Below, one piece after another: positions 1-64,000 of a stretch of DNA of 64,000 nt. Source of the DNA: Halorientalis litorea (lineage in GTDB: Archaea > Halobacteriota > Halobacteria > Halobacteriales > Haloarculaceae); assembly GCF_023028225.1 (NCBI RefSeq), contig NZ_CP095482.1, positions 248,001 through 312,000 on the forward strand. Reading direction: 5' to 3'. Below the pieces are notes generated by a model, which saw nothing but the letters and a program-made list of their open reading frames with translations, was not told the origin of the DNA and made no database searches. How positions within the stretch are numbered: position 1 is the first letter of the stretch; each line of letters opens with the position of its first letter. The position numbers and the translations under genes are program-made.

Positions 1-2328
1 CGGGGCGAAGAGACCGAGATACGCCACGCAATCCGCCACGGCGACACGCCCGACAGCGAACGCCAGCAGATGCTCGACGAGACGCCCCACATCCTCAACA
101 CGACGCCGGAGACGCTGGCGATTCTGCTGAACTCGCCGAAGTTCCGCGAGAAACTGCGAACCGTCGAGTACGTCGTCGTCGACGAGATACACAGCCTCGC
201 GGAGAACAAGCGGGGGACCCACCTCTCGGTGTCGCTCGAACGGCTGGAGGCGATGGCCGAGGGGTCGCCGACCCGCATCGGCTGTTCGGCCACCGTCGAG
301 CCGCTGGACACGATGGCCGAGTTCCTCGTCGGGCGGACCGAACCCGGCGGCGAGCCACGGGAGTACGAACTCGTGGACACGCGGTTCGTCCGGGAGTTCG
401 ATATGGAACTCACCTGCCCGACCGACGACCTCATCGACACGCCCCGCGAGGTGGTCAACGACCGCTTCTATCGGCAGTTACACGACCTGATAGCGGACCA
501 CACGAACACGCTCGTGTTCACCAACACCCGTTCGGGGGCCGAACGCGTCCTGCAGAACCTCCGTGAGCGGTTCGACGCCTACGACGAGGGGAACTCGGGC
601 TGTCACCACGGCAGCCTCTCGAAGGACGAACGCCAGCGTATCGAGGAACGTCTCAAAGCGGGGACGCTCGACGTGGTGACGACGTCCACGAGCCTCGAAC
701 TCGGCATCGACATGCCCCACCTCGATTTGGTGGTACAGGTCGGCTCGCCGAAGTCGGTCGCCGCGCTCCTCCAGCGCGTCGGGCGGGCGGGCCACCAGTT
801 GGGCGAGACGGTGACCGGCCGCGTCGTCGCCCTGGACCGGGACGAACTGGTCGAGTGTGCGGTGATGCTCAAGAAGGCCGAAGCGGGGTTCGTCGACCGC
901 GTGTTTATTCCGGAGAACGCACAGGACGTCGCCGCCCAGCACGTCTACGGCATGGCTATCAACGCCGTCAGGCCCGAGCGCGAAGTCGAAGGGATTCTCA
1001 GACGTGCCTACCCCTACCGAGACTACACCGACCGGGAGTTCGAGCAACTCATGCGGTACCTCACCGCCGACTACGAGGGACTCGAAGCGAAGAACGTCTA
1101 CGCGAAGGTCTGGCGCGACGAGAACGACCCGCCGGACGGGGAGTACCACTACGACGAGTTCCCGGTCGGCGAGGAACTGCTCGGCAAGCGCGGCCGCCTC
1201 GCGCGGGTCATCTACATGACCAACATCGGCACCATCCCCGACTCGTTCACGTGTGACGTGTTCACTCGGTCGGGCGACGACTGGGTGGGCCAGTTGGACG
1301 AGGAGTACCTCGACACGCTCGAAACGGGCGACGTGTTCGTGCTGGGCGGGAGCAACTACGAGTTCCGCTACCGGCGTGGCTCGAAGGTGTACGTCGACCC
1401 CACGAACGCCCGCCCGACGGTGCCGTCGTGGTTCTCCGAGCGGTTGCCCCTCTCCTACGACTTGGGCCGGGAGATTCTGGACTTCCAGCGGGAACTGCTG
1501 GCCCGACTGGAGGAGGGCGGCGCGCCCGCAGTCAGGCGGTGGCTCCGCGAGTTCCCGCTGGACGACGACAGCGTGCGAGCAGTCGCGCGAATGTTCACAG
1601 AGCAGGTGGCGTACGCGGGACCGGAGAGCGTCAGCACGGACGAGCGTCTCGTCGTCGAGGAGGAGACGGACCGCGAGCAGTACGAGCGACACTACTACGT
1701 CCACTCGAACTACGGGCGGCGGTTCAACGACGGCCTCTCGCGCCTGCTGGCCTACCGCGTGGCACAGACTGCCAACGCCAACGTCCAAGTCGCCGTCGCC
1801 GACCACGGGTTCACGCTCTCGATGCCGCTGAACCGGAAGGTCGACCTCCGGGGCATCCTCGAAGACATCGACCCGGCGGACGTGCGTCCGGACCTGCGGG
1901 CCAGTCTACGGGAGACGGACCTGCTCAAGCGGTACTTCCGCATCAACGCCACGCGGTCGCTGATGATACTCAAACGCTACAAGGGCCACGAGAAGTCGGC
2001 CAGTCAGCAACAGGTGTCCAGCGACATGTTGCTCTCGTTCGCCGAGGAGTTGCCGGATTTCGCGGTCATCGAGGAGACGTACCGCGAGATTCTGGCTGAT
2101 AAACTCGCCGTGGGGGCAATCGAGGACGTGATTGGGGCCATCCGCGCGGGCGAGATAGCGGTCACGCACCACCGCGTCGACTCGCCGACGCCCCGGGCGT
2201 TCGGACTGGCGACGTTGCTGGCGAGCGACGTGGTGCTGGCCGAAGACGAGAGCGAAGTCCTCCGTGCGTTCCACGAGCGCGTCGTCGAAGAGATACGCGA
2301 AGACGAGGACGCGCCTGTCTCCGGGTAA
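1..2328 (+). CDS. Lhr-type DEAD/DEAH-box helicase, 5'-truncated by window edge
   Basis: The reading frame is open from base 1, so the N-terminus with the Walker A motif lies outside the window. Visible superfamily 2 motifs are DEIH (181-192), SAT (286-294), a second RecA-like domain beginning near TLVFTNTR, and QRVGRAGHQ (about 769-795). The long C-terminal part (over 450 residues) fits the Lhr family, which translocates on single-stranded DNA and unwinds DNA or DNA-RNA hybrids in repair. Helicase assignment is certain from the motifs. The Lhr subclass is inferred from the TPE..AILL motif region and the length of the C-terminus. Confidence 0.9.
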   Translation, partial: RGEETEIRHAIRHGDTPDSERQQMLDETPHILNTTPETLAILLNSPKFREKLRTVEYVVVDEIHSLAENKRGTHLSVSLERLEAMAEGSPTRIGCSATVEPLDTMAEFLVGRTEPGGEPREYELVDTRFVREFDMELTCPTDDLIDTPREVVNDRFYRQLHDLIADHTNTLVFTNTRSGAERVLQNLRERFDAYDEGNSGCHHGSLSKDERQRIEERLKAGTLDVVTTSTSLELGIDMPHLDLVVQVGSPKSVAALLQRVGRAGHQLGETVTGRVVALDRDELVECAVMLKKAEAGFVDRVFIPENAQDVAAQHVYGMAINAVRPEREVEGILRRAYPYRDYTDREFEQLMRYLTADYEGLEAKNVYAKVWRDENDPPDGEYHYDEFPVGEELLGKRGRLARVIYMTNIGTIPDSFTCDVFTRSGDDWVGQLDEEYLDTLETGDVFVLGGSNYEFRYRRGSKVYVDPTNARPTVPSWFSERLPLSYDLGREILDFQRELLARLEEGGAPAVRRWLREFPLDDDSVRAVARMFTEQVAYAGPESVSTDERLVVEEETDREQYERHYYVHSNYGRRFNDGLSRLLAYRVAQTANANVQVAVADHGFTLSMPLNRKVDLRGILEDIDPADVRPDLRASLRETDLLKRYFRINATRSLMILKRYKGHEKSASQQQVSSDMLLSFAEELPDFAVIEETYREILADKLAVGAIEDVIGAIRAGEIAVTHHRVDSPTPRAFGLATLLASDVVLAEDESEVLRAFHERVVEEIREDEDAPVSG

Positions 2329-2436
2329 GGCCGTCCTATCGTCTCTGTTGGGACTTCCTGCCGGGCTGTCACCAAACCGACGTGTCTCTAATTCACCGAT
2401 TAAACTCATATACGACGACCCTACTACCGGAGAGTG

Positions 2437-2571
2437 ATGCAACGGGAAGACGAGACAAGTCGGTACGTCGAGGAAGCGGCCCCAGATGGCGTGGTCGTCA
2501 TCTACGACTCCCGGAATCTGGACGCGTGGATACAGACCGACACGCCGGCCGACATCCGCCACTGGGCGTGA
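2437..2571 (+). CDS. small conserved-looking haloarchaeal protein, 44 aa
   Basis: A 44-codon frame starts at ATG 2437 and ends at TGA 2571. An A/T-rich box (aactcatatac, near 2404-2413) lies about 28 bases upstream, right for a leaderless archaeal start, and a GGAGA stretch also precedes the ATG. The protein is acidic, with a central VVVIYDSRNLDAWIQTDTP segment like that of a short haloarchaeal family of unknown role, possibly DUF7331 (from memory, not checked). It converges on the larA-like gene. No function can be assigned. Confidence 0.6.
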   Translation: MQREDETSRYVEEAAPDGVVVIYDSRNLDAWIQTDTPADIRHWA

Positions 2572-2594
2572 GAGAGTCGGCGTAACGGCCGGGG

Positions 2595-3827
2595 TTAGTC
2601 CGGGCTTACCAACAGTGTGTTCAGCGCGTCCGGGACGAGGAGAACGTCGCTCCCGGGTTCGACGGCGTCCTCGACGGACGCCGCGGCGTGCATGAGGCAG
2701 TCCTCGACCACGGCGGGCGACCGACTGTTCGTGACGTACACGTCGTACTCGCGGAGCACACGGGCCGTCACGAATGCGCGCTGCGCGCCCGCGTCGTAGC
2801 CCTCGAGCATCTCCTCGTAGAGTGCCGACGCACTCTCCGCGTTCGAGAGACGGTCGTAGAAGCGTCGCTCACCCGTCCCGTCACCAGCCCCCTCCGGGAG
2901 CGTCGCCGGGAGGACGACGCGCCCGCCGGGCCGGAGGGGGTTGCGGTCCCCCAACGCGACGTACGTGGCCGCCCGCGTCGTCTGATAGAGGTTCGCGTCC
3001 TTGGGCGCGCCGATGCCGGCGACGACGGCGTCGTACTCGTCGGTTACCGGAACCGACAGTGCCTCGCGGCCGACCGCCGCGAGGTCACGGACGACAGCGC
3101 GCGGGTCGCCCGCGCTCGCGCCGAGGATGCCCGCCGGGCCGTGTGTGACGTTGAGGGCGAAGTCCAGCCCCACCACGTCACCGGCACTGTCGAGCGTCTC
3201 TCTGAAGGGGTTGCCGTCCACCCGGCCGAGCCTGACGCCATCCCGGCCGAGCATCTCCGGGCCGTGGGTGTAGCCGATGAGCGACTCGCTCCCCGCACCG
3301 ATAGCGACTGTCTTGGCCCCGCCCGAGAAGCCGGCGTACTGGTGGGGTTCGACCATCCCAGTCGAGACCAGCAGGTCGGCGTCGGCGACGGACTCGTGAA
3401 CCTCGACCGGACAGCCGTCGACGGCTCCCATCCGCACCGTCTCCGCCGGGTCGTGGTTCCGCGTGATGGCGGCGTACTCGCCCATCGCGTCGGCTATCTC
3501 GGCGTCCGTCATCGGCCGGTGGAGGCCCAGACCGACCAGCACCGTCACCTGCTCGCGGGCGATGCCCACCCGGGCGAGTTCCTCGACGAGCACGTCGACG
3601 AGTACGTCGTCGGGCGTGGCACGCGTCACGTCGGTCACGACGATGGTCACCGCGTCGTCCGGGTCGGCCGCGTCGGCGAGCGCGGGGCCGTGCGGGTCGG
3701 CGACGGCGTTCTGGGCGGCGGTACGAACGTCGACTGCCTCGCCGCCGGGGGCGTCGGCGACGCTCACGCGACAGTCCGGCAGTTCGAACGTGACCGTCTC
3801 CGCGCCGAGTGGGAGCGTATGGGACAT
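2595..3827 (-). CDS. larA: LarA-like nickel-dependent racemase (DUF2088 family)
   Basis: The 410-residue protein has the LarA fold signatures: a GLHRPMTD motif in the N-terminal domain (histidine expected at the active site) and an SGGAKTVAIG stretch whose lysine corresponds to the residue that tethers the nickel-pincer nucleotide. LarA racemises lactate, and relatives act on other 2-hydroxy acids. The ATG at 3825-3827 was chosen because the in-frame upstream extension is antisense-like. No larB, larC or larE, which make the cofactor, is present in the window, so the substrate and cofactor supply are unknown. It lies 37 bases downstream of the exported protein gene and may be cotranscribed with it. 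Confidence 0.8.
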   Translation of the reverse strand: MSHTLPLGAETVTFELPDCRVSVADAPGGEAVDVRTAAQNAVADPHGPALADAADPDDAVTIVVTDVTRATPDDVLVDVLVEELARVGIAREQVTVLVGLGLHRPMTDAEIADAMGEYAAITRNHDPAETVRMGAVDGCPVEVHESVADADLLVSTGMVEPHQYAGFSGGAKTVAIGAGSESLIGYTHGPEMLGRDGVRLGRVDGNPFRETLDSAGDVVGLDFALNVTHGPAGILGASAGDPRAVVRDLAAVGREALSVPVTDEYDAVVAGIGAPKDANLYQTTRAATYVALGDRNPLRPGGRVVLPATLPEGAGDGTGERRFYDRLSNAESASALYEEMLEGYDAGAQRAFVTARVLREYDVYVTNSRSPAVVEDCLMHAAASVEDAVEPGSDVLLVPDALNTLLVSPD

Positions 3828-3864
3828 ACTCCGCAGTGGCGGCGGCGGGCCGAGAACCTGACGG

Positions 3865-4443
3865 TCAGGTGGTGGCGTTCGCCCACGTCCGGTCGGGGTG
3901 GTCACCGAGGAAGCGGTGACACTCGGTGTCGAGCGTGCCCGTCGAACTCGACGAACAGCCCGCGTACTCGCCGTTCTCCAGCCAGAGGATGCGGGTCCCG
4001 TGCGCGTCGGGCATGAATCCCGGCGGTGAGCCACCGCTGCTTTCCAGTTCCACACGGTACTGGACGCCCATTCGGCACGTCTCGTTCGGCGGGGCGTCGG
4101 TGTGTGAGTCGACTGCGACGCGGAAGGTGCTGAGGTCGGCCCCGCGTGGCGAGGTCCGAACCGCCGAGACGGAGAGGTTCGCGTCGGGGTCGCCAGTCTC
4201 GACGAACGTAATCCGCTCGTAGGTGCCGTTCGGTCCGGTTCCGCTCCGCGCGTAGGTAGCCACGTCGTCGGCACAACCGGCACCGAGCCGTTCGAAGCCG
4301 GTCACGTCCATCTCGGTCGGCCCGGTGTGGTCGGAGAAGCCCGGCACGTCGTTTATGTACGGGTGGGTGACACCGGCGACGAACAGGAGGACGACGAGGC
4401 CGGCGACGAGCGCGAGTCTGCGGGAGGGAGATGCGGGTACCAT
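3865..4443 (-). CDS. membrane-anchored or secreted haloarchaeal protein, 192 aa
   Basis: The start at ATG 4441-4443 gives a positively charged N-terminus (PSRR) followed by a hydrophobic segment at about residues 9-26 (LALVAGLVVLLFVAGV), a signal anchor or uncleaved signal peptide. The rest is hydrophilic and acidic with four cysteines (GAGC, ETCRMG, AGCSS, TECHRF) that could form two extracellular disulfides. The family is not recognised. The gene lies between the dna2-like gene (40 bases upstream) and the larA-like gene on the same strand. Confidence 0.7.
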   Translation of the reverse strand: MVPASPSRRLALVAGLVVLLFVAGVTHPYINDVPGFSDHTGPTEMDVTGFERLGAGCADDVATYARSGTGPNGTYERITFVETGDPDANLSVSAVRTSPRGADLSTFRVAVDSHTDAPPNETCRMGVQYRVELESSGGSPPGFMPDAHGTRILWLENGEYAGCSSSSTGTLDTECHRFLGDHPDRTWANATT

Positions 4444-4483
4444 CACCTGAAACGGCACCCCGCTCGCAGAAACGCTTTGTGTC

Positions 4484-7180
4484 CTACCGCGCCCACTCGA
4501 CCATCCGGCCGTACACGGGGTCCGTCGAGAGCGCGTCGGCGTCGCCGACGAGAACGAGTGCCTTCTTCGCCCGCGTGAGCGCGACGTTGATGCGGCGGTA
4601 GTCCTCGAAGATGGGGCCGTCGAGTGACCCTGTGGCGACGAAAGAGACGACGATGACCTCCTTCGAGGAGCCCTGAAACCGGTCAACGGTGTCGACGGCC
4701 ACGCCGTCAGGCGCGCGCTTGCCGATTTCTGCGACCTGCGCGCGGTAGGGGGCGATGACCCCGATGTCGCCGGGTGCGACGCCGGCGTCGAGGTACGCCT
4801 GCACCGTCTCCACGACCGCCGCCGCTTCGTCGGGGTTCGTGTTCCCCCGCGCTCGCCCGTCGGGGTCGACGAAGGTCACCGGGTCACGGAGGTGTGTGGG
4901 CAACCTGTCTGTATCGACGGTCGGGAGGTCACCGAGACGCTGGGCCGCAACCTCGCCCGTCGCGGGCCGCAGTTCCCCGTCGTAGAACTCCCGGGACGCG
5001 AAGGCCTGAATCCGCTGGGCCATGCGGTACTGTCGGTCGAGCATCACCGACGCCTCGGGGTGGGCGTCGATGAGCCGTTCGAACAGCGACGCCGAGAGGT
5101 CCGCTCGGTCCTCGCCCCCGCCCTCGGCCCGGACCACCGGCGGGAGTTGTTGGTGGTCGCCCACGAGGACGAACCGCTCGGCGAGGTTCACCGCCGTCAG
5201 CGCGCCGGGTTCGGTCAATTGGCCCGCCTCGTCCACGAGTGCCACGTCGAACGCCTGCCCGCGCAACACCGAGGAGCCACAGGAGGCGGTCGTGGCCGCG
5301 ACGACGGGTGCCGACCGGAGTTCGGCGGCGAGTTCGTCGGGGTCACCCCGCTCGGTCAGCCGGAACGCCTGCATGTCCGGCCGGACGCCCGTCTCCGTAC
5401 CGACGCGCACGAAGTCGTCGAATCCCTGCTCCCGGAGGGCTTCGAGGGCGTTGTCCACCGCGCGGTTCGTGAAGGCCGTCAGGAGGACGCGTTCGCCCGC
5501 CGCGACCAGCGCGCGGACCGTCCGGGCGAGCGTGTACGTCTTGCCCGTCCCGGGCGGCCCGTGGATGAGCGCGTAGTCCTCGGCACGGACGGCGAGCGAG
5601 ACGGCCTCGTTCTGGGCCTCGTTGTTGTCGATGTAGGTGCCGTCGTCGTGGGAGAACGCGGGGTCACGGCGGCCGAACAGCGCGGCCTTCTGCTCGGCGG
5701 ACTGTTTGAGCAGGGCGTCGTGGAGCGCGGTGAGCATCCGACTGACGCTTATCTCGGAGGGGTACACGTCCAGCCGTCGCAGTTCGACCGGTTCGTCCGT
5801 CGTCACGACGATTTCCTCGCCCAACTGCTCGACCCGCGCCAGTTCCGCCCGGCCGCGAATCGGGTGGCCGTCGCTCGCCAACACCACGTCGCCCTCGCGT
5901 ATCTTCGAGACGGCTCCCGTCCCCGCCGCGCGGAGTTCCCAGCGGCCGCCCTCGCGCTGTGTCCGGCCCCGTGGTTCGAGGTCTGTCAGGGCGCGGTCGT
6001 CCTCGGCCCGTTCCGCGGCCGTCTGCTCCCACAACTTGACGTACTCGCGGTGGACCTCGCGTCGCTCGGCCTCGATGGCGCGGTAGAAGCGGTCGAAGTA
6101 GTCCCGTTCCGCCTCGGGGATGGGAGTCCCGACTTGGCCGGCCTTGGACTCTTGGTCGAGACGGCCGGAGACGGCCATACAGGTGTCCTGCTCGAAGCAG
6201 TACTCACACTTGGCGTCGGCCTCGAAGCCCGTCGGCACGCTGGCGTCGAACTCCATTGCCGCCAGCGCGTTGCGCGTCCGCACGACGTACTGGAGGAGGC
6301 CGGGGCCGATAGAGAACTCCTTGGCCGGGGAGAGGTCGCCCGTCTCCTCGGTGCGCTCGACGGCCGCGTTCTTCGTGTAGAGGAGCGTGCCCGTATCGGG
6401 CGCGGCCTGGACGTGTGTCTCGTCGGGGCCGGCGGTCTCCTCGCCCAACAGGAGGGCGTAGCAGGTAGCCTGCACCTTGTCCTGAAACCGTGGCTCGCGC
6501 TTGGTGTTCTTGCCAGTCTTGAGTTCGACCGGCATCCCGCGACGGACGGCGTCGGCCCGCCCTTTCAGGCCGTACGTCTCGGAGACGAGGGTCTGCTCGC
6601 TCCGCCACCCGTCGGTTTCTGTGAGTGTTCCCTGTGAGAGCCACCCGTCGATGGCACTGGCGTGGTCCCGAACGTCCTCGGTCACCGCGTCGGCGTCCCG
6701 GTCCAGCATGCCCAGTTCCAGCCCCGCCTCGGCAACCCGGTCGGGGATGGAGGTGTCGAGGTCGCGGTCCCGCAGGAGGTCACCGAACACCTCGTGGACG
6801 ATGGTCCCCTTGACCACCGGGTAGACCAGTTCGACGCCCGCGAGTTTGTTCAGGTAGTACATCCGGGGACACTGGACCCACGAGCGCACGTCGGTCACGT
6901 TCACGAGGAAATCGGGTTCGACCACGACCATCGAGTCTCGGCTGGTGGCGTACTGGGTTTGGCCGCGGAACTCGTCCGTTTCGGGGTCGGTCACCAGCAG
7001 TTCCATCCCGACATCGAGGTACTCGGCCGTCTCTGCCCACTTGTTCCAGAGCGTGACCGTCACGGCCTCGGCACGGCCACCGTCGGGCCGTATCCGCACC
7101 TCGACCAGTTCGGACGTGCCGGAACTGGTCTCGACCGTCCGCCCGTCACCGACTTCGACTACGGGACCGCGGAGTTGCAC
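4484..7180 (-). CDS. dna2: Dna2-like nuclease-helicase (RecB-family nuclease + SF1 helicase)
   Basis: The N-terminal part has an OB-like region, then a RecB/Cas4-type nuclease with VELKTGK. Four cysteines that can hold an Fe-S cluster are visible: VQC (about residue 104) and CEYC...C. The C-terminal half is a superfamily 1B helicase: GPPGTGKT (Walker A), LVDEAGQL (Walker B), VGDHQQLPP and NVALTRAKKAL. This layout is that of Dna2, which trims flaps and DNA ends in replication and recombination. GTG 7178-7180 is preferred over an in-frame TTG at 7207 because a CTTTTGC box lies 28 bases upstream of it. Length would be 898 residues. Confidence 0.92.
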   Translation of the reverse strand: MQLRGPVVEVGDGRTVETSSGTSELVEVRIRPDGGRAEAVTVTLWNKWAETAEYLDVGMELLVTDPETDEFRGQTQYATSRDSMVVVEPDFLVNVTDVRSWVQCPRMYYLNKLAGVELVYPVVKGTIVHEVFGDLLRDRDLDTSIPDRVAEAGLELGMLDRDADAVTEDVRDHASAIDGWLSQGTLTETDGWRSEQTLVSETYGLKGRADAVRRGMPVELKTGKNTKREPRFQDKVQATCYALLLGEETAGPDETHVQAAPDTGTLLYTKNAAVERTEETGDLSPAKEFSIGPGLLQYVVRTRNALAAMEFDASVPTGFEADAKCEYCFEQDTCMAVSGRLDQESKAGQVGTPIPEAERDYFDRFYRAIEAERREVHREYVKLWEQTAAERAEDDRALTDLEPRGRTQREGGRWELRAAGTGAVSKIREGDVVLASDGHPIRGRAELARVEQLGEEIVVTTDEPVELRRLDVYPSEISVSRMLTALHDALLKQSAEQKAALFGRRDPAFSHDDGTYIDNNEAQNEAVSLAVRAEDYALIHGPPGTGKTYTLARTVRALVAAGERVLLTAFTNRAVDNALEALREQGFDDFVRVGTETGVRPDMQAFRLTERGDPDELAAELRSAPVVAATTASCGSSVLRGQAFDVALVDEAGQLTEPGALTAVNLAERFVLVGDHQQLPPVVRAEGGGEDRADLSASLFERLIDAHPEASVMLDRQYRMAQRIQAFASREFYDGELRPATGEVAAQRLGDLPTVDTDRLPTHLRDPVTFVDPDGRARGNTNPDEAAAVVETVQAYLDAGVAPGDIGVIAPYRAQVAEIGKRAPDGVAVDTVDRFQGSSKEVIVVSFVATGSLDGPIFEDYRRINVALTRAKKALVLVGDADALSTDPVYGRMVEWAR

Positions 7181-7203
7181 GCCCGGTCGAACAGTCCCGA
7201 CGG

Positions 7204-7212
7204 GCAAAAGGC
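7204..7212 (-). promoter_or_regulatory. TATA-like box of the dna2-like gene
   Basis: On the minus strand this reads gccttttgc, centred about 28 bases before the GTG at 7178-7180. That spacing is normal for an archaeal leaderless transcript and is the main reason for choosing GTG over the TTG at 7207. Confidence 0.45.
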
Positions 7213-7281
7213 CTCGCCCCGCGGCGAATGTGGTCGGCGGGTTCCGACACGTTCTTCGGCGACAGGCCCCACACTGGACGT

Positions 7282-7824
7282 ATGCGCGTCAGAGACTGGC
7301 AGGACATCCTCGAAGCGGTCGTCGAGAGCGACGCCGACCCGGACGGGTGGCGAGCAGTCGGCGGGGACCGCGCAGGCGGCATCGGCGAGGACCTCTATCT
7401 CGGCCACCGCGACGCGGGCGTCTTCCAACTCAAGACCTACGCGAAGAACCCCTTCGAGGTGGAGGGTATCGGCACCCGCGTCGCCCGCCGCGTCGACGAG
7501 GACCTCGACCCGCTGTTCCCGAGCGAGGACGCCGGCCGCTTCGGGGTCCAGCAACCCATCGAGGAGGACGACGCCGAGGACACGGTACGGAACCTCGAAG
7601 AGGTCCTGAAGGCCCACGCCGACGCCCCGACGACGCCGGACGCCCTCTTCGACGACGTGATGGAGACGCTGGACAGTCCCGCGTTCGGTCCCGCGGAGTT
7701 CGAGTTGACCGACCGCCCGGACGAACTCGACGAACTCTCGGGCACGTTCGAGGAAGCGGAGGCGTTGCTCGAAGCCGAGTTCGACGACGTGGTGGACGAC
7801 ACCGTGGACCGGGGCTTCCAGTAG
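7282..7824 (+). CDS. conserved-type haloarchaeal cytosolic protein, 180 aa
   Basis: ATG 7282 begins MRVRDWQDILEAV; an earlier in-frame ATG at 7228 would add 18 residues of poor quality. A TTCTTCGG box lies about 27 bases upstream. The protein is acidic, with a distinctive central GEDLYLGHRDAGVFQLKTYAKNPFE stretch split over positions 7384-7458 and a mostly helical, Glu/Asp-rich C-terminal half. No membrane segment, metal motif or known catalytic motif is seen. It is divergent from the dna2-like gene. Function unknown. Confidence 0.75.
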   Translation: MRVRDWQDILEAVVESDADPDGWRAVGGDRAGGIGEDLYLGHRDAGVFQLKTYAKNPFEVEGIGTRVARRVDEDLDPLFPSEDAGRFGVQQPIEEDDAEDTVRNLEEVLKAHADAPTTPDALFDDVMETLDSPAFGPAEFELTDRPDELDELSGTFEEAEALLEAEFDDVVDDTVDRGFQ

Positions 7825-7884
7825 CCAGCGAGTGCCGGAGTCGGGCGTCGCCGCAGGAAAATCCACAGCGGTAAGTCGGCGCGG

Positions 7885-8328
7885 ATGCTTCTCCACGACA
7901 TGAACGCCGCGGCGACGGTTCGGGACTACTACGACGCGCTCCGTGACGGCGACCCGCTCGGCCCGTTCTTCGCCGCCGACGGAGCCGACGAGACGGCGGT
8001 GAAGTTCGGCATCTCCGAGCGACTGGTCGGGAGCGACGAGATACGGGCGGGATTGCGAGAGCAGACGGAGACGACGACGAGATGGGCCGTCGAGAGTCGT
8101 GCCCTCCGGGTGACCGAGCGGTCCTGTCACGCGTGGTTCAGCGACGACGTGTTCCTGTCGTGGACGGACACCGAGCGTGGCATCGGGTACGAGTTCGACA
8201 CCCGCTGGAGCGGGACGCTCGAACGGCAGGACGCGCCGAATGGCACGGCCGCATCGAACAGTGAGAGCGAGGGGGACGGCGACTGGCGGTTCGTGGGGAT
8301 GCACGTCAGCGTCCCGGGGGATGTCTGA
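7885..8328 (+). CDS. NTF2/SnoaL-like protein
   Basis: The predicted 147-residue protein has the pattern of the NTF2-like cone fold: an N-terminal helix (AAATVRDYYDALRDGDPLGPFF), a segment on substrate-pocket threshold residues, and alternating strands ending WRFVGMHVSV. Such proteins in haloarchaea carry ketosteroid-isomerase-like or ligand-binding roles. A start at ATG 7900 (MNAAATV) is also possible. ATG 7885 fits better with an AAAATC box about 25-30 bases upstream. It overlaps the next gene by one base, so the two are probably translated together. Confidence 0.72.
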   Translation: MLLHDMNAAATVRDYYDALRDGDPLGPFFAADGADETAVKFGISERLVGSDEIRAGLREQTETTTRWAVESRALRVTERSCHAWFSDDVFLSWTDTERGIGYEFDTRWSGTLERQDAPNGTAASNSESEGDGDWRFVGMHVSVPGDV

Positions 8329-8561
8329 TGGTCGGCCCCATCTCCAACGAGGAGCGAGACGAGTTCATGACTCGCCTCCGCATCGGGTTCGTCGCTCTCG
8401 TGGCCGTCTCGGCGGGCCTCATCACGCTCCAAGGTGACCCGCCGCTGATGGTCGTCGGGGCCGCAGTCGTCGGCGGCGTCGTCGTCGGCGTCATCCTGAT
8501 GTGGTTCCTGTTCCCGGACGTGGAGTACCGCGACGGGCAGGAAGGGCGGGGCCGGCGGTAA
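8328..8561 (+). CDS. small two-helix membrane protein, 77 aa
   Basis: The start codon overlaps the stop of the NTF2-like gene (tgATG at 8326-8330). The protein begins with a charged cytoplasmic segment, then two hydrophobic helices (about residues 18-34 and 39-62) separated by a short DPP turn, ending in a charged tail. It has no known motif. The coupling to the NTF2-like gene suggests a shared role, which cannot be named. Confidence 0.72.
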   Translation: MVGPISNEERDEFMTRLRIGFVALVAVSAGLITLQGDPPLMVVGAAVVGGVVVGVILMWFLFPDVEYRDGQEGRGRR

Positions 8562-8597
8562 CGGGTCGGAGATGTCGGGCGGCCGACGAACGTACTG

Positions 8598-9545
8598 TTA
8601 GAGGACGCGACGCATCCACAGGCCGGGGTCGTCGAGTTCCGCGTCGGTCGGGAGGTTGTCGGGGTCGGCCCACACCGCCCCTGCCGCCTCGACGCCGTGT
8701 GCGTCGGCCACCGCGTCGAAGAAGTCCTTGCCGCGTTCGTACTGCCGGCGTTTCATCCCCAGCCCCAGCAGTCGGCGAACGAGCCGTGAAACCGGGCCAC
8801 GGCCACGGCGGCGGTCGTCGAGTTTCGCCCGCAGGTCGGCGTACTCGTCGTCGAACGCACGGTCCATGACGAGTTCCGCGTACCCCTCGACGGCCGTCAT
8901 GGTCGTGTCGAGTGCCGAGAGCGCGTCGCGGTCGATGGTTCCCTCCGCGAGGGCGTCGACGGCGACTTGCAGGTCACCCTCCAGTCGGTCCGAGAGCCAC
9001 GGCGCGGCCCCGAACTCGGCGGCGTGGGCGACTTCGTGGAACGCTATCCAGCGGCGAAAGCGGTCCGTCTCCACGTCGAGCGAGTCGGCGACCCGGCCGA
9101 TGTTGGGGTGGACGAAGTACAGCGCGTGGTCGTCGCCGTCGGCCAAGAGGAGCGGGTCGTACTGCCCGAGGACGTTCTCGGCGAGGAACGACAGAGCGAC
9201 CGACATCGAGGCGGTGTTGGCGACGCGGGCGAGGCCGGGGAGCATCCCGACCTGTGATTCGAGCGGGTCCATCACCCGCCGGAAGGTGTCGACGTTCGCG
9301 TCGATCCAGTGGTGACGGGACTGTACCTCGACGGTCTCGGGGACGTCGAAGTCGATACCGGCGACGTCACGGAGGCTGGTTCGGGCGTCGCGCACGTCGG
9401 CGGCGTACCCCTCGCGTTCGGCGGTCGAGAGGTCGAGCGACCCCGGGTCCGTCGCGGCCCTCGCGGCCTCGGTGACGGCCGACCAGTCGACCGGCCCGTC
9501 GCCCGAGGCTCCGGTGACCGCGCGGACGCTTCGATAGAGATTCAT
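8598..9545 (-). CDS. zinicin-like zinc metalloprotease family (F420-biosynthesis-associated type)
   Basis: The 315-residue protein carries HEVAHAAEF near residue 186, the HExxH zinc motif variant of the zinicin/DUF2342 family. Members were named 'coenzyme F420 biosynthesis associated' from phylogenetic co-occurrence only. Its activity is unproven. ATG 9543-9545 (MNLYRSVRAV) is chosen over an upstream in-frame start at 9572, because a CCTTTGCC box sits near the expected distance. It converges with the small membrane gene. cofD is 50 kb away in this window, so there is no local F420 link. Confidence 0.82.
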   Translation of the reverse strand: MNLYRSVRAVTGASGDGPVDWSAVTEAARAATDPGSLDLSTAEREGYAADVRDARTSLRDVAGIDFDVPETVEVQSRHHWIDANVDTFRRVMDPLESQVGMLPGLARVANTASMSVALSFLAENVLGQYDPLLLADGDDHALYFVHPNIGRVADSLDVETDRFRRWIAFHEVAHAAEFGAAPWLSDRLEGDLQVAVDALAEGTIDRDALSALDTTMTAVEGYAELVMDRAFDDEYADLRAKLDDRRRGRGPVSRLVRRLLGLGMKRRQYERGKDFFDAVADAHGVEAAGAVWADPDNLPTDAELDDPGLWMRRVL

Positions 9546-9620
9546 ACCCGACAGGAAGCGACCACCGGGCAAAGGTCTTCCCCCGCCGCAGGCGTCTCAG
9601 CGTGCGAGGCGTCGGTCGCG

Positions 9621-9842
9621 CTACGCGCCGTCGTCGTCGCTCGCCCTGTTTCGCAGAACCCACGCCGCCGCGCCGGCGAGGGCGAGTGCCGCGAGGAGAG
9701 CGAGGAGTCGCCCCCGGCCGGACCCGTCCGAGGCCGTGGCTGTCGCGTCCTCGGGACTCTCCTCGTCGCTCCCGGTGAACGGGGCGTTGGCGGTGAACGT
9801 CGCATCGTCGAGGTGGACCTCGAGCAGTGTGAACTCGGCCAT
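9621..9842 (-). CDS. small acidic protein with one C-terminal membrane helix, 73 aa
   Basis: The start ATG is at 9840-9842. Residues 1-45 are acidic (MAEFTLLEVHLDDATF..., then a Ser/Thr/Asp linker). Residues 46-63 form a hydrophobic helix (LLALLAALALAGAAAWVL) followed by RNRASDDD. It could be a tail-anchored or stop-transfer protein with the N-terminus outside. Family not recognised. It is divergent from lsm. Confidence 0.65.
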   Translation of the reverse strand: MAEFTLLEVHLDDATFTANAPFTGSDEESPEDATATASDGSGRGRLLALLAALALAGAAAWVLRNRASDDDGA

Positions 9843-9937
9843 AGGCGACGTTCCACGGCTGTCCGCTTACCGTTTGGGATGGGGGCAGACCAGCGGCCAC
9901 ACGCGACTAGGGGCCACCGGAACGGAACGGAGCGGTA

Positions 9938-9946
9938 CGTTTATGC
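9938..9946 (+). promoter_or_regulatory. TATA-like box of the lsm-rpl37e-purF operon
   Basis: cgtttatgc is centred 27-28 bases ahead of the lsm ATG at 9970, so transcription should start at or next to the start codon. No Shine-Dalgarno sequence is seen. Confidence 0.55.
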
Positions 9947-9969
9947 ACCCGTCGCCACGCCGTAGGCGT

Positions 9970-10164
9970 ATGAGTGAGACGGACGGGCGACCGCTGGACG
10001 TACTCGAACAGGCGGTCGGTGAGACTGTGACGGTCCATCTGAAGGACGGCGAGCAGTTCCAAGGGGAGTTAGCAGGGTACGACCAGCACATGAACCTCGT
10101 CATCGAAGCGGGTGAAGACACAACGATTATACGCGGCGATAACGTGGTCACAATCAGCCTATGA
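9970..10164 (+). CDS. lsm: LSm/Sm-like archaeal protein
   Basis: This is a 64-residue Sm-fold protein. The Sm1 region reads [25 protein letters not shown] and the Sm2 region [10 protein letters not shown] (the IRGDNV signature). Archaeal LSm proteins form heptameric rings that bind U-rich RNA and tRNA-derived RNAs. ATG 9970 is fixed by the TATA-like box. Its stop overlaps the start of rpl37e by 4 bases (ATGA), a coupling conserved in haloarchaea that ties RNA binding to ribosome production. Confidence 0.95.
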
Positions 10165-10334
10165 CTGGTGCAGGAACCCCGAGCCAAGGGAAGAAAAATA
10201 CGACGACACACGTGAAGTGCCGCCGCTGTGGCGAAAAATCGTACCACTCGAAGAAGAAAGTCTGCTCGTCCTGTGGATTCGGCAAGTCGTCGAAGCGACG
10301 AGGCTACGCCTGGCAGGAAAAAGCAGGCGAGTAA
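10161..10334 (+). CDS. rpl37e: ribosomal protein eL37
   Basis: A short gene of 57 codons in an ATGA overlap with lsm. The protein is lysine/arginine-rich (unlike the acidic proteome) with two zinc knuckles, CRRCG and CSSCG, separated by a basic stretch, and ends [11 protein letters not shown]. This is eL37 of the large ribosomal subunit. The gene is followed after 7 bases by purF, so the three genes form one transcript. Confidence 0.95.
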
Positions 10335-10341
10335 CCGAGCA

Positions 10342-11784
10342 ATGCACGAGAAGTGCGGCGTCGTCGGCATCTCGTTGGAGGACCGTGACGCCGCCCGCCC
10401 CCTCTACTACTCTCTCTACGCCCTCCAGCACCGCGGCCAAGAGTCGGCCGGTATCGTCACCCACGACGGGTTCCAGCAACACTCCCACGTGGAGATGGGA
10501 CTCGTCGGCGACGCCTTCGAGCCCGGTGACCTCGAACAGCTGAACGGACCGAACGGCATCGGTCACGTCCGCTACCCGACCGCCGGGAGCGTCAACGCCT
10601 GCTGTGCCCAGCCGTTCTCGGTCTCGTTCAAGAGCGGGTCCCTGGGCTTGAGCCACAACGGGAACCTCGTCAACGCCGGTGAAATCCGCGAACAGCTCGC
10701 GGACTTGGGGCACGCGTTCACTTCCGACGGCGACACCGAGGTCATCGCCCACGACCTCGCGCGGAACCTACTGGAGGAGGACCTCGTGCGGGCGGTCAAG
10801 CGCACGATGTCGCGCATCCACGGGTCGTACTCGCTGACCATCATGCACGACGACACGGTGCTTGGCGTGCGCGACCCGCAGGGCAACCGCCCGCTCTGCA
10901 TCGGGAAACTGGAGGACGGCTACGTACTGGCCTCGGAGTCGGCCGCCATCGACACGTTGGACGGCGAACTCGTCCGTGACGTACGACCGGGCGAACTCGT
11001 CGTCCTCCACCCGGACGGCACCGGATACGACACCTATCAGTTGGTACAGGCCGAAACGACCGCACACTGCTTTTTCGAACACGTCTACTTCGCGCGCCCG
11101 GACTCGGTCATCGACGACGAACTCGTCTACGAGGTTCGTCGCGAACTCGGCCGTGAACTCTGGGAGGAGAGCGGCATCGAGTCGGACGTGGTGATGCCCG
11201 TCCCGGACTCCGGACGGGCCTTCGCCTCCGGCTACGCAGAGGCCGCGAACGAGGACGGGTCGGGCGTGGAGTTCGCCGAGGGGCTGATGAAAAACCGGTA
11301 CGTCGGCCGGACGTTCATCATGCCGACCCAAGACGAACGCGAGCGTGCGGTCCGTCTGAAGCTCAACCCCATCAAATCCTCCGTCGAGGGCAGGAGCGTG
11401 ACGATAATCGACGACTCCATCGTCCGGGGGACCACCTCGAACCAACTCGTCCAACTGCTCAGGGACGCCGGGGCCGAGGAGGTCCACGTCCGCATCGGCG
11501 CGCCCCAGATTATCGCGCCCTGTTACATGGGCATCGACATGGCCTCCCGCGAGGAACTCATCGCGGCCGACAAGTCCGTCGAAGAGATACGCGCGGAGAT
11601 AGAGGCCGACTCGCTGTCGTACCTCTCTATCGACGCCGTCTCCTCGGCACTGGGGAACTCCCGGGCGGACCTCTGTCTCGGCTGTGTCACTGGGGAGTAT
11701 CCCTACGACATCGACGGCGAGACGACCGACCGAGACGTGGAGCGCCCCGTCATCTCGGGCGTCGGTGCGGAAGCGGACGACTGA
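10342..11784 (+). CDS. purF: amidophosphoribosyltransferase
   Basis: PurF makes 5-phosphoribosylamine from PRPP and glutamine, the first step of purine synthesis. Cys5 (MHEKCGVVGI) is the expected N-terminal nucleophile and needs removal of four residues. The PRPP-binding loop VTIIDDSIVRGTTSNQ is intact (around 11398). Cysteines at HCFFEHV, APCYMGID and CLGC match the four [4Fe-4S] ligands known in the Bacillus-type enzyme, so the cluster is probably kept. ATG 10342 fits the Cys position. The 480-residue length is typical. Confidence 0.96.
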   Translation: MHEKCGVVGISLEDRDAARPLYYSLYALQHRGQESAGIVTHDGFQQHSHVEMGLVGDAFEPGDLEQLNGPNGIGHVRYPTAGSVNACCAQPFSVSFKSGSLGLSHNGNLVNAGEIREQLADLGHAFTSDGDTEVIAHDLARNLLEEDLVRAVKRTMSRIHGSYSLTIMHDDTVLGVRDPQGNRPLCIGKLEDGYVLASESAAIDTLDGELVRDVRPGELVVLHPDGTGYDTYQLVQAETTAHCFFEHVYFARPDSVIDDELVYEVRRELGRELWEESGIESDVVMPVPDSGRAFASGYAEAANEDGSGVEFAEGLMKNRYVGRTFIMPTQDERERAVRLKLNPIKSSVEGRSVTIIDDSIVRGTTSNQLVQLLRDAGAEEVHVRIGAPQIIAPCYMGIDMASREELIAADKSVEEIRAEIEADSLSYLSIDAVSSALGNSRADLCLGCVTGEYPYDIDGETTDRDVERPVISGVGAEADD

Positions 11785-11900
11785 CGCGAGACGCGAACGA
11801 AGTGCGCGTCTCGGCAAGGGGAGCGGCGTGAGCCACGGCAGAACGAGCGTCCCGGAACGAACGGTAGGGGGACGTCAGACTGTGGCCGGTGACTCGCCGG

Positions 11901-12461
11901 TTACCACACGACGTACAGCAACAGGTAGACCACAGTTCCGAGTGCGAACGAGACGAGCCACAGCGACGCGGCGACCCGGCCGACGCGCCGGTGGGCCGTC
12001 TCGGCGAGTTCCTCGATGGGACGTGTCAGCGCGAGCAAGACGACGTAGTACAGCAGCGGGATGCAGACGATTGCGAGCAGGATGTGGATTGCGAGTATCG
12101 GTAGGTAGACGAACTGCCCGACGACGGCGGGGCCGGTGAAATCGGTCGGACCTTCGAGGCTCACCCGATAGAGGTAGAGGGCGAGGAAGACGGCGAACAG
12201 GCCGAGCGTCGTCACCATCGCGGCCCGGTGGCGGGTGACGTTGCCGCGGCGGATGGCCCGGACGCCGGCGAGGATGGTTCCGATAGCGACGACGCTCACC
12301 ACGGCGTTGACGTGGGGGATGGCGGCGAGGACCCACTCGGGGGCCTGTGGGAGCGCGGCTGCGGGAATGACGTTGAGGACGGCCCCGAACACCAGCGCGA
12401 GCGAGACGACGGTCAACAGTCCGGTCAGTTCCGGCACTCTGTCGCGCGCTCGAAGTTCCAT
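11901..12461 (-). CDS. DUF420 (YozB/CtaM-like) membrane protein
   Basis: The 186-residue protein has five to six membrane helices. It shows family features: HVNAVVSVVAIGTILAG near helix two, RGNVTRHRAAMVTT, and GQFVYLPILAIHILLAIV. DUF420 proteins in bacteria include CtaM, required for cytochrome oxidase maturation. In haloarchaea their role is inferred only. The start MELRARDRVP at 12459-12461 is preferred over an upstream TTG/GTG extension. It is convergent with purF. Confidence 0.85.
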   Translation of the reverse strand: MELRARDRVPELTGLLTVVSLALVFGAVLNVIPAAALPQAPEWVLAAIPHVNAVVSVVAIGTILAGVRAIRRGNVTRHRAAMVTTLGLFAVFLALYLYRVSLEGPTDFTGPAVVGQFVYLPILAIHILLAIVCIPLLYYVVLLALTRPIEELAETAHRRVGRVAASLWLVSFALGTVVYLLLYVVW

Positions 12462-12512
12462 ATCGGAACCGATGGACCGGACGGGCAAGGGCCTTACCGT
12501 CGCCGACGGCGG

Positions 12513-13634
12513 TCAGGCGTCGGGTTCGGGACGACTGCCGAGGGTGAGGTCGACAGTCTGGCGGCGGCCGTCGCGGACGATACCCACGGAGATCGTGTCG
12601 CCGGGGCTGGTCGAGAGCGCGAGGTACGTCGAAAGTTCCTGTCGTGACGGGGTGGCGCGGTCGCCCATCGAGACGACCACGTCGCCGCCGACGGGCGTCG
12701 AGACACCCCTGACGGTCCGGTCGCCGGTGGAACCTTCGAGAACGCCGTCCGACGGGGCACCCTCGACGACATCGTCGATGTAGACACCGGTCGCGTCCGC
12801 GAGGTCGTTTACATCCGCGATGCGCGGCGTGACGTTCATCAACTGGACGCCCATGTAAGTGTGGTCGTAGTCGCCACGCTGGATGAGGGCTGGGACGACG
12901 CGGCGGACGAGCGGTGCCGAAATGGCGAACCCGATGTTGTCGCCGCCGCCGGAGTTGATGACACCGGCCACTTCGCCGTCGAGTGTGACGAGTGGGCCGC
13001 CGCTGTTACCGGGGTTGACCGCGGCGTCCGTCTGGATAGCGTTGGGAATCGAGAAGTTCGGTCCGTCGGCGGTGGCCGACGCGGGGATGGCACGGCCGAC
13101 ACCGCTGACGACGCCGGCCGAGAGGGACCCGGAGAGGCCGAACGGGTTCCCGATTGCGATGACCTCCTGCCCGACTGCGACGCCGCCCTCGGCGAGCGGA
13201 AGTGGGGTCGCCTGTTCGGGATGGTCGGGGACATCGAGGACAGCGAGGTCGCTGTAGCGGTCGGTACCGACGACGGACGCCTCGCGCCACGTCCCGTCGG
13301 TGAAACGGACCTGAACCGCGTCGGCACCGTCGACGACGTGCTGGTTGGTGACGACGTGGTCTCCGTCGTAGACGAACCCGGACCCTTGCCCGCCAGAACC
13401 GGACCGGTCGTACACGCGCACGAGGACGACCGAATCTATCGTCGCCCGGTAGACGTCGGTGTACGCAGACGACGACGCGGGAGTCGTTCTGGCGGATACG
13501 TTGAGTTGCTCACGCTCTCGGTCCGGCGAGTCACGTGGTCGGTCAGTCGACGGCGCGTTACAGCCGGCGAGACCGGCAGAGAGGCCAGCGGCGGCCAACA
13601 CGAACCGTCGACGAGAGAGGTGCTCGTCGCTCAT
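12513..13634 (-). CDS. HtrA/DegP-like serine protease, Tat-exported lipoprotein
   Basis: The N-terminus (LSRRRFVLAAAGLSAGLAGC) is a Tat signal ending in a lipobox, so the protein should be lipid-anchored outside the membrane. The trypsin-like catalytic triad is visible: His in VTNQHVVDG, Asp in YSDLAVLD, Ser in NPGNSGGPL. One C-terminal PDZ domain covers about residues 275-365 (TYMGVQL...TVDLTLG). HtrA proteases remove or chaperone misfolded envelope proteins. ATG 13632-13634 gives 373 residues. No regulatory gene is next to it. Confidence 0.95.
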   Translation of the reverse strand: MSDEHLSRRRFVLAAAGLSAGLAGCNAPSTDRPRDSPDREREQLNVSARTTPASSSAYTDVYRATIDSVVLVRVYDRSGSGGQGSGFVYDGDHVVTNQHVVDGADAVQVRFTDGTWREASVVGTDRYSDLAVLDVPDHPEQATPLPLAEGGVAVGQEVIAIGNPFGLSGSLSAGVVSGVGRAIPASATADGPNFSIPNAIQTDAAVNPGNSGGPLVTLDGEVAGVINSGGGDNIGFAISAPLVRRVVPALIQRGDYDHTYMGVQLMNVTPRIADVNDLADATGVYIDDVVEGAPSDGVLEGSTGDRTVRGVSTPVGGDVVVSMGDRATPSRQELSTYLALSTSPGDTISVGIVRDGRRQTVDLTLGSRPEPDA

Positions 13635-14011
13635 ACACGGTAGTACGGTGGTGGCAGGTAAAGCCCGGCGATTGCACGCATCGCCGGGATGAAACGGGGT
13701 CCGCGGGAGTCCGCGGAGAGTACGGTTGCTTGGGGTGGGGTAAGGGTGTGGGTGTGGGTGGTGGGGTGGGTGGTGGGGTACGTGGCACCGTTGTGCCAGC
13801 AACAGGTAGTTGCGATGAGATGTACATAAATCCACTGCTCCGATTATCGTATTTGAAAACCACACACGGGCGGCGGTCACGGGCCACGCCGACAGTATCC
13901 TCGCGTGTGGTTCCCGCAACCTATTTCTTCGCTTACGGTCAAGGCACTGGCAAGAATGGGCTCTCTCACCGTGGAGTCGCTGCCGAGTTCCGGGCTCGGC
14001 GTGGTTAGAAC
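13635..14011 (+). other. intergenic region with G-rich tract and hairpin, no gene
   Basis: The 377 bases between the HtrA gene and the HalX regulator hold no convincing frame. They contain a G-rich tract at 13731-13780 (many GGG/GGGG runs on the plus strand), a perfect 6-bp hairpin TGGCAC-CGTT-GTGCCA at 13783-13798, and a lower-GC segment (about 13812-13865) with several A/T runs. The divergent promoters must lie within it. Confidence 0.6.
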
Positions 14012-14623
14012 ATGAATCACAGTTCACCGACCGTGTTGGTCGTCGACGACAACAGGGCCATCGCGAACACCTACACTGCCTTCCTCTCGGACGAGTACAC
14101 CGTCCGGACGGCCTACGACGGGTCGGAGGCGTTGGAGGAACTCGACCCCGACGTGGACGTGGTTCTCCTCGACCGCCGGATGCCGGAGGTGTCGGGCGAC
14201 GCCGTCCTCGAAGAGATAGAGTCCCGCCAACTGGACTGTCGCGTCGTGATGCTCACCGCAGTCGACCCGGACTTCGACATCGTGGACATGGGCTTCGACG
14301 AGTACATCGTCAAGCCCATCGAGCGCGAGGAACTCAACGACGTAGTCCAAGAGATGGTCGAACGCTCCACGTACGACGACGATTTCCGGCGGTTCCTGAC
14401 CTTGGTGTCGAAAAAGACCACGCTGGAGTCGGAGAAAGCAATCGACGAACTGGAGGCCAGCGAGGAGTACCAGAAAATCGAGGACCGCCTCGCGGAACGC
14501 CGTGAACAAGTCGGCGTCGACCTCTCGGACTTGGAGGAGAGTTTCGGCGACGAGTCACGCGCGGTCCACATTCCCGACGACGTTCGCGGCGACGACGGAG
14601 AGGACGACGTAGACGACGAGTGA
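14012..14623 (+). CDS. response regulator with HalX domain
   Basis: The N-terminal receiver domain (residues 6-125) has the acidic pair VVDDN, phosphoacceptor Asp in VVLLDRRMPEVSG (about residue 53), the conserved Thr in VMLTAVD and Lys in YIVKPI. The C-terminal 80 residues are a HalX helical domain (FLTLVSKKTTLESEKAIDEL..) found in haloarchaeal regulators, followed by an acidic tail. There is no histidine kinase in the window, so its signal is unknown. No DNA-binding helix-turn-helix is visible. ATG 14012 follows the intergenic G-rich region. Confidence 0.92.
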   Translation: MNHSSPTVLVVDDNRAIANTYTAFLSDEYTVRTAYDGSEALEELDPDVDVVLLDRRMPEVSGDAVLEEIESRQLDCRVVMLTAVDPDFDIVDMGFDEYIVKPIEREELNDVVQEMVERSTYDDDFRRFLTLVSKKTTLESEKAIDELEASEEYQKIEDRLAERREQVGVDLSDLEESFGDESRAVHIPDDVRGDDGEDDVDDE

Positions 14624-14832
14624 CACTGCCGGCGGCCGTCTTCTATCCCAGTCAGGTCTCACCGGCGAGTCGGCAGTATCCCCGTCGCTCGTGTGACTCC
14701 ACTCCGGACTACACCTGCGGTTCGCCGGGTCAGGTTCGGAGGTGTGGCCCCGAGAGAGCAGTCGCTCGGTGGCTTGCTCCGGTAAGAATTTGCGTGGGTG
14801 CAGTCTCTTGGGACTCCACCTGCACTTTGCAG

Positions 14833-14917
<85 letters not shown>

Positions 14918-14956
14918 ACGTTTGCTCTGTTGCACTCGTCGGTACTGGGTGATCCG

Positions 14957-14963
14957 ATAAAAG
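14957..14963 (-). promoter_or_regulatory. TATA-like box for tRNA-Leu
   Basis: On the minus strand this reads cttttat, about 43 bases ahead of the mature tRNA 5' end at 14917. It would place the transcription start about 15 bases before the tRNA. Confidence 0.45.
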
Positions 14964-15038
14964 GGCTTTCGTTTGGTCGCGCGAGAGCGGCCACGCGAAA
15001 CGGACCTTTCAAATACTGCCCATCTACTACCCACCGGC

Positions 15039-15536
15039 ATGGCTAAGTACTCGACCGGCGACGCAGGTGGCGGTGCCGGCGGGAGCTGTGAACTCTGCGG
15101 TGCGGACGACGCGGACCTCCGCACCGCGACCGTCGCCGGCGCGACGCTTGAGGTCTGTGGCGAGTGCGCCCAGCACGACGAATCCGGGGGCGGGTCCGAC
15201 GACAGCGACCGTAGCGACCGAGACCGGAAACGCCGTGCGGCACAGAACACGGCACGCATCGACGACGCCCGCACGGGCGACTCCACACACTGGGAGAAAG
15301 AGGGGACCGACTACGAGGAGGACCAACTCCCGTATCTCGTCTCCGACTACGGCAAGGAACTGACCGCCGCTCGACAGGACGCGGGCCTCCAACTGTCGGA
15401 ACTCGCCGCGGAACTGGACGTCGAAGAGTCCGACTTGCTCGCCATCGAGCAGGGTCGCGCGACGCAGGCGGGCGTGGGCGGGTCCGTGGTCGCCAAACTC
15501 GAGGACTTCCTCGACGTGGAACTGGCCGACGAGTAG
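15039..15536 (+). CDS. MBF1-like transcription factor (zinc ribbon + HTH)
   Basis: The 165-residue protein has an N-terminal zinc ribbon (CELCG...CGEC), a polar acidic linker, and a C-terminal Xre-type helix-turn-helix (about residues 105-155: [20 protein letters not shown]...). This is the layout of archaeal multiprotein bridging factor 1, which contacts TBP and the ribosome. ATG 15039 has a CTTTCAAATAC box about 28 bases upstream. The gene faces away from tRNA-Leu. Confidence 0.92.
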
Positions 15537-15577
15537 CCACCCTGCCGACTTTTCACCCGACGCGCCCAACGGCGCGT

Positions 15578-16702
15578 ATGGACCTCACACCCGAACAGGC
15601 CGCCATCCGCGAGACGGTCCGGGAGTTCGCCGTCGAGGAGATTCGACCGACGGCCCGGGACGCGGACGAGACAGCGACCTTCCCCGAAGACGTGTGGGAC
15701 GGCCTCGCGGACCTCGAACTGACCGGGCTGACGGCCCCCGAGGAGTACGGCGGGTTCGACGCCGACCGGCTGACCTACGCACTCGTCAACGAGGAAGTCG
15801 CGTACGGGATGCTCGCGGTGGCGACGGCACTCTCCGTCCACTGTCTCGCCACCGCCTGCATCCGCGAGTTCGGCTCTCCCGACGTGCGCGAGGCGTGGCT
15901 TCCCGCGATGGTCGAGGGGCGACCCGTGGGCGCGTTCGCGCTCTCGGAACCCGACGCCGGGTCGAACCCGGCGGAGATGTCGACGGTCGCACGCCGGGAC
16001 GGCGACGAGTACGTCCTCGACGGCACGAAACAGTGGATTACGAACGGCGAACGGGCGGGCGTCGTCGTCGTCTTCGCCAAGACGGACCCCGACGACCCCG
16101 GGAGCGTCACGCAGTTTCTCGTCCCGAAGGACACCGACGGCCTGCTGGTCGGGGACAGGGAGGACAAACTCGGCCTCCGGGCGAGCGACACCACGCAACT
16201 GACCTTCGACGGGGCACGGATTCCCGCCGAGTACCGACTCACCGAGGAAGGTGAGGGGCTGTCGGCGGCACTGTCGACGCTCACGGGCGGCCGCATCGGC
16301 ATCGCCGCGCAGTCGGTCGGGTTGGCACAGGCCGCGCTGGACGAGGCCCTCGCGTACGCGGCCGACCGCGAGCAGTTCGACCGGCCCATCGGCGAGTTCC
16401 AGTCCATCCGGCACAAACTCGCGGAGATGCACACCGAGACACAGGCCGCCCGTCTGCTGACGCGGGACGCGGCCCGGCGGGAGGACGCGGGCGAGTCAGT
16501 GCGGACGGCGGCGAGCATGGCGAAGTACTACGCGAGCGAGACGGCCGTCGACGTGACGAACGAGGCGGTCCAGATTCACGGCGGCTACGGCTACACCACC
16601 GACTTCCCGGTCGAACGACTCTACCGCGACGCGAAGGTGACGACCATCTACGAGGGGACCACCGAGATACAGAAGAACGTCGTCGCGCGCGAACTGCTGT
16701 AG
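15578..16702 (+). CDS. acyl-CoA dehydrogenase
   Basis: The 374-residue flavoenzyme has the full acyl-CoA dehydrogenase fold. The N-terminal helical domain comes first, then the FAD-contact motif [11 protein letters not shown], then QWITNG, and a C-terminal helical domain with [19 protein letters not shown] and the catalytic Glu in IYEGTTEIQ. It oxidises an acyl-CoA to the enoyl form; chain length cannot be told. A GACTTTTCAC box lies 27 bases upstream of ATG 15578. No other beta-oxidation gene is adjacent, except the MaoC hydratase 47 kb away. Confidence 0.94.
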
Positions 16703-16758
16703 GGCGGCGAGTCGGTCCCACCGAAGCCCCTATTTTCCGTCCGCCCGTATCGCCACCA

Positions 16759-17301
16759 GTGATACACCGGGAGTACGAGGCGTACGTGTACGACTTGGAC
16801 GGCACGCTCGTCCACCTCGACGTGGACTGGGCGGCCGTCAGAGACGACGTCGCCGCCGCACTCAGGACACGCGGACTCGACGTGGACGGTGTGAACCTGT
16901 GGGGACTGCTCGAACTGGGCGACGAGACGGGGTACCGTGACATCGTCGAGGAACACGTCGGCGAGTACGAACGTGATGGGGCCCGCTCCTCACAGCGACT
17001 CGCCCCCGCCGACAGACTCCCGCACGACGTGCCGGTCGGTGTCTGCTCGCTCAACAGCGAGGCCGCCTGCCGCATCGCGTTGGAGATTCACGGCCTCGAC
17101 GACGCGGTGGGTCCGGTCGTCGGGCGGGACTCACACGAGGCAGAGAAGCCCCACCCGGGTCCCCTGCTGTCCGTCGTAGAGCAGTTGGGCGTGTCGCCGG
17201 GCGAGACGCTGTTCGTGGGCGACACGGAGCGTGACGCGGAGACGGCCCGGGAGGCGGGCACGGCCTTCGCGTGGGCCGAGGAGTGGGCACCGGAGGAGTG
17301 A
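16759..17301 (+). CDS. HAD-superfamily phosphatase
   Basis: The 180-residue protein starts with GTG at 16759 (a TATTTTCC box 25 bases upstream supports it). HAD motifs are visible: YDLDGTL (nucleophile Asp and acid/base Asp), a serine in VCSLNSE, the motif III lysine likely in EAEKPHPGP, and VGDTERDAE. It resembles phosphoglycolate-phosphatase-like members, but the substrate is not known. Its stop abuts the stop of the small membrane gene on the other strand. Confidence 0.88.
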   Translation: MIHREYEAYVYDLDGTLVHLDVDWAAVRDDVAAALRTRGLDVDGVNLWGLLELGDETGYRDIVEEHVGEYERDGARSSQRLAPADRLPHDVPVGVCSLNSEAACRIALEIHGLDDAVGPVVGRDSHEAEKPHPGPLLSVVEQLGVSPGETLFVGDTERDAETAREAGTAFAWAEEWAPEE

Positions 17302-17541
17302 CTACGCCGTGCGGCGAGCGTAGAGGAACACCGCGACGGCGGTACACAGCCAGACGATGGCCCCGACGCGGACGGCGAAACTCACGCGTGCCGGCCACGA
17401 CGGGAGCGTGACGGTGGCCGAAAGGACGGCGACGACCGGCGCGCCGACGACGATGGTGGCGACGAACGTGACCTGCATGACCCACCCGTAGTCGACCCCT
17501 TCCGTCGGTTCCTCGTCCTCCTCGTCGACGCGTACTGGCAC
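17302..17541 (-). CDS. small two-helix membrane protein (DUF5822-like)
   Basis: The GTG at 17539-17541 gives 79 residues with two hydrophobic helices (VMQVTFVATIVVGAPVVAVL and VGAIVWLCTAVAVFLYA) and the motif GVDYGWVMQV. It looks like a haloarchaeal small membrane family, DUF5822 from memory. The GTG is preferred over TTG 17568, because a GATTTGTTCG box is centred about 25 bases upstream. Role unknown. Divergent from panB. Confidence 0.72.
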   Translation of the reverse strand: MPVRVDEEDEEPTEGVDYGWVMQVTFVATIVVGAPVVAVLSATVTLPSWPARVSFAVRVGAIVWLCTAVAVFLYARRTA

Positions 17542-17634
17542 ACGTCCGGGTCGGCGACGCCCGAACAAATCGGTTGCGACCGCAGGTTGCCACTATCGGA
17601 TACGTTTACCACGCCGGGCACCCAGCGGTCGGGT

Positions 17635-18447
17635 ATGCCCACTGTGACAGAGATTCGGGACCGGACCGACGACACCCCCATCACGATGCTCACCGCGTAC
17701 GACGCGCCGACGGCCAGTATCGTCGATGATAGCGGCGTGGACATGATACTCGTGGGCGACAGCGTCGGCAACGTGATGCTCGGGCACGACTCGACGCTCC
17801 CGGTGACGTTGGACCAGATGGTGAGTCACACGTCCGCCGTCGTTCGGGGCGCGGAGGACGCACTCGTCGTGGCTGACGTGCCGTTCCTCTCTGTCGGGGC
17901 CGACGAGGGCGACAGCATCGAGAACTGTGGCCGTCTGCTCAAGGAGGCCGGCGCGGACGCGGTTAAAATCGAGAGCGGCGACCACACCGTCAAGTTGACC
18001 GAACAGTTGGTCCAACTCGGCATCCCGGTGATGGCACACCTCGGACTGACGCCGCAGCAGGTCAACCAGTTGGGCGGACACACCCGACAAGGGACGACGC
18101 CGGAGGCGGCCCGGGAGATACTCGACTTGGCGACCGAACACCAGCGTGCCGGAGCGTTCGCGCTGGTACTCGAACACGTCCCCTCGAACCTCGCGGCGCA
18201 GGTGACCGAGACGCTCGACATCCCGACCATCGGCATCGGAGCCGGACCGGCGTGTGACGGGCAAGTCCTCGTCGTCAACGACGCCGTCGGCCTGAGCGAC
18301 TGGACGCCGCCGTTCGTCGAGACGTTCGGCGACGTCCGTGGCGAGATGGAATCGGCCATCGACGACTACGTGACGGCCGTCGAGGACGGCGAGTACCCCG
18401 CCGAGGAACACAGCCACCACGAGGACGAGTTAGAGGACATCTACTGA
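17635..18447 (+). CDS. panB: 3-methyl-2-oxobutanoate hydroxymethyltransferase
   Basis: PanB makes ketopantoate from 2-oxoisovalerate and methylene-tetrahydrofolate (or a pterin analogue) for pantothenate and CoA. The 270-residue TIM barrel shows MLTAYDAPTA, the metal-binding VGDSVGNVMLGH, KIESGD, MAHLGLTPQ, the catalytic Glu region LVLEHVPS and IGIGAG. ATG 17635 has an ACGTTTACC box 27 bases upstream. No panC is near; archaea use different later steps. Confidence 0.96.
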   Translation: MPTVTEIRDRTDDTPITMLTAYDAPTASIVDDSGVDMILVGDSVGNVMLGHDSTLPVTLDQMVSHTSAVVRGAEDALVVADVPFLSVGADEGDSIENCGRLLKEAGADAVKIESGDHTVKLTEQLVQLGIPVMAHLGLTPQQVNQLGGHTRQGTTPEAAREILDLATEHQRAGAFALVLEHVPSNLAAQVTETLDIPTIGIGAGPACDGQVLVVNDAVGLSDWTPPFVETFGDVRGEMESAIDDYVTAVEDGEYPAEEHSHHEDELEDIY

Positions 18448-18458
18448 CCCGACGTGGG

Positions 18459-19250
18459 TTACCGGTCGCCGGTCACCGACTCGTGGAACTCCGTGAGGAG
18501 CGTCTCGAACGCCGCCGGCCGTTCGAGCATCGCCATGTGTCCGGACTCGTCGATTTCCGCGTGCGTCGCACCCGGAACGTTCTCGCCGAGGTACTCGCCG
18601 AAGGAGGGCGGGGTGAGCATGTCGTGTTCGGCCGTGATGGCGAGCGTAGGTGTCGTTATCTCCCCGAGTCTGTCGCGCACGTCGAAGTGACCGCACGAGA
18701 GGAGGTCACGCTCCAACATCTCGAACCCGGCGGCGCGCATCGCCGCAACCGAGTGTTCGACGTTCTCGTGGTCGGTGTCGTGGAACAGCATGCCGTTGTC
18801 GTGGAGGAACTCGATGGCCCCCTCGAAGTCGCCACCGTCCAGCCACTGTGTCACTGCCTCGCCCATCACGAACTTCGCGGCGGTGCAGAGGAGGACGGCA
18901 CCGTCGGGTTCGAAGTCGTGTTCCACGAGACACCACTGGAGGGTCGCTCCGCCCATCGAGTGTCCGACGGCGACGGAGACGCCCGTCTCCGCCGCGACTG
19001 CCACGACATCGCGCGCGTATGCGTCGATGGTATCTATCCCGGGACCAGTGTCCACGTCCTCGGACCCCTCCCGGCCGCTCAGGTCCACGGCCACGACGGG
19101 CGTCTCCGCGGCCCGTTCGAACTGCTCGGCCCAACAGCGGTGCGTCTGGCCCGCGCCGTGCACGAGCAGTATCGGGTCGGCACCGTCCGTGTCCCCCACG
19201 GCTCTGTACGTCGTCGTTCGCCCGTCGTGTGTCACCGTTTCCGTCCGCAT
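18459..19250 (-). CDS. alpha/beta hydrolase
   Basis: The 263-residue hydrolase has the oxyanion motif HGAGQTH, nucleophile Ser in GHSMGG, the Asp in AEHDML and His in ESGHMAM. The substrate is not known. The start MRTETVTHDG at 19248-19250 was chosen over an upstream in-frame start at 19343, because of a strong TATA box at 19273-19281. It is divergent from the CS-domain/cdc48 operon. Confidence 0.88.
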   Translation of the reverse strand: MRTETVTHDGRTTTYRAVGDTDGADPILLVHGAGQTHRCWAEQFERAAETPVVAVDLSGREGSEDVDTGPGIDTIDAYARDVVAVAAETGVSVAVGHSMGGATLQWCLVEHDFEPDGAVLLCTAAKFVMGEAVTQWLDGGDFEGAIEFLHDNGMLFHDTDHENVEHSVAAMRAAGFEMLERDLLSCGHFDVRDRLGEITTPTLAITAEHDMLTPPSFGEYLGENVPGATHAEIDESGHMAMLERPAAFETLLTEFHESVTGDR

Positions 19251-19272
19251 ACCCACCGATAGCCCCGACAGC

Positions 19273-19281
19273 GATATAAAC
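19273..19281 (-). promoter_or_regulatory. TATA-like box of the alpha/beta hydrolase
   Basis: The minus-strand sequence gtttatatc lies 27 bases upstream of the ATG at 19250. It is a good archaeal TATA match and supports a leaderless start. Confidence 0.55.
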
Positions 19282-19377
19282 GCCGACCGTCCCGGAAACC
19301 GAGAGGATAAACCGTGAACCGCTTGCGTACCGTCTATACCCAATCCGACCGCCCTATTGCGGTCCTTCGGCGTTAGG

Positions 19378-19410
19378 TTTATATACTTTGACGACTAACT
19401 TAGAGTTAGT
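19378..19410 (+). promoter_or_regulatory. TATA box plus perfect palindrome before the CS-domain/cdc48 operon
   Basis: tttatata (19378-19385) is about 30 bases before ATG 19411. Between them, abutting the start codon, is a perfect inverted repeat ACTAACT-TAG-AGTTAGT (19394-19410, 7-bp arms). In a leaderless gene this is the transcription start area, so a bound repressor would block RNA polymerase. This is an operator candidate; no regulator is known. Confidence 0.55.
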
Positions 19411-19650
19411 ATGACTGGACAAGAGCGGTTTGTCGAAGAGCGGGGTCCCGTGCGGCACGTCGAGGACGACGACGGGACCGTCAGTCTCGTCGCCGACGTG
19501 GGCGCCGGCCACGAGGCGAGCGTCGACGTCGTCGGTGAGACGGCTATCGTCGTTGCCGACGGTGAACAGTACGAGTTCGAGGTGCCCGCGGACGGGGGCG
19601 CGCAAGCGTTTATGCACAACGGTATCCTCACTATCGAGGTGGAAAAATGA
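19411..19650 (+). CDS. Hsp20/CS-domain-like small protein
   Basis: The 79-residue protein consists of alternating strands typical of a small CS/Hsp20-like beta sandwich ([44 protein letters not shown]), ending [11 protein letters not shown] as in alpha-crystallin domains. It lacks a long N-terminal arm or IxI tail, so is a minimal form (perhaps DUF7127). ATGA overlap (19647-19650) couples it to Cdc48, suggesting an adaptor or substrate-presenting role; this is inference. Confidence 0.78.
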
Positions 19651-21914
19651 GACTGACTGTCAAACCCCTCAAGCAGAAAGACGCGGGCCGTGGCCTCGCC
19701 GCCGTCGACCGAGCGGCGATGCGCGAGATGGACTTGGAGAACGGGGATTACGTCGTCATCGACGGCCGTGATGGCGGCCGAGCGGTCGCGCGCGTCTGGC
19801 CCGGCTACCCAGAAGACGAGGGCAAGGGCGTCGTCCGCATCGACGGCCAACTGCGTCAAGAGGCCGACGTGGGCATCGACGACACCGTCGAGGTCGAGGA
19901 CGCCGACGTTCAGCCCGCCACCTCGGTGACCGTCGCGCTCCCGCAGAACCTCCGCATCCGCGGGAACGTCGGTCCGCACATCCGCAACAAGCTGAGCGGC
20001 CAGGCCATCACGCAGGGACAGACGGTCCCCTTCTCGCTGGGGCTGGGACCACTCTCCTCGATGTCCGGCCAGCAGATTCCGCTGAAGGTGGCCAACACCG
20101 AACCGAGCGGCACCGTCGTGGTGACCGACTCGACGGACATCGAAGTCAGCGAACAGCCGGCAAAGCAGATTACCGGCAGCGCGCCCGGCGAGGGCAGCGA
20201 GACGCCGAACGTCACCTACGAGGACATTGGCGGCCTCGACGACGAACTCGAACAGGTTCGGGAGATGATAGAGTTGCCGATGCGCCACCCCGAACTGTTC
20301 CAGCAGTTGGGCATCGAACCGCCGAAGGGCGTCCTGCTCCACGGCCCGCCGGGCACGGGGAAGACCCTGATGGCCAAAGCCGTCGCCAACGAGATTGACG
20401 CCTACTTCACGGACATCTCCGGCCCCGAAATCATGTCCAAGTACTACGGGGAGAGCGAGGAGCAACTCCGTGAGGTGTTCGAGGAGGCCGAGGAGAACGC
20501 CCCCGCCATCGTCTTCATCGACGAAATCGACTCCATCGCGCCCAAGCGCGGGGAGACGTCCGGGGACGTGGAGCGGCGCGTCGTCGCCCAACTCCTCAGC
20601 CTGATGGACGGCCTCGACGAGCGCAAAGAGGTCGTGGTCATCGGCGCGACCAACCGCGTCGACGCCATCGACCCCGCGCTCCGCCGTGGCGGTCGTTTCG
20701 ACCGCGAAATCGAAATCGGCGTCCCGGACAAGGGTGGCCGCAAGGAAATCCTGCAGGTCCACACCCGCGGGATGCCGCTGACCGACGACATCGACCTGGA
20801 CGAGTACGCCGAGAACACGCACGGCTTCGTCGGTGCGGACCTCGAATCGCTGACCAAGGAGTCGGCGATGAACGCCCTCCGGCGCATCCGGCCGGATTTG
20901 GACCTCGAGTCCGACGAAATCGACGCCGACGTACTCGACCGGTTGCAGGTCACCGAACGGGACTTCAAGGACGCGCTGAAGGGCATCGAACCCTCCGCGC
21001 TCCGCGAGGTGTTCGTCGAGGTGCCCGACGTGACGTGGGACAACGTGGGCGGCCTCGAAGACACGAAGGAACGCCTCCGTGAGACCATCCAGTGGCCCTT
21101 GGAGTACCCCGAGGTGTTCGAGCAGATGGACATGCAGGCCGCGAAGGGCGTCCTGCTGTACGGCCCGCCGGGCACGGGGAAGACCCTGCTCGCAAAGGCC
21201 GTCGCCAACGAGTCCAAGTCCAACTTCATCTCGGTGAAAGGCCCCGAACTGCTGAACAAGTTCGTCGGGGAGTCCGAGAAGGGCGTCCGCGAGGTGTTCG
21301 AGAAGGCGCGGTCGAACGCACCGACCGTCGTCTTCTTCGACGAAATCGACGCCATCGCGGGCGAACGTGGCCGCAACGCCTCCGACTCCGGCGTCGGCGA
21401 GCGCGTCGTCTCCCAGCTCCTGACCGAGTTGGACGGCATCGAGGCACTGGAGGACGTGGTTGTCGTCGCCACCTCGAACCGGCCGGACCTCATCGACTCG
21501 GCACTGTTGCGCCCCGGCCGCCTCGACAGGCACGTCCACGTGCCCGTGCCCGACAAGGACGCCCGCCGCGCAATCCTCGAAGTCCACACCCGGAACAAGC
21601 CGCTGGCAGACGACGTGGACCTCGACGCCCTCGCCCGGAAGAGCGAGGGCTTCGTCGGGGCCGACATCGAGGCACTCACCCGCGAGGCGTCGATGGCCGC
21701 CAGCCGCGAGTTCATCAACAGCGTCACGCCCGAGGAAGTCGGCGAGTCCGTCGGCAACGTCCGCGTGACGATGGCGCACTTCGAGCAGGCTCTCGACGAA
21801 GTCGGTGCGAGCGTCACCGAGGAGACTCGTGAACGCTACGACGACATCGAAGAGGAGTTCGAGACGGCCGAACCCGGCGTCCAAGAGGACGAAGTCAGCC
21901 GGACCTTCCAGTAG
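19647..21914 (+). CDS. cdc48: Cdc48/VAT AAA+ ATPase
   Basis: The 755-residue protein has an N-terminal double-psi barrel domain ([17 protein letters not shown]...), then two AAA+ modules. Each has GPPGTGKT (about residues 233-240 and 506-513). The first Walker B is [13 protein letters not shown] and the second [13 protein letters not shown], with arginine-finger regions [11 protein letters not shown] and LRPGRLDRH. Cdc48 hexamers unfold proteins and feed the proteasome. The acidic C-terminus ends SRTFQ and lacks a clear HbYX motif. It is coupled to the CS-domain gene by an ATGA overlap. Confidence 0.98.
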
Positions 21915-21919
21915 CGCGC

Positions 21920-22681
21920 CTACCGCTTTTCTGTCGGCGTCGAACACCGGAGACAGAGCGTGGTGTCCGCCACCCAGTTCACGTCGCGTGACCCACAGTT
22001 CGGACACTCGTGGTTGGCGTTGTCGTACTCGGTCGTGCCACGCGGCGCGGCGAGAAAACCGTCCGCGACGGCCTGCTCGACCAACGTCGGGAACCGCTGG
22101 CGTTTGAACGCGGCGCGGTGTGCGAGGAACGCCCCCGGTTGCGCGGGGTCAGCCCCGTGGAGGTCCTCCCACGTCACCGCGATTTCACCGTTGTCCTGCC
22201 CGCGAGCGACCTGCTTCAGCGTCGCCGCGGCCGCCTCGAACAGCGGCGTCGTCCCCCAAGCCTGTGGGCTGTCGATGTTCTCGGCCGCGTCTCCGTACTC
22301 GTCGGCGGCGGCCTCGTAGGCGTCGCCCGCGCCGGCGAGGCCGCCGAGCGTCTTGAAGTCGGCCACGAACTCCGAGAAACAGGCGGACTGGACGGCGTGG
22401 GACGTGTCGGTAGCCAAATCGCGGGCGACGGCGACGCCCTCGACGGCGCGGTTGGTCGCCCGTGTGTCCAGCCCTGCCACGCGGTACGCGGCGACGGCCG
22501 CGGAGAGGGCGGCGAGTCCCCGTCCGACCCAGCCGTTGTCGTCGACTGCGAAGGGAGACAACTCGGGCCGAGGTTCCGCGAGCGTGGCCCACCCGTCGCG
22601 GGTGAACTCGTCGCCGGCCCGCTCGTAGTCACGGTCGGCCAATGCCGCTACCGCCGTCGTCCGGTAACCCTCGTCGGTCAT
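21920..22681 (-). CDS. haloarchaeal protein with C-terminal zinc ribbon, 253 aa
   Basis: Residues 1-205 are mostly helical and rich in Ala, with helix pairs resembling TPR-type repeats (YRTTAVAALADRDYERAGDEFT, GDAYEAAADEYGDAAENI). The C-terminus is a CPNCG...CLRC zinc ribbon (about residues 226-247). Name and function unknown; helical-repeat proteins with a zinc ribbon are often binding scaffolds. Convergent with cdc48 (5-base gap). Confidence 0.72.
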   Translation of the reverse strand: MTDEGYRTTAVAALADRDYERAGDEFTRDGWATLAEPRPELSPFAVDDNGWVGRGLAALSAAVAAYRVAGLDTRATNRAVEGVAVARDLATDTSHAVQSACFSEFVADFKTLGGLAGAGDAYEAAADEYGDAAENIDSPQAWGTTPLFEAAAATLKQVARGQDNGEIAVTWEDLHGADPAQPGAFLAHRAAFKRQRFPTLVEQAVADGFLAAPRGTTEYDNANHECPNCGSRDVNWVADTTLCLRCSTPTEKR

Positions 22682-22748
22682 ACCCTATGGAAGGGCGCGA
22701 CAGGCACAAGCGTTGAGGTACCGACACGGCGGCCTCGGAGTGAGCGTC

Positions 22749-23993
22749 TCACTCGTACCGGAGTGCCTCAATGGGGTCGACCCGCGCGGCACTCCACGCT
22801 GGGTACAGGCCCGCGAGGATGCCAACCACCATCCCGACGAGGACGGCGGCGGCGAACCACTCCACCGCCAGCGTCAGCGGCAGGTCCGCGTAGGTGACGG
22901 CGGCGAACCCGCCAGCGACGCCGAGGGGCACACCGAGGACGGCACCGAGGACACCCAACAGCAACGACTCGACGAGGAACAACTGGAGGATATCGCGGTT
23001 GCGCGCACCGACGGCTTTCATGATTCCGATTTGACGAGTCCGTTCCCGGACCGAGACGAGCATGATGTTGGCGATGCCGACGGCCCCGACGACGAGCGAG
23101 ATGACGGCGATGCCGGTGACGAACTGTGTGAGGCGGTTCACGACGGTTCGGATGCGGTCGACGATGTCGTCGTTCGTCTCGACGCTCACCTCGTAGGAGT
23201 CGGGTGCGAGGCGGGGCGCGTCTGCCCCGTCGCTTTCGAGGTACGTACGGACGCGCTCTTTGACCGCGTTCGTCTCGGCCGGGTCGGCCGCGACGACGGT
23301 CACCTGCGGGTAGACGCGCTGTGTGACGCCGAGCGTCGGGCTCTCGACGACGGTGTCGTAAGCCGCCGTCGAGACGTAGAACCGCGGCTGCGTGCCGAAG
23401 CCCGAGAGTGGGTTGAGGCTCGCGTTCGCGCCGAGGACGCCGACGACGGTGAGGTTCAGCGACCCGCCGCCGCGCGTGCTCGCGTTCACCCTGTCGCCCA
23501 CGCTCAAGTTCTCGGCGAACAGGCTCGCCGCTCGCTGGTTGACGACGAGTTGGCCCCCGTCGTCGTCGGTGAAGGGGCCGCCGGCGGCGAATGGCGCGCC
23601 GTCGAAGAGTGCGGCCCGCGTCGCCACTAACTGGTCGCGCGCCAGCGTCTGGTCGCCGTGAGATAGGGCCGACGTGGAGACGGTTCCCCGCGGGATGACC
23701 CGCTCGACGCCCTCGATATCGGCCATGTTGTTCACGTCGTTCTCCGTGAACACTGGCTGTGCGAGCGCGCTCGGCGGTCCACCCTCGTCGGCGGGCGTCG
23801 AGACGACGAACACGCGGTTCGCGGGCGTGTCGCCGAACTGCCCGACGACTTCGGCCTTCACGCTGGCTCCGAGCGTGACGAACGTGATGACCGCGGCGAT
23901 GCCGATGACGATGCCGAGCGTCGTCAACGCCGAGCGGAGTTTGTGGCTCCGAATCGTCCGGAGGCTCATCCGGACACTCTCGCCGAGGTGCAT
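22749..23993 (-). CDS. MacB/LolC-like ABC transporter permease
   Basis: The 414-residue protein has the MacB layout: one N-terminal helix (LRSALTTLGIVIGIAAVITFVTLGASV), a large extracellular domain (about residues 50-275), and three C-terminal FtsX helices with the RTRQIGIMKAVGARNRDILQLF motif. Such permeases move lipoproteins, peptides or drugs by mechanotransmission rather than by a channel. It overlaps its ATPase gene by one base. Confidence 0.93.
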   Translation of the reverse strand: MHLGESVRMSLRTIRSHKLRSALTTLGIVIGIAAVITFVTLGASVKAEVVGQFGDTPANRVFVVSTPADEGGPPSALAQPVFTENDVNNMADIEGVERVIPRGTVSTSALSHGDQTLARDQLVATRAALFDGAPFAAGGPFTDDDGGQLVVNQRAASLFAENLSVGDRVNASTRGGGSLNLTVVGVLGANASLNPLSGFGTQPRFYVSTAAYDTVVESPTLGVTQRVYPQVTVVAADPAETNAVKERVRTYLESDGADAPRLAPDSYEVSVETNDDIVDRIRTVVNRLTQFVTGIAVISLVVGAVGIANIMLVSVRERTRQIGIMKAVGARNRDILQLFLVESLLLGVLGAVLGVPLGVAGGFAAVTYADLPLTLAVEWFAAAVLVGMVVGILAGLYPAWSAARVDPIEALRYE

Positions 23994-24733
23994 CAGGCGT
24001 CCCTCCCTCCATCGGCGGCCGGATTGACCTCCCCATCGAGTTCTTCGGTTCGCTCGACGCGGCCGTCGCGGATGTGGACGATTCGCTCCGCGTGTTCGGC
24101 GATGCGGCGCTCGTGCGTGACGAGGAGAATCGTGTTCCCGGCCGCGTGGAGGTCGGAGAACAACGCCATGATTTGCTCGCCGGTGTCGGTGTCGATGTTG
24201 CCCGTCGGTTCGTCCGCGAGGACGATGGCGGGGTCGGTGACCAACGCCCGGGCGATGGCGACGCGCTGCCGTTGGCCGCCGCTGAGTTCTGCGGGTCGGT
24301 GGTCCACGCGGTCACCCAGTCCGACCCGGCCGAGGAGCGTGCGCGCCCGGTCGAGGCGGTCCTCGCGCGGGACGGAGCGGAAGACGAGGGGGAGTGCGAC
24401 GTTCTCGACGGCAGTGAGACGCGGCATCAGGTTGAACGTCTGGAACACGAACCCGACGTCTTCACCCCGAACCGCCGCCCGTTCGGGTTCGGTCAGCGTC
24501 GTCACGTCACGGCCGTCGACGCGGACCGTCCCGGCCGAGGGAGTGTCGAGACAGCCGACGAGGTTCAACAGCGTACTCTTGCCCGACCCGCTCGGCCCCA
24601 TCACGGCCGTGTACGAGCCACGCGGGAACGAGAGCGACAGGTCCCGGAGCGCGTGGACGGGTTCACCGCGGCGGTAGGTCCGGCGGACGGAGTTGAGCGT
24701 GACCGCGGCGTCACCCTTGTCGCGTGCTGCCAT
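23993..24733 (-). CDS. LolD/MacB-type ABC ATP-binding protein
   Basis: A 246-residue ABC ATPase with GPSGSGKST (Walker A), [15 protein letters not shown] (signature), [10 protein letters not shown] (Walker B/D-loop) and [10 protein letters not shown]. The [15 protein letters not shown] segment is typical of LolD/MacB ATPases. ATG 24731-24733 ([11 protein letters not shown]) is preferred over an upstream in-frame start. It pairs with the MacB-like permease and is divergent from the LolA-like gene. Confidence 0.94.
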
Positions 24734-24814
24734 TACTTCGGGAACGGGTTCGAGAGCATTGAACCCTGCGAGCGGCGTCCGAACCGTTAAGACGCGCAAT
24801 CCCTTGGCACATAT

Positions 24815-25912
24815 ATGAACCGAGACGGGCAGTCATCGGACCGTGGCGTGACGTGGGGGTACGTCACGGCGGCCCTCGCTGTGGCCCTCCTCGCGAGCGT
24901 CGCCGTCGGGATGGTCGTCGGCGCGCCGGCACTCGCGCCGCCCTCCGCCGACGACATCGTGGCGGGCGTCGAGGACCGCTACGACGACGCCGAGAGTTAC
25001 ACCGGCACCGTCGTCGTGGACGGCACGTACGACAACGGCACCGAGCGCGTCGAACGCTCGGCGCGGGTCCGCGTCCAGTACCGTGCGCCCGGGAGTTACC
25101 GTGCCGAGGTAGTGGCCCCCGAGTCAGCCAACGGCACCGTCATGGCGACCAACGGGAGTGTCGCGTGGGCGACCCGTCCCGCCGGGACCACGCTCGTTCG
25201 ACCGCTCAACGAGACACAACAGGGGTGGGTCGAACGGGCGAACGTCTCCGCCGCAGTCGACCACCTCCGAGAGAACGTCACGGTGGAGAAGCGTGGCACC
25301 GCGACCGTCGACGGCGAGGAGGCGTACGTCCTCGACGTGTCGCCCCGCAACGAGAGTGCCGACGCGAGCGCGACGGTGTGGGTGTCGACCGACGACTACC
25401 GACTCCTCAAGATGGAAGGGTCCGGCCAGCACGAGGGTGAGACGGGGAGCGTGACGGTCACGTTCGAGGCGTTCGAGTTCGGCGTGAGCATCCACGACAG
25501 TGCCTTCCAGCCGCCGAGTGACCGGAACGTGGTCGTCGCGTCGCTCGACCGCACGACGTACGAGTCCGTCGCCGAGGCACGCGAGGAGAGCGGGGCCGTC
25601 GTGCCGACAGTCGACGCGCCGAACCACACGGTCACGACTGTCGCCGTCGCCACGTTCGACGGTGACCGGACGGCCACGGTCGCCTACGCGAACGACGACA
25701 GTCGTCTCGCCGTGGTCGCGTCAGAGCGTGACCCCCTCGACCGGTTCGACGCCGACACGGAGACGGTGACGGTGGGCGACCGGGAGGCGTCGTACGCCAC
25801 GGCCGGCGACACGGGCGTCGTGTTCTGGCGTGCCGACGGCCTGACCTACGCCGTCGCCGGCGACCAACCGCGTGACCGCCTAGTCGAACTGGCAGGCACC
25901 CTCTCGACGTAA
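24815..25912 (+). CDS. LolA/RseB-like (DUF4367/DUF2092-type) membrane-anchored protein
   Basis: The 365-residue protein has one N-terminal anchor helix (about residues 14-36, [22 protein letters not shown]), then an extracellular part with many beta strands. The first half ([23 protein letters not shown]... LNGT..., [12 protein letters not shown]...[11 protein letters not shown]) follows the LolA/LppX/RseB fold; the second half resembles DUF4367. It is divergent from a LolD/LolC-like ABC pair, so a substrate-binding or handling role with that pump is inferred. ATG 24815 has a CCGTTAAGAC box 27 bases upstream. Confidence 0.8.
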
Positions 25913-25913
25913 C

Positions 25914-27551
25914 TCACTCGTAGACAAAGGTTTCGACGCGTCCGACCGAATACCGATAGCAGAACACGGCCACGACGGCGACCAGCAGCGTCCACGCCCC
26001 GAGGCCGACGAGTTGTGCCAACACCGTGCCACGCCCGACGAACGGGGGCGCGTCGACGAGTGCGGGGACGAACACGGTCGCCAACCCGAGCAGCGCGGCG
26101 GTTCCCGTCCCGAGCGTGTGCCCGAGGAGGACGGGCGTCGTCGGCGTGGCCGTCTCGACGCCGCCGAAGGCCGTGACCGGTTCGAAACGCGGTGAGAACG
26201 TCCCCAGAGCCACCGCGAGCGCGCTACTGAACGCGGCCAACACCACGGCGAACACACAGAGGAGTGCGGCTTCGGTGAGCGTGAGGTGTCCGTACCAGCC
26301 GAGGACGACGACGCCGACGAGCGTCGGCGGCACCCACAGGAGCGGCCCGGCGAGGACGCGGGGACGGACGAACTGCCGCCCGGGTGACGGCGTCGTCAGA
26401 ACCGACGGGAGGACGGTCCCCGCCATCCCCAGCGGGTTCAACCCGAACGTCCCACCGGCCAGAAGCGCGCCGACCACGGCGACGACCACCGGGAGTGCCG
26501 GAGAGCGAGGGTGTGCGAGGGCTACTTGTGCCGTCGGCGCGGTCAGAAACACGAAGTACAGCAGGTGGACGAACCGCGACGGCGACCGGACGCCGCGGAG
26601 CCACAGCCACCGGACTTCCCGGAGCGTCGTGCCGGTGCCGATTCCGGGCACGCCGGGCAACGGGGCTCGGGCGAGACGCCGACCGGTCGCGTCCCCGGGT
26701 CCGCCTGCCGGCGGGTCCGCGTACCAGACGACGACGGCGAGTCGCCACGTAGCGACGAGCAGGACGGTCCCGGTACAGACGAGGACGACGACGGCGACGA
26801 GGGACGCCGGACCGGGCGTCACTGACACGGGACCGGGAACGAGCAGCAGGTCGGCGTACGCGCCGACCGGCACGGCGGCGAGTGGCCGAAGCGACGCCGC
26901 GAACTGGAACGGGTCGGCGGGTGCGGCCGCGTTCAGCCACAGGAACAGGCCGAGGGCGACGGAGACGCCGAGCACGGTTCGCGTTCCGCTGCCCACGCCG
27001 ACCCGCCGGTAGCCGATTCGGAGCAGGTAGCCCACCGTCGCACCGCCGAGAAGCGCGACGGCGAGCAGCGGGAGCACGCCGAGGACGGCGACTGGCAGGA
27101 GCAGGGGCGTCCCGGCACCGTACGCGAACGCGCCAACCACGAGTGCCATCGGCGGGCCGAGAACCGCCAGCATGCGCACGTACTCCGCGAGCAGGAGGCC
27201 CGTCACCAGTGCGCGCGGCCGAACCGTCGTCAACAGCAGGTCCGCGTGGTCGATATCGCCCGCGCGCTCGACCATCCGCAGGCCGAACAACGCCGTCAGT
27301 GACCCCAGCCACGCGGTGACCTGTGCGCGAGCGAGCGTGACCACCGGGAGGTCGGTCCCACCGCCGACCCGAAGCCCGGCGACGTAACTCCCGCTTGCCA
27401 CGAGGACGGCCACGGGCGCGAACGCGGCCACGAGGAGCGCGAACCCCAGCAGTTGGCGGCGGTCCGTGAGGACGGCCCGGACGCTCCGCCGCACCTCGAC
27501 GGCGGCGACGACCCGCGCAGTTCTGAGGTCGGTCCGGAGCGCGCCGGCCAC
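25914..27551 (-). CDS. ABC-2-type multi-span permease, 545 aa
   Basis: A hydrophobic protein with about 12 membrane helices, Ala/Val/Leu-rich and Pro/Gly-rich loops. The family is that of large multi-helix haloarchaeal ABC permeases paired with a simple ATPase. The GTG start at 27549-27551 lies 3 bases beyond the ATPase stop. Export is likely but the substrate is unknown. The stop is 1 base beyond the LolA-like gene's stop on the other strand. Confidence 0.86.
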   Translation of the reverse strand: MAGALRTDLRTARVVAAVEVRRSVRAVLTDRRQLLGFALLVAAFAPVAVLVASGSYVAGLRVGGGTDLPVVTLARAQVTAWLGSLTALFGLRMVERAGDIDHADLLLTTVRPRALVTGLLLAEYVRMLAVLGPPMALVVGAFAYGAGTPLLLPVAVLGVLPLLAVALLGGATVGYLLRIGYRRVGVGSGTRTVLGVSVALGLFLWLNAAAPADPFQFAASLRPLAAVPVGAYADLLLVPGPVSVTPGPASLVAVVVLVCTGTVLLVATWRLAVVVWYADPPAGGPGDATGRRLARAPLPGVPGIGTGTTLREVRWLWLRGVRSPSRFVHLLYFVFLTAPTAQVALAHPRSPALPVVVAVVGALLAGGTFGLNPLGMAGTVLPSVLTTPSPGRQFVRPRVLAGPLLWVPPTLVGVVVLGWYGHLTLTEAALLCVFAVVLAAFSSALAVALGTFSPRFEPVTAFGGVETATPTTPVLLGHTLGTGTAALLGLATVFVPALVDAPPFVGRGTVLAQLVGLGAWTLLVAVVAVFCYRYSVGRVETFVYE

Positions 27552-27554
27552 CGG

Positions 27555-28313
27555 TCAGCCCCCTGACCCGACGCCGTCGACTGTCTGTCCGCCCGTCACG
27601 TCGAGGAACACGTCTTCGAGCGTCCGTTCCGCCCCAGTCGCGGCACGCTCGGTCAGGGCCGCCGGTGCCCCCTCGGCCACGAGTCGTCCGTCGCTGAGGA
27701 CGCCGACGGTGTCGGCGAGTTCCTCGACGACGGACAGGACGTGTGAGGAGAGGAAGACGGTCCGGCCCTCCGCGGCCAGTTCGGCGACTAAATCCTGCAC
27801 TGTCCGGGCCGCGCGCGGGTCGAGTCCGCTGGTCGGTTCGTCGAGAAAGAGGACGGCCGGGTCCTGCAACACCGTTCCGGCGAGTGCCGTCTTCTGCCGC
27901 ATCCCCTGCGAGTACGTCCGAATCGGGTCCTCCGCGGCGTCGGCCAAGCCGAACCGTTCGACCAGCGAGTCGACGCGCTCGCGGTCTGTGGGCGGCAGGT
28001 CACGGAGGTCCGCGAGGTACGCGAGGTGCTCCCGTGCCGTGAGTTCCTCGTAGACGGGCGGCGTCTCCGGCAGGTACGCGATTCGCTCGACCACGGCGTC
28101 GCGGTCCGAGACGTGTTCGCCCGCCACCCACGCGTCGCCGCTCGTCGGCCGCGTGAGCGTCGTCAGCATCCGCATCGTCGTCGTCTTCCCCGCGCCGTTC
28201 GGGCCGAGAAAGCCGTACACCTCGCCCGACGGAATCGAGAGGTCGAGCGACGCCACTGCCGTCGCGTCGCCGTACGCCTTGTGTAACGAGTCCGTCTCGA
28301 TAGCTGGGGGCAT
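27555..28313 (-). CDS. ABC-2-type transporter ATP-binding protein
   Basis: A 252-residue ATPase with FLGPNGAGKTTT (Walker A), YSQGMRQKTALAG (signature) and LFLDEPTSGLDP (Walker B), plus SSHVLSVVEEL. This is the drug/ABC-2 class. ATG 28311-28313 (MPPAIETDSLHKAYG) is chosen over an in-frame GTG at 28325. It sits 31 bases after the gins51 stop and directly before its permease. Confidence 0.93.
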   Translation of the reverse strand: MPPAIETDSLHKAYGDATAVASLDLSIPSGEVYGFLGPNGAGKTTTMRMLTTLTRPTSGDAWVAGEHVSDRDAVVERIAYLPETPPVYEELTAREHLAYLADLRDLPPTDRERVDSLVERFGLADAAEDPIRTYSQGMRQKTALAGTVLQDPAVLFLDEPTSGLDPRAARTVQDLVAELAAEGRTVFLSSHVLSVVEELADTVGVLSDGRLVAEGAPAALTERAATGAERTLEDVFLDVTGGQTVDGVGSGG

Positions 28314-28344
28314 TGTGCTGTACACTGACCGCCCGCCGGGACAC

Positions 28345-29337
28345 TCAGTCGAGACGCTCGGCGGCGTCGCGCTCGACCAACGGGGCCGCGTTCGCCGTCG
28401 GGAGCGTCACTACGTCTTCCGAGGAGAGGTCGTACTGGCGTTCGTCGACGCAGAATATCTCGCCCACGTCCTCGGTGATGCGAACCGTCGAGCGGTCGAC
28501 CCGCGTCTCGCCGCCGTCGGACCGACGCGCCGTCGCTTCCCCGTCTGTCTCCTCGGGCACGCCACCGGCTGGCGGTGCCGGAGCGGCCTCCGTCTCGTCT
28601 GTCGATGTCTCCGGCCGGTCGGCCGGGGGCTGTGACTCCGGTCCCGCCGCGTCGTCCGGTCCCGAACCGGGCGTCGGCACGTCGTCGGCTCCCACCGGTT
28701 CGGTGCCCGGGCTTGGTGCGGTGTCTGTCCCAGTTTCGGCGGGGGTATCACGGTCCGTGTCCGGCGGTGGCGTCTCGGGCGGGTGTTCCCGCGTCGAGTC
28801 GGTCGAACCGGACCCGTCGTCCGGTGACGCGGTCGTGCCGTCGGGCGACGCGTCGCTGCCCATCAGGTCGGCCGCACCGACGCCCTGACTCTCGTCCGCT
28901 GTCGGCTGTGCCGGGTCGGCCGCGCCCCCGGTGTCGGGCGTCGGCGCGTCCGTGTTGTCGAGGGCGGCGAACACCTGCTCGCGATTCTGCTCGATGGACT
29001 GGACGAGGTTCTCGAACAGCGTCCGCTCCTCGGCGGTCAGCCCCTCGTCTTCGGTCGGCATGTCGGCCGCGGCGAACGAGGCCATCTTGACGAGTTTGCC
29101 GACCCGGCGTTCGTAGATGGCCTCGACCGTCTGCTCTGCAGTCTTGATGTCGTCGGTCAAGCGGTTGACCTCCGGCGCGTCGAACGGGTCGTCGGCGCGC
29201 GCGGCGGCGGCCTCACGCTCCTCGCGCAGTTCGGCGACGAGCGTGCCGGCGTCCTCGTAGAACGACTCGCGGAGTTGCTGGAGGCTGTCGCTCTGTCGCT
29301 CGCGGTCCCGAACCGATTGGAGTTCGTCTAGATTCAT
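28345..29337 (-). CDS. gins51: GINS subunit Gins51
   Basis: The N-terminal helical domain (residues 1-130, MNLDELQSVRDRERQS.. to LFENLVQSIEQNREQVFAAL) matches the archaeal Gins51/Gins15 A domain. The last 60 residues (VRITEDVGEIFCVDERQYDLSSEDVVTLP...) fit the B domain. A 130-residue Pro/Thr/Asp-rich linker separates them, longer than usual. GINS ties MCM to the replisome. ATGA overlap with priS. Confidence 0.9.
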   Translation of the reverse strand: MNLDELQSVRDRERQSDSLQQLRESFYEDAGTLVAELREEREAAAARADDPFDAPEVNRLTDDIKTAEQTVEAIYERRVGKLVKMASFAAADMPTEDEGLTAEERTLFENLVQSIEQNREQVFAALDNTDAPTPDTGGAADPAQPTADESQGVGAADLMGSDASPDGTTASPDDGSGSTDSTREHPPETPPPDTDRDTPAETGTDTAPSPGTEPVGADDVPTPGSGPDDAAGPESQPPADRPETSTDETEAAPAPPAGGVPEETDGEATARRSDGGETRVDRSTVRITEDVGEIFCVDERQYDLSSEDVVTLPTANAAPLVERDAAERLD

Positions 29338-30515
29338 GCCTCCGGACCCTTCTCGGCGCGGCCTCTCGCCATCAGGAACACGCCGAGGTGCTCTGGAACG
29401 GTACGATTGCCCTCCGACAGTGTAAAACTATCGCCGTCGAGTTCGACCGGGCCGCCCTCCGTCACTTCGACAGTGATGTCGTGACCGCGGAACGTATCCG
29501 GCACGGCGTCGACCAGCGGGTCGAAGTCCGCGAGCGCGTCCCGGTCGATGCGTCTGACTGCCAACCCGCTCCCGCCGTGGAGGCTCCCGGGAAGCCGGAT
29601 GAGCCGGTTCGTGTCCGTCGTCACCGGTTCGTCGATTGGCGCGTTGTCGGCCGCGACGACGTCCGCCATCAGTATCTTCGCTATCTGTACGAACGCCGAG
29701 TGGACGTCGATGTTCCCCTGCCGTATTTGACCGCGGTTGGTCCGGGCCGCGTTCAGTGCGGCGGTGGCCTTCCCCTCGCCGACGTTCTCGAACTCCCGCA
29801 ACCGCTCGATTGCCGCGTCCTCGTCCATCGCGAGCAGTTCGTCGGTGAACGAGACGATGTGGTCCAGCGCGCGCTTGCTCCACCCGCCCTCCGTCGAGAG
29901 CGTGCGCTTCTGGGCGGGACTCGTCCGGCCCGCCTCGCCGCCGACCGCCTCCTCGTCGATGAGCGCGTCGAACTCCAGTCCGATGCCGCGCACGTAGTCG
30001 ACGATTTCGCGGCGCGCGTCGCGTTCGAGTTCGAACACACTCTCGTCGCGGACGTGGACGTGGTAGCCCCGCCCGCCCGAGAACACGACGGTCAGGTCCT
30101 CGAACCCGAAGTCACGCTCCAGAAAATCGAGCAGGCGGAGGAGAGCGTCCTTACACTTCGCCAGCATCTCGGCGTAGGAGTCCTCGCCGAGTTCGACCGA
30201 CGGGAGGTGGTCGGCGTCGAGGTCGAAGACGAGGTCCGAGCCACGCCACCCCTTCTCGCTCATGCTCGACGCGCTCGGGTCGTCGTACCGACCGGCCGAG
30301 AAGTAGACGTGACGTGGCCGTTCGCGTTCGAGAAAGGAGTCTATCGTCCCCACGTCGAGCAGGGACTCGTGCCGGACCATCGTCGTGCCGGGCCCCTCGG
30401 TCCACGGGATGTACCCCCACTCGCGCTCGTTCGCGTCCGGCGGTGGCGTCAGGTCCGCCCGGCGATAGTAGTCGCCGAACCGGCCCCTGAGGTACGCCCG
30501 CGTTCGCTCCTCCAT
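29334..30515 (-). CDS. priS: DNA primase small (catalytic) subunit
   Basis: The 393-residue protein has the primase catalytic motif DLVFDLDADHL (about residues 94-104), with the two metal-binding aspartates, and FSGGRGYHVHVRDE. RTLSTEGGWSKRALDH and NIDVHSAF follow. PriS makes RNA/DNA primers with PriL. An ACTTTTCC/GCTTTAGCC box lies upstream of the ATG (30513-30515). Translational coupling to gins51 is conserved in haloarchaea. Confidence 0.97.
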   Translation of the reverse strand: MEERTRAYLRGRFGDYYRRADLTPPPDANEREWGYIPWTEGPGTTMVRHESLLDVGTIDSFLERERPRHVYFSAGRYDDPSASSMSEKGWRGSDLVFDLDADHLPSVELGEDSYAEMLAKCKDALLRLLDFLERDFGFEDLTVVFSGGRGYHVHVRDESVFELERDARREIVDYVRGIGLEFDALIDEEAVGGEAGRTSPAQKRTLSTEGGWSKRALDHIVSFTDELLAMDEDAAIERLREFENVGEGKATAALNAARTNRGQIRQGNIDVHSAFVQIAKILMADVVAADNAPIDEPVTTDTNRLIRLPGSLHGGSGLAVRRIDRDALADFDPLVDAVPDTFRGHDITVEVTEGGPVELDGDSFTLSEGNRTVPEHLGVFLMARGRAEKGPEA

Positions 30516-30608
30516 GCTACAACGGGGTTGGAAAAGTAGGGGCTAAAGCGTTTCCGCTCCGGGACGGGACACGCGGCAACGAGGCATCGCCCACGGCACC
30601 CCGTGCCA

Positions 30609-31097
30609 CTACCCGAGGAGGTCCTGCAGGCGTTGTCTGATGCCGCCGCCGGTGCCGAGTTTCAAGTAGTAGGCGTCCCCGCCGTCCTCGTAGTAGCCCT
30701 CGATGCGGCGTTTGATGGTGAAGCCGATGTGTTCGTAGAAGCCGATCGCCGGGTCGTTTGTAGTGCGGGCGTGACAGGACACGGTGGAGTGGTCCTCGGC
30801 GACGCGCGCGATGAGTCGCTCGCCGAACCCCTCGTCCCGGTAGTCGGGATGGACGGCGAGAAAGAGAACGTAGCCGTCACGCCGGACAGCGGCAAAACCC
30901 ACGAGTTGCTCCTGGTCGACCGGCCCGCTCTCGAAGTAACAGTAGACGGTCGACCGGCGGTAGGCGTCGCGGAAGAAGCCCCGCCGCTGTCTGAGGACGC
31001 CCTCACGGTCCCGGATTTCCTCCTTCAACTCCCACGCGTCCCCGACGTAGGTGTCGGCACCCGGGTCGACTACGCGCCGTTCGATTGTGGCGCTCAC
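30609..31097 (-). CDS. GNAT-family N-acetyltransferase
   Basis: The 162-residue protein starts with GTG at 31095-31097. It has the GNAT acetyl-CoA motif LAVHPDYRDEGFGERLIARV (R-x-x-G-x-G/A type), then FYEHIGFTIKRRIEGYY, typical of RimI-like N-terminal or small-molecule acetyltransferases. The substrate is unknown. It lies upstream of priS on the same strand with a 93-base gap. Confidence 0.87.
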   Translation of the reverse strand: MSATIERRVVDPGADTYVGDAWELKEEIRDREGVLRQRRGFFRDAYRRSTVYCYFESGPVDQEQLVGFAAVRRDGYVLFLAVHPDYRDEGFGERLIARVAEDHSTVSCHARTTNDPAIGFYEHIGFTIKRRIEGYYEDGGDAYYLKLGTGGGIRQRLQDLLG

Positions 31098-31251
31098 TAC
31101 CCCACCGATAGCGGGTTGACGATATTAACTCCACCGCCACAATGTCGAGACGCCGCCATCCGCCCCGTCCGATAGTGTCGGTCCGAGAATACGTCTCGGC
31201 TGGCGTTCCCGTCAACCGACACCGACGGCCGGACCGAAGAGGGGACAGGGG

Positions 31252-31683
31252 ATGGCGACGAAGAGTCGGGTCGTGAGCTACACCCTCCGCGACCACACGG
31301 CGGACGTGGCCGTCGAAGCGACCGGGCCGACCCTCGATTCGGTGTTCGGTGCCGTCGCCGACGGCCTCACCGCGGCGATGTGCGAGACGGTCCCCGACGA
31401 CGGTGACCGTTTCACAATCGACGTGCGGGCCGAGAGCCGCGAGGCACTGCTGTTCGACTACCTCGGCGACCTCATCTACGAGCGCGACGTACGCGGTATC
31501 CTCCCCGCCGACAACGAGGCGTCCGTCCGCCACGACGGGGCGGACTGGGTGTGCGAGGCGAGTGCCCGAGGGGTCCCGCTCGACGCGGTGGTCGCTCGCG
31601 AAGTGAAGGCCGTCACGTACTCCGAGATGGACCTCACGGAGACAGACGACGGCTGGCACGCGTACGTCGTCTTCGACGTGTAA
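31252..31683 (+). CDS. archease, RtcB activator
   Basis: The 143-residue protein has the archease signatures YTLRDHTADVAVEATG (metal-binding Asp/His), ALLFDYLGDLIYERDV and VKAVTYSEMDL. Archease speeds RtcB guanylation and multiple turnover in tRNA splicing. The rtcB gene lies 540 bases downstream on the same strand, a known association. GGGGACAGGGG precedes ATG 31252. Confidence 0.93.
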   Translation: MATKSRVVSYTLRDHTADVAVEATGPTLDSVFGAVADGLTAAMCETVPDDGDRFTIDVRAESREALLFDYLGDLIYERDVRGILPADNEASVRHDGADWVCEASARGVPLDAVVAREVKAVTYSEMDLTETDDGWHAYVVFDV

Positions 31684-31804
31684 CCCGCTAGAACGTTACG
31701 GGGACGCAGTGGAGAGTACCGACCGCCGCCAGCCACCGCATCGCCGCACGCGCCGCGACGAGAACGGTAACTATATGTTCGACGACTGTGAGGAAAAGCG
31801 TGGT

Positions 31805-32122
31805 ATGGCCACTCGTGACTCTCGGGGCGGTAGTGGGACGAAACTTCCCGACGTGGTGTCGTTCGACATCGCACAGCTGACCCGACTGAGTTGGGAACTC
31901 GGGTCACGCATCGTCGACGGCGAGGAGTCGGCACACCACGGGACGTGGCGACACACGCGCACGTCGTGGGAGTTATCGGCGTTCCGCGCGACGACCAACA
32001 CGGACATCGTCACCGTGCAGACGCCGGTGGGACGGGAGCGGTTCTACGGTGTCGCCCGGTCGGACCTGCAGTCCGCGCTTTCGAGTCTCGACACCGCCGA
32101 ACCGTGGCAGCGCGTCGAGTGA
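31805..32122 (+). CDS. uncharacterised 105-aa haloarchaeal protein between archease and rtcB
   Basis: The start at ATG 31805 (MATRDSRGG) has a strong AACTATATG box about 32 bases upstream; an earlier in-frame ATG at 31709 is unlikely. After a Gly/Ser/Arg N-terminus, the body (LPDVVSFDIAQLTRLSWELGSRIV, HTRTSWELSAFRATTN, TPVGRERFYGVARSDLQSALSSL) is a mix of helices and strands without known motifs. Position only suggests a link to RNA ligation or repair. Confidence 0.7.
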   Translation: MATRDSRGGSGTKLPDVVSFDIAQLTRLSWELGSRIVDGEESAHHGTWRHTRTSWELSAFRATTNTDIVTVQTPVGRERFYGVARSDLQSALSSLDTAEPWQRVE

Positions 32123-32226
32123 CAGTCGCCGCGGCTCGCCGTCGGCCGTCCGACCAGTCCGTCCGTAGGCCGTGGCGCGACTGACCAGTCGTAATCTATT
32201 CCCCGATGCTCGGGCGAGGTGTGTGT

Positions 32227-35118
32227 ATGACCACCTACGACGCCGACGGCATCACCCTCGAACGGGTCCGTGAGTTCGTCTGGGAGATTCCACAGCAGGA
32301 CGGGATGAACGCCCCGGCCCGCGTCCTCGCCAGCGAGACGCTCTTGGACGAGATTTCACAGGACAAGACCCTCCAGCAACTCAAGAACGCCGCCCACCTG
32401 CCGGGTGTCCGCAAGCACGCCATCTGCATGCCGGACGGCCACCAAGGGTACGGTTTCCCGGTCGGCGGCGTGGCCGGCATCGATGCCGAAAACGGCTGTA
32501 TTTCGCCGGGAGCGGTCGGCTACGACATCAACTGCTTGCCGGGCGATACGGACGTGCGGTTGTCGTTCGAGCGGCGAGCGGACATCGAGTCGCTACGCGA
32601 ACGGTTCGAGGACGAGCGAGCGGTCGTCGCGGGGGACCGACTGACCGAATCCGACATTCGGCTGTTCACTGAATCCGGAACGAAACCGGTGTACGAGGTG
32701 GAGACGGAGACTGGCGAACGAATCGAAGCGACTGCCGACCATCCGTTCCGGACTCCCGAGGGGATGGTCGAGTTGTCCGACCTCACGCCCGGCGACGAGG
32801 TGACAGTCCAGCCGTTCCGCGGCATCGAGGACGAACGCCCCGAAGAGTTCACCGTCGTCTCGGAGGACGAGTTCGACGACGCGAACCCGCAACTCGTTCG
32901 GGTATTGAAAGAGCGCGACCTGTTGCCGCTGAAATCGACCGATGAGGCGTTCAATCGACTGCTCAAACTCGTCGGCTACCACGTCGGGGACGGGTCACTC
33001 GGTGGCGAAGGGCAGGTCTGGTTCTACGGTGAACCGGAAGACCTCGAATCGATACGCGAGGACGTTCAGCGGGTCGGTTTCACGCCGTCGAAAGTGTATT
33101 CGCGAGAGCGAGAGCACGAGATCGACGGGAACGAGTTCGAGCGAACCGAGTACAGTTTCAAGACCACCTCGAAGGCACTCAGAAAGCTGCTGATAGCACT
33201 CGGTATCCCGGATGGACCGAAGGTATCGTCCGGATTCACGACGCCGGAGTACTTCGACCGGCTCACGAACTGGCAGCAGGCCCTCTACTTCCGTGCGTAT
33301 TTCGGCGCGGAGATGAACGAACCGTCCGCACAGCACGACAAGAACCTCTACTGCCCGAAAGTGTCCCAGACGCGAACTGCCGAGACCGAACCCGCGGGGC
33401 GGGAGTTCTTCGAGGACGTGCGCACCCTGCTCGCTGACCTCGGCATCGAGACGAACGAACTGGAGGTATTCGAGACTGACTCGAACGCTGACCACGAGAC
33501 GGTGCGGCTCCGTCTCGGCGTCAAGAACGATTCGGAGAACCTCGTCCGCTTCTACTCGACGGTGGGGTACGCGTACAACCACCACAAACGCCGCGAAGCT
33601 GTCAAAGCCATCCAGTACCTCACCACGAAAGAGCGCGAACGCGAGCGACGCGCCCACGTCGCCGACAGAGCGGAGGCACTCGCGGACGGCGGGGAAGACA
33701 TCGACGATATCAAATCCGAGTTCGACATCAACGAACGGTTCATCGAACGAAGTGTCTGGAGCGGCCGCGACACGCAACCGCGTCCCGGTGCCGATTTCCC
33801 GGGCTTCGACGAGTTCCGCGAGTCCGTCGAGGTTCGAGACGACCTCACCGTCGAGACGGAGATCGCGTCGATCACCGAGGTCGGCGAGAAACCGGTGTAC
33901 GACATCGGCGTGGCACACGCCGCGCACAACTTCATCGCGGAGGGGTTCGTCGTCTCGAACTGCGGCGTCAGGATGATGCGGACCAACCTGACCTACGACG
34001 ACGTGCAGGGCCGGGAGGAGGAACTGGTCGACGCCCTGTTCGAGGCCGTCCCGTCGGGGCTGGGCGGCGGCGGCGTCGTCGAGACGGACCAGCCGACGGT
34101 CAGAGCCATCCTCGAACGCGGGATGGACTGGGCACTCGAGGAGGGGTGGGCAATCGAGGACGACCTCGCCCACTGCGAGGACGAGGGGTATCGGCCGGAG
34201 GCGGACGCGAGCAAGGTTTCGAAGAAGGCCAAAGACCGGGGGCGCAACCAAGTGGGGTCGCTCGGGTCCGGCAACCACTTCCTCGAAGTCCAGCGGGTCA
34301 CCGACGTGTTCCGCGCGGACGTGGGCGAGGCGTTCGGCCTCTCCGAGGACCAAATCGTCGTCCTCATCCACTGCGGGTCGCGGGGACTGGGCCATCAGGT
34401 CTGCACGGACTACCTGCGAGACATCGAGCAGGCACATCAGGGGCTGTTGAACCAGTTGCCGGACAAGGAACTCGCCGCCGCGCCCGCCGGGTCACAACTC
34501 GCCGAGGACTACTACGGGGCGATGTGTGCGGCCATCAACTACGCGTGGGTCAACCGCCAACTCATCATGCACCGGACCCGCGAAGTGTTCGCGGACGTGT
34601 TCGACCGGTCGTGGGAATCGATGGACATGCACTTGCTGTACGACGTGGCCCACAACATCGCCAAGAAGGAGGTCCACACCGTGGAGGGTGGCGAAGAACG
34701 CGAACTGTTCGTCCACCGCAAGGGCGCGACGCGGGCGTTCCCGGCGGGACGACCCGAGGTGCCCGACGCCTACGCCGACGTGGGTCAACCCATCATCATC
34801 CCCGGGAGCATGGGGGCGGGGAGCTACGTCCTCCGAGGCGGCGAGAACTCGCTGGCGGAGACGTTCGGGTCGACGGCCCACGGTGCTGGGCGACTCATGT
34901 CCCGGACGCAGGCGAAAAACGAGTTCTGGGGTGAGGACGTGCAGGACGACTTGCGCGAACAGGACCACGTCTACGTGAAGGCGCAGTCGGGCGCGACGGT
35001 GGCAGAGGAGGCACCCGGCGTCTACAAGGACGTGGACGAGGTGGTTCGCGTCTCGGACGCACTGGGTATCGGCGACCGGGTGGCGCGGACGTTCCCCGTC
35101 TGTAACATCAAGGGCTGA
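32227..35118 (+). CDS. rtcB: RtcB RNA 3'-phosphate ligase containing an intein
   Basis: RtcB joins 2',3'-cyclic phosphate to 5'-OH RNA ends in tRNA splicing. The exteins (residues 1-102 and 579-963; spliced length 487) carry the metal ligands: Asp in GAVGYDIN, the Cys of CGVRMM, His in SLGSGNHFLEVQ, HCGSRGLGH, AHNIAKKE and the guanylated His in THAHGAGR-type sequence STAHGAGRLMSR. The 963-residue frame is uninterrupted. The intein sits exactly before the catalytic metal cysteine. A TAATCTATT box lies upstream of ATG 32227. Confidence 0.97.
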   Translation: MTTYDADGITLERVREFVWEIPQQDGMNAPARVLASETLLDEISQDKTLQQLKNAAHLPGVRKHAICMPDGHQGYGFPVGGVAGIDAENGCISPGAVGYDINCLPGDTDVRLSFERRADIESLRERFEDERAVVAGDRLTESDIRLFTESGTKPVYEVETETGERIEATADHPFRTPEGMVELSDLTPGDEVTVQPFRGIEDERPEEFTVVSEDEFDDANPQLVRVLKERDLLPLKSTDEAFNRLLKLVGYHVGDGSLGGEGQVWFYGEPEDLESIREDVQRVGFTPSKVYSREREHEIDGNEFERTEYSFKTTSKALRKLLIALGIPDGPKVSSGFTTPEYFDRLTNWQQALYFRAYFGAEMNEPSAQHDKNLYCPKVSQTRTAETEPAGREFFEDVRTLLADLGIETNELEVFETDSNADHETVRLRLGVKNDSENLVRFYSTVGYAYNHHKRREAVKAIQYLTTKERERERRAHVADRAEALADGGEDIDDIKSEFDINERFIERSVWSGRDTQPRPGADFPGFDEFRESVEVRDDLTVETEIASITEVGEKPVYDIGVAHAAHNFIAEGFVVSNCGVRMMRTNLTYDDVQGREEELVDALFEAVPSGLGGGGVVETDQPTVRAILERGMDWALEEGWAIEDDLAHCEDEGYRPEADASKVSKKAKDRGRNQVGSLGSGNHFLEVQRVTDVFRADVGEAFGLSEDQIVVLIHCGSRGLGHQVCTDYLRDIEQAHQGLLNQLPDKELAAAPAGSQLAEDYYGAMCAAINYAWVNRQLIMHRTREVFADVFDRSWESMDMHLLYDVAHNIAKKEVHTVEGGEERELFVHRKGATRAFPAGRPEVPDAYADVGQPIIIPGSMGAGSYVLRGGENSLAETFGSTAHGAGRLMSRTQAKNEFWGEDVQDDLREQDHVYVKAQSGATVAEEAPGVYKDVDEVVRVSDALGIGDRVARTFPVCNIKG
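32533..33960 (+). mobile_element. intein with LAGLIDADG-type homing endonuclease in rtcB
   Basis: The intein is 476 residues (residues 103-578). It starts CLPGDTDV and ends VVSN before extein Cys579. The block B TxxH motif is TADHPF (His172). Block F is VYDIGV...HNFIA. Two LAGLIDADG-type helices are seen: LVGYHVGDGS (residues 248-257) and LYFRAYFGAEM (353-363). Splicing chemistry needs Cys1 and Asn C-terminus, both present; the penultimate residue is Ser, not the usual His. Confidence 0.94.
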
Positions 35119-35191
35119 ACGGCGGGGTGCGGGCCGCCCGGCCGTTCGTCCCGCCGAAAGGGTTAGGCGGGTACCCGGTCTGTATCGGTCC

Positions 35192-36139
35192 ATGCCAGTC
35201 ACAGCCCACGACGTAGCGGCGGCCGACGGAACGCGACTGTGCCTGTGGGAGCAGTCGGCCGACGACCCGGAGCGGGCCGTCCTGTTCGTCCACGGTGCGA
35301 CCTACGCTATCCGGTCGATTTTCGCCCCCGAGGGCGCGCCGGCCCACTCGTGGTTCGGTGCCGTCGCCGACGCCGGGGCTGGCACCTTCGGCGTCGACAT
35401 CCGCGGGTACGGCGACAGCGAGCGACCGCCGGCGATGGACGCCGAGGACCCGGAGCACCTCCCCTCCCGCGCACCGGCGGCCGCCACGGACGTGCGGGCG
35501 GCCCTCGACGCCGTCCACGAGCGTGTCGACTGCCCGGTCCATCTGGTCGGCACGTCGTGGGGGACCATCGTCTGTGGGGTGCTCTTGACCGCCGCGGACG
35601 CGCCCGACGTGGCGTCGGTGACGTTCCACGCGCCGATGTACGAACCGGACCCGGCGGAGTACGGCGGGTTCGAGCCGGACCGCGCCGCGCCGACCCGGGA
35701 ACTCACGAAAGAGCGGGCCTTGGAACGCTGGAACGAACAGATTCCGCGGTCCGTGCCCGCCACTCTACGCGACGGTGACGAAGACGACGACCCGGTATTC
35801 GAGGCGTTCTGGGCGGAACTACTCCGGTCCGGGCAGGCGGGACCCGGAGGGGACAGCGTCGTCGCTCCAAACGGGACGTTGGCTGACCTCGCGGCGGCCA
35901 CCGAGGGGTCGCTGTACGACCCGAGTGCCATCGACGTGCCGACACTCGTCGTCAGGGGGACACTCGACCCCACGTCGACACGGGCGGACGCGACGGCCCT
36001 GTACGACGCGTTGGACGTGCCGGGCGACGAGGCGGCTTACGCCGAAATCGAGGGTGGCACGCACTTCGTCCACATCGAGCGGCGGTGTCGGGCACTGTAC
36101 GACACCGTGCGGGCGTTCCAGACACGCGTGGAGTCGTAG
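35192..36139 (+). CDS. alpha/beta hydrolase, 315 aa
   Basis: The nucleophile elbow is GTSWGT, the oxyanion region FVHGATY and the last motif GGTHFVHIE supply Ser and His; the Asp is in RGTLDPTS. The cap is acidic. The substrate is unknown (esterase, peptidase or haloperoxidase-like). An AGGGTTAGG box is 30 bases upstream of ATG 35192. Confidence 0.87.
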   Translation: MPVTAHDVAAADGTRLCLWEQSADDPERAVLFVHGATYAIRSIFAPEGAPAHSWFGAVADAGAGTFGVDIRGYGDSERPPAMDAEDPEHLPSRAPAAATDVRAALDAVHERVDCPVHLVGTSWGTIVCGVLLTAADAPDVASVTFHAPMYEPDPAEYGGFEPDRAAPTRELTKERALERWNEQIPRSVPATLRDGDEDDDPVFEAFWAELLRSGQAGPGGDSVVAPNGTLADLAAATEGSLYDPSAIDVPTLVVRGTLDPTSTRADATALYDALDVPGDEAAYAEIEGGTHFVHIERRCRALYDTVRAFQTRVES

Positions 36140-36151
36140 CGAGCGGCAACC

Positions 36152-36526
36152 TCAGGGTCGGAAGTCGAACCGGGGCCGGTCGATGTCGGGAGTTCGGTGA
36201 GGAACTTCCTCGCCGCCCTCGTACTTGAGGAAACTGAGATAGAAGGTGCGACCACAGCCGTCGCCCGCGGGGTCGGGGTCGTTGGCACCGCCGTCACCGA
36301 CGGCCTGCCCGGCGTCGCTGTCGGCACGCGGGTCCGGAGTGTCGGTCCCGTCGCGTCCGAGACAGACGAACTCGATGCCGTCGGCGTCGTCGAAGTCGTC
36401 GGTCGTCCCGGCGTACTCCCAGCCGTCCAGTGGTTCTCGGGAGACACACTTGTCTTGCAGGTAGCCGTCGCGCTCGACGCCCGTGACTGCCCCGCAGTAC
36501 GGACAGTGGTACGTCACTTCGACCAT
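36152..36526 (-). CDS. zinc-ribbon protein, 124 aa
   Basis: The N-terminus has CPYCG, with other cysteines at DKCVSREP, FVCLG and GDGCGRTFY, which together could bind one or two zinc ions. A long Asp/Gly/Pro-rich insert (residues 61-90) separates the last pair. Short, acidic, no catalytic motif. It may bind nucleic acid, but this is inference. The promoter box at 36548-36557 is shared with the divergent eIF2B-like gene. Confidence 0.75.
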   Translation of the reverse strand: MVEVTYHCPYCGAVTGVERDGYLQDKCVSREPLDGWEYAGTTDDFDDADGIEFVCLGRDGTDTPDPRADSDAGQAVGDGGANDPDPAGDGCGRTFYLSFLKYEGGEEVPHRTPDIDRPRFDFRP

Positions 36527-36547
36527 ACCACGGGTAGGGGACGAGGC

Positions 36548-36557
36548 GGTTTATGTG
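36548..36557. promoter_or_regulatory. possible bidirectional TATA-like box
   Basis: ggtttatgtg on the plus strand reads cacataaacc on the minus strand. It is 26 bases upstream of the zinc-ribbon ATG (36526) and about 75 bases before ATG 36626. On the plus strand it would give a leader of about 45 bases. Confidence 0.35.
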
Positions 36558-36625
36558 TCTCTACTCGGCAGACGGGCGTCGGACAGCCCAGAAGGTACTT
36601 CCCCGGTGCAACCGACAGTCAGGAT

Positions 36626-37480
36626 ATGATAGACGAGACGGTCGAGGAGATCGAGGAGATGCAGACTCATTCCTCGTCGGTCGTGGCAGTGAACGCCGCG
36701 AAGGCCCTCCGAACCCTCGCCGAGAACGAGTACCCCACGGTCGAGGAGTTCCAGCGCGCCCTCGAACGCAACAGCAGCGCGCTCCGGCGGGCCAACCCCT
36801 CACACGCCTCCCTCCAGAAGACACAGCGGGAGATAGTCGGAGCCGTCGAGGCGGCGGACGCCGAGAGCGTGGCCGCGGCCGTCGAGGCACTCGACGCGGC
36901 GATAGGTCGCGTGGTCGAGTCAGTCGAAGCGGGCAAACACCGGGCAGCCGAGAACGCCGCGGATATCTTCGAGGACGGGATGACCGTCCTCACACACGAC
37001 TACTCCTCGACGGTGCTGGAGGCAATCGAGTCGGCCGCCCGCGACGGTGCGCACCTCGACGTGTACGTAACGGAAGCGCGGCCCCGCTACCTCGGGCGGA
37101 AGACGGCGAGAGTCCTCGCGGGAATCGACCGCGTGGAGACGCGCCTGTTGGTCGACAGCGCGGCGGGGCACTTCCTCCCGGCGTGTGACCGCGTGGTCAT
37201 CGGGATGGACTGCATCGTCGGCGACACGCTGTACAACCGCGTCGGCACCTATCCACTCGCGGCGACGGCCGCGGACACCGACGTTCCGGTGACCGTCGTC
37301 GGGTCCAGCGCGAAGATAATCGACGGTGGCGGGTTCGCGTTCGAGAACGAACTGCGCTCGCCCAGCGAGGTGATGCGGGAGCCGGCCGAGGGGTTCACCG
37401 TCGAGAACCCGGCGTACGACGCGACGCCGACCCGACTGCTCGATACTGTCGTCACCGACGAGGGCACCCGGGAGTTCTGA
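36626..37480 (+). CDS. eIF2B-alpha-like / ribose-1,5-bisphosphate isomerase-family protein
   Basis: The 284-residue protein has an N-terminal helical domain and a C-terminal Rossmann-type domain of the eIF2B alpha/beta/delta family. The GMDCIVGDTLYNRVGTYPLA segment matches the family sugar-binding region (usual form GAD...VINKIGT). In archaea some members isomerise ribose 1,5-bisphosphate to ribulose 1,5-bisphosphate in AMP degradation. Here the enzyme or translation role is undecided: the expected acidic residue is MD-C, and no type III Rubisco is in the window. ATG 36626 begins MIDETVEEIEEM. Confidence 0.8.
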   Translation: MIDETVEEIEEMQTHSSSVVAVNAAKALRTLAENEYPTVEEFQRALERNSSALRRANPSHASLQKTQREIVGAVEAADAESVAAAVEALDAAIGRVVESVEAGKHRAAENAADIFEDGMTVLTHDYSSTVLEAIESAARDGAHLDVYVTEARPRYLGRKTARVLAGIDRVETRLLVDSAAGHFLPACDRVVIGMDCIVGDTLYNRVGTYPLAATAADTDVPVTVVGSSAKIIDGGGFAFENELRSPSEVMREPAEGFTVENPAYDATPTRLLDTVVTDEGTREF

Positions 37481-37527
37481 CCGGTGTCCCGTCCGTCGGA
37501 TGTGTAGCGACGTGACCCGTGCGGACT

Positions 37528-37536
37528 GTTTATAAC
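37528..37536 (+). promoter_or_regulatory. TATA-like box of the MscS gene
   Basis: gtttataac lies about 26 bases upstream of the ATG at 37558 and is the strongest A/T stretch in this gap. It supports the short start (MSGASDVV). Confidence 0.55.
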
Positions 37537-37557
37537 CGCGGCGTCGGATTGGCAGGT

Positions 37558-38607
37558 ATGAGCGGGGCGTCCGACGTGGTCGTTGCGAGCCAAGAGACAT
37601 CGACGCCAACCACGGCGCCCGCCGGACAGACAACGACGACGGCGGCAGGCGGCGTCCCCGAAATCGGACTGCTTCCCGCGTGGATTCCGGAGTGGGTCGT
37701 CAGCCTCGGCGCGGCCGTCGTCGTCGCCCTCCTGTCGGTTCTCACCGCCCGTGTCGTCATCTCGTTGTTCGGTCGCCGCATCGCCCGTCGCTTCGAGCGA
37801 CCCAGCATCACGCAGATGATTCTCCGCGGCATCCGCGTGAGCATCTACCTCGTCGGATTCCTGACCATCCTGCGTATCTACGGGCTCTCGCTCGGTGACC
37901 TCGTCCTCTCGGTGACGGTGTTCACGGCGGTGGTCGGTGTCATCCTCGCGCCCATCGTCGGGAGTATCATCAGCGGCGTCTTTCTGCTCGCGGACCAGCC
38001 ATACGAAATCGGCGACATGATAGAGATAGCCGATAGCGGTCAGCGCGGTTTCGTCGACGACATCACCCTCAGATACACGAAGATTTTCACGCTCGACAAT
38101 ACGTTCGTCGTGGTCCCCAACGGCGAGATTCGGAGTCGCGACGTCATCAACTACTCCGCGGAGGACCCCCGGACCAGACAGTCGCTCGACATCATTGTAA
38201 CCTACGAAGGTAACCTCGAACAGGCGCGGTCGCTCGTCGAGCGGGCGGCACGGGACGTGGACATGGTCATCGAGGGAGGCCCCGACATCCGAGTGGGTGC
38301 CGCTCGCTACCCGGCGGCCCCGACCTGCTACATCGACACGTTCGGTGACCACGGCGTTCACCTGCGCCTGCGGTACTGGATACGGGAGCCGTACAAACTG
38401 CTGGCGACGCGCTCGAAGGTCCAGACCAACGTCTGGACCCGACTCGAAGACGCCGACGTGGAGATAGCCTACCCACACCAGCACCACGTCTTCGACGAGA
38501 CGAGCGGGCAGGTCGGGGTGGCGATGGACGGCCCGAGCAAAAACACCGGCCCCGTCATCGGGGACGAACTAGACGGGACGGGTGTCGACGACTCCGAGGG
38601 CGAGTAG
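37558..38607 (+). CDS. MscS-family mechanosensitive channel
   Basis: The 349-residue protein has a Thr/Ala-rich extracellular N-terminus, three helices (about residues 43-67, 83-105, 113-140), and the MscS beta domain (ADQPYEIGDMIEIADSGQRGFVDDITLRYTKI split across 37989-38080; TFVVVPNGEIRS). A C-terminal alpha/beta domain and an acidic tail follow. It releases solutes upon hypo-osmotic shock. ATG 37558 is fixed by the TATA box at 37528-37536. Confidence 0.94.
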   Translation: MSGASDVVVASQETSTPTTAPAGQTTTTAAGGVPEIGLLPAWIPEWVVSLGAAVVVALLSVLTARVVISLFGRRIARRFERPSITQMILRGIRVSIYLVGFLTILRIYGLSLGDLVLSVTVFTAVVGVILAPIVGSIISGVFLLADQPYEIGDMIEIADSGQRGFVDDITLRYTKIFTLDNTFVVVPNGEIRSRDVINYSAEDPRTRQSLDIIVTYEGNLEQARSLVERAARDVDMVIEGGPDIRVGAARYPAAPTCYIDTFGDHGVHLRLRYWIREPYKLLATRSKVQTNVWTRLEDADVEIAYPHQHHVFDETSGQVGVAMDGPSKNTGPVIGDELDGTGVDDSEGE

Positions 38608-38611
38608 GCGG

Positions 38612-39016
38612 CTACCCCGCGCTGACGGTGATGATGCGGGCGTCGATTTCGTCGGCGAGGAACTGCTCGATGTCGGGGTCGTCCGCGATGCGACGGACCA
38701 TCCGCCGCCAGCGACTGGCCTGCTTGCGTCCGATGACGACGATGTCCGCACGCTGTGTGACGACTTCGTCGAGAATCGTCTCCTCGACCAACAGGCCCGT
38801 CCGAACCACGTACCGGGCGTTCGGGAGGCGGCCGACGGCGTCCTCGACGGCCCGCTTGAGGTCCGAGCGTGAGGCGTGTTCGTTGTCCTGATAGAGGTTG
38901 ACGTGGAGAACGGTCAGGTCGGCGTCCTCGGTCCGTGCCACCTCGACGGCGCGTTCGAGCGTCGCACGGGAGTGTTTCGAGAGCGGGTATCTGACCGGGA
39001 CGACCACCTGCGTCAT
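38612..39016 (-). CDS. UspA-family universal stress protein
   Basis: The 134-residue Rossmann-like protein begins TQVVVPVRYPLSKHSRATLERAV and has VVIGRKQASRWRRMVRRIADDP in place of the ATP-binding G-2x-G-9x-G motif, so it may not bind ATP. ATG 39014-39016 overlaps the stop of the nucleotidase gene, suggesting cotranscription. Role: stress response, ligand unknown. Confidence 0.82.
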   Translation of the reverse strand: MTQVVVPVRYPLSKHSRATLERAVEVARTEDADLTVLHVNLYQDNEHASRSDLKRAVEDAVGRLPNARYVVRTGLLVEETILDEVVTQRADIVVIGRKQASRWRRMVRRIADDPDIEQFLADEIDARIITVSAG

Positions 39017-40410
39017 CAATCGACGTGTTCGCCCCCCTCGGTGTCAACGTTTCGACTCTCGCCTGGACCGCCCCGTCGGACCCGCCCCTCGATTCGCGGG
39101 TCGATACCGCACTCGCGGGCGTACTCGGCGAGCACTTCGTACTGCGTGCCGAGCGTCTTCACGCGGTGGGTTTCGGTGAGGACCGGGAATTCGTGGTCGG
39201 TGTAGAACAGGTAGTCGGAGGTGGCGAGTCGGAACGTCTCGTCGGCGGCAACCGGGTCGCCGTCGTGCCTGACCGTGACGCGGCCGTCCCCGTGCTGGGT
39301 GATGGACACGCCGCTGACGTGTGCGTGCCAGCGGTTCGGCACCGGGTCGAGGTGATTCCCGTCGGCCTGCCGCGCGAGTGTCCGGAGTTCGGCACCGGTC
39401 ACCTCGGCGACGGTGACGGGTTCGTCGAAGGGAATGACACTGGCGAGGTCCGCGACGGTCACCGCCCCCGAGAGCGGCGGCCCCTCGCGGATGCCGCCCG
39501 TGTTCTGGAGGGCCACGTCGGCGTCGGCCGCCCAGCGGTACGCGTCGGCGACGAAGTTGCCGACACGGCACTCGCCCGCGCCCGTGCGCTCGCCGTCGCG
39601 CGGAATCGGCTCCTCGGCGTGGCCGACGACTTCGTCCAAGTCCATCGTCTCCCGTCGGCGTTCGAGCGCGGTTCTCACTGGGTCCGAACAGGGCGCGTCG
39701 GCGACGGGGTGTTCGGTGACCGTTCCGGTAGTGAGGTCGATTTCGAGCACTCGGTGGCCGTTCGCGCCGGGTCGGGTCAGGACAGTCCCCGCCACGTTCG
39801 TGACGCGGTGGTCGTGGACGTGGCCGCCGAGTATCGCGTCCACGTCCGTCCGGCGGGCCAACGCCTCGTCGCCCGCGCCGAGGTGTGAGAGGACGACGAC
39901 CGAATCGACGCCGGCCGCGCGGAGACGGTCGGTTTCCCGCTCGACGGCCGCGACGGGGTCGGTGAACGTCAACTCGGCAGCACCCGGACACATCGACCCG
40001 GTTGCAGGGTCGGTGACGCCGACCAGTCCGACACGGTGCCCCCCGCGTTCGACGACGGTTGCGGGGACGACACCGGCATCCCGGCCGAAGAGGTCGCCGC
40101 CGCGGCGGACGTTCGCGCTGACCCACGTCTGTGGCGACCGGCGAACGATGTCGAGCGTCGCCGCCGGGCCGTAGTCGAAGTCGTGGTTGCCGAAGGTATC
40201 GGCGGCCGGCGCGACGGCGTCGAAGAAGTCGAGTGCCTGTCGCCCCTCGTGGACCAGCGAGGTGACACCCGGCGCGGTGTTGTCGCCGCTTCCGACGGCG
40301 ACGGTGGACGGGTCACGGAGCGAGTCGAGCAAGCCCGCGAGACGCCCGATGCGGGCCGGGTCGTCGTAGGCGTTCTCGATGTCCGAGTAGTGGAGGAGGG
40401 ACAGCGGCAT
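39016..40410 (-). CDS. cytosolic 5'-nucleotidase/UshA-like metallophosphatase
   Basis: The 464-residue protein has the UshA layout: a metallophosphatase domain (SDIEN, GSGDNTAPG, GNHDFDYG, LSHLGAG, GGHVHDH) and a C-terminal substrate domain with LQNTGGIREGP. The first metal motif lacks the usual Asp-x-His (it reads DIE), which may reflect a different first metal site. There is no signal peptide, so the enzyme is cytoplasmic, unlike bacterial UshA. It is likely to hydrolyse a phosphate monoester or cyclic nucleotide. ATG 40408-40410. Confidence 0.85.
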   Translation of the reverse strand: MPLSLLHYSDIENAYDDPARIGRLAGLLDSLRDPSTVAVGSGDNTAPGVTSLVHEGRQALDFFDAVAPAADTFGNHDFDYGPAATLDIVRRSPQTWVSANVRRGGDLFGRDAGVVPATVVERGGHRVGLVGVTDPATGSMCPGAAELTFTDPVAAVERETDRLRAAGVDSVVVLSHLGAGDEALARRTDVDAILGGHVHDHRVTNVAGTVLTRPGANGHRVLEIDLTTGTVTEHPVADAPCSDPVRTALERRRETMDLDEVVGHAEEPIPRDGERTGAGECRVGNFVADAYRWAADADVALQNTGGIREGPPLSGAVTVADLASVIPFDEPVTVAEVTGAELRTLARQADGNHLDPVPNRWHAHVSGVSITQHGDGRVTVRHDGDPVAADETFRLATSDYLFYTDHEFPVLTETHRVKTLGTQYEVLAEYARECGIDPRIEGRVRRGGPGESRNVDTEGGEHVD

Positions 40411-40507
40411 TCGTCCCTACTACGGGCGGCCAGCGCAAATCCCCTTCGGATGTAGCGCGGTGGCGGGCAGAGACAAGGATATAGGTCAGGCGAGTGTACG
40501 GAGCGGC

Positions 40508-40747
40508 ATGGAAACGCGGACCACCGACGACGGGAGACAACTGTACGTCGCCCGAGCGGAGACGGAGCGAGGGTCGAAAGGCCCCTTCTACGTCGTCTAC
40601 AGCACCGAGGCAAAGGACAGTCGCTGGGGCTACTTCTGCTCGAACTGCGAGACGTTCGACAACGCGATGGATTCGATGGGCCGCATCCAGTGTAACGTCT
40701 GCAGTAACATCCACAAGGCCGAAGAGTGGGACGCGGCCCACGAGTGA
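40508..40747 (+). CDS. DUF5816-like zinc-ribbon protein, 79 aa
   Basis: ATG 40508 (METRTTDDGRQLYV) has an AGGATATAGG box 27 bases upstream. The central GPFYVVYS, WGYFCSNCETFDNAMD, IQCNVCSNI and EEWDAAHE segments form a four-cysteine zinc ribbon typical of a haloarchaeal family I recall as DUF5816. Function unknown. Confidence 0.8.
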   Translation: METRTTDDGRQLYVARAETERGSKGPFYVVYSTEAKDSRWGYFCSNCETFDNAMDSMGRIQCNVCSNIHKAEEWDAAHE

Positions 40748-40813
40748 GGCCCACCGTTCAGTAACCTGTCAAGTAGATACATTCAAGTCGAGGGGCGTGG
40801 TAACTGTCCCCAG

Positions 40814-41128
40814 ATGGTGACCGTTACCACACCACTCGTCGAACGGGCAGAGCGTATTTTCAGTGACCTCGGGTACGCGGTATCGACGGAGGGGACACGG
40901 TTGCGCGCAGAGCGAAAGTGGCGAACGGTCCACGTGACGCCCGTTTCCGACAGTCCAACGGCACCGAGTACGGGAGACCTCCACTGTTTCGTCGCCCCGG
41001 CCGAGGAGGCCGACGACGTGCGACGGCAACTCGACGACGACGAGGTAGACGGCGAGTGGGCCGTCCTCGGCGTCGGCGACGACGGCGACTACGAGGTCCA
41101 CCGGCCCATCGACCGGTATCCGGCCTGA
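40814..41128 (+). CDS. small haloarchaeal protein, 104 aa (DUF7116-like)
   Basis: An alpha/beta protein starting MVTVTTPLVERAERIFSDLGY with strands RTVHVTPVS, LHCFVAPA and EWAVLGVGDDGDYEVHRP. No catalytic motif. The name DUF7116 is from memory only. Its stop codon abuts the stop of the aminotransferase gene on the opposite strand (41128/41129). Confidence 0.7.
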   Translation: MVTVTTPLVERAERIFSDLGYAVSTEGTRLRAERKWRTVHVTPVSDSPTAPSTGDLHCFVAPAEEADDVRRQLDDDEVDGEWAVLGVGDDGDYEVHRPIDRYPA

Positions 41129-42310
41129 CTACAGGAGGCCGCGCCGCGTCGCGGCCAGTCCCGCGGCCACGTCCACCGTCGCGCCCTGTGCATCGAGAGC
41201 CGTGCCCAGCGCGGCGACGAGTTCGAGGACGTTCCCCGGGCGCGCGCTGTGACCCATACAGCCGACTCTGAGAACGTCGCCCGAGAGCGCGCCCAGTCCG
41301 CCGGCGACTTCGATGTCGTGTTCCGCGAGGAGGGAGTCGATGACCGCACCGTCGTCTACCTCGGACGGGAGCGACACGGCGTTGAGACTCGGGAGCCACC
41401 ACTCGTCGTCCGCTTCGAGCGAGAGCCCCATCGCCTCGACGCCGGCTTTGAACGCGCCGGCGACCTGCTCGTGGCGTCGCCATCGCCGTTCGATACCTTC
41501 CTCGGCGACGAGACGCAAGGCTTCCCGGAGGGCATAGACGTTCGTGATTGGGGCGGTGTGGTGGTAGGCCCGCTCCTCGCCCCAGTACTCGCCCAGCAGG
41601 GAGAGGTCGAGGTACCACGACCGAACCGGTTCGTCCCGGCCGTGGACCTTCGCCATCGCGCGGTCGGTGAGCGTGAGCGGACTCGCGCCGGGCGGACAGG
41701 AGAGGCACTTCTGCCCCGCGGCGTAGGCGGCGTCGATGTCCCACTCGTCGACCCGGAGTTCGACGCCGCCGAGCGACGTGACGGTGTCGGCGACGACCAG
41801 CGCGTCGTGGTCGTGTGCGATTGCTGTCAGTTCGGGGACCGACGGCTGACGGACCCCCGTGCTGGTCTCGGCGTGGACGAACGCGACCACGTCCGGGTGG
41901 TGCGTGGCGGCGGCGTCGGCCACGTCCGCCGTATCGAGCGGTTCGCCCCACGGTGCGTCCACGACCACCGCCTCACCACCGGCGCGGGCGACCATCTCGA
42001 CCATCCGCTCACCTAAGTACCCGCTCCCGGGGACCAGTACGGTGTCTCCAGGTTCGACGAGGTTGGCGAAGGCCGTCTCCATCGCGGCCGACCCGGTTCC
42101 GCTGACCGGAATCGTCCACTCGTTGTCAGTCCGGAAGGCGCACCGGAGGAGGTCCTGTACCTCGTCCATCAACTCGACGAACGAGGGGTCGAGATGCCCG
42201 ACCAGCGGTGTGCTCATCGACCGCAGTACACGGGGGTGAACCTCACTCGGTCCCGGCCCCATCAGGAGTCTGTCCGGCGGCGTCAGTTCCCCGACCCTCG
42301 GTCGCTCCAT
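41129..42310 (-). CDS. class V PLP aminotransferase (alanine-glyoxylate/serine-pyruvate type)
   Basis: The 393-residue enzyme has the class V fold. The N-terminal loop is LLMGPGPSEVHPRVL, then SGTGSAAMETAFANL, the cofactor Asp in VVADTVTSLGG, and the PLP lysine in AAGQKCLSCPPG. It resembles archaeal serine-pyruvate/alanine-glyoxylate aminotransferases. ATG 42308-42310 (MERPRVGELTPPDR) is preferred over the in-frame start 42370. A CTTTTGC box lies about 26 bases upstream. Confidence 0.93.
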   Translation of the reverse strand: MERPRVGELTPPDRLLMGPGPSEVHPRVLRSMSTPLVGHLDPSFVELMDEVQDLLRCAFRTDNEWTIPVSGTGSAAMETAFANLVEPGDTVLVPGSGYLGERMVEMVARAGGEAVVVDAPWGEPLDTADVADAAATHHPDVVAFVHAETSTGVRQPSVPELTAIAHDHDALVVADTVTSLGGVELRVDEWDIDAAYAAGQKCLSCPPGASPLTLTDRAMAKVHGRDEPVRSWYLDLSLLGEYWGEERAYHHTAPITNVYALREALRLVAEEGIERRWRRHEQVAGAFKAGVEAMGLSLEADDEWWLPSLNAVSLPSEVDDGAVIDSLLAEHDIEVAGGLGALSGDVLRVGCMGHSARPGNVLELVAALGTALDAQGATVDVAAGLAATRRGLL

Positions 42311-42414
42311 ACGAGACGTTCTCACGGACGAACGCAAAAGTGGTTCGCTGGGTGTAGTAGCATGAACCAAAGTCTCACGGGTGACTTATCACCGAGCGCG
42401 TCGTATCTCCGCCG

Positions 42415-43404
42415 ATGTTCGTCGGACACGGACTGCTGGCGTTCGCCCTCGTCGCCCTCGGTTGCCGTGCCCTCGGGTGGTCTCGCGAGCGGACGCTGAC
42501 TGTCGCCGTCCTCGCGTTCGCTTTCGGGACGCTCCCGGACGTCGACATCGCCTACGCGCCGGTCGGCCTACTCGGCGGCGTGACGGGCGCGTTCGACGCG
42601 GCCGAGGCGTTCTGGCAGACCGGCAACCTAGTCCATCGGGCGATGACACACTCGCTCCCCGTCGCCCTCCTCGCGGCACTCGCGTTCGCGTTGTGGAGCG
42701 TCCGCTCCCGGACCGAGACGTTCGGCCGGACGCGTCGCCGCGGGGCCGCGCTGCTCGCCGTCGGGCTCCTCGCCGGCCTCGTCGCCGTGGCGACGGCCGT
42801 CACGGGGGGCCTCGCGGGCGTCGTCCTCGCACTGTTCTCCGCCGTCGGCCTCGCGGTGACGACGCTCGCGGCCCGCCGCGGCGTCGGGCCGGTTACGGTC
42901 TGGGCGACGGCACTCTTCGGCCTCCTCAGCCACCCGTTCGGTGACATGCTGACCGGGGAGCCGCCGGTCCTACTGTACCCGTTCGAGACGACAGTCGTCG
43001 CAGAGCGCGTCGTCCTCCACCCGGACCCGACGCTCCACCTCCTCGGGGCGTTCGCGGTAGAGTTGGCGACGGTGTGGCTCGCCGTCTACGCCGCCCTGTC
43101 GCTGTCCGACCGCCGACTGCGTGACCACGTTCGGCCGCGGGCGGCGGTCGGGTTCGGCTACGCCGCGGCGGCCGTGGCACTCCCGGCACCGACGCTCGCG
43201 GCGTCCTACCAGTTCGTGTTCAGCGTCCTCGCGTTGGGGATGGTCGGTCCGGTTCGGGCGGCACGGCACGACCGCCGCCGGTTCCAGACCGCCCTGCTTT
43301 CCCGCCGCCCGGCGCGGACCGACCTGCCGACGGCCGTGGTGACCGGCCTGACCGCCGTCACGCTCGGTGCCGTCGGGTACACGATGGCGTATCTGGTGGT
43401 GTAA
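42415..43404 (+). CDS. YdjM/DUF457-type membrane-bound metal-dependent hydrolase
   Basis: The 329-residue protein has about eight helices. Family motifs are seen: FGTLPDVDIAYAP (Asp pair), LVHRAMTHSLPV and GLLSHPFGDMLTGEP, with His/Asp residues that bind metal at the membrane. The role may be lipid or phospholipid hydrolysis, unproven. ATG 42415 has a GACTTATCAC box 27 bases upstream. Confidence 0.85.
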   Translation: MFVGHGLLAFALVALGCRALGWSRERTLTVAVLAFAFGTLPDVDIAYAPVGLLGGVTGAFDAAEAFWQTGNLVHRAMTHSLPVALLAALAFALWSVRSRTETFGRTRRRGAALLAVGLLAGLVAVATAVTGGLAGVVLALFSAVGLAVTTLAARRGVGPVTVWATALFGLLSHPFGDMLTGEPPVLLYPFETTVVAERVVLHPDPTLHLLGAFAVELATVWLAVYAALSLSDRRLRDHVRPRAAVGFGYAAAAVALPAPTLAASYQFVFSVLALGMVGPVRAARHDRRRFQTALLSRRPARTDLPTAVVTGLTAVTLGAVGYTMAYLVV

Positions 43405-43445
43405 AGCCGACAGCGTTTCCACAGAGGGGAGAGTACGCTCTCGGC

Positions 43446-44039
43446 ATGGAACGGGACGGGCTGAGTCGTCTCATCAGGGCTCAGCGGACGAACGCCGTCG
43501 CCGGATGGGCACTCGTCGCACTCGTCCTACTGGCCAGTGTGGGTAGTTTCCTGACCGGAGACTTCCTGTGGGCGGTGTTCACGCTGACCGTCGCCGGTAT
43601 CGCCGCGTCACCGGCACTCTCAGTTCGGTCGTGGTGGGTGATGCCGCCGTGGGAAATCGTATTGGTCGCGGCACTACCGGTCCTCGGCGGGTTGTTCGCG
43701 ACGACCATCATCACCGGACAGATAGCGACGTACCTCTCGGTGGCGGCACTCGCCCTGCTGACCGCCGTCGACCTCGACGTGTTTACCACCGTCGAGATGG
43801 ACGACCGGTTCGCGGTGTTGTTCGTCGTCGTCACGACGCTCGCCGCGGCCGGTGTCTGGGCCGTCGTCCGCTGGAGCGCGGACCTGTTTCTCGGCACCGG
43901 GTTCATCGAGAGCGAACACGCGCTGATGGTCGAGTTCACCGCGTCGGCACTCGCCGGAGCCGCCGCCGGCCTCGTCTACGTCCTCTACCGCCGGCGGTCC
44001 CGACCCGAGGGGCGTGTCCCGGACGAGGTGGGGCGATGA
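43446..44039 (+). CDS. multi-span membrane protein, 197 aa
   Basis: Five hydrophobic helices (about residues 18-36, 41-56, 68-90, 92-107, 122-146) and a final helix 163-180 are predicted, with few polar residues. No motif. It is followed by another membrane gene overlapping by ATGA (44036-44039), so the two are probably produced together, perhaps as partners. Function unknown. Confidence 0.75.
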   Translation: MERDGLSRLIRAQRTNAVAGWALVALVLLASVGSFLTGDFLWAVFTLTVAGIAASPALSVRSWWVMPPWEIVLVAALPVLGGLFATTIITGQIATYLSVAALALLTAVDLDVFTTVEMDDRFAVLFVVVTTLAAAGVWAVVRWSADLFLGTGFIESEHALMVEFTASALAGAAAGLVYVLYRRRSRPEGRVPDEVGR

Positions 44040-44710
44040 GCGTCCGCGAGTATCTCCACCTCCCCGAGGTGTGGCAACGACGGCTGACGTGGCTGATGGA
44101 AATTGCCCTCGTCGGAATGTTTTTCATCGGCATCGACCGCGGGAACACGGGCATCATCGTCAACACGGCCGTCGCGTTGGGCGTGACGCAGCTGCCGCCG
44201 ATTCTCAGTCGGGACTTCGACGTGCCGATGAACGCCGGACTGACGCTCTGGATAACGACGGCCGTCTTCCTGCACGCGTTGGGGACAGTCGGGGTGCCGG
44301 GGAGCGGACTGAGTTTCTACCGCACAATCCCGTGGTGGGACCACCTGACCCACGCGCTCTCGTCGTCCATCGTCGCGGCGGTGGGCTACGCGACGGCCCG
44401 CTCGTTCGACGAGTACGCCGAGGGCGTGACACTACCGCCGAAGTTCATGACCGTGTTCATCCTCCTGTTCGTCCTCGCGTTCGGCGTCCTCTGGGAAGTC
44501 ATCGAGTTCGTCCTCGCCGAGGTGGCGACCACCCTCGGAACCAGTACGGTCCTCACCCAGTACGGTCTCGAAGACACGATGTTGGACCTCGTCTTCGACA
44601 CCGTGGGCGCGATCATCGTCGCGCTCTGGGGTGGTGCCCACCTGACCGGCGTCGTCAGTGCCTTCGGGGAGTACGTGGGGCGACGACGCCGGGACGGCGA
44701 CGGGTCCTGA
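44036..44710 (+). CDS. DUF2238/YjdF-like membrane protein, 224 aa
   Basis: About six helices with a conserved WWDHLTHALSSSIVAAVGYATAR segment, resembling DUF2238/YjdF membrane proteins (their D...H..G motif), then VLWEVIEFVL and DTMLDLVFDTVGAI. Overlaps the upstream membrane gene by 4 bases. The role is unknown; the His/Asp motif could bind a metal. Confidence 0.78.
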   Translation: MSVREYLHLPEVWQRRLTWLMEIALVGMFFIGIDRGNTGIIVNTAVALGVTQLPPILSRDFDVPMNAGLTLWITTAVFLHALGTVGVPGSGLSFYRTIPWWDHLTHALSSSIVAAVGYATARSFDEYAEGVTLPPKFMTVFILLFVLAFGVLWEVIEFVLAEVATTLGTSTVLTQYGLEDTMLDLVFDTVGAIIVALWGGAHLTGVVSAFGEYVGRRRRDGDGS

Positions 44711-44730
44711 CGTACGGGCGGCGTGCGGAG

Positions 44731-44738
44731 ATTTATGT
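44731..44738 (+). promoter_or_regulatory. TATA-like box of the dodecin gene
   Basis: atttatgt lies about 30 bases before ATG 44765. It supports a leaderless or near-leaderless start. Confidence 0.5.
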
Positions 44739-44764
44739 TTCCGTGCGATGTAGTGGCAAGGCGC

Positions 44765-44965
44765 ATGGTATTCAAGAAAATTACACTCATCGGCACGAGT
44801 ACGGAGAGTTTCGACGAGGCAGTCGACGACGCCCTCGGCCGGGCGGAGACGACGCTGGACAACGTGATGTGGGCGGAAGTCGAAGAGATGGGCGTCGAGA
44901 TAGCGGGTGCGACGAACAGGGAGTACCAGGCAGAGGTCGAGGTGGCTTTCGAGCTGGAAGACTAG
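44765..44965 (+). CDS. dodecin (flavin-binding)
   Basis: The 66-residue protein has the dodecin pattern [20 protein letters not shown] and a tryptophan at residue 36 (NVMW), which stacks with flavin in the known Halobacterium dodecin. Dodecins form hollow 12-mers that store riboflavin or lumichrome. The last 4 bases CTAG overlap the end of the Fe-S carrier gene on the other strand. Confidence 0.95.
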
Positions 44966-45327
44966 GTACGGAAGCTTTCGCCACAGCCACACTCGGAGAC
45001 CACGTTGGGATTCTCCACTGTGAACCCCTCGCCCTGCAGTCCGTCCTCGAAGTCGAGCCGACTGCCCTCGATGTAGTTCATGCTGGCCTCGTCGACGAAC
45101 ACTCGGAGCCCGTGGTGCTCGAAGACGGTGTCTTCGGCCTCCGGTTCGAAGTCGAACCGCATCCCGTAGGAGAGGCCCGCACAGCCACCCTGCTGGACGA
45201 ACAGGCGAAGTCCGGCCTCGTCGGTGTCCATGCCTTCGCTGTCGAGGAGGCGCAGTGCCTCGTCCGCGGCGGCCTCCGTGACCTCGATGGTAATTCCAGA
45301 TGCCCCGTCTGCTGTCGTGCTACTCAT
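44962..45327 (-). CDS. HesB/IscA-like A-type iron-sulfur carrier
   Basis: The 121-residue protein ends with C-G-C-G ([10 protein letters not shown]) and has [11 protein letters not shown]; these three conserved cysteines hold the cluster. A-type carriers deliver [4Fe-4S] clusters. ATG 45325-45327 (MSSTTADG) is preferred over the longer frame to 45378. It shares CTAG with the dodecin gene: each stop codon is a TAG read in opposite directions. Confidence 0.94.
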
Positions 45328-45410
45328 ACAGACCCCTTTCGGGCCGACACTGTTAATCCTGACGGGTGAGGGAACCACGAACGGTTACGTCGACCCGGCG
45401 ACGACACCGA

Positions 45411-46688
45411 TTACTCTTCGCCGTCGAACCGCTTGCGGACGCTCTCTGCGTGGGCCTCCAGTCCCTCGGCCTCGGCGAGGGTCGTTACGGTGTCGTGGAG
45501 GTCCGCGAGCGCGCCCTCGTCGAGTCGCTGGACGGTCGTCGAGCGCAGGAACGTCTCCGTCGAGAGCCCACCGTACCGGCGCGCGCCGCCACCGGTCGGG
45601 AGGACGTGGTTCGGACCGCTGGCGTAGTCTCCGGCCGCCACCGGAGAGTACGGGCCGAGGAAGACACTGCCCGCGCTGTCTATCCGGTCGAGCAGTCGCT
45701 CGTCGTCCTCGGCGATGATGGCGAGGTGTTCGGCCGAGTACTCTTCGACGAAGAGGACCGCCTCGCTCATCGACCGCGCGAGGAAGACGCCGCTCGCCTC
45801 GTTGTCGAGCGCGCCCCGAATCACGTCCGCGCGCTTCCGGTCCACGACCTGTGCATCCACCGCCTCGGCGACGGCCGCCGCGAGGTCCGCATCGTCGGTG
45901 ACCGCGACGACGGAGGCGTCGGTGTCGTGTTCGGCCTGTGCGAGGAGTTCGGCGGCGACCAGTTCCGGGTCGGCCGTCCCGTCGGCGAGGACGGCGACTT
46001 CGCTCGGCCCGGCGAGGAAGTCTATCTCCACGTCGCCCCGAACCTCGGCTTTCGCCGCCGTGACGTAGCGGTTGCCCGGCCCCACGACCGTCTGGACGCG
46101 GTCGACCGTCTCGGTGCCGTACGCGAGCGCTGCGATGGCTTGGGCACCCCCGACTTGGTACACGGCGTCGGCTCCCGCGACGTGGATAGCCGCGAGCGTC
46201 GCCGGGTTCACCTCGTCTGCGGGCGGCGTGGCGACGGCGACGTGTTCGACCCCGGCGACCTTCGCCGGGACGACACCCATCAGCGCGCTGGACGGGTAGG
46301 CGGCAGTCCCGCCGGGAACGTAGACACCCGCCCGTTCGACGGGGCGGTACCGGCGGCCGAGTTCCCGGCCGTCGAAGTCCGCGCGCCAGTCCTCGGGAAG
46401 TCCCGCCTCGTGGAAGGAGCGGACGTTCTCGGCGGCCGTCTCGATTGCGTCGAGTACGTCGTCGTCCACCTCGTCGACCGCTCGCTCTGCCGTGTCGGTC
46501 ACGTCGAGGTTGCCCACGTCCACGTCGTCGAACTCGGCGGTGAGTTCCCGGACCGCCACGTCTCCCTCCTCGCGAACCCGGCCCACGATTTCGGCCACGT
46601 CGTCGCGGACCGCCTCGATGCCGGCGTCCCGGTCGAAGATTGCGGCCCGTTCGTTCGGCCCGAGGTCCGATAGCTGTCGGACGTTCAT
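45411..46688 (-). CDS. hisD: histidinol dehydrogenase
   Basis: The 425-residue enzyme catalyses the last two steps of histidine biosynthesis. It contains GRYRPVERAGVYVPGG, the GGAQAIAALAYGTETV NAD region, VGPGNRYV, and EEYSAEHLAI with the zinc ligands. ATG 46686-46688; a CGTTTTCC box is 24-28 bases upstream. No other his gene is adjacent. Confidence 0.97.
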   Translation of the reverse strand: MNVRQLSDLGPNERAAIFDRDAGIEAVRDDVAEIVGRVREEGDVAVRELTAEFDDVDVGNLDVTDTAERAVDEVDDDVLDAIETAAENVRSFHEAGLPEDWRADFDGRELGRRYRPVERAGVYVPGGTAAYPSSALMGVVPAKVAGVEHVAVATPPADEVNPATLAAIHVAGADAVYQVGGAQAIAALAYGTETVDRVQTVVGPGNRYVTAAKAEVRGDVEIDFLAGPSEVAVLADGTADPELVAAELLAQAEHDTDASVVAVTDDADLAAAVAEAVDAQVVDRKRADVIRGALDNEASGVFLARSMSEAVLFVEEYSAEHLAIIAEDDERLLDRIDSAGSVFLGPYSPVAAGDYASGPNHVLPTGGGARRYGGLSTETFLRSTTVQRLDEGALADLHDTVTTLAEAEGLEAHAESVRKRFDGEE

Positions 46689-46733
46689 ACGCTCCCTACT
46701 CGGGCGCGCGGAAAACGGTTGTCGAATCGTCCG

Positions 46734-47606
46734 TCAGGAGTAGAGCCGCGACATGACGTGCAGGGACGAAGCCAACAGCGTCCCTCCGAACAGCGCGACA
46801 CCCAACAGGAGCGTCGGGACTGTCGGCGAGAGCGACAACAGGAGCCACACGGTCACCAGCGCGCTCAGGAGGAACATCGTGTGAAAGACGAGCCACGGCC
46901 CGACTTCGGCGAGACCCGATCGGACGTTCGACACGGACGGCGACATCCGCGCGCCCGTCGCCGACTGGTCCCGTCCCGACGGACTGTAGGTGCCCGTCGC
47001 GGTGTGCGTCCGCTGCCAGCCACTCGTCCGGGCCTGTTCGCGTCGCCCCGCACCCCCAACGCCGTCGGCGGCGTCGGTTCGCCCTGTCCCGTCGCCCGGC
47101 CACGCCCTGGCCGACCCGTCGCCGGACCCCTCCCCGACGTGCGTGCCTCGACCACCACTGTCGGACCGCTCGTCGTCGTCCTCGATATCGTCCCACGTCG
47201 CGTCGCTCGCCCTGTACCGGTCGTAGTTGCCCGCAGTCCCAGTCCCGTCGTCGGTCGTCGCACCTGCCGTCGACTCGTGCCCGCTCGTCGGCCCTGTCGA
47301 CCCCTCCTGCCCACGTGGGGAGTGGTCATCGGGACGAGTGTCACCCGTCTCCGCACTGGTCCAGACGGTGCTGTCGAGGAACTCGCGGACGTACGTTCCG
47401 TGCCCGACTCGGTCGTATCGCTCGCGAGCCACTTCGTCGACGAGGACGTCGCGGGCCTCGGTGAGGCGTTTGAACGACTCCGCCGCGTCGGCGTCGTCAC
47501 TCACGTCCGGGTGGGTGTCCTTGACCCGTTCGCGGTAGGCCGCCTGTATCCTGTCGGTGTCGGCGTCGGCATCGACACCGAGTGCGGCGTAGAACGTCTC
47601 GTCCAT
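46734..47606 (-). CDS. membrane-anchored J-domain (DnaJ-like) protein
   Basis: Residues 1-70 form a J domain (FYAALGVDADADTDRIQAAYRERVKDTHPD) with the HPD motif that stimulates Hsp70. A long Gly/Thr/Asp-rich, probably disordered linker (about residues 80-210) follows. The last 70 residues include two membrane helices, so the J domain sits on the cytoplasmic side of the membrane. ATG 47604-47606 is chosen; an upstream in-frame ATG at 47645 overlaps the TATA-like box. No dnaK is nearby. Confidence 0.88.
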   Translation of the reverse strand: MDETFYAALGVDADADTDRIQAAYRERVKDTHPDVSDDADAAESFKRLTEARDVLVDEVARERYDRVGHGTYVREFLDSTVWTSAETGDTRPDDHSPRGQEGSTGPTSGHESTAGATTDDGTGTAGNYDRYRASDATWDDIEDDDERSDSGGRGTHVGEGSGDGSARAWPGDGTGRTDAADGVGGAGRREQARTSGWQRTHTATGTYSPSGRDQSATGARMSPSVSNVRSGLAEVGPWLVFHTMFLLSALVTVWLLLSLSPTVPTLLLGVALFGGTLLASSLHVMSRLYS

Positions 47607-47758
47607 GCCGGAAACAGTGACCCCACGTTCGGTCCCGCCGTTCATAAACTTCACCCGGAACTGCGTCGAAAACGGCCCGGACGTGGCACCAGTGGGCGCA
47701 CTGGGGGACAAATCCGGTGGTACAAGCTTTTTTACGTGGGTCGTACCTCGAATGCGAC

Positions 47759-48202
47759 ATGGGCGAGACGTACACTGCGGAGGGGTGGGAAGAGGCACTC
47801 GCCGTCGTCAAGCATCTGGGACCCGGGGCGAGCGTCGCCGTCCCGAAATCCACCGAGCCGAGCCTCCCGCCGGACCTCGAACTCCGTAGCTCGAACTTCC
47901 CGTGGTCCATCCACAAGGGTGCCCGCCGCGTTTACCGGGAGGACAGTCCCGGCGAACACCTCCAGATACGCGAGTATCTCGACCGCTGGACGGTCGCAGT
48001 CGACAACTTCAATCCCCACCACCGGCCCATCGGTCACGCCCGCAACGACGTGAGTACCGGTGCCGTCGCGACGCTGCCGCTGTTCGCGACGGTACAGACC
48101 GTCCGCGTCGCCGGCCAACTGACGACGTCACTCGTCGAACGACAGGGGCAACTGTTGACACAGGGCCTCATCCCGATGTTGAGCAGAGTTCTCCGCTTTT
48201 AG
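47759..48202 (+). CDS. uncharacterised haloarchaeal protein, 147 aa
   Basis: ATG 47759 (MGETYTAEGWEEAL) has a GCTTTTTTACG box 28 bases upstream. The body is alpha/beta with HHRPIGHARNDV and an amphipathic C-terminus. No motif is recognised. Its stop (TAG) overlaps the lipoprotein stop on the other strand. Confidence 0.75.
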   Translation: MGETYTAEGWEEALAVVKHLGPGASVAVPKSTEPSLPPDLELRSSNFPWSIHKGARRVYREDSPGEHLQIREYLDRWTVAVDNFNPHHRPIGHARNDVSTGAVATLPLFATVQTVRVAGQLTTSLVERQGQLLTQGLIPMLSRVLRF

Positions 48203-48474
48203 TACCCGGAGTCGTCCTCTTCGGTCGGGGTTTCTGTTGGCGTCTCGGTCTGGGTTTCTGTTGGCGTCTCGGTCGGGGTTTCTGTTGGCGTCTCGGTCGG
48301 GGTTTCTGTTGGCGTCTCGGTCTGGGTTTCTGTTGGCGTCTCGGTCTGGGTTGTGGTCCCGGGGTCAGTCGATGCCTGTGGCTCGGTTTCTGTTTGTGTC
48401 TCTTCTTGATCGACTCCGGTGCATCCAGCGACGAGCGACGAAGCGGCTACGAGCACGAACGTTCGTCTGTTCAC
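48199..48474 (-). CDS. small haloarchaeal lipoprotein with TETP repeats, 91 aa
   Basis: The GTG at 48472-48474 gives NRRTFVLVAASSLVAGC, a Tat-type signal with a lipobox. The mature part is short and consists largely of TETPTETP/TETQ repeats, followed by EEDDSGY. This is likely an envelope-anchored polar peptide, glycosylation-prone through its threonines. No catalytic part. The 24-bp DNA repeats underlie the protein repeats. Confidence 0.8.
   Translation of the reverse strand: MNRRTFVLVAASSLVAGCTGVDQEETQTETEPQASTDPGTTTQTETPTETQTETPTETPTETPTETPTETPTETQTETPTETPTEEDDSGY
48228..48347 (-). repeat. 24-bp tandem repeat, 5 copies, coding
   Basis: Five tandem copies of a 24-bp unit (gggtttctgttggcgtctcg plus ggtc/t/g) run through the lipoprotein gene. 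They encode eight residues each (TETPTETP-like). Copies are almost identical, so copy number can change by slippage while keeping the frame. Confidence 0.9.
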
Positions 48475-49017
48475 ATGAGTACTACACGCAGAGACACTTT
48501 GCTTGAGTGTTTCCTCGGATGCGACGCAGTCGTCACGAGACACCGTCCAGCAACAGAAGAGTGGAGACGGCTTCCGACGGGCGAGCTTCCCGCCACACAG
48601 TCCTCCGCTGTATCGTTCATCTGCCGTTCGTATCCCCGGGCGAGCGAGGCTCTCACGGGGTGGTCGCCGATTAGTATCGGTGTAACTGTCCCGTCGGCCT
48701 CTGCTAAACGCCCGCTCTACGTCCGGTAGTTACTCCTCTGGACGGCTTCGATACGCTCCCGAACGACAGTCGTCGTCTGCGAAAGTGTACACCCGGAACA
48801 CTAACGACCGGCCTCATTCCGTGGCGGTGTGCCGCGTCGGCCGGGAAACCCTCGTGCCGGGTGAGTCACGTGCGTGCGACCAGTCGGGGCTGGCGAACCA
48901 ACCCGCTGTCGCGTGCCCGGGTTCTCCGCGCTGTCATCGCGCCCTGACGGGTTGCTCGGGCGGGGACTAAAGGCACGCACGTCGGGGTAGACGGCCGCCG
49001 GGAATAAGGCTGGCGCG
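48475..49017. other. 543-base region without a convincing gene
   Basis: No open frame longer than about 60 codons looks coding. The right half holds a strong inverted repeat at 48868-48877 and 48973-48982, with possible inner hairpins, and A/T-poor composition. A ccttattcc box is seen on the minus strand near 49003-49011. See the RNA candidate. Confidence 0.6.
48868..48982 (-). ncRNA. candidate structured RNA, class unknown
   Basis: Ten bases at 48868-48877 (acgtgcgtgc) pair perfectly with 48973-48982 (gcacgcacgt), enclosing about 95 bases. Inside, on the minus strand, CCAG/CTGG (loop CCCCGA), GCGC/GCGC and AACCCG/CGGGTT pairs can form. A minus-strand CCTTATTCC box near 49003-49011 could drive it. 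Strand and boundaries are guesses. Not recognised as RNase P or SRP RNA. Confidence 0.3.
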
Positions 49018-50382
49018 CTAGGCCACGTAGTCGTCTTCGGTTACCTGTGCGTAGTCACCGAGTCGCAGTCTGAGTTTCCGGTACTCGTACTCACCGAGGA
49101 GTTTCAACCCCGAGAGTCCCGCAGAGAGGACTTGGCGTGGCTGGTACCGGCCGCGGTTCATCATGTTGTCGACGGTGGCGAAGGTCCGGTCCCAGTCGGA
49201 CGGTCCCCAGTCACGGACCATGTCGGCGAGGGTGACGTTGCGCCGCACCTCCTCGCCGATGGCGGCCCGCCACTGGTCGTTGTACCGGTCGAGTCGCCCA
49301 CGGCCCGCGAGTCGGCCGGCTATCTTCCCCGTCCGGACGGCCACGTGGTCGCCGCCCTCGTGGAACGCGGAGGTGGCACCCATCGCGCCGCCGGTGACGG
49401 CGATGCCCGCCGCAGTCGGTGACTCGATGGGGCGCGTCGAGGAGATTGGGTAGGCTTCGGTGCCGCCGCGTTTCCCCCGGTCCTCGACCAGCGGGAAGTC
49501 CTCGTCCACGTCGTACTCTGGGTACTCGCGTTCCAGCAGGCGGCGGATGTACGTCGCGCCCGCCGGAACCTGCTCGTCGTCCGGGTCCAGTAAGTCGTAC
49601 TCGTGGCGGTTCGGGACCGTCGAGAGGTCCATCCCCATCGGCATCGTCAGCCCGATGCGAGCCACGTTGTCGTCGTTCGGGAAGACCCACGGATAGGCCG
49701 TGTGGCCGGGCATGACGCCCCACCAGAACTTCAGCAGGCCCTCGTCGAACAGTTCCTCGGGGACGCGGCGGTGTTCCTGGTAAGCGATGTGGTTCGCCGA
49801 GTCGGCACCGACGTACTCGGTAATCGAGCGGTTGCGGGGCATGAACTGGTCGAGCGCGCCCGTCGTGACGGTCCGCTGTGGGCCGTCGGCGAGTATCAGA
49901 TACGTCGCCTCCACGTCCTCGCCGTCGGCGAGTTCGAGGTGGTGGGAGTGCCCGCCAGTCATGTCCGTGGTCACGTCCGAGACGGAGACGCCGATGCGGT
50001 ACTCGGCACCAGCGTCCTCCGCGCGCTCGCGGAGCCAGTCGTCGAAGCGTGCGCGGTGGAACGAGAAGCCGAACGAGGGGTAACTCGACGAGATGCCCGT
50101 GTCCCGGATGGTGACGGACTCGTTCGGGCTGCGGAACTGCGCACCCGCCAGTTCGCTGAGAATCACGTCGTCGGGAATCTCCGACGGCTTGAAGTCCATG
50201 ATGTCGACCCAGTAGTCGAGCATCCCGGCCGCGTCGGTCGAATCCGCGCCGAGCCCCTCGCGGTCGGCGCGTGGCACGCCCTTCTCGAAGACGACGGTGT
50301 CGGCCCCGCTGGCCGCAGCCTCGTGGGCCGCGGACGACCCCGCAGGGCCGCCGCCGACGACGGCGACATCCACCTGTTGCAT
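49018..50382 (-). CDS. geranylgeranyl-reductase-family flavoprotein
   Basis: The 454-residue protein begins MQQVDVAVVGGGPAGSSAAHEA (dinucleotide fold; 20-base cap observed in positions only) with the FAD motif and a GADTVVFEKG segment, then YLILADGPQRT. The TAYPWVFPNDDNVARIGLT motif (Y-x-W-x-F-P) is typical of geranylgeranyl reductases, which saturate isoprenoid chains of archaeal lipids or quinones. Substrate unproven. ATG 50380-50382 is preferred over an in-frame start at 50484. Confidence 0.87.
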   Translation of the reverse strand: MQQVDVAVVGGGPAGSSAAHEAAASGADTVVFEKGVPRADREGLGADSTDAAGMLDYWVDIMDFKPSEIPDDVILSELAGAQFRSPNESVTIRDTGISSSYPSFGFSFHRARFDDWLRERAEDAGAEYRIGVSVSDVTTDMTGGHSHHLELADGEDVEATYLILADGPQRTVTTGALDQFMPRNRSITEYVGADSANHIAYQEHRRVPEELFDEGLLKFWWGVMPGHTAYPWVFPNDDNVARIGLTMPMGMDLSTVPNRHEYDLLDPDDEQVPAGATYIRRLLEREYPEYDVDEDFPLVEDRGKRGGTEAYPISSTRPIESPTAAGIAVTGGAMGATSAFHEGGDHVAVRTGKIAGRLAGRGRLDRYNDQWRAAIGEEVRRNVTLADMVRDWGPSDWDRTFATVDNMMNRGRYQPRQVLSAGLSGLKLLGEYEYRKLRLRLGDYAQVTEDDYVA

Positions 50383-50552
50383 ATCCCTACCCAGCGGCGA
50401 CACGGAATAAAGCCCTCCCTTTCGCACAGGCCGGACCGGGACCCAACGCGCGTCGGCCCGTCGCCCCGGCCCACCGTGGCACACGTTTTTGTCCGTCGCT
50501 GTCGGCCTTCGAACGTGATGGGACGCAGTCGACCACTCGGGGGGAGCGTTTC

Positions 50553-51503
50553 GTGACCGACTCGACCGACGTGCTCGTCCTCGGGCAGAAGTTCCACGGC
50601 CTCGACCCGGGGGCGTACGCCGCGACGCTGGCCGAACGGCTCCCGGACTACGACGTTAGGGTCGCCCGGACGCCCGAACGCGAGCGGACGCTCGTCGAAG
50701 GCGCGACGACCGTGACGGGCGTCGAGTTCAGCGAGGCGTTGCTCGACAGGGCGGCGAACCTCGAACTGTTCGCCTGTGCCTACGCGGGGTACGACCACCT
50801 GCCGCTCGACAGCATGGCCGAGGCGGGCGTCGCCGTGACGACGGCCGCGGGCCTGCACGGGCCGAACGTCGCCGAGCAGGCCATCGGCTTCGTTCTCACG
50901 TTCGCGCGACGGTTACAGGAGGGGTGGCGACGGCAACAGCGGCGTGAGTGGCGCGCGTACCCGACCGGCGAACTCGCCGGGAGTACCGTCGGCATCGTCG
51001 GACTGGGTGCAATCGGGCAGGCGATTGCCCGACGGCTCGACGGCTTCGAGGTGGAGACGGTGGGCGTACGTCACTCGCCCGAGAAGGGCGGTCCCACCGA
51101 CACCGTCCTCGGCTACGGCGAGCTAGACGAAGCACTCGCTCGGGCCGACTACCTGCTGTTGGCGTGCCCGCTTACCGACGAGACGTGGGGCCTCGTCGGG
51201 GCGGCGGAACTGGCGACGCTGTCTCCGGAGGCCGTCCTCGTCAACGTCGCTCGGGGCGAAGTCGTCGACACCGACGCGCTCGTCGACGCGCTCCGTCGGA
51301 ACCAACTCGGTGGCGCGGCACTGGACGTGACCGACCCGGAACCGCTCCCCAGCGACCACCCGCTGTGGACCTTCGAGAACGTCCTCCTGACGCCGCACAA
51401 CGCGGGCTTCACGCCGAACTATCACGACAGGCTCGCCGATATCGTCGGAGAGAACGTCGAGCGGTTGGCGTCCGGGACGGAGCTACGCAACCGCGTCCGC
51501 TAG
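50553..51503 (+). CDS. D-2-hydroxyacid dehydrogenase
   Basis: The 316-residue enzyme starts with GTG 50553. A GGGGGGAG stretch lies about 7 bases upstream and a TTTTTG box at 50485-50491 would give a leader of roughly 35 bases. The Rossmann motif GIVGLGAIGQAIARRL, the catalytic Arg in NVARGEVVD, Glu in DPEPLPSDHP, and His in LTPHNAGFT match the D-isomer family. Substrate unknown. Its stop TAG shares CTAG with the VOC gene. Confidence 0.93.
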   Translation: MTDSTDVLVLGQKFHGLDPGAYAATLAERLPDYDVRVARTPERERTLVEGATTVTGVEFSEALLDRAANLELFACAYAGYDHLPLDSMAEAGVAVTTAAGLHGPNVAEQAIGFVLTFARRLQEGWRRQQRREWRAYPTGELAGSTVGIVGLGAIGQAIARRLDGFEVETVGVRHSPEKGGPTDTVLGYGELDEALARADYLLLACPLTDETWGLVGAAELATLSPEAVLVNVARGEVVDTDALVDALRRNQLGGAALDVTDPEPLPSDHPLWTFENVLLTPHNAGFTPNYHDRLADIVGENVERLASGTELRNRVR

Positions 51504-51874
51504 TCCTCGATGGGGCCGACGAGTTCGACGACGTGGCCGTCCGGGTCCTCGATGAAGGCGGTCCGGGCACCGGCTTCGACGTTGTCCGCCGGTTCCTGGA
51601 CGACGCCGTGGTTGTCGATACGGTCGAAAGCCGCGTCGGTGTCCTCGACGGAGACGGCGAGGTGGTCCCACGCGTCGCCGCTCTCGAAGTCGTCCTCACC
51701 GTCGGTGTCCGAGAGCTGAATCTCGATGCCGTTCCCGCCCGCGACGTAGACGTTGTCCGTCTCGCCGTCCGGCGTGGTAAACTCCCACGTGCGCTCGAAG
51801 TCGAGGTTCTCGACGTACCAGTCGGCGCTCTCGTCGGCGTCCGAGACGTTCATACAGACGTGGATGATGTCCAT
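51500..51874 (-). CDS. VOC/glyoxalase-family protein
   Basis: The 124-residue protein has two beta-alpha-beta-beta-beta modules. Probable metal ligands are His in IIHVCMNVSD, Glu in GIEIQL, His in DHLAVSVED, and Glu in HVVELVGP. It resembles glyoxalase I. ATG 51872-51874 (MDIIHVCMNV); the longer frame to 52147 is rejected. Ends tail-to-tail with the D-hydroxyacid dehydrogenase, sharing CTAG; a shared lactate/methylglyoxal link is inference. Confidence 0.88.
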   Translation of the reverse strand: MDIIHVCMNVSDADESADWYVENLDFERTWEFTTPDGETDNVYVAGGNGIEIQLSDTDGEDDFESGDAWDHLAVSVEDTDAAFDRIDNHGVVQEPADNVEAGARTAFIEDPDGHVVELVGPIED

Positions 51875-51954
51875 TGCGTCGGGTCCTCCGAGCGAGAGGG
51901 GGTTAAGTGGCGCGGACCGACGCGGGCCGGGAGCCGTCGAGACAGCGTTCAGTC

Positions 51955-52389
51955 TCAGTCGAGCGTGAACTCCCGGCCGCTCCAAGAGTCGATGTCTAGT
52001 TTGTACGGCGTGACCGTCTCCGAGTCGCCCCAGACGACGGGGTTCGGTGTCGACTGCGCAGTCTGTGCGAGGTTGGCGAAGGCCGGTTCCGCCTCCCGAT
52101 ACTCGATTTCGGTCAACTCTCCTTTGACGACGACGCTCCGCCAGCACTCGTCGGCGTCAGTCTCCTCGTAGACGGTGAAGCTCACCTCGGCGTCGCGTCC
52201 GAGACATCGCTTCTTCCGGCTGTCGTCGTCGCCTTCGAGTTGGACGGCGAAACAGTCACTGGCAGCGTCGTACCCGAACGCGATGGGGACCTGATACGGC
52301 GTCGGGTTGGGGTCGTCGTTCAACCCCAACACCCCGACTGCGTTCGTTTGGAGGACATCGACTACCTCGTCGTCCGTGAGTCGTCTCAT
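51955..52389 (-). CDS. pyridoxamine 5'-phosphate oxidase-family flavoprotein
   Basis: A 144-residue split-barrel protein (TDDEVVDVLQTNAVGVLGLN, PTPYQVPIAFGYD, AEVSFTVYEE, WRSVVVKGELTEI) typical of small haloarchaeal PPOX proteins that bind FMN or F420. Substrate unknown. It is divergent from the hemerythrin fusion; its GGTAAAATC box is at 52416-52424. Confidence 0.85.
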   Translation of the reverse strand: MRRLTDDEVVDVLQTNAVGVLGLNDDPNPTPYQVPIAFGYDAASDCFAVQLEGDDDSRKKRCLGRDAEVSFTVYEETDADECWRSVVVKGELTEIEYREAEPAFANLAQTAQSTPNPVVWGDSETVTPYKLDIDSWSGREFTLD

Positions 52390-52464
52390 TCCCGTTTCGA
52401 TAGTTCACTGGCTCCGGTAAAATCAGTTGCGTTGACTCCTGACCGGAACGGTCGGTCCGACTAC

Positions 52465-52476
52465 ATTAATATAAAA
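52465..52476 (+). promoter_or_regulatory. strong TATA box ahead of the hemerythrin fusion
   Basis: attaatataaaa is the best TATA match in this region. It would start transcription near 52500, giving a leader of about 55 bases before ATG 52557. A second, weaker box (ccgtttttcacc, about 52524-52535) would give a leaderless transcript instead. Confidence 0.5.
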
Positions 52477-52512
52477 CAAGAGTGGGACATGCCCGTGTTT
52501 TCAAAAATCGGG

Positions 52513-52531
52513 AACGGGATACCCCGTTTTT
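52513..52531 (+). terminator. hairpin plus T-run in the hemerythrin leader
   Basis: AACGGG-ATAC-CCCGTT (52513-52528) is a perfect 6-bp hairpin with a 4-base loop, followed by three more T. It lies in the leader between the strong TATA box and ATG 52557. It could be an attenuator-like terminator or a protein site. The same hairpin also overlaps the weaker promoter box. Confidence 0.4.
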
Positions 52532-52556
52532 CACCGGACATCAAAAAGGTTTGCAC

Positions 52557-54398
52557 ATGGCCCCATCGTCGCAGGAAGCGTTCGCGGAATGGGACAACGA
52601 CAGATACAGCGTGGGAATCGAACGGTTCGACGAGCAACACCAGCGGCTGTTCGGCCTGCTGAACGACCTCCACACGGCCATGGACGAGGGACACTCCGAC
52701 GAAAAGGTCGGTGACATCCTCCGGGAACTGGAGCGATACACCGACTACCACTTCGGAGACGAGGAAGAGTTCATGCAAGACTGTGGGTACGCGATGGACT
52801 GCTCGGACTGCTTTTTCAACCACCGCGAGATGCACGACGAGTTCGCCGAGCGGGTGACCGACCTCCGGGAGAAACACGAGAACGGCCAGTACATCACGAT
52901 GGAAGTGCTGACCTTCGTCCGTGACTGGCTGGACTCCCACATCGCCGCCAGCGACGTCGACCAGAACTACGGCGAGTACTACGAGGAAGAAGTCGAGGAC
53001 TACGAGTACAACCCCGGCGGCTTGCGGCCGAACCGAGGCGGCGACCGGACCGATACCGCCGACACCGACGACCAGCACGAGCAGGAGTTCGACCTGACCG
53101 TCGAGAGCGAGGTGCACGCGGGTGGCGACCGCTCGATACCGGAGGGGCCGCTCGCGGACTGGTTCAAGAGCCTCGCCGAAATACACGGGGAGCGGACGGC
53201 CGTCCGGGTCCCCGAGGGCGGACGCTACACCGAGCGGAGTTTCGATACCCTCTATGAACGAGCGCGAGAGGTCGCGGGCGGCCTGCTCAGTGACGCGTTC
53301 CGACCCGGCGACAGGGTCGCCATCGTCGCCGAGAGCGGGTACGACTGGTCCGTCGTCGAGATAGCGTGTCAGATTGCGGGCCTCGTCTCCGTCCCCATCT
53401 ATCCGTCGCTGGACAGCGAACAGACGCGTGCAGCCATGTCGAGCGCGGACGTGGACGGTATCGTCTGCGAGACGGAGACGCCCGGCGAGATTCAGAACGC
53501 GGCCGGCACGGTGGTCCACATCGCGGACCTGCCGACGGCCGACCCCCGGGCACTCCCCGGCTTCGAGGCGGACGACGACGACGTAGCGACGATCGTGTTC
53601 GACGCCAGCAGTCCGGACGAGCAGTCGGCCATCGCGCTCACGCACGAGAACCTGCTCGCGGCCGTCGGGTCGATACGTGCGGCCCTCCCGCTCGACCCGG
53701 GAGCGACAGGTGCCTTCCCGCTTCCGTTCGCACACGTGTTCCCCCGCGTCACGGCGTACTACCTCTGGTCGACCGGCGGGTCGGTCACGCACGTCGACCC
53801 CGGCGGCCTGACCGACGGACTCGCCGCACTCCAGCCGGACGTCGTCGTCGGCACCCCGCGCATCTACCAGCAACTGTACGGTACGCTACAGGACCGTATC
53901 GGTGACCTCGGGTGGATGAAGCGGAAACTCGCCGGCCGCGTCGCCAGTTACGGCCGCGGCATCGTCTCCGGGCGGGGCACCCCGTTCAAGTACTCCGCCG
54001 CGAACCGCCTCGTTTTCAAGCCGCTTCGCGAGGAAACCGGGCTGGCGAACGTGACGTACGCGCTCTCGGGTGCCGGCCACCTCGACGAACACCTCGTCCA
54101 CTTCCTCCGGGGCTTCGGCGTCCCCGTGAGCGAACTCCACGGGCCGGTGGAGGCCAGCGGCGTCGGGACGCTGAACCCCGCCGACGCCTACGAGCCGGGA
54201 ACTGCCGGGAGGCCGCTCCCGGGGACGGAGTTCGCACTCTCGGCCGACGGCGACGTGCTGGTCCGTGGTCCCACCGTGATGGCGGGCTATCTGGACGACG
54301 ACGCGACCGCTCGGGCGATTCGTGACGGGTGGTTACTGACCGGCGACACCGGGGCGTTCGACGAGGACGGCCGTCTCCACCTCGACCGAGAGGAGTGA
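52557..54398 (+). CDS. hemerythrin domain fused to truncated AMP-binding (acyl-CoA-synthetase-like) domain
   Basis: Residues 8-138 form a bacteriohemerythrin with all seven diiron ligands (H28, H65, E69, H89, H93, H128, D133). An insertion with C76, C82 and C85 separates the ligand pairs. Residues 190-613 resemble long-chain acyl-CoA synthetases, but the ATP loop TSGTTGxPKG is replaced by FDASSPDEQSA, the A5 Y-G-x-T-E motif is HGPVEA, and the frame ends after TGDTGAFDEDGRLHLDREE, before the hinge and C-terminal domain. A6 and A7 remain. It likely binds a ligand without catalysis. ATG 52557 (MAPSSQEAF). Confidence 0.88.
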   Translation: MAPSSQEAFAEWDNDRYSVGIERFDEQHQRLFGLLNDLHTAMDEGHSDEKVGDILRELERYTDYHFGDEEEFMQDCGYAMDCSDCFFNHREMHDEFAERVTDLREKHENGQYITMEVLTFVRDWLDSHIAASDVDQNYGEYYEEEVEDYEYNPGGLRPNRGGDRTDTADTDDQHEQEFDLTVESEVHAGGDRSIPEGPLADWFKSLAEIHGERTAVRVPEGGRYTERSFDTLYERAREVAGGLLSDAFRPGDRVAIVAESGYDWSVVEIACQIAGLVSVPIYPSLDSEQTRAAMSSADVDGIVCETETPGEIQNAAGTVVHIADLPTADPRALPGFEADDDDVATIVFDASSPDEQSAIALTHENLLAAVGSIRAALPLDPGATGAFPLPFAHVFPRVTAYYLWSTGGSVTHVDPGGLTDGLAALQPDVVVGTPRIYQQLYGTLQDRIGDLGWMKRKLAGRVASYGRGIVSGRGTPFKYSAANRLVFKPLREETGLANVTYALSGAGHLDEHLVHFLRGFGVPVSELHGPVEASGVGTLNPADAYEPGTAGRPLPGTEFALSADGDVLVRGPTVMAGYLDDDATARAIRDGWLLTGDTGAFDEDGRLHLDREE

Positions 54399-54422
54399 GG
54401 ACCGAACCGCTGACGGCCGGTT

Positions 54423-55460
54423 CTAGAGGTAGCCTTCCTGCAGGAGGAGTTCGCCGTTGAGGATGGATGCCCCGGCCGCCCCGCGCAGGGTGTTGTGGGC
54501 GAGGCAGTTGAACTGCACGCCGTCGGCCGTCTCACGCAGGCCGCCGGTAGCGATGCCCATGCCGTTGTCCAGATTCCGGTCGAGACGTGGCTGTGGGCGG
54601 TCGGGTTCCTCGAACACGCGGATGAGTTGGTCGGGCGAGGACGGGAGGTCGATGCTCGGATACTCCCGCATCGCCTCGGCGGCGGCCTCGGGGGTCACGT
54701 CCTCGGCGGTGTCCGCCCAGACGTTCTCGAGGTGGCCGTCGAGCGTCGGGATGCGGTTACACGAGGCGGCCACGTCGGCGTCGTTCCAGTCGACCGCCGC
54801 GCCGTCGAACTCGCCGAGCAGTTTCCGCGATTCGGTCTCCATCTTCTGTTCCTCGCCGCCGATGTGCGGGATGGCGTTGTCGATTATCTCCATCGAGGAG
54901 ACGCCCGAGTAGCCCGCACCCGACACCGCCTGCAGCGTCGAGACGCGCACGTCGGTCAGGCCGAACGCCTCGTCGAGTGCGGCCAGCGGCGGGACCATCG
55001 TGATGGTCGAGCAGTTAGGGTTCTTCACGAGCGCGCCGTCCCACCCGCGCTCGTCGCGTTGGACTTCGATGAGACCGAGGTGGTCGGCGTTGACCTCGGG
55101 AATCGTGAGCGGCACGTCCTCGTCGGTCCGCCCGTTCGAGGAGTTCGAGGAGACGACGTATCCCTCTTCCAGGAAGGCAGGTTCGACGGCCTCGCCGACG
55201 CTGGAAGGGAGCGACGAGAACAACAGGTCCACGTCGTCGGGGACGGCGTCGGGTTCGGTCGGGCCGACCGTCGTCTCGGCCACGTCCTCCGGGATGGGCG
55301 TCCCGAGTCGCCACTTGGCGGCCGTCCGGTAGGTTTCGCCCGCACTCGCGTCGCTGGCGGTGAGTGCCGCGATTTCGAAGTCCCGATGTGGGTCGAGGAG
55401 TTGGATGAGTCGCTGTCCGACCGCGCCTGTCGCACCGAGAACGCCGACACGTACTGACAT
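54423..55460 (-). CDS. asd: aspartate-semialdehyde dehydrogenase
   Basis: The 345-residue enzyme reduces aspartyl phosphate for lysine, threonine and methionine synthesis. GVLGATGAVGQRLIQLL binds NADP, the nucleophile is Cys in KNPNCSTI, and QAVSGAGYSG and GLRETADGVQFN are family motifs. This is the archaeal/fungal form. ATG 55458-55460 has a CGTTTTGC box about 32 bases upstream. Confidence 0.97.
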   Translation of the reverse strand: MSVRVGVLGATGAVGQRLIQLLDPHRDFEIAALTASDASAGETYRTAAKWRLGTPIPEDVAETTVGPTEPDAVPDDVDLLFSSLPSSVGEAVEPAFLEEGYVVSSNSSNGRTDEDVPLTIPEVNADHLGLIEVQRDERGWDGALVKNPNCSTITMVPPLAALDEAFGLTDVRVSTLQAVSGAGYSGVSSMEIIDNAIPHIGGEEQKMETESRKLLGEFDGAAVDWNDADVAASCNRIPTLDGHLENVWADTAEDVTPEAAAEAMREYPSIDLPSSPDQLIRVFEEPDRPQPRLDRNLDNGMGIATGGLRETADGVQFNCLAHNTLRGAAGASILNGELLLQEGYL

Positions 55461-55546
55461 TGGTAACGGGTAGGAGAGTCACGGTGCAAAACGGTTTGGA
55501 TACGTCCCACGGACGGGGACCACACTCGGAGACAGTGGAGAGAATC

Positions 55547-55738
55547 TTACGCGGGAATCTGCGCGCCCTTCTTGCTGGTGATGTAGCCCGCGATGCGGTT
55601 GCGCACGCCCTTGGACTCGATGTTGGTCAGTTCCACGACGACGTCCTTGTTGTGCTCGAAGTCGTGTCCGAACGCGTCGGGATATCGTTCGAGCAGGGTT
55701 CGTCCGGTCTTTTTGACGTAGGCCGGTTTGATAGCCAT
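55547..55738 (-). CDS. rps17e: ribosomal protein eS17
   Basis: The 63-residue small-subunit protein ([20 protein letters not shown]...; ends [12 protein letters not shown]) is the archaeal short form of eS17. ATG 55736-55738 is right, since the longer frame in the same register has no homology-like features. A CGCTTTTTC box is 28 bases upstream. Placed between asd and the DUF447 gene. Confidence 0.95.
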
Positions 55739-55797
55739 TGTAGTTGATTTCGTCTGTGGACCATGAAAAAGCGTTCGGTAGGGAACCGCCTCGCCGG

Positions 55798-56376
55798 TCA
55801 CCAGTCGGCGTCGGTGAGGTCCCGTACGCGGTCGAACGCCGCCTGTATGCGGTCGTCGCCACAGCGACGCGCCACGTCCTCGAAGTACGCCAGTCTGTCG
55901 AGCAGTCGCTCGCGGTCGTACGCGGGCACGTCCAGCCGCGAGGCCGCCACCGTCGCCTCCACGACGGCGTAGTAGCCGCGGTTGGTCCTCGGCACCGTCT
56001 CCGCGCGGACCGTCGTCTCCACGGGGTCGAGTGCCCAGTCGACCCACTGCGTCCCGCCGTCGGCCCCCGAGTCCAGTCGCGTTACCTCGACGCGTGTCCA
56101 CGCGTCGGTGCTATCGAGAACCGGGTCGTCCTCCTCCCGAATCGAGAGGGCGGCCTCGGCGAAGTCTACCGGGTCGCGGGTGAACTGGACGTAGCCACCG
56201 CCCCGCTCACGGAAGTTGCGCCACGTCCGCGTGCGCCCCCACGTCCGGGCCGTCACCGGCCCGTCACCGTCGGGTTCCTGCAGGCCGAGTGCGGCGACGT
56301 TCCAGCGGTCGTTCGGGCCGCGCGTCGTCACGACGGACTCGACGACGCCGGCGATTTCGACGGGCCAGTCAGACAT
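55798..56376 (-). CDS. DUF447-family protein (FMN-binding split barrel)
   Basis: The 192-residue protein has the DUF447 form: [30 protein letters not shown] split at 56290-56373, then [18 protein letters not shown] and [16 protein letters not shown]. Known structures of this family bind FMN. It is the last gene of the cofD operon and overlaps the membrane gene by 8 bases. Substrate unknown. Confidence 0.9.
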
Positions 56377-56797
56377 CTATCCTCACCTCCGGGTCCCGAC
56401 CGAACCGACGGCGGAGGACACTCCCGGCCGCCCCGAACGCCATCGCCGGGAGGGCGTAGAGGACGGCCACGCCCATCAGCCCGAGGAGGAGGAACTGGAG
56501 CGGGGCGTCCACCTGCAGGAAGAGCGCGCCCTGTGCGAGCGTCGTCCCGACGAACGCGGCGCGGAACCCGGTGTCGGCACTCCGGCGGAGCGACCCCCCG
56601 TCGAGCCACCCGGCCAGCACCGCCCCCGGATACAGCCCCAGCGCGCCGGGTCTAAGGACGGTCCGGAGCGACGCGGACGCCTCGATGCCGGTCACGAGCG
56701 CGACGGCGGCGTACCCGAGGACGGCGACGGTCACGCCCGCACCGATCGCGCGCGCCCCGTCCTCCTTCCACATCGGGAGGCGGCCCTCGTCAGCCAC
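56369..56797 (-). CDS. multi-span membrane protein of the cofD operon, 142 aa
   Basis: GTG at 56795-56797 (or ATG at 56773, MWKEDGARAI) starts a protein with about four helices (GAGVTVAVLGYAAVALVTG; LGLYPGAVLAGW; ADTGFRAAFVGTTLAQGALFLQ; FLLLGLMGVAVLYALPAMAFG) and a basic end. No motif. It overlaps DUF447 by 8 bases and follows the CitG-like gene by 24 bases. Function unknown; the operon context suggests a cofactor role. Confidence 0.78.
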   Translation of the reverse strand: MADEGRLPMWKEDGARAIGAGVTVAVLGYAAVALVTGIEASASLRTVLRPGALGLYPGAVLAGWLDGGSLRRSADTGFRAAFVGTTLAQGALFLQVDAPLQFLLLGLMGVAVLYALPAMAFGAAGSVLRRRFGRDPEVRIDV

Positions 56798-56821
56798 GTC
56801 TCCCTCCGGTGGTGTCCGTCG

Positions 56822-57685
56822 TCATACGTCGAGTCCCTCTTGGAGTGCGACGAAGAGCGCGGCGGCAGTAAGGTCTGCGGTCGTACCCGGGTTGACCCCC
56901 TCGGCGACCAACTCGTCGGCCAGCGTCGCCGGGTCCGTCTCCCCGGCGAGCGCGGCGGCCGCCCGCTCGGTCGTTCGCTCGGCCGTCTTCCGGTCGTGTT
57001 GCGTAGCGACGAAGGTGTCGGGTTCGTCCGCGAGCAGTTCGAGGAACACCCGCGCCGCCCGGTCGGGCACGGGGCCGTCGAGTTCGCGCAGGCGCGCGCC
57101 GGCCGCGAAACTCCGCTCGAAGCCCCCGACGTACTCGGCCGCGATGCCGTCCACGTCGGCACTCTCGGCCATCACGTCCCGGAGCGTCAGGTCGCGCGCT
57201 TCGAGCGTGGGAACCGCGTCCGCGCCGCGGCGCACGTCCAGCGGTTCGAGGCCCTCGGGCGGGTCGTCGACGGCCACGTCGACGTGCTCGAAGGCGCGGT
57301 AGAAGTCCGCGGCGTCGGTGACGGTGGTTTCGTCCACCACTGCGGTCGCCCCTGCTGGCGAGAGGTCGCCGTCGGCCGCGGCCCTGACCAACGGCGTGAG
57401 AACCAGTAGCGCGCCGAACTGGGTGTTGCCGGCGCGTTGCTCGCTCATCCCGGCGACGGCGCGCTCGAAGGCACGGCCGACCCGGTCGCCGTCGGCGGCC
57501 CGCTTCAGGCCGGGGAACGCGCCCACGCCGCCGGCCACGAAGTGCTCGAACCGCAGGTCGTCGTAGTCGTGGTGGCGGTCCACGTTGCCGGGTTTCGGCG
57601 TGCCCGTCACCTCCAACAGGAGCGCGAGTTGGGCGTTCGCCGCGACACCGCGCCGCGGCGGCGGGCCGGGCGGGTCCGCACTCAC
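56822..57685 (-). CDS. CitG/MdcB-like triphosphoribosyl-dephospho-CoA synthase family
   Basis: The 287-residue protein carries GTPKPGNVDRHHDYDDL (CitG-type), AGNTQFGALLVLTPL and a C-terminal Ala-rich helical region. In bacteria such enzymes make the prosthetic group of citrate lyase or malonate decarboxylase, which is absent here; archaeal relatives have unknown cofactor roles. The start GTGA overlaps the Dus-like stop (57682-57685). Confidence 0.87.
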   Translation of the reverse strand: MSADPPGPPPRRGVAANAQLALLLEVTGTPKPGNVDRHHDYDDLRFEHFVAGGVGAFPGLKRAADGDRVGRAFERAVAGMSEQRAGNTQFGALLVLTPLVRAAADGDLSPAGATAVVDETTVTDAADFYRAFEHVDVAVDDPPEGLEPLDVRRGADAVPTLEARDLTLRDVMAESADVDGIAAEYVGGFERSFAAGARLRELDGPVPDRAARVFLELLADEPDTFVATQHDRKTAERTTERAAAALAGETDPATLADELVAEGVNPGTTADLTAAALFVALQEGLDV

Positions 57686-58443
57686 GCGACTGCCCTCCGG
57701 AACCACTCCGTCGTCGCCTCGCGAACGCGGCGGAGGACCGTCGGGTCGTCGCTCGGGCGGCCGACGCTTACGGCGTCGGCCCCGTAGTCGAGATACGCCC
57801 GGGCCGTCTCGCGGTCACGGACGCCGTTGTTGGCGACGAGGAAGGCGTCCGTCGCGTCGGCCACGTCGGCGACGACGGCCTCCGAGTCCATCGCGTCGAC
57901 GTGCACCACGTCGGCCCCCGCGTCGACGACCCTGCGCGCCGTCTCGGGGAGGTCCACGCCCGGCACTTCCGTTCGAAGCTTGACGCTCACCGTCGCACCC
58001 GCGCTCGCGGCGGTGCGCACCTGCTCGCAGAGGCGGTCGGTGTCCCGGAGGAGGCCCTCGCCCGCACCCACCGCACACATCTCGTCCTGTCGGCAGTGCG
58101 CGTTGAGTTCGAGGACGGCCCCGTGTTGCCGACAGACAGCGGCGACCCGTCGGAGCGGGCCGAGCGTCGTCGTGCGGACGTTGAACCCCGGCAGGAGCGG
58201 GGCGTCGGCGAGCGCGGCGAGTTGCTCGTCGACGAACCCGACGGGGTCCTCGGGCAGGAACTCCGAGCGGTCGCGGGCGACCAACTCCCGGGCGGCGTCT
58301 CGGGTCGGACCGTCCAGCGCGATGCCGCCGAGGAACGCGGCACCGGCGTACGGTGCCCCGGCGCGCGCCCACGACGCGTCCGCCTCCCCGCTGAGGCTGG
58401 CGAGGGCGACACGGGGGGTGAACTCGACGCCCCATCCGCTCAT
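57682..58443 (-). CDS. Dus-like TIM-barrel protein, F420-operon associated
   Basis: The 253-residue FMN barrel resembles tRNA-dihydrouridine synthases: [43 protein letters not shown] (catalytic Cys and Dus-like motif; positions 58048-58109), [10 protein letters not shown] and a late [14 protein letters not shown]. The usual RNA-binding C-terminal domain is short, so the substrate may not be tRNA. It overlaps cofD and the CitG-like gene by 4 bases each. Confidence 0.82.
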
Positions 58444-59417
58444 TCTACCGCCTCCAGCGCGTCCTCGACGGCCGCGTGGACCCGCCGGGCGTCGGCCGCA
58501 GTGGCGAGGGTCGTGTCCGTTCTGACCACCGGTCGGTCCAGTTCGGTGTCGTCCGCGTCGTCCAGCACGAACGCGTCGGCGAAGTCGTAGGCGGCCGCGA
58601 CGCCAGCGGTCGACGGCTCGTCCCCGACGGCGGCCATCAGTTTCGCCGCGGGGCCGGAGAACACCTCGTCCCCGACGAACGGCGAGACGGCGACGACCGG
58701 CGTGTCCGCCAGTGCGTCCGCGATGCCGTCGACGGCGAGCATCGGGCCGATGCTCGTCACCGGGTTCGAGGGGCCGACGACCACGGGGTCGGCGAGTGCC
58801 GTCAGCACCGCGTCGGTGGCCGTCGCGTCCGCACCACCGCGAAACTCCACGTCTTCGACGGTCGGTTCACCGTCGCGGGCCACCCAGAACTCCTGAAAGT
58901 GCATCGGCCCGTCGGGCGTGTGGACGATGCTCGCCACGGGGTCGTCGCTCATCGGCAGTACGTCCCACGGGACGCCGAACGCGTCCGCGAGCGTCCGCGT
59001 GACTTCGGTGAGGGAGTGGCCCTCGTCTAGAAGGCTCGTCCGGGTGAGGTGGACCGCACGGTCCCGGTCGCCGATGAACATGAACTCCGCGACGCCGGAG
59101 AACCGCCGCCAGCGTGACAGCCGACGGCCCGCGGTCTGTTCGTCGGGTGCGAGGTATCGCGGGCCACCGTCGAGGCCGGCCGCGTCCGCGAGACGGTGGA
59201 GCTCCGCGTTGGTGGCGTCGGTGTCGTCGGCACGGCCCCACCACGTCTCGCGGTCGAGTTCGCCGCCGCCGAGGAAGAGGACGGTGTCCACGTCGGGACA
59301 GACCAACAGGCCGCCCAACTCCACGTCGTCGCCGGTGTTGGCGACGACGGTGGCGTCGGACGGGGCGGCCCGGAGGAGTTTCGGCGTGCCCGTCCCGCCG
59401 GCGAGATACGTGACCAT
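58440..59417 (-). CDS. cofD: 2-phospho-L-lactate transferase, F420 biosynthesis
   Basis: The 325-residue CofD transfers the phospholactyl or related group onto Fo in F420 biosynthesis. It contains [26 protein letters not shown] (GDD metal motif), [13 protein letters not shown], and [15 protein letters not shown] 59415-59417; a GTGTTTACC box is 28 bases upstream. Overlaps the Dus-like gene by ATGA. First gene of the operon. Confidence 0.95.
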
Positions 59418-59544
59418 ATCTCGGGTCGGGAACGCCGTCGGTAAACACTTTCGACGGGGTGGGTCCGGGGGTTCGGACACACCGTCACTCGTCGCCGCGA
59501 ACGTGAGGGGAGGCTTTTGTCGGCGGGCTTCGAAGGCCCGGGCG

Positions 59545-60777
59545 ATGAAGAGCATCAAGGACAGCGTCCACGACCACATCGAGGTCCGTGGCGTGGCGCG
59601 CGACTTGCTGGACACGCCGCCGGTCCAGCGGTTGCGGCACCTGAAACAACTCGGGACGGTGACGCTGGTCTACCCCTCGGCGAACCACACGCGGTTCGAG
59701 CACTCCCTCGGCGTCTACCACCTCGCGGACGAGGCACTCGGCCACCTCGGCATCGAGGGCCAACAGGCCGAACGGGTCCGGGCCGCGGCACTCCTCCACG
59801 ACGTCGGCCACGGACCCTACAGCCACAACCTCGAATCACTCACCCACCGCCGGACCGGCAAGTGGCACGACGACGTACACGGACTGCTCGGGACGGGAGA
59901 GGTCGCAAGCGTCCTGACGGACCACGGGCTGAACCCCGACGCGGTGGCCGACCTCGTGGCCGGCGACGGGAAACTCGGCCAACTCGTCTCCGGCGAACTC
60001 GACGTGGACCGGATGGACTACCTCGTGCGGGACGCCCACCACACCGGCGTCCCCTACGGGACCATCGACCACGAGCGACTGGTCCGGGAACTGCGCTTCC
60101 GGGACGGCGAACTCGTCCTCGCCGAGGGGAACGTCCAGACGGCCGAGAGTCTGCTCGTCGCGCGCGCACTGATGACGCCGACGGTGTACGGGCACCACAC
60201 CGCCCGCATCGCCAAGTCGATGCTCCGGCGGGCCGCCGAGCGACTGCTCGCGGAGACCGACGACGACGCCGAGACGCTCCGGCGGATGGACGACCACGAC
60301 CTCCTCGTCGCGCTCAGGGAGTGCGACGAGACGGCGGCCGTGGCCGAGCGACTGACCTACCGCGACCTCTACAAGCGCGCCGTCTGGGCGGAGATGGGCG
60401 ACGTGCCCGAGGCCCTCATCGCGGCCGACCACGACGACATCCGGGCCGAGGAACGCGCAATCGCCGACGAGGCGGAAGTCGACCCCGCCGCGGTCACCCT
60501 CGACGTGCCCGCGCGGCCGGAGATGACCGAATCGACCAGCCGCGTCGTCGTCAACGGGGAGATACGGCCACTCGGCGACCAGTCCGCGCTCGTCGGGGCA
60601 CTCCGTGCGGTCCAGCGCGACCAGTGGCGACTCGGGGTGTACGCGCCCGAAGACGCCGCGGAACGGGTCGGTCACGCCGCCAGCCGCGTCCTCGGCCTCG
60701 ACATCGACGGGTCGCTCGTCAGCGACACGCGGCCCGGCGTCCACGCCACGCTCGACGATTTCGGAGGGGAGCGATGA
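59545..60777 (+). CDS. SAMHD1-like HD-domain phosphohydrolase
   Basis: The 410-residue protein has the SAMHD1/EF1143-type HD motif: [15 protein letters not shown] (first His, H53), [12 protein letters not shown] (H85-D86), and [17 protein letters not shown] (distal Asp). This family mostly hydrolyses dNTPs. The C-terminal 150 residues are acidic and unassigned; an allosteric site is not visible. ATG 59545 with a GGCTTTTGTC box 30 bases upstream. Overlaps the amidohydrolase by ATGA. Confidence 0.9.
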
Positions 60778-61799
60778 TTCTGGAGGGGACCGTCCTGCGC
60801 GGCCCGGCGTTCGACCCCGTCGAGGGCCGCGTCGTCGTCGAGGACGGCGAAATCGCGGCCGTCGAGGAGGGGAGTGCCAGAAGCGAGGACATCATCCTCC
60901 CCGCGTTCGTCAACGCACACACCCACATCGGCGACTCCATCGCCAAGGAGGCGGGCGGCGGTCTCTCGCTGGACGAACTCGTCGCGCCGCCGGACGGGCT
61001 GAAACACCAGTTACTCCGGGAGACCGACCGCGAGGAGATGGTCGAGGCGATGCGTCGGTCCCTGCGCTTCATGCAGGATGGCGGGACGGCGGCGTGCATC
61101 GAGTTCCGGGAAGGTGGCGTCGAGGGTGTGGCGGCAATCCACGACGCCGCCCACGGTCTCGATATCGACCCCGTGGTGTTGGGTCGGGAGGAACTCGCCG
61201 CGATGGAGGCTGGCGACGGCTTCGGAGCCAGCGGCGCGCGTGACGGCGAGTTCGGGCGCGAACGCACCGCCACCCGCGAGGCGGACAAACTGTTCGGCAT
61301 CCACGCAGGCGAGCGTGACAGCCACGACGTGAACGCCGCCCTCGACCTCGACCCGGACTTTCTGGTTCACATGGTCCACACCGACCAGCTCCACTTGGAG
61401 CGGGTCGCGGACGACGATGTCCCCATCGTCGCCTGCCCGCGCTCGAACCTCGTCACCGGTGTCGGGATGCCAGACCTCGACGAACTGGCCGCCACGACGA
61501 CCGTCGCGCTCGGGACGGACAACGTGATGCTCAACAGTCCCTCGATGTTCCGGGAGATGGAGTTCGCCGCAAAACTGTCCGACCTCCCCGCCCGCGAGGT
61601 GCTGGCCATGGCGACGCACAACGGCGCGGCCATCGCGGGGCTGAACTGCGGCCTCGTGGAACCGGGACGGGACGCCCGCCTCCTCGTACTCGACGGCGAT
61701 TCGGACAACCTCGCCGGCGCGCGTGACCCCGTGCGGGCGGTCGTTCGCCGCGCGGGCACGAGCGACGTGGCGGAAGTGGTCCTCGGTGCGGCCGACTGA
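60774..61799 (+). CDS. amidohydrolase (TRZ/ATZ-type)
   Basis: A 341-residue enzyme with NAHTHIGD (HxH metal motif), a His in IHAGERD and Asp in LGTDNVML, typical of metal-dependent amidohydrolases such as nucleoside or base deaminases. No substrate can be named. ATG 60774 overlaps the stop of the HD gene (ATGA), so the enzymes are probably coproduced; a nucleotide-salvage or housecleaning link is inference. Confidence 0.9.
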   Translation: MILEGTVLRGPAFDPVEGRVVVEDGEIAAVEEGSARSEDIILPAFVNAHTHIGDSIAKEAGGGLSLDELVAPPDGLKHQLLRETDREEMVEAMRRSLRFMQDGGTAACIEFREGGVEGVAAIHDAAHGLDIDPVVLGREELAAMEAGDGFGASGARDGEFGRERTATREADKLFGIHAGERDSHDVNAALDLDPDFLVHMVHTDQLHLERVADDDVPIVACPRSNLVTGVGMPDLDELAATTTVALGTDNVMLNSPSMFREMEFAAKLSDLPAREVLAMATHNGAAIAGLNCGLVEPGRDARLLVLDGDSDNLAGARDPVRAVVRRAGTSDVAEVVLGAAD

Positions 61800-61850
61800 C
61801 ACCGGGGAACAGTCAAGTACGTGGGCGGGAAAGTGTGTTAAACGGTGCCA

Positions 61851-62402
61851 ATGTACGACCGAATTCTCCTGCCGACCGACGGCTCGACGGGAATGGACGA
61901 CGTGGTGGACCACGCGGCGGAGCTCGCGGCCGCACACGGGGCGAGCGTCCACGTGCTGTACGTCGTCGACGCCGCGAGTTTCTCCAGTCTCCCGATGGAG
62001 ACATCGTGGGAGGGCATCTCGGAGTTACTGCACGACGAGGGGCGGAGCGCGCTCGATGCGGCGGAGCGACTCGTCGGTGACCGCGCCCCCGTGGAGCGCG
62101 CGACTGTCGAAGGGTCGCCGAGCAGTGAAATCGTCGCGTACGCGCGTGAGAACGACTGTGACCTCGTCGTGATGGGGACACACGGACGGGGCGGTATCAA
62201 CCGCCTCCTGTTGGGGAGCGTCGCCGAGCGCGTCGTCCGCACCGCCGACGTGCCCGTCCTCACGGTCCGCGTCGAGAGTCCCGAGGGTGCCGAGGAAGTG
62301 GTGGCCAAAGAGCGCGCCGAGGCGACCGACGAACGGACGGCCGAAGAGCGAACGCCCGACCGCGGCAACCGGGAGCCGACGCCCGACCCCGGGGTTCGGT
62401 GA
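61851..62402 (+). CDS. UspA-family universal stress protein
   Basis: A 183-residue protein starting MYDRILLPTDGSTGMDDVV, with the ATP-binding motif GTHGRGGINRLLLGSVAERVV (G-2x-G-9x-GS). The last 40 residues are charged and low in structure (AKERAEATDERTAEERTPDR). ATG 61851 is chosen over an in-frame GTG at 61845. Likely stress response. Confidence 0.92.
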   Translation: MYDRILLPTDGSTGMDDVVDHAAELAAAHGASVHVLYVVDAASFSSLPMETSWEGISELLHDEGRSALDAAERLVGDRAPVERATVEGSPSSEIVAYARENDCDLVVMGTHGRGGINRLLLGSVAERVVRTADVPVLTVRVESPEGAEEVVAKERAEATDERTAEERTPDRGNREPTPDPGVR

Positions 62403-62429
62403 ACCGCCGGCAGACGCGGGCGCGACGGG

Positions 62430-63377
62430 TCAGACCGGGCGAAGGTGGTCGCAGTCACCGGCCGTGACCGTGACCTGCCCATCGTCGGTCTCGACCACCA
62501 GCGCGCCGGGGAACGTCACGTCGACTGCCTCGCCCACCACCGCACCGCTCGGCGTCTCGACGCGCACGCGCTGGCCGAGCGTCGACGCGTACTCGCGCCA
62601 CGCGGGGAGTACCGAGTCGAGGTCGTTGGTGAGTGCGTGGAACTCTTCGAGGACGCGTTGCGTGAACAGCCGCCGGTCCACGTCGCCCCCCTCGGCACGG
62701 AGACTGGTCGCGCCCGACACGAGGTCGGACACGTCCACGTTCGCGTTGATGCCGATGCCGACGACAACCCACGAGACGCGGTCCGCTTCGCCCTCCATCT
62801 CCGTGAGAATCCCGACGAGTTTCCGCCCGCCGACCGGCGCGTCCGCGTCGTCGGCGGGGACGAGCACGTCGTTTGGCCACTTGATTTCGGCCGGGACGCC
62901 CGCCTCACGGGCCGCCCGCGTCACCGCGACAGCGGCCGCGAGCGTAAACAGCGGGGCGTGTGTCGGCGGGACGTCGGGCCGGGTGAGGACCGACAGCCAA
63001 ATCCCGCCGCTGGGTGCCGCCCACTCCCGGTCGAGTCGGCCGCGGCCGCCGGTCTGTTCGTCCGCGAGGACGGCGACGTCCTCCCGGCCCGCCTCCGCGA
63101 GTTCGCGGGCGCGGTCGTTGGTACTCCCGACGGCGTCGTGATACTCCACGTCGAAGGGCGCGTCGAGGCCGAACTCGACCGCCGCCCCGCCGAACTCGGG
63201 GACGCCGACGAGTTCGTACCCGTCGTCGGTACTCGCTATCTCGAACGCCTCGTCGCGGAGTTCCTCGACGTGTTTCCAGACGGCCGCCCGCGACACGTCG
63301 AGTCGCTCCGCCAGTTCGGGACCCGACATCGGCCCGTCCGAGAGCGCGTCCAGTACCCGTCGGCGTGTCTCGTTCAT
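62430..63377 (-). CDS. birA: BirA: HTH biotin operon repressor / biotin-protein ligase
   Basis: The 315-residue protein has an N-terminal winged helix (SGPELAERLDVSRAAVWKHVEELRD, residues 18-42) and a ligase domain with GRGRLDREWAAPSGGIWLSV and KWPNDVLV, GRKLVGILTE (biotin/ATP loops). ATG 63375-63377; GGAGGT sits directly before it and a TTTTGTATAG box is about 25 bases upstream. Near a biotinyl-domain protein (63952), its probable substrate. Confidence 0.96.
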   Translation of the reverse strand: MNETRRRVLDALSDGPMSGPELAERLDVSRAAVWKHVEELRDEAFEIASTDDGYELVGVPEFGGAAVEFGLDAPFDVEYHDAVGSTNDRARELAEAGREDVAVLADEQTGGRGRLDREWAAPSGGIWLSVLTRPDVPPTHAPLFTLAAAVAVTRAAREAGVPAEIKWPNDVLVPADDADAPVGGRKLVGILTEMEGEADRVSWVVVGIGINANVDVSDLVSGATSLRAEGGDVDRRLFTQRVLEEFHALTNDLDSVLPAWREYASTLGQRVRVETPSGAVVGEAVDVTFPGALVVETDDGQVTVTAGDCDHLRPV

Positions 63378-63458
63378 ACCTCCGATAGCAGCCCGGCTAT
63401 ACAAAAGGGCACGCACCCACCGACTGGCGGGCAACGGCGTCGACAGCACGGGACCGGG

Positions 63459-63468
63459 CTTTAATTCC
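63459..63468 (+). promoter_or_regulatory. TATA-like box of the MaoC gene
   Basis: ctttaattcc is centred about 26 bases before ATG 63489. It supports a leaderless start. Confidence 0.5.
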
Positions 63469-63488
63469 GCGTCAGTCCAATCCGACCC

Positions 63489-63935
63489 ATGCGTTATTTC
63501 GAGGATATCGAGGTCGGGACGCGCCGCGAGTTCGGTGAGTGGACGCTGACCGCGGACGAAATCGTCGCGTTCGCAGAACAGTGGGACCCCCAACGGTTCC
63601 ACACCGACCCGGACGCGGCGGCGGAGTCCGTCCACGGCGGCCTCATCGCCAGCGGCCTCCACACCGTCGCCGTGGCGATGCGCCTGTGGGTCGATTCCTA
63701 CCTCGACGACACCGCCAACATGGGTGCCCGGTACCTCTCGGAACTGGGGTGGCACGAACCGGTCCGGCCCGGCGACACCCTCCGCATCGAGGGCGAACCG
63801 CTGGCGACGGAGACACCTGACCACACGGACACGCACGGGTACGTGGACTACGAACTCACCGCCCACGTCGGCTCGGAGACAGTCATGACGATGGTGAGTG
63901 ACCTCGTGGTGGGGCGACGCGAGGCGGACCGCTGA
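63489..63935 (+). CDS. MaoC-like hotdog hydratase/dehydratase
   Basis: A 148-residue protein with the MaoC form: FEDIEVGTRREFGEWTLTADEI, FAEQWDPQRFHTDPDAA (catalytic Asp/His) and HGGLIASGLHTVAVAMRL. Members hydrate enoyl-CoAs. ATG 63489 has a CTTTAATTCC box 26 bases upstream. It lies between birA and a biotin carrier, which would fit acyl-CoA metabolism. Confidence 0.92.
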   Translation: MRYFEDIEVGTRREFGEWTLTADEIVAFAEQWDPQRFHTDPDAAAESVHGGLIASGLHTVAVAMRLWVDSYLDDTANMGARYLSELGWHEPVRPGDTLRIEGEPLATETPDHTDTHGYVDYELTAHVGSETVMTMVSDLVVGRREADR

Positions 63936-63951
63936 GGCGGTCGCAGGCGGC

Positions 63952-64000
63952 CTACTCCAGCACGATGAGCAGGTCTCCCATGTCCACGCTGTCGCCCTCT
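63952..64000 (-). CDS. C-terminal end of biotin/lipoyl-domain protein, truncated by window edge
   Basis: The minus strand reads EGDSVDMGDLLIVLE then TAG. This is the last strand pair of a biotinyl/lipoyl domain, as found at the C-terminus of biotin carboxylase or carboxyl-carrier proteins. The rest is outside the window. Nearness to birA favours a biotin acceptor, such as an acyl-CoA carboxylase subunit. Confidence 0.75.
   Translation of the reverse strand, partial: EGDSVDMGDLLIVLE

Follow-up and report, generated by a model that had tools for sequence, protein, structure and literature searches.

A conserved haloarchaeal fusion of hemerythrin to a pseudo-acyl-CoA-synthetase core, with a candidate role in low-oxygen sensing

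Architecture of the fusion gene

The window analysed here is a stretch of 64,000 nucleotides from Halorientalis litorea (contig NZ_CP095482.1, positions 248,001 to 312,000). On its forward strand, one open frame at 52557..54398 encodes 613 amino acids plus a stop and joins a hemerythrin (Hr) to an adenylate-forming (ANL) domain of acyl-CoA-synthetase type. An alternative frame of 638 amino acids begins at GTG 52482; the likely start is nevertheless the ATG at 52557, because orthologues, a TATA-like element and the operator described below agree on it. Pfam matched residues 20-131 to Hemerythrin (E 3.3e-12) and residues 207-579 to AMP-binding (E 1.5e-38; PF00501 133 bits, cut-off 29.9), and gave no match to the C-terminal AMP-binding domain in the 613-residue protein. 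The first-pass annotation had described a single frame with a complete diiron Hr and an adenylate-forming domain, and the two Pfam matches together with seven iron ligands confirmed that description.

The Hr domain covers residues 10-143 (52584..52985, + strand) and scored above cut-off for both Pfam PF01814 and NCBIfam NF033749; by the latter model it is a true bacteriohemerythrin (116.3 bits vs a cut-off of 84). All seven ligands are present in the window protein (H28, H65, E69, H89, H93, H128 and D133), which may bind O2 reversibly. Six of them were invariant in 36/36 distinct orthologues. The seventh, D133, was Asp in 31/36 and Asn in 5/36, so altered O2 chemistry is possible in those five members (L038, L041, L042, L044 and L048); D135 is invariant. 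Between Hr helices B and C lies a C76-x5-C82-x2-C85 cluster (52782..52811, + strand), invariant in 36/36 orthologues; it may be an extra redox or metal site.

A linker at residues 144-196 (52986..53144, + strand), variable in the alignment and with pLDDT <50 at 151-177, leads into the N-terminal core of the pseudo-ANL domain (residues 197-609; 53145..54383, + strand; PF00501). The core has no C-terminal domain, and the frame stops just short of the A8 hinge. Structure modelling, which the earlier annotation had proposed, returned a folded ANL core: the AF2 model of the fusion had a mean pLDDT of 83, most ANL blocks were at least 88, and the Hr part was less confident (blocks of about 50-83). 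In a Foldseek comparison with the PDB, the ANL core best matched N-terminal ANL domains, for example the FadD13 N-domain (TMt 0.82).

Catalytic decay, origin and constraint of the ANL half

The A3/P-loop of the window protein (residues 348-358; 53598..53630, + strand) reads FDASSPDEQSA where the canonical loop has YTSGTTGxPKG, and its A5 motif (residues 525-536; 54129..54164, + strand) reads HGPVEA where Y-G-x-T-E is expected. We compared 27 aligned family members with L090-L094, five long-chain acyl-CoA synthetases that are intact, come from sister genera and have the same core at 35-40% identity; retention was scored on the residues invariant in those five. Retention in A3 was 28%, and the P-loop lysine was found in 0/27 members vs 5/5 intact relatives. 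Every member of the family had lost this lysine and the entire C-terminal domain, which bears out the claims that the ATP loop is absent and that the frame ends before the C-terminal domain. Retention in A5 was 48% (Thr 13/27, Glu 19/27), the intact relatives having Y-G-A-T-E. The HGPVEA substitution noted previously is real in the window protein but is not family-wide; it is a derived state, and deep branches keep YGATELTG. Similarly, the A7 motif (residues 591-601; 54327..54359, + strand) retains TGD in the window protein, as had been noted, but its conservation is not a family feature: retention was 74%, and Asp stands in 14/27, the other members having Glu, Thr, Gln, Val or Lys. The A4 acyl-pocket motif (residues 387-404; 53715..53768, + strand) was kept, with 90% retention.

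This pattern makes AMP or ATP binding unlikely, because the nucleotide motifs decay while A4 is held. CoA binding in active ANL synthetases requires the C-terminal domain. The earlier proposal of AMP or acyl-CoA as the ligand was accordingly not supported: the nucleotide-contacting motifs decay, the C-terminal domain is missing and only A4 is held. A nucleotide-sensor reading was likewise weakened, since these motifs are not conserved in the family. The motif pattern would instead fit a fold kept for a non-nucleotide role, perhaps as an acyl pocket or a surface. The whole core and conserved A4 pocket might also suit a protein that is still an enzyme, with an activity independent of the P-loop and C-terminal domain, such as acyl-adenylate or thioester hydrolysis, for which the Hr would supply or sense O2. 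Some predicted pseudoenzymes do prove active, according to a review (PMC10211241). Given the decay of A3, A5 and A7 residues, down to complete loss of the P-loop lysine and Thr and Asp in about half of the members, we consider a surviving enzyme quite improbable.

The full-length fusion was found in 35/146 Haloarculaceae genomes, in genera that include Halorientalis, Haloarcula, Halomicrobium, Halosimplex, Halovenus and Salinibaculum; at E<=1e-100, no other family of the order yielded it. The orthologue search that had been suggested thus showed loss of the P-loop lysine and C-terminal domain to be conserved across genera. All intact copies end at the same ANL hinge, and with 35 genomes carrying the fusion, a C-terminal domain hidden by a frameshift or sequencing error was ruled out. 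Neither observation that the first-pass annotation had named as refuting its reading, an orthologue with intact loop and C-terminal domain or a hidden frameshift, turned up.

The fused ANL halves grouped as a single clade (100/99), whose sister group was the intact synthetases L090-L094 (99/98); a further intact synthetase from another family (L190) was not part of the tree. One fused clade sister to intact synthetases indicates a single origin of the fusion, the truncation and the P-loop loss. No genome with both the fusion and a close intact relative was found in the family search (E<=1e-40). An intermediate form, Hr joined to an intact synthetase, was sought and not found among 392 order-level genomes.

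Across 14 Haloarcula genomes, dN/dS was 0.028 for the Hr and 0.119 for the ANL half. The latter lies within the range of neighbouring genes (0.05-0.19), and the ANL half is therefore under ordinary constraint. By sequence criteria it is a kept pseudoenzyme under ordinary purifying selection. The earlier view that the fold is probably kept and selected was upheld by the PF00501 match, the AF2/PDB core match and this purifying selection. A decaying gene fusion with no function of its own is extremely unlikely: the gene is full-length in 35 genomes, with neighbour-like dN/dS and a conserved promoter and partner, and the constraint observed already refutes decay for most lineages. Individual degraded copies do occur and are what such a reading would draw on. 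In Halomicroarcula SYNS111, a remnant of the fusion gene (L049:8007-8402) has an internally deleted ANL core, and in G292 two frame-shifted copies (L097 and L078) lie near both ends of one chromosome contig, possibly an assembly overlap.

Promoter, partner gene and related hemerythrins

Upstream of the fusion gene, a dyad operator, GTTTTCA-N5-CGGGAAC, occupies 52497..52515 (+ strand) and starts 60 bp before the ATG. A TATA-like element, TTTTT, follows at 52527..52531 (+ strand), 26-30 bp before the ATG, as in a leaderless-type promoter. The operator was position-conserved in 36/37 orthologues, with TTYYCA-N6-GRGAA at -57 to -59 (in a few cases carrying one additional change) and, about 29 bp past the operator, a TATA-like element rich in T. 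The resulting consensus, roughly 60 bp ahead of the start, was GTTYYCA-N5-YGRGAAC plus a TATA box.

To survey this arrangement, Haloarculaceae genomes were scanned by pattern searches with the reversed pattern as control. GTTYYCA-N5-TGRGAAC-N6-14-TTTW was found in 48/142 genomes, and the reversed control in 0/142. At 21/30 inspected sites, a frame of 50 or more codons began with ATG 57-64 bp downstream; other 8-nt windows reached at most 5. Sites were located at window positions 52497-52515 and at loci L138-L162 and L224-L226.

In the genome of the window, one further operator (L224) precedes a ba3-oxidase-type small subunit, named by sequence likeness and context without a family match, and then a heavy-metal P-ATPase and a DsbD-like protein; another (L226) precedes UspA. 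Other genes downstream of operators encode halocyanin-type copper proteins, NosL, a multicopper oxidase, truncated globin, wHTH regulators and DoxX. A DmsR-type regulator gene (DmsR_N/HTH_10; L145) itself lies downstream of one operator. At L139, L143 and L146, the operator was also seen before Htur_1727/PaaB-like genes and, in L146, upstream of a TIGR04347 pseudo-radical-SAM gene. Low oxygen, copper and respiration are the likely common theme of this gene set. We therefore propose that the operator, about 60 bp before leaderless-type starts, marks a putative low-O2/copper regulon in Haloarculaceae, whose members would be induced at low oxygen.

A published haloarchaeal denitrification motif, from Haloferax, is CGAAYATDKTYG (PMC11218638). 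Identity of the operator with this motif was ruled out because the sequences differ. Within our partial coverage of the literature, nothing direct on the operator sequence was found. The published motif does not match here, and the operator and regulon offer a testable handle on haloarchaeal control of terminal oxidases, copper proteins and O2-binding proteins.

The fusion gene has a divergent neighbour on the reverse strand (51955..52389), 167 bp away, which encodes a 144-residue protein of the NimA/PNPOx-like split-barrel flavin type (PF12900, E 6.4e-15; 55.8 bits vs a cut-off of 27). Its AF2 fold resembles FAD/FMN-binding split barrels and NimA structures, and the modelled fold suggests that it binds flavin. 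It scored far below the curated NimABCDEF cut-off and is therefore not a Nim reductase equivalog. Strong orthologues (E<=1e-33) occurred in 28 genomes and were head-to-head with the fusion gene in 28/28. Besides this gene there were no conserved neighbours, the flanks varying between genera. It is the likeliest candidate for a redox partner of the fusion protein, with which it may interact.

The partner and the regulon bear on a role in nitric oxide or nitrosative stress, in which the diiron site would bind or reduce NO from denitrification, the flavin-type partner would be the electron source and the ANL half would recruit it. A NimA-like partner, and NosL and halocyanins in the regulon, are compatible with such a role. 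However, no denitrification gene cluster was present at the fusion loci examined, as judged by sequence clusters, and the regulon can equally be read as a set for O2 and copper. A first, sequence-based reading that placed NirK in the regulon was dropped, as the multicopper oxidase lies far below the NirK cut-off (NCBIfam), which also tells against an NO protein. We regard this role as unlikely.

Setting aside the query and fragments, Hr matches across the order (E<=1e-15) all belonged to the same subfamily, at 65-86% identity. At five loci (L014, L095, L219, L221 and L225), a stand-alone member is the immediate upstream neighbour of HemAT (Protoglobin + MCP), in an apparent Hr-HemAT operon; at L096/L220, one stands directly upstream of a truncated globin-sensor frame. 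At L096 and L225, the dyad operator stands 60-62 bp before the start of the stand-alone Hr. By gene order, the linkage to HemAT, a globin-coupled aerotaxis receptor, would tie this Hr subfamily to oxygen sensing. Our partial literature search found nothing direct on Hr with HemAT. HemAT itself differs from the fusion in being a heme protein with MCP output, and the fusion gene studied here does not adjoin it.

Proposed function and comparison with known systems

These features suggest, tentatively and at a little less than an even chance, that the fusion is a diiron sensor or adaptor of a low-oxygen regulon with a non-catalytic module of acyl or docking type. The Hr domain would bind O2 (or NO, or shift its redox state) at the two irons, and the joined acyl-CoA-synthetase core, using no ATP and making no acyl-CoA, would serve as the output. 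Depending on the iron state, this core might hold a ligand of acyl or other hydrophobic type, or dock on a partner. Expression would come from the dyad-operator promoter common to terminal-oxidase, copper and globin genes, and the protein would work with the NimA-like flavin-type product of the divergent gene. The promoter regulon and the HemAT linkage lend support to an O2 or redox role for the Hr, as had been proposed from the sequence, but not to the ligands proposed with it. Characterised Hr chimeras are O2/redox sensors, as described in a review (PMC9388753). The word sensor is taken from context, because no known signalling output domain is attached. Against a sensor, the partner is absent beside the fusion in 7/35 genomes (one Haloarcula subclade, one Salinibaculum and one fragmentary MAG). 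Moreover, the rates of the two halves are fourfold apart and the linker is variable, and they thus provide no argument for tight mechanical coupling in any relay from the Hr to the ANL half.

The same rates, with constraint on the Hr much the stronger, and the same linker would suit a protein that buffers or delivers O2 in microaerobic growth, its dead core only anchoring the Hr to the membrane, or else to a complex for respiration or lipid handling, with no relay. An operator common to ba3-oxidase and globin genes is in keeping with this. But the ANL half is whole, with A4, in every genus, which is beyond the need of a mere anchor, and the Hr also occurs on its own, linked to HemAT. We consider buffering or delivery rather doubtful. 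The diiron sensor or adaptor, taken further, could be the first O2/redox sensor with a pseudo-acyl-CoA-synthetase output, the iron state gating an acyl-type ligand or a partner. With the flavin-type protein it would form a two-gene module, controlled by a haloarchaeal low-oxygen/copper operator not described before. This extended form is speculative, at perhaps a one-in-three level of belief.

The earlier statement that no system of this layout had been described went a little too far. Euryarchaeal sequences that combine Hr and AMP-binding in the same Pfam architecture, assigned to 'Methanococci', are listed by Alvarez-Carreno et al. 2016 (PMC4919030). That entry is one survey line, in which catalytic loss, promoter, partner and haloarchaeal distribution are unmentioned, and the death of the domain was not noted. 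The Hr-ANL fusion is real and conserved and, as far as our partial coverage of the literature shows, not previously analysed as a pseudoenzyme.

The intact haloarchaeal synthetases (L090-L094 and L190) share 35-41% identity over the whole core but have YTSGTTGxPKG, a full C-terminal domain and LTPTLKKR, and lack an Hr. As isolated ANL core folds, the FadD13 N-terminal domain structures (3t5b, 3t5c and 5zrn) are among the best matches (TMt about 0.82), but these are crystallised pieces of an active enzyme and no natural truncation. In DIP2, FLD2 (PMC9342972) is a degenerate ANL domain inside a fusion protein, with adenylation motifs lost and a non-catalytic role proposed; it differs in being eukaryotic, FAAL-derived, paired with an active FLD1 and without Hr. 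The present fusion would be a natural example of an ANL core kept after catalysis was lost. Like it, the Hr sensor chimeras DcrH MCP, Bhr-DGC and Bhr-HD-GYP combine a complete diiron Hr with a second domain, but that domain is a recognised signalling or active-enzyme output in place of a dead metabolic-enzyme core, and an acyl-CoA-synthetase-like output is not listed among Hr sensors in the accessible part of the review (PMC9388753). Known Hr-sensor outputs include chemotaxis and c-di-GMP; a dead metabolic enzyme as output, if true, would be a new kind of wiring.
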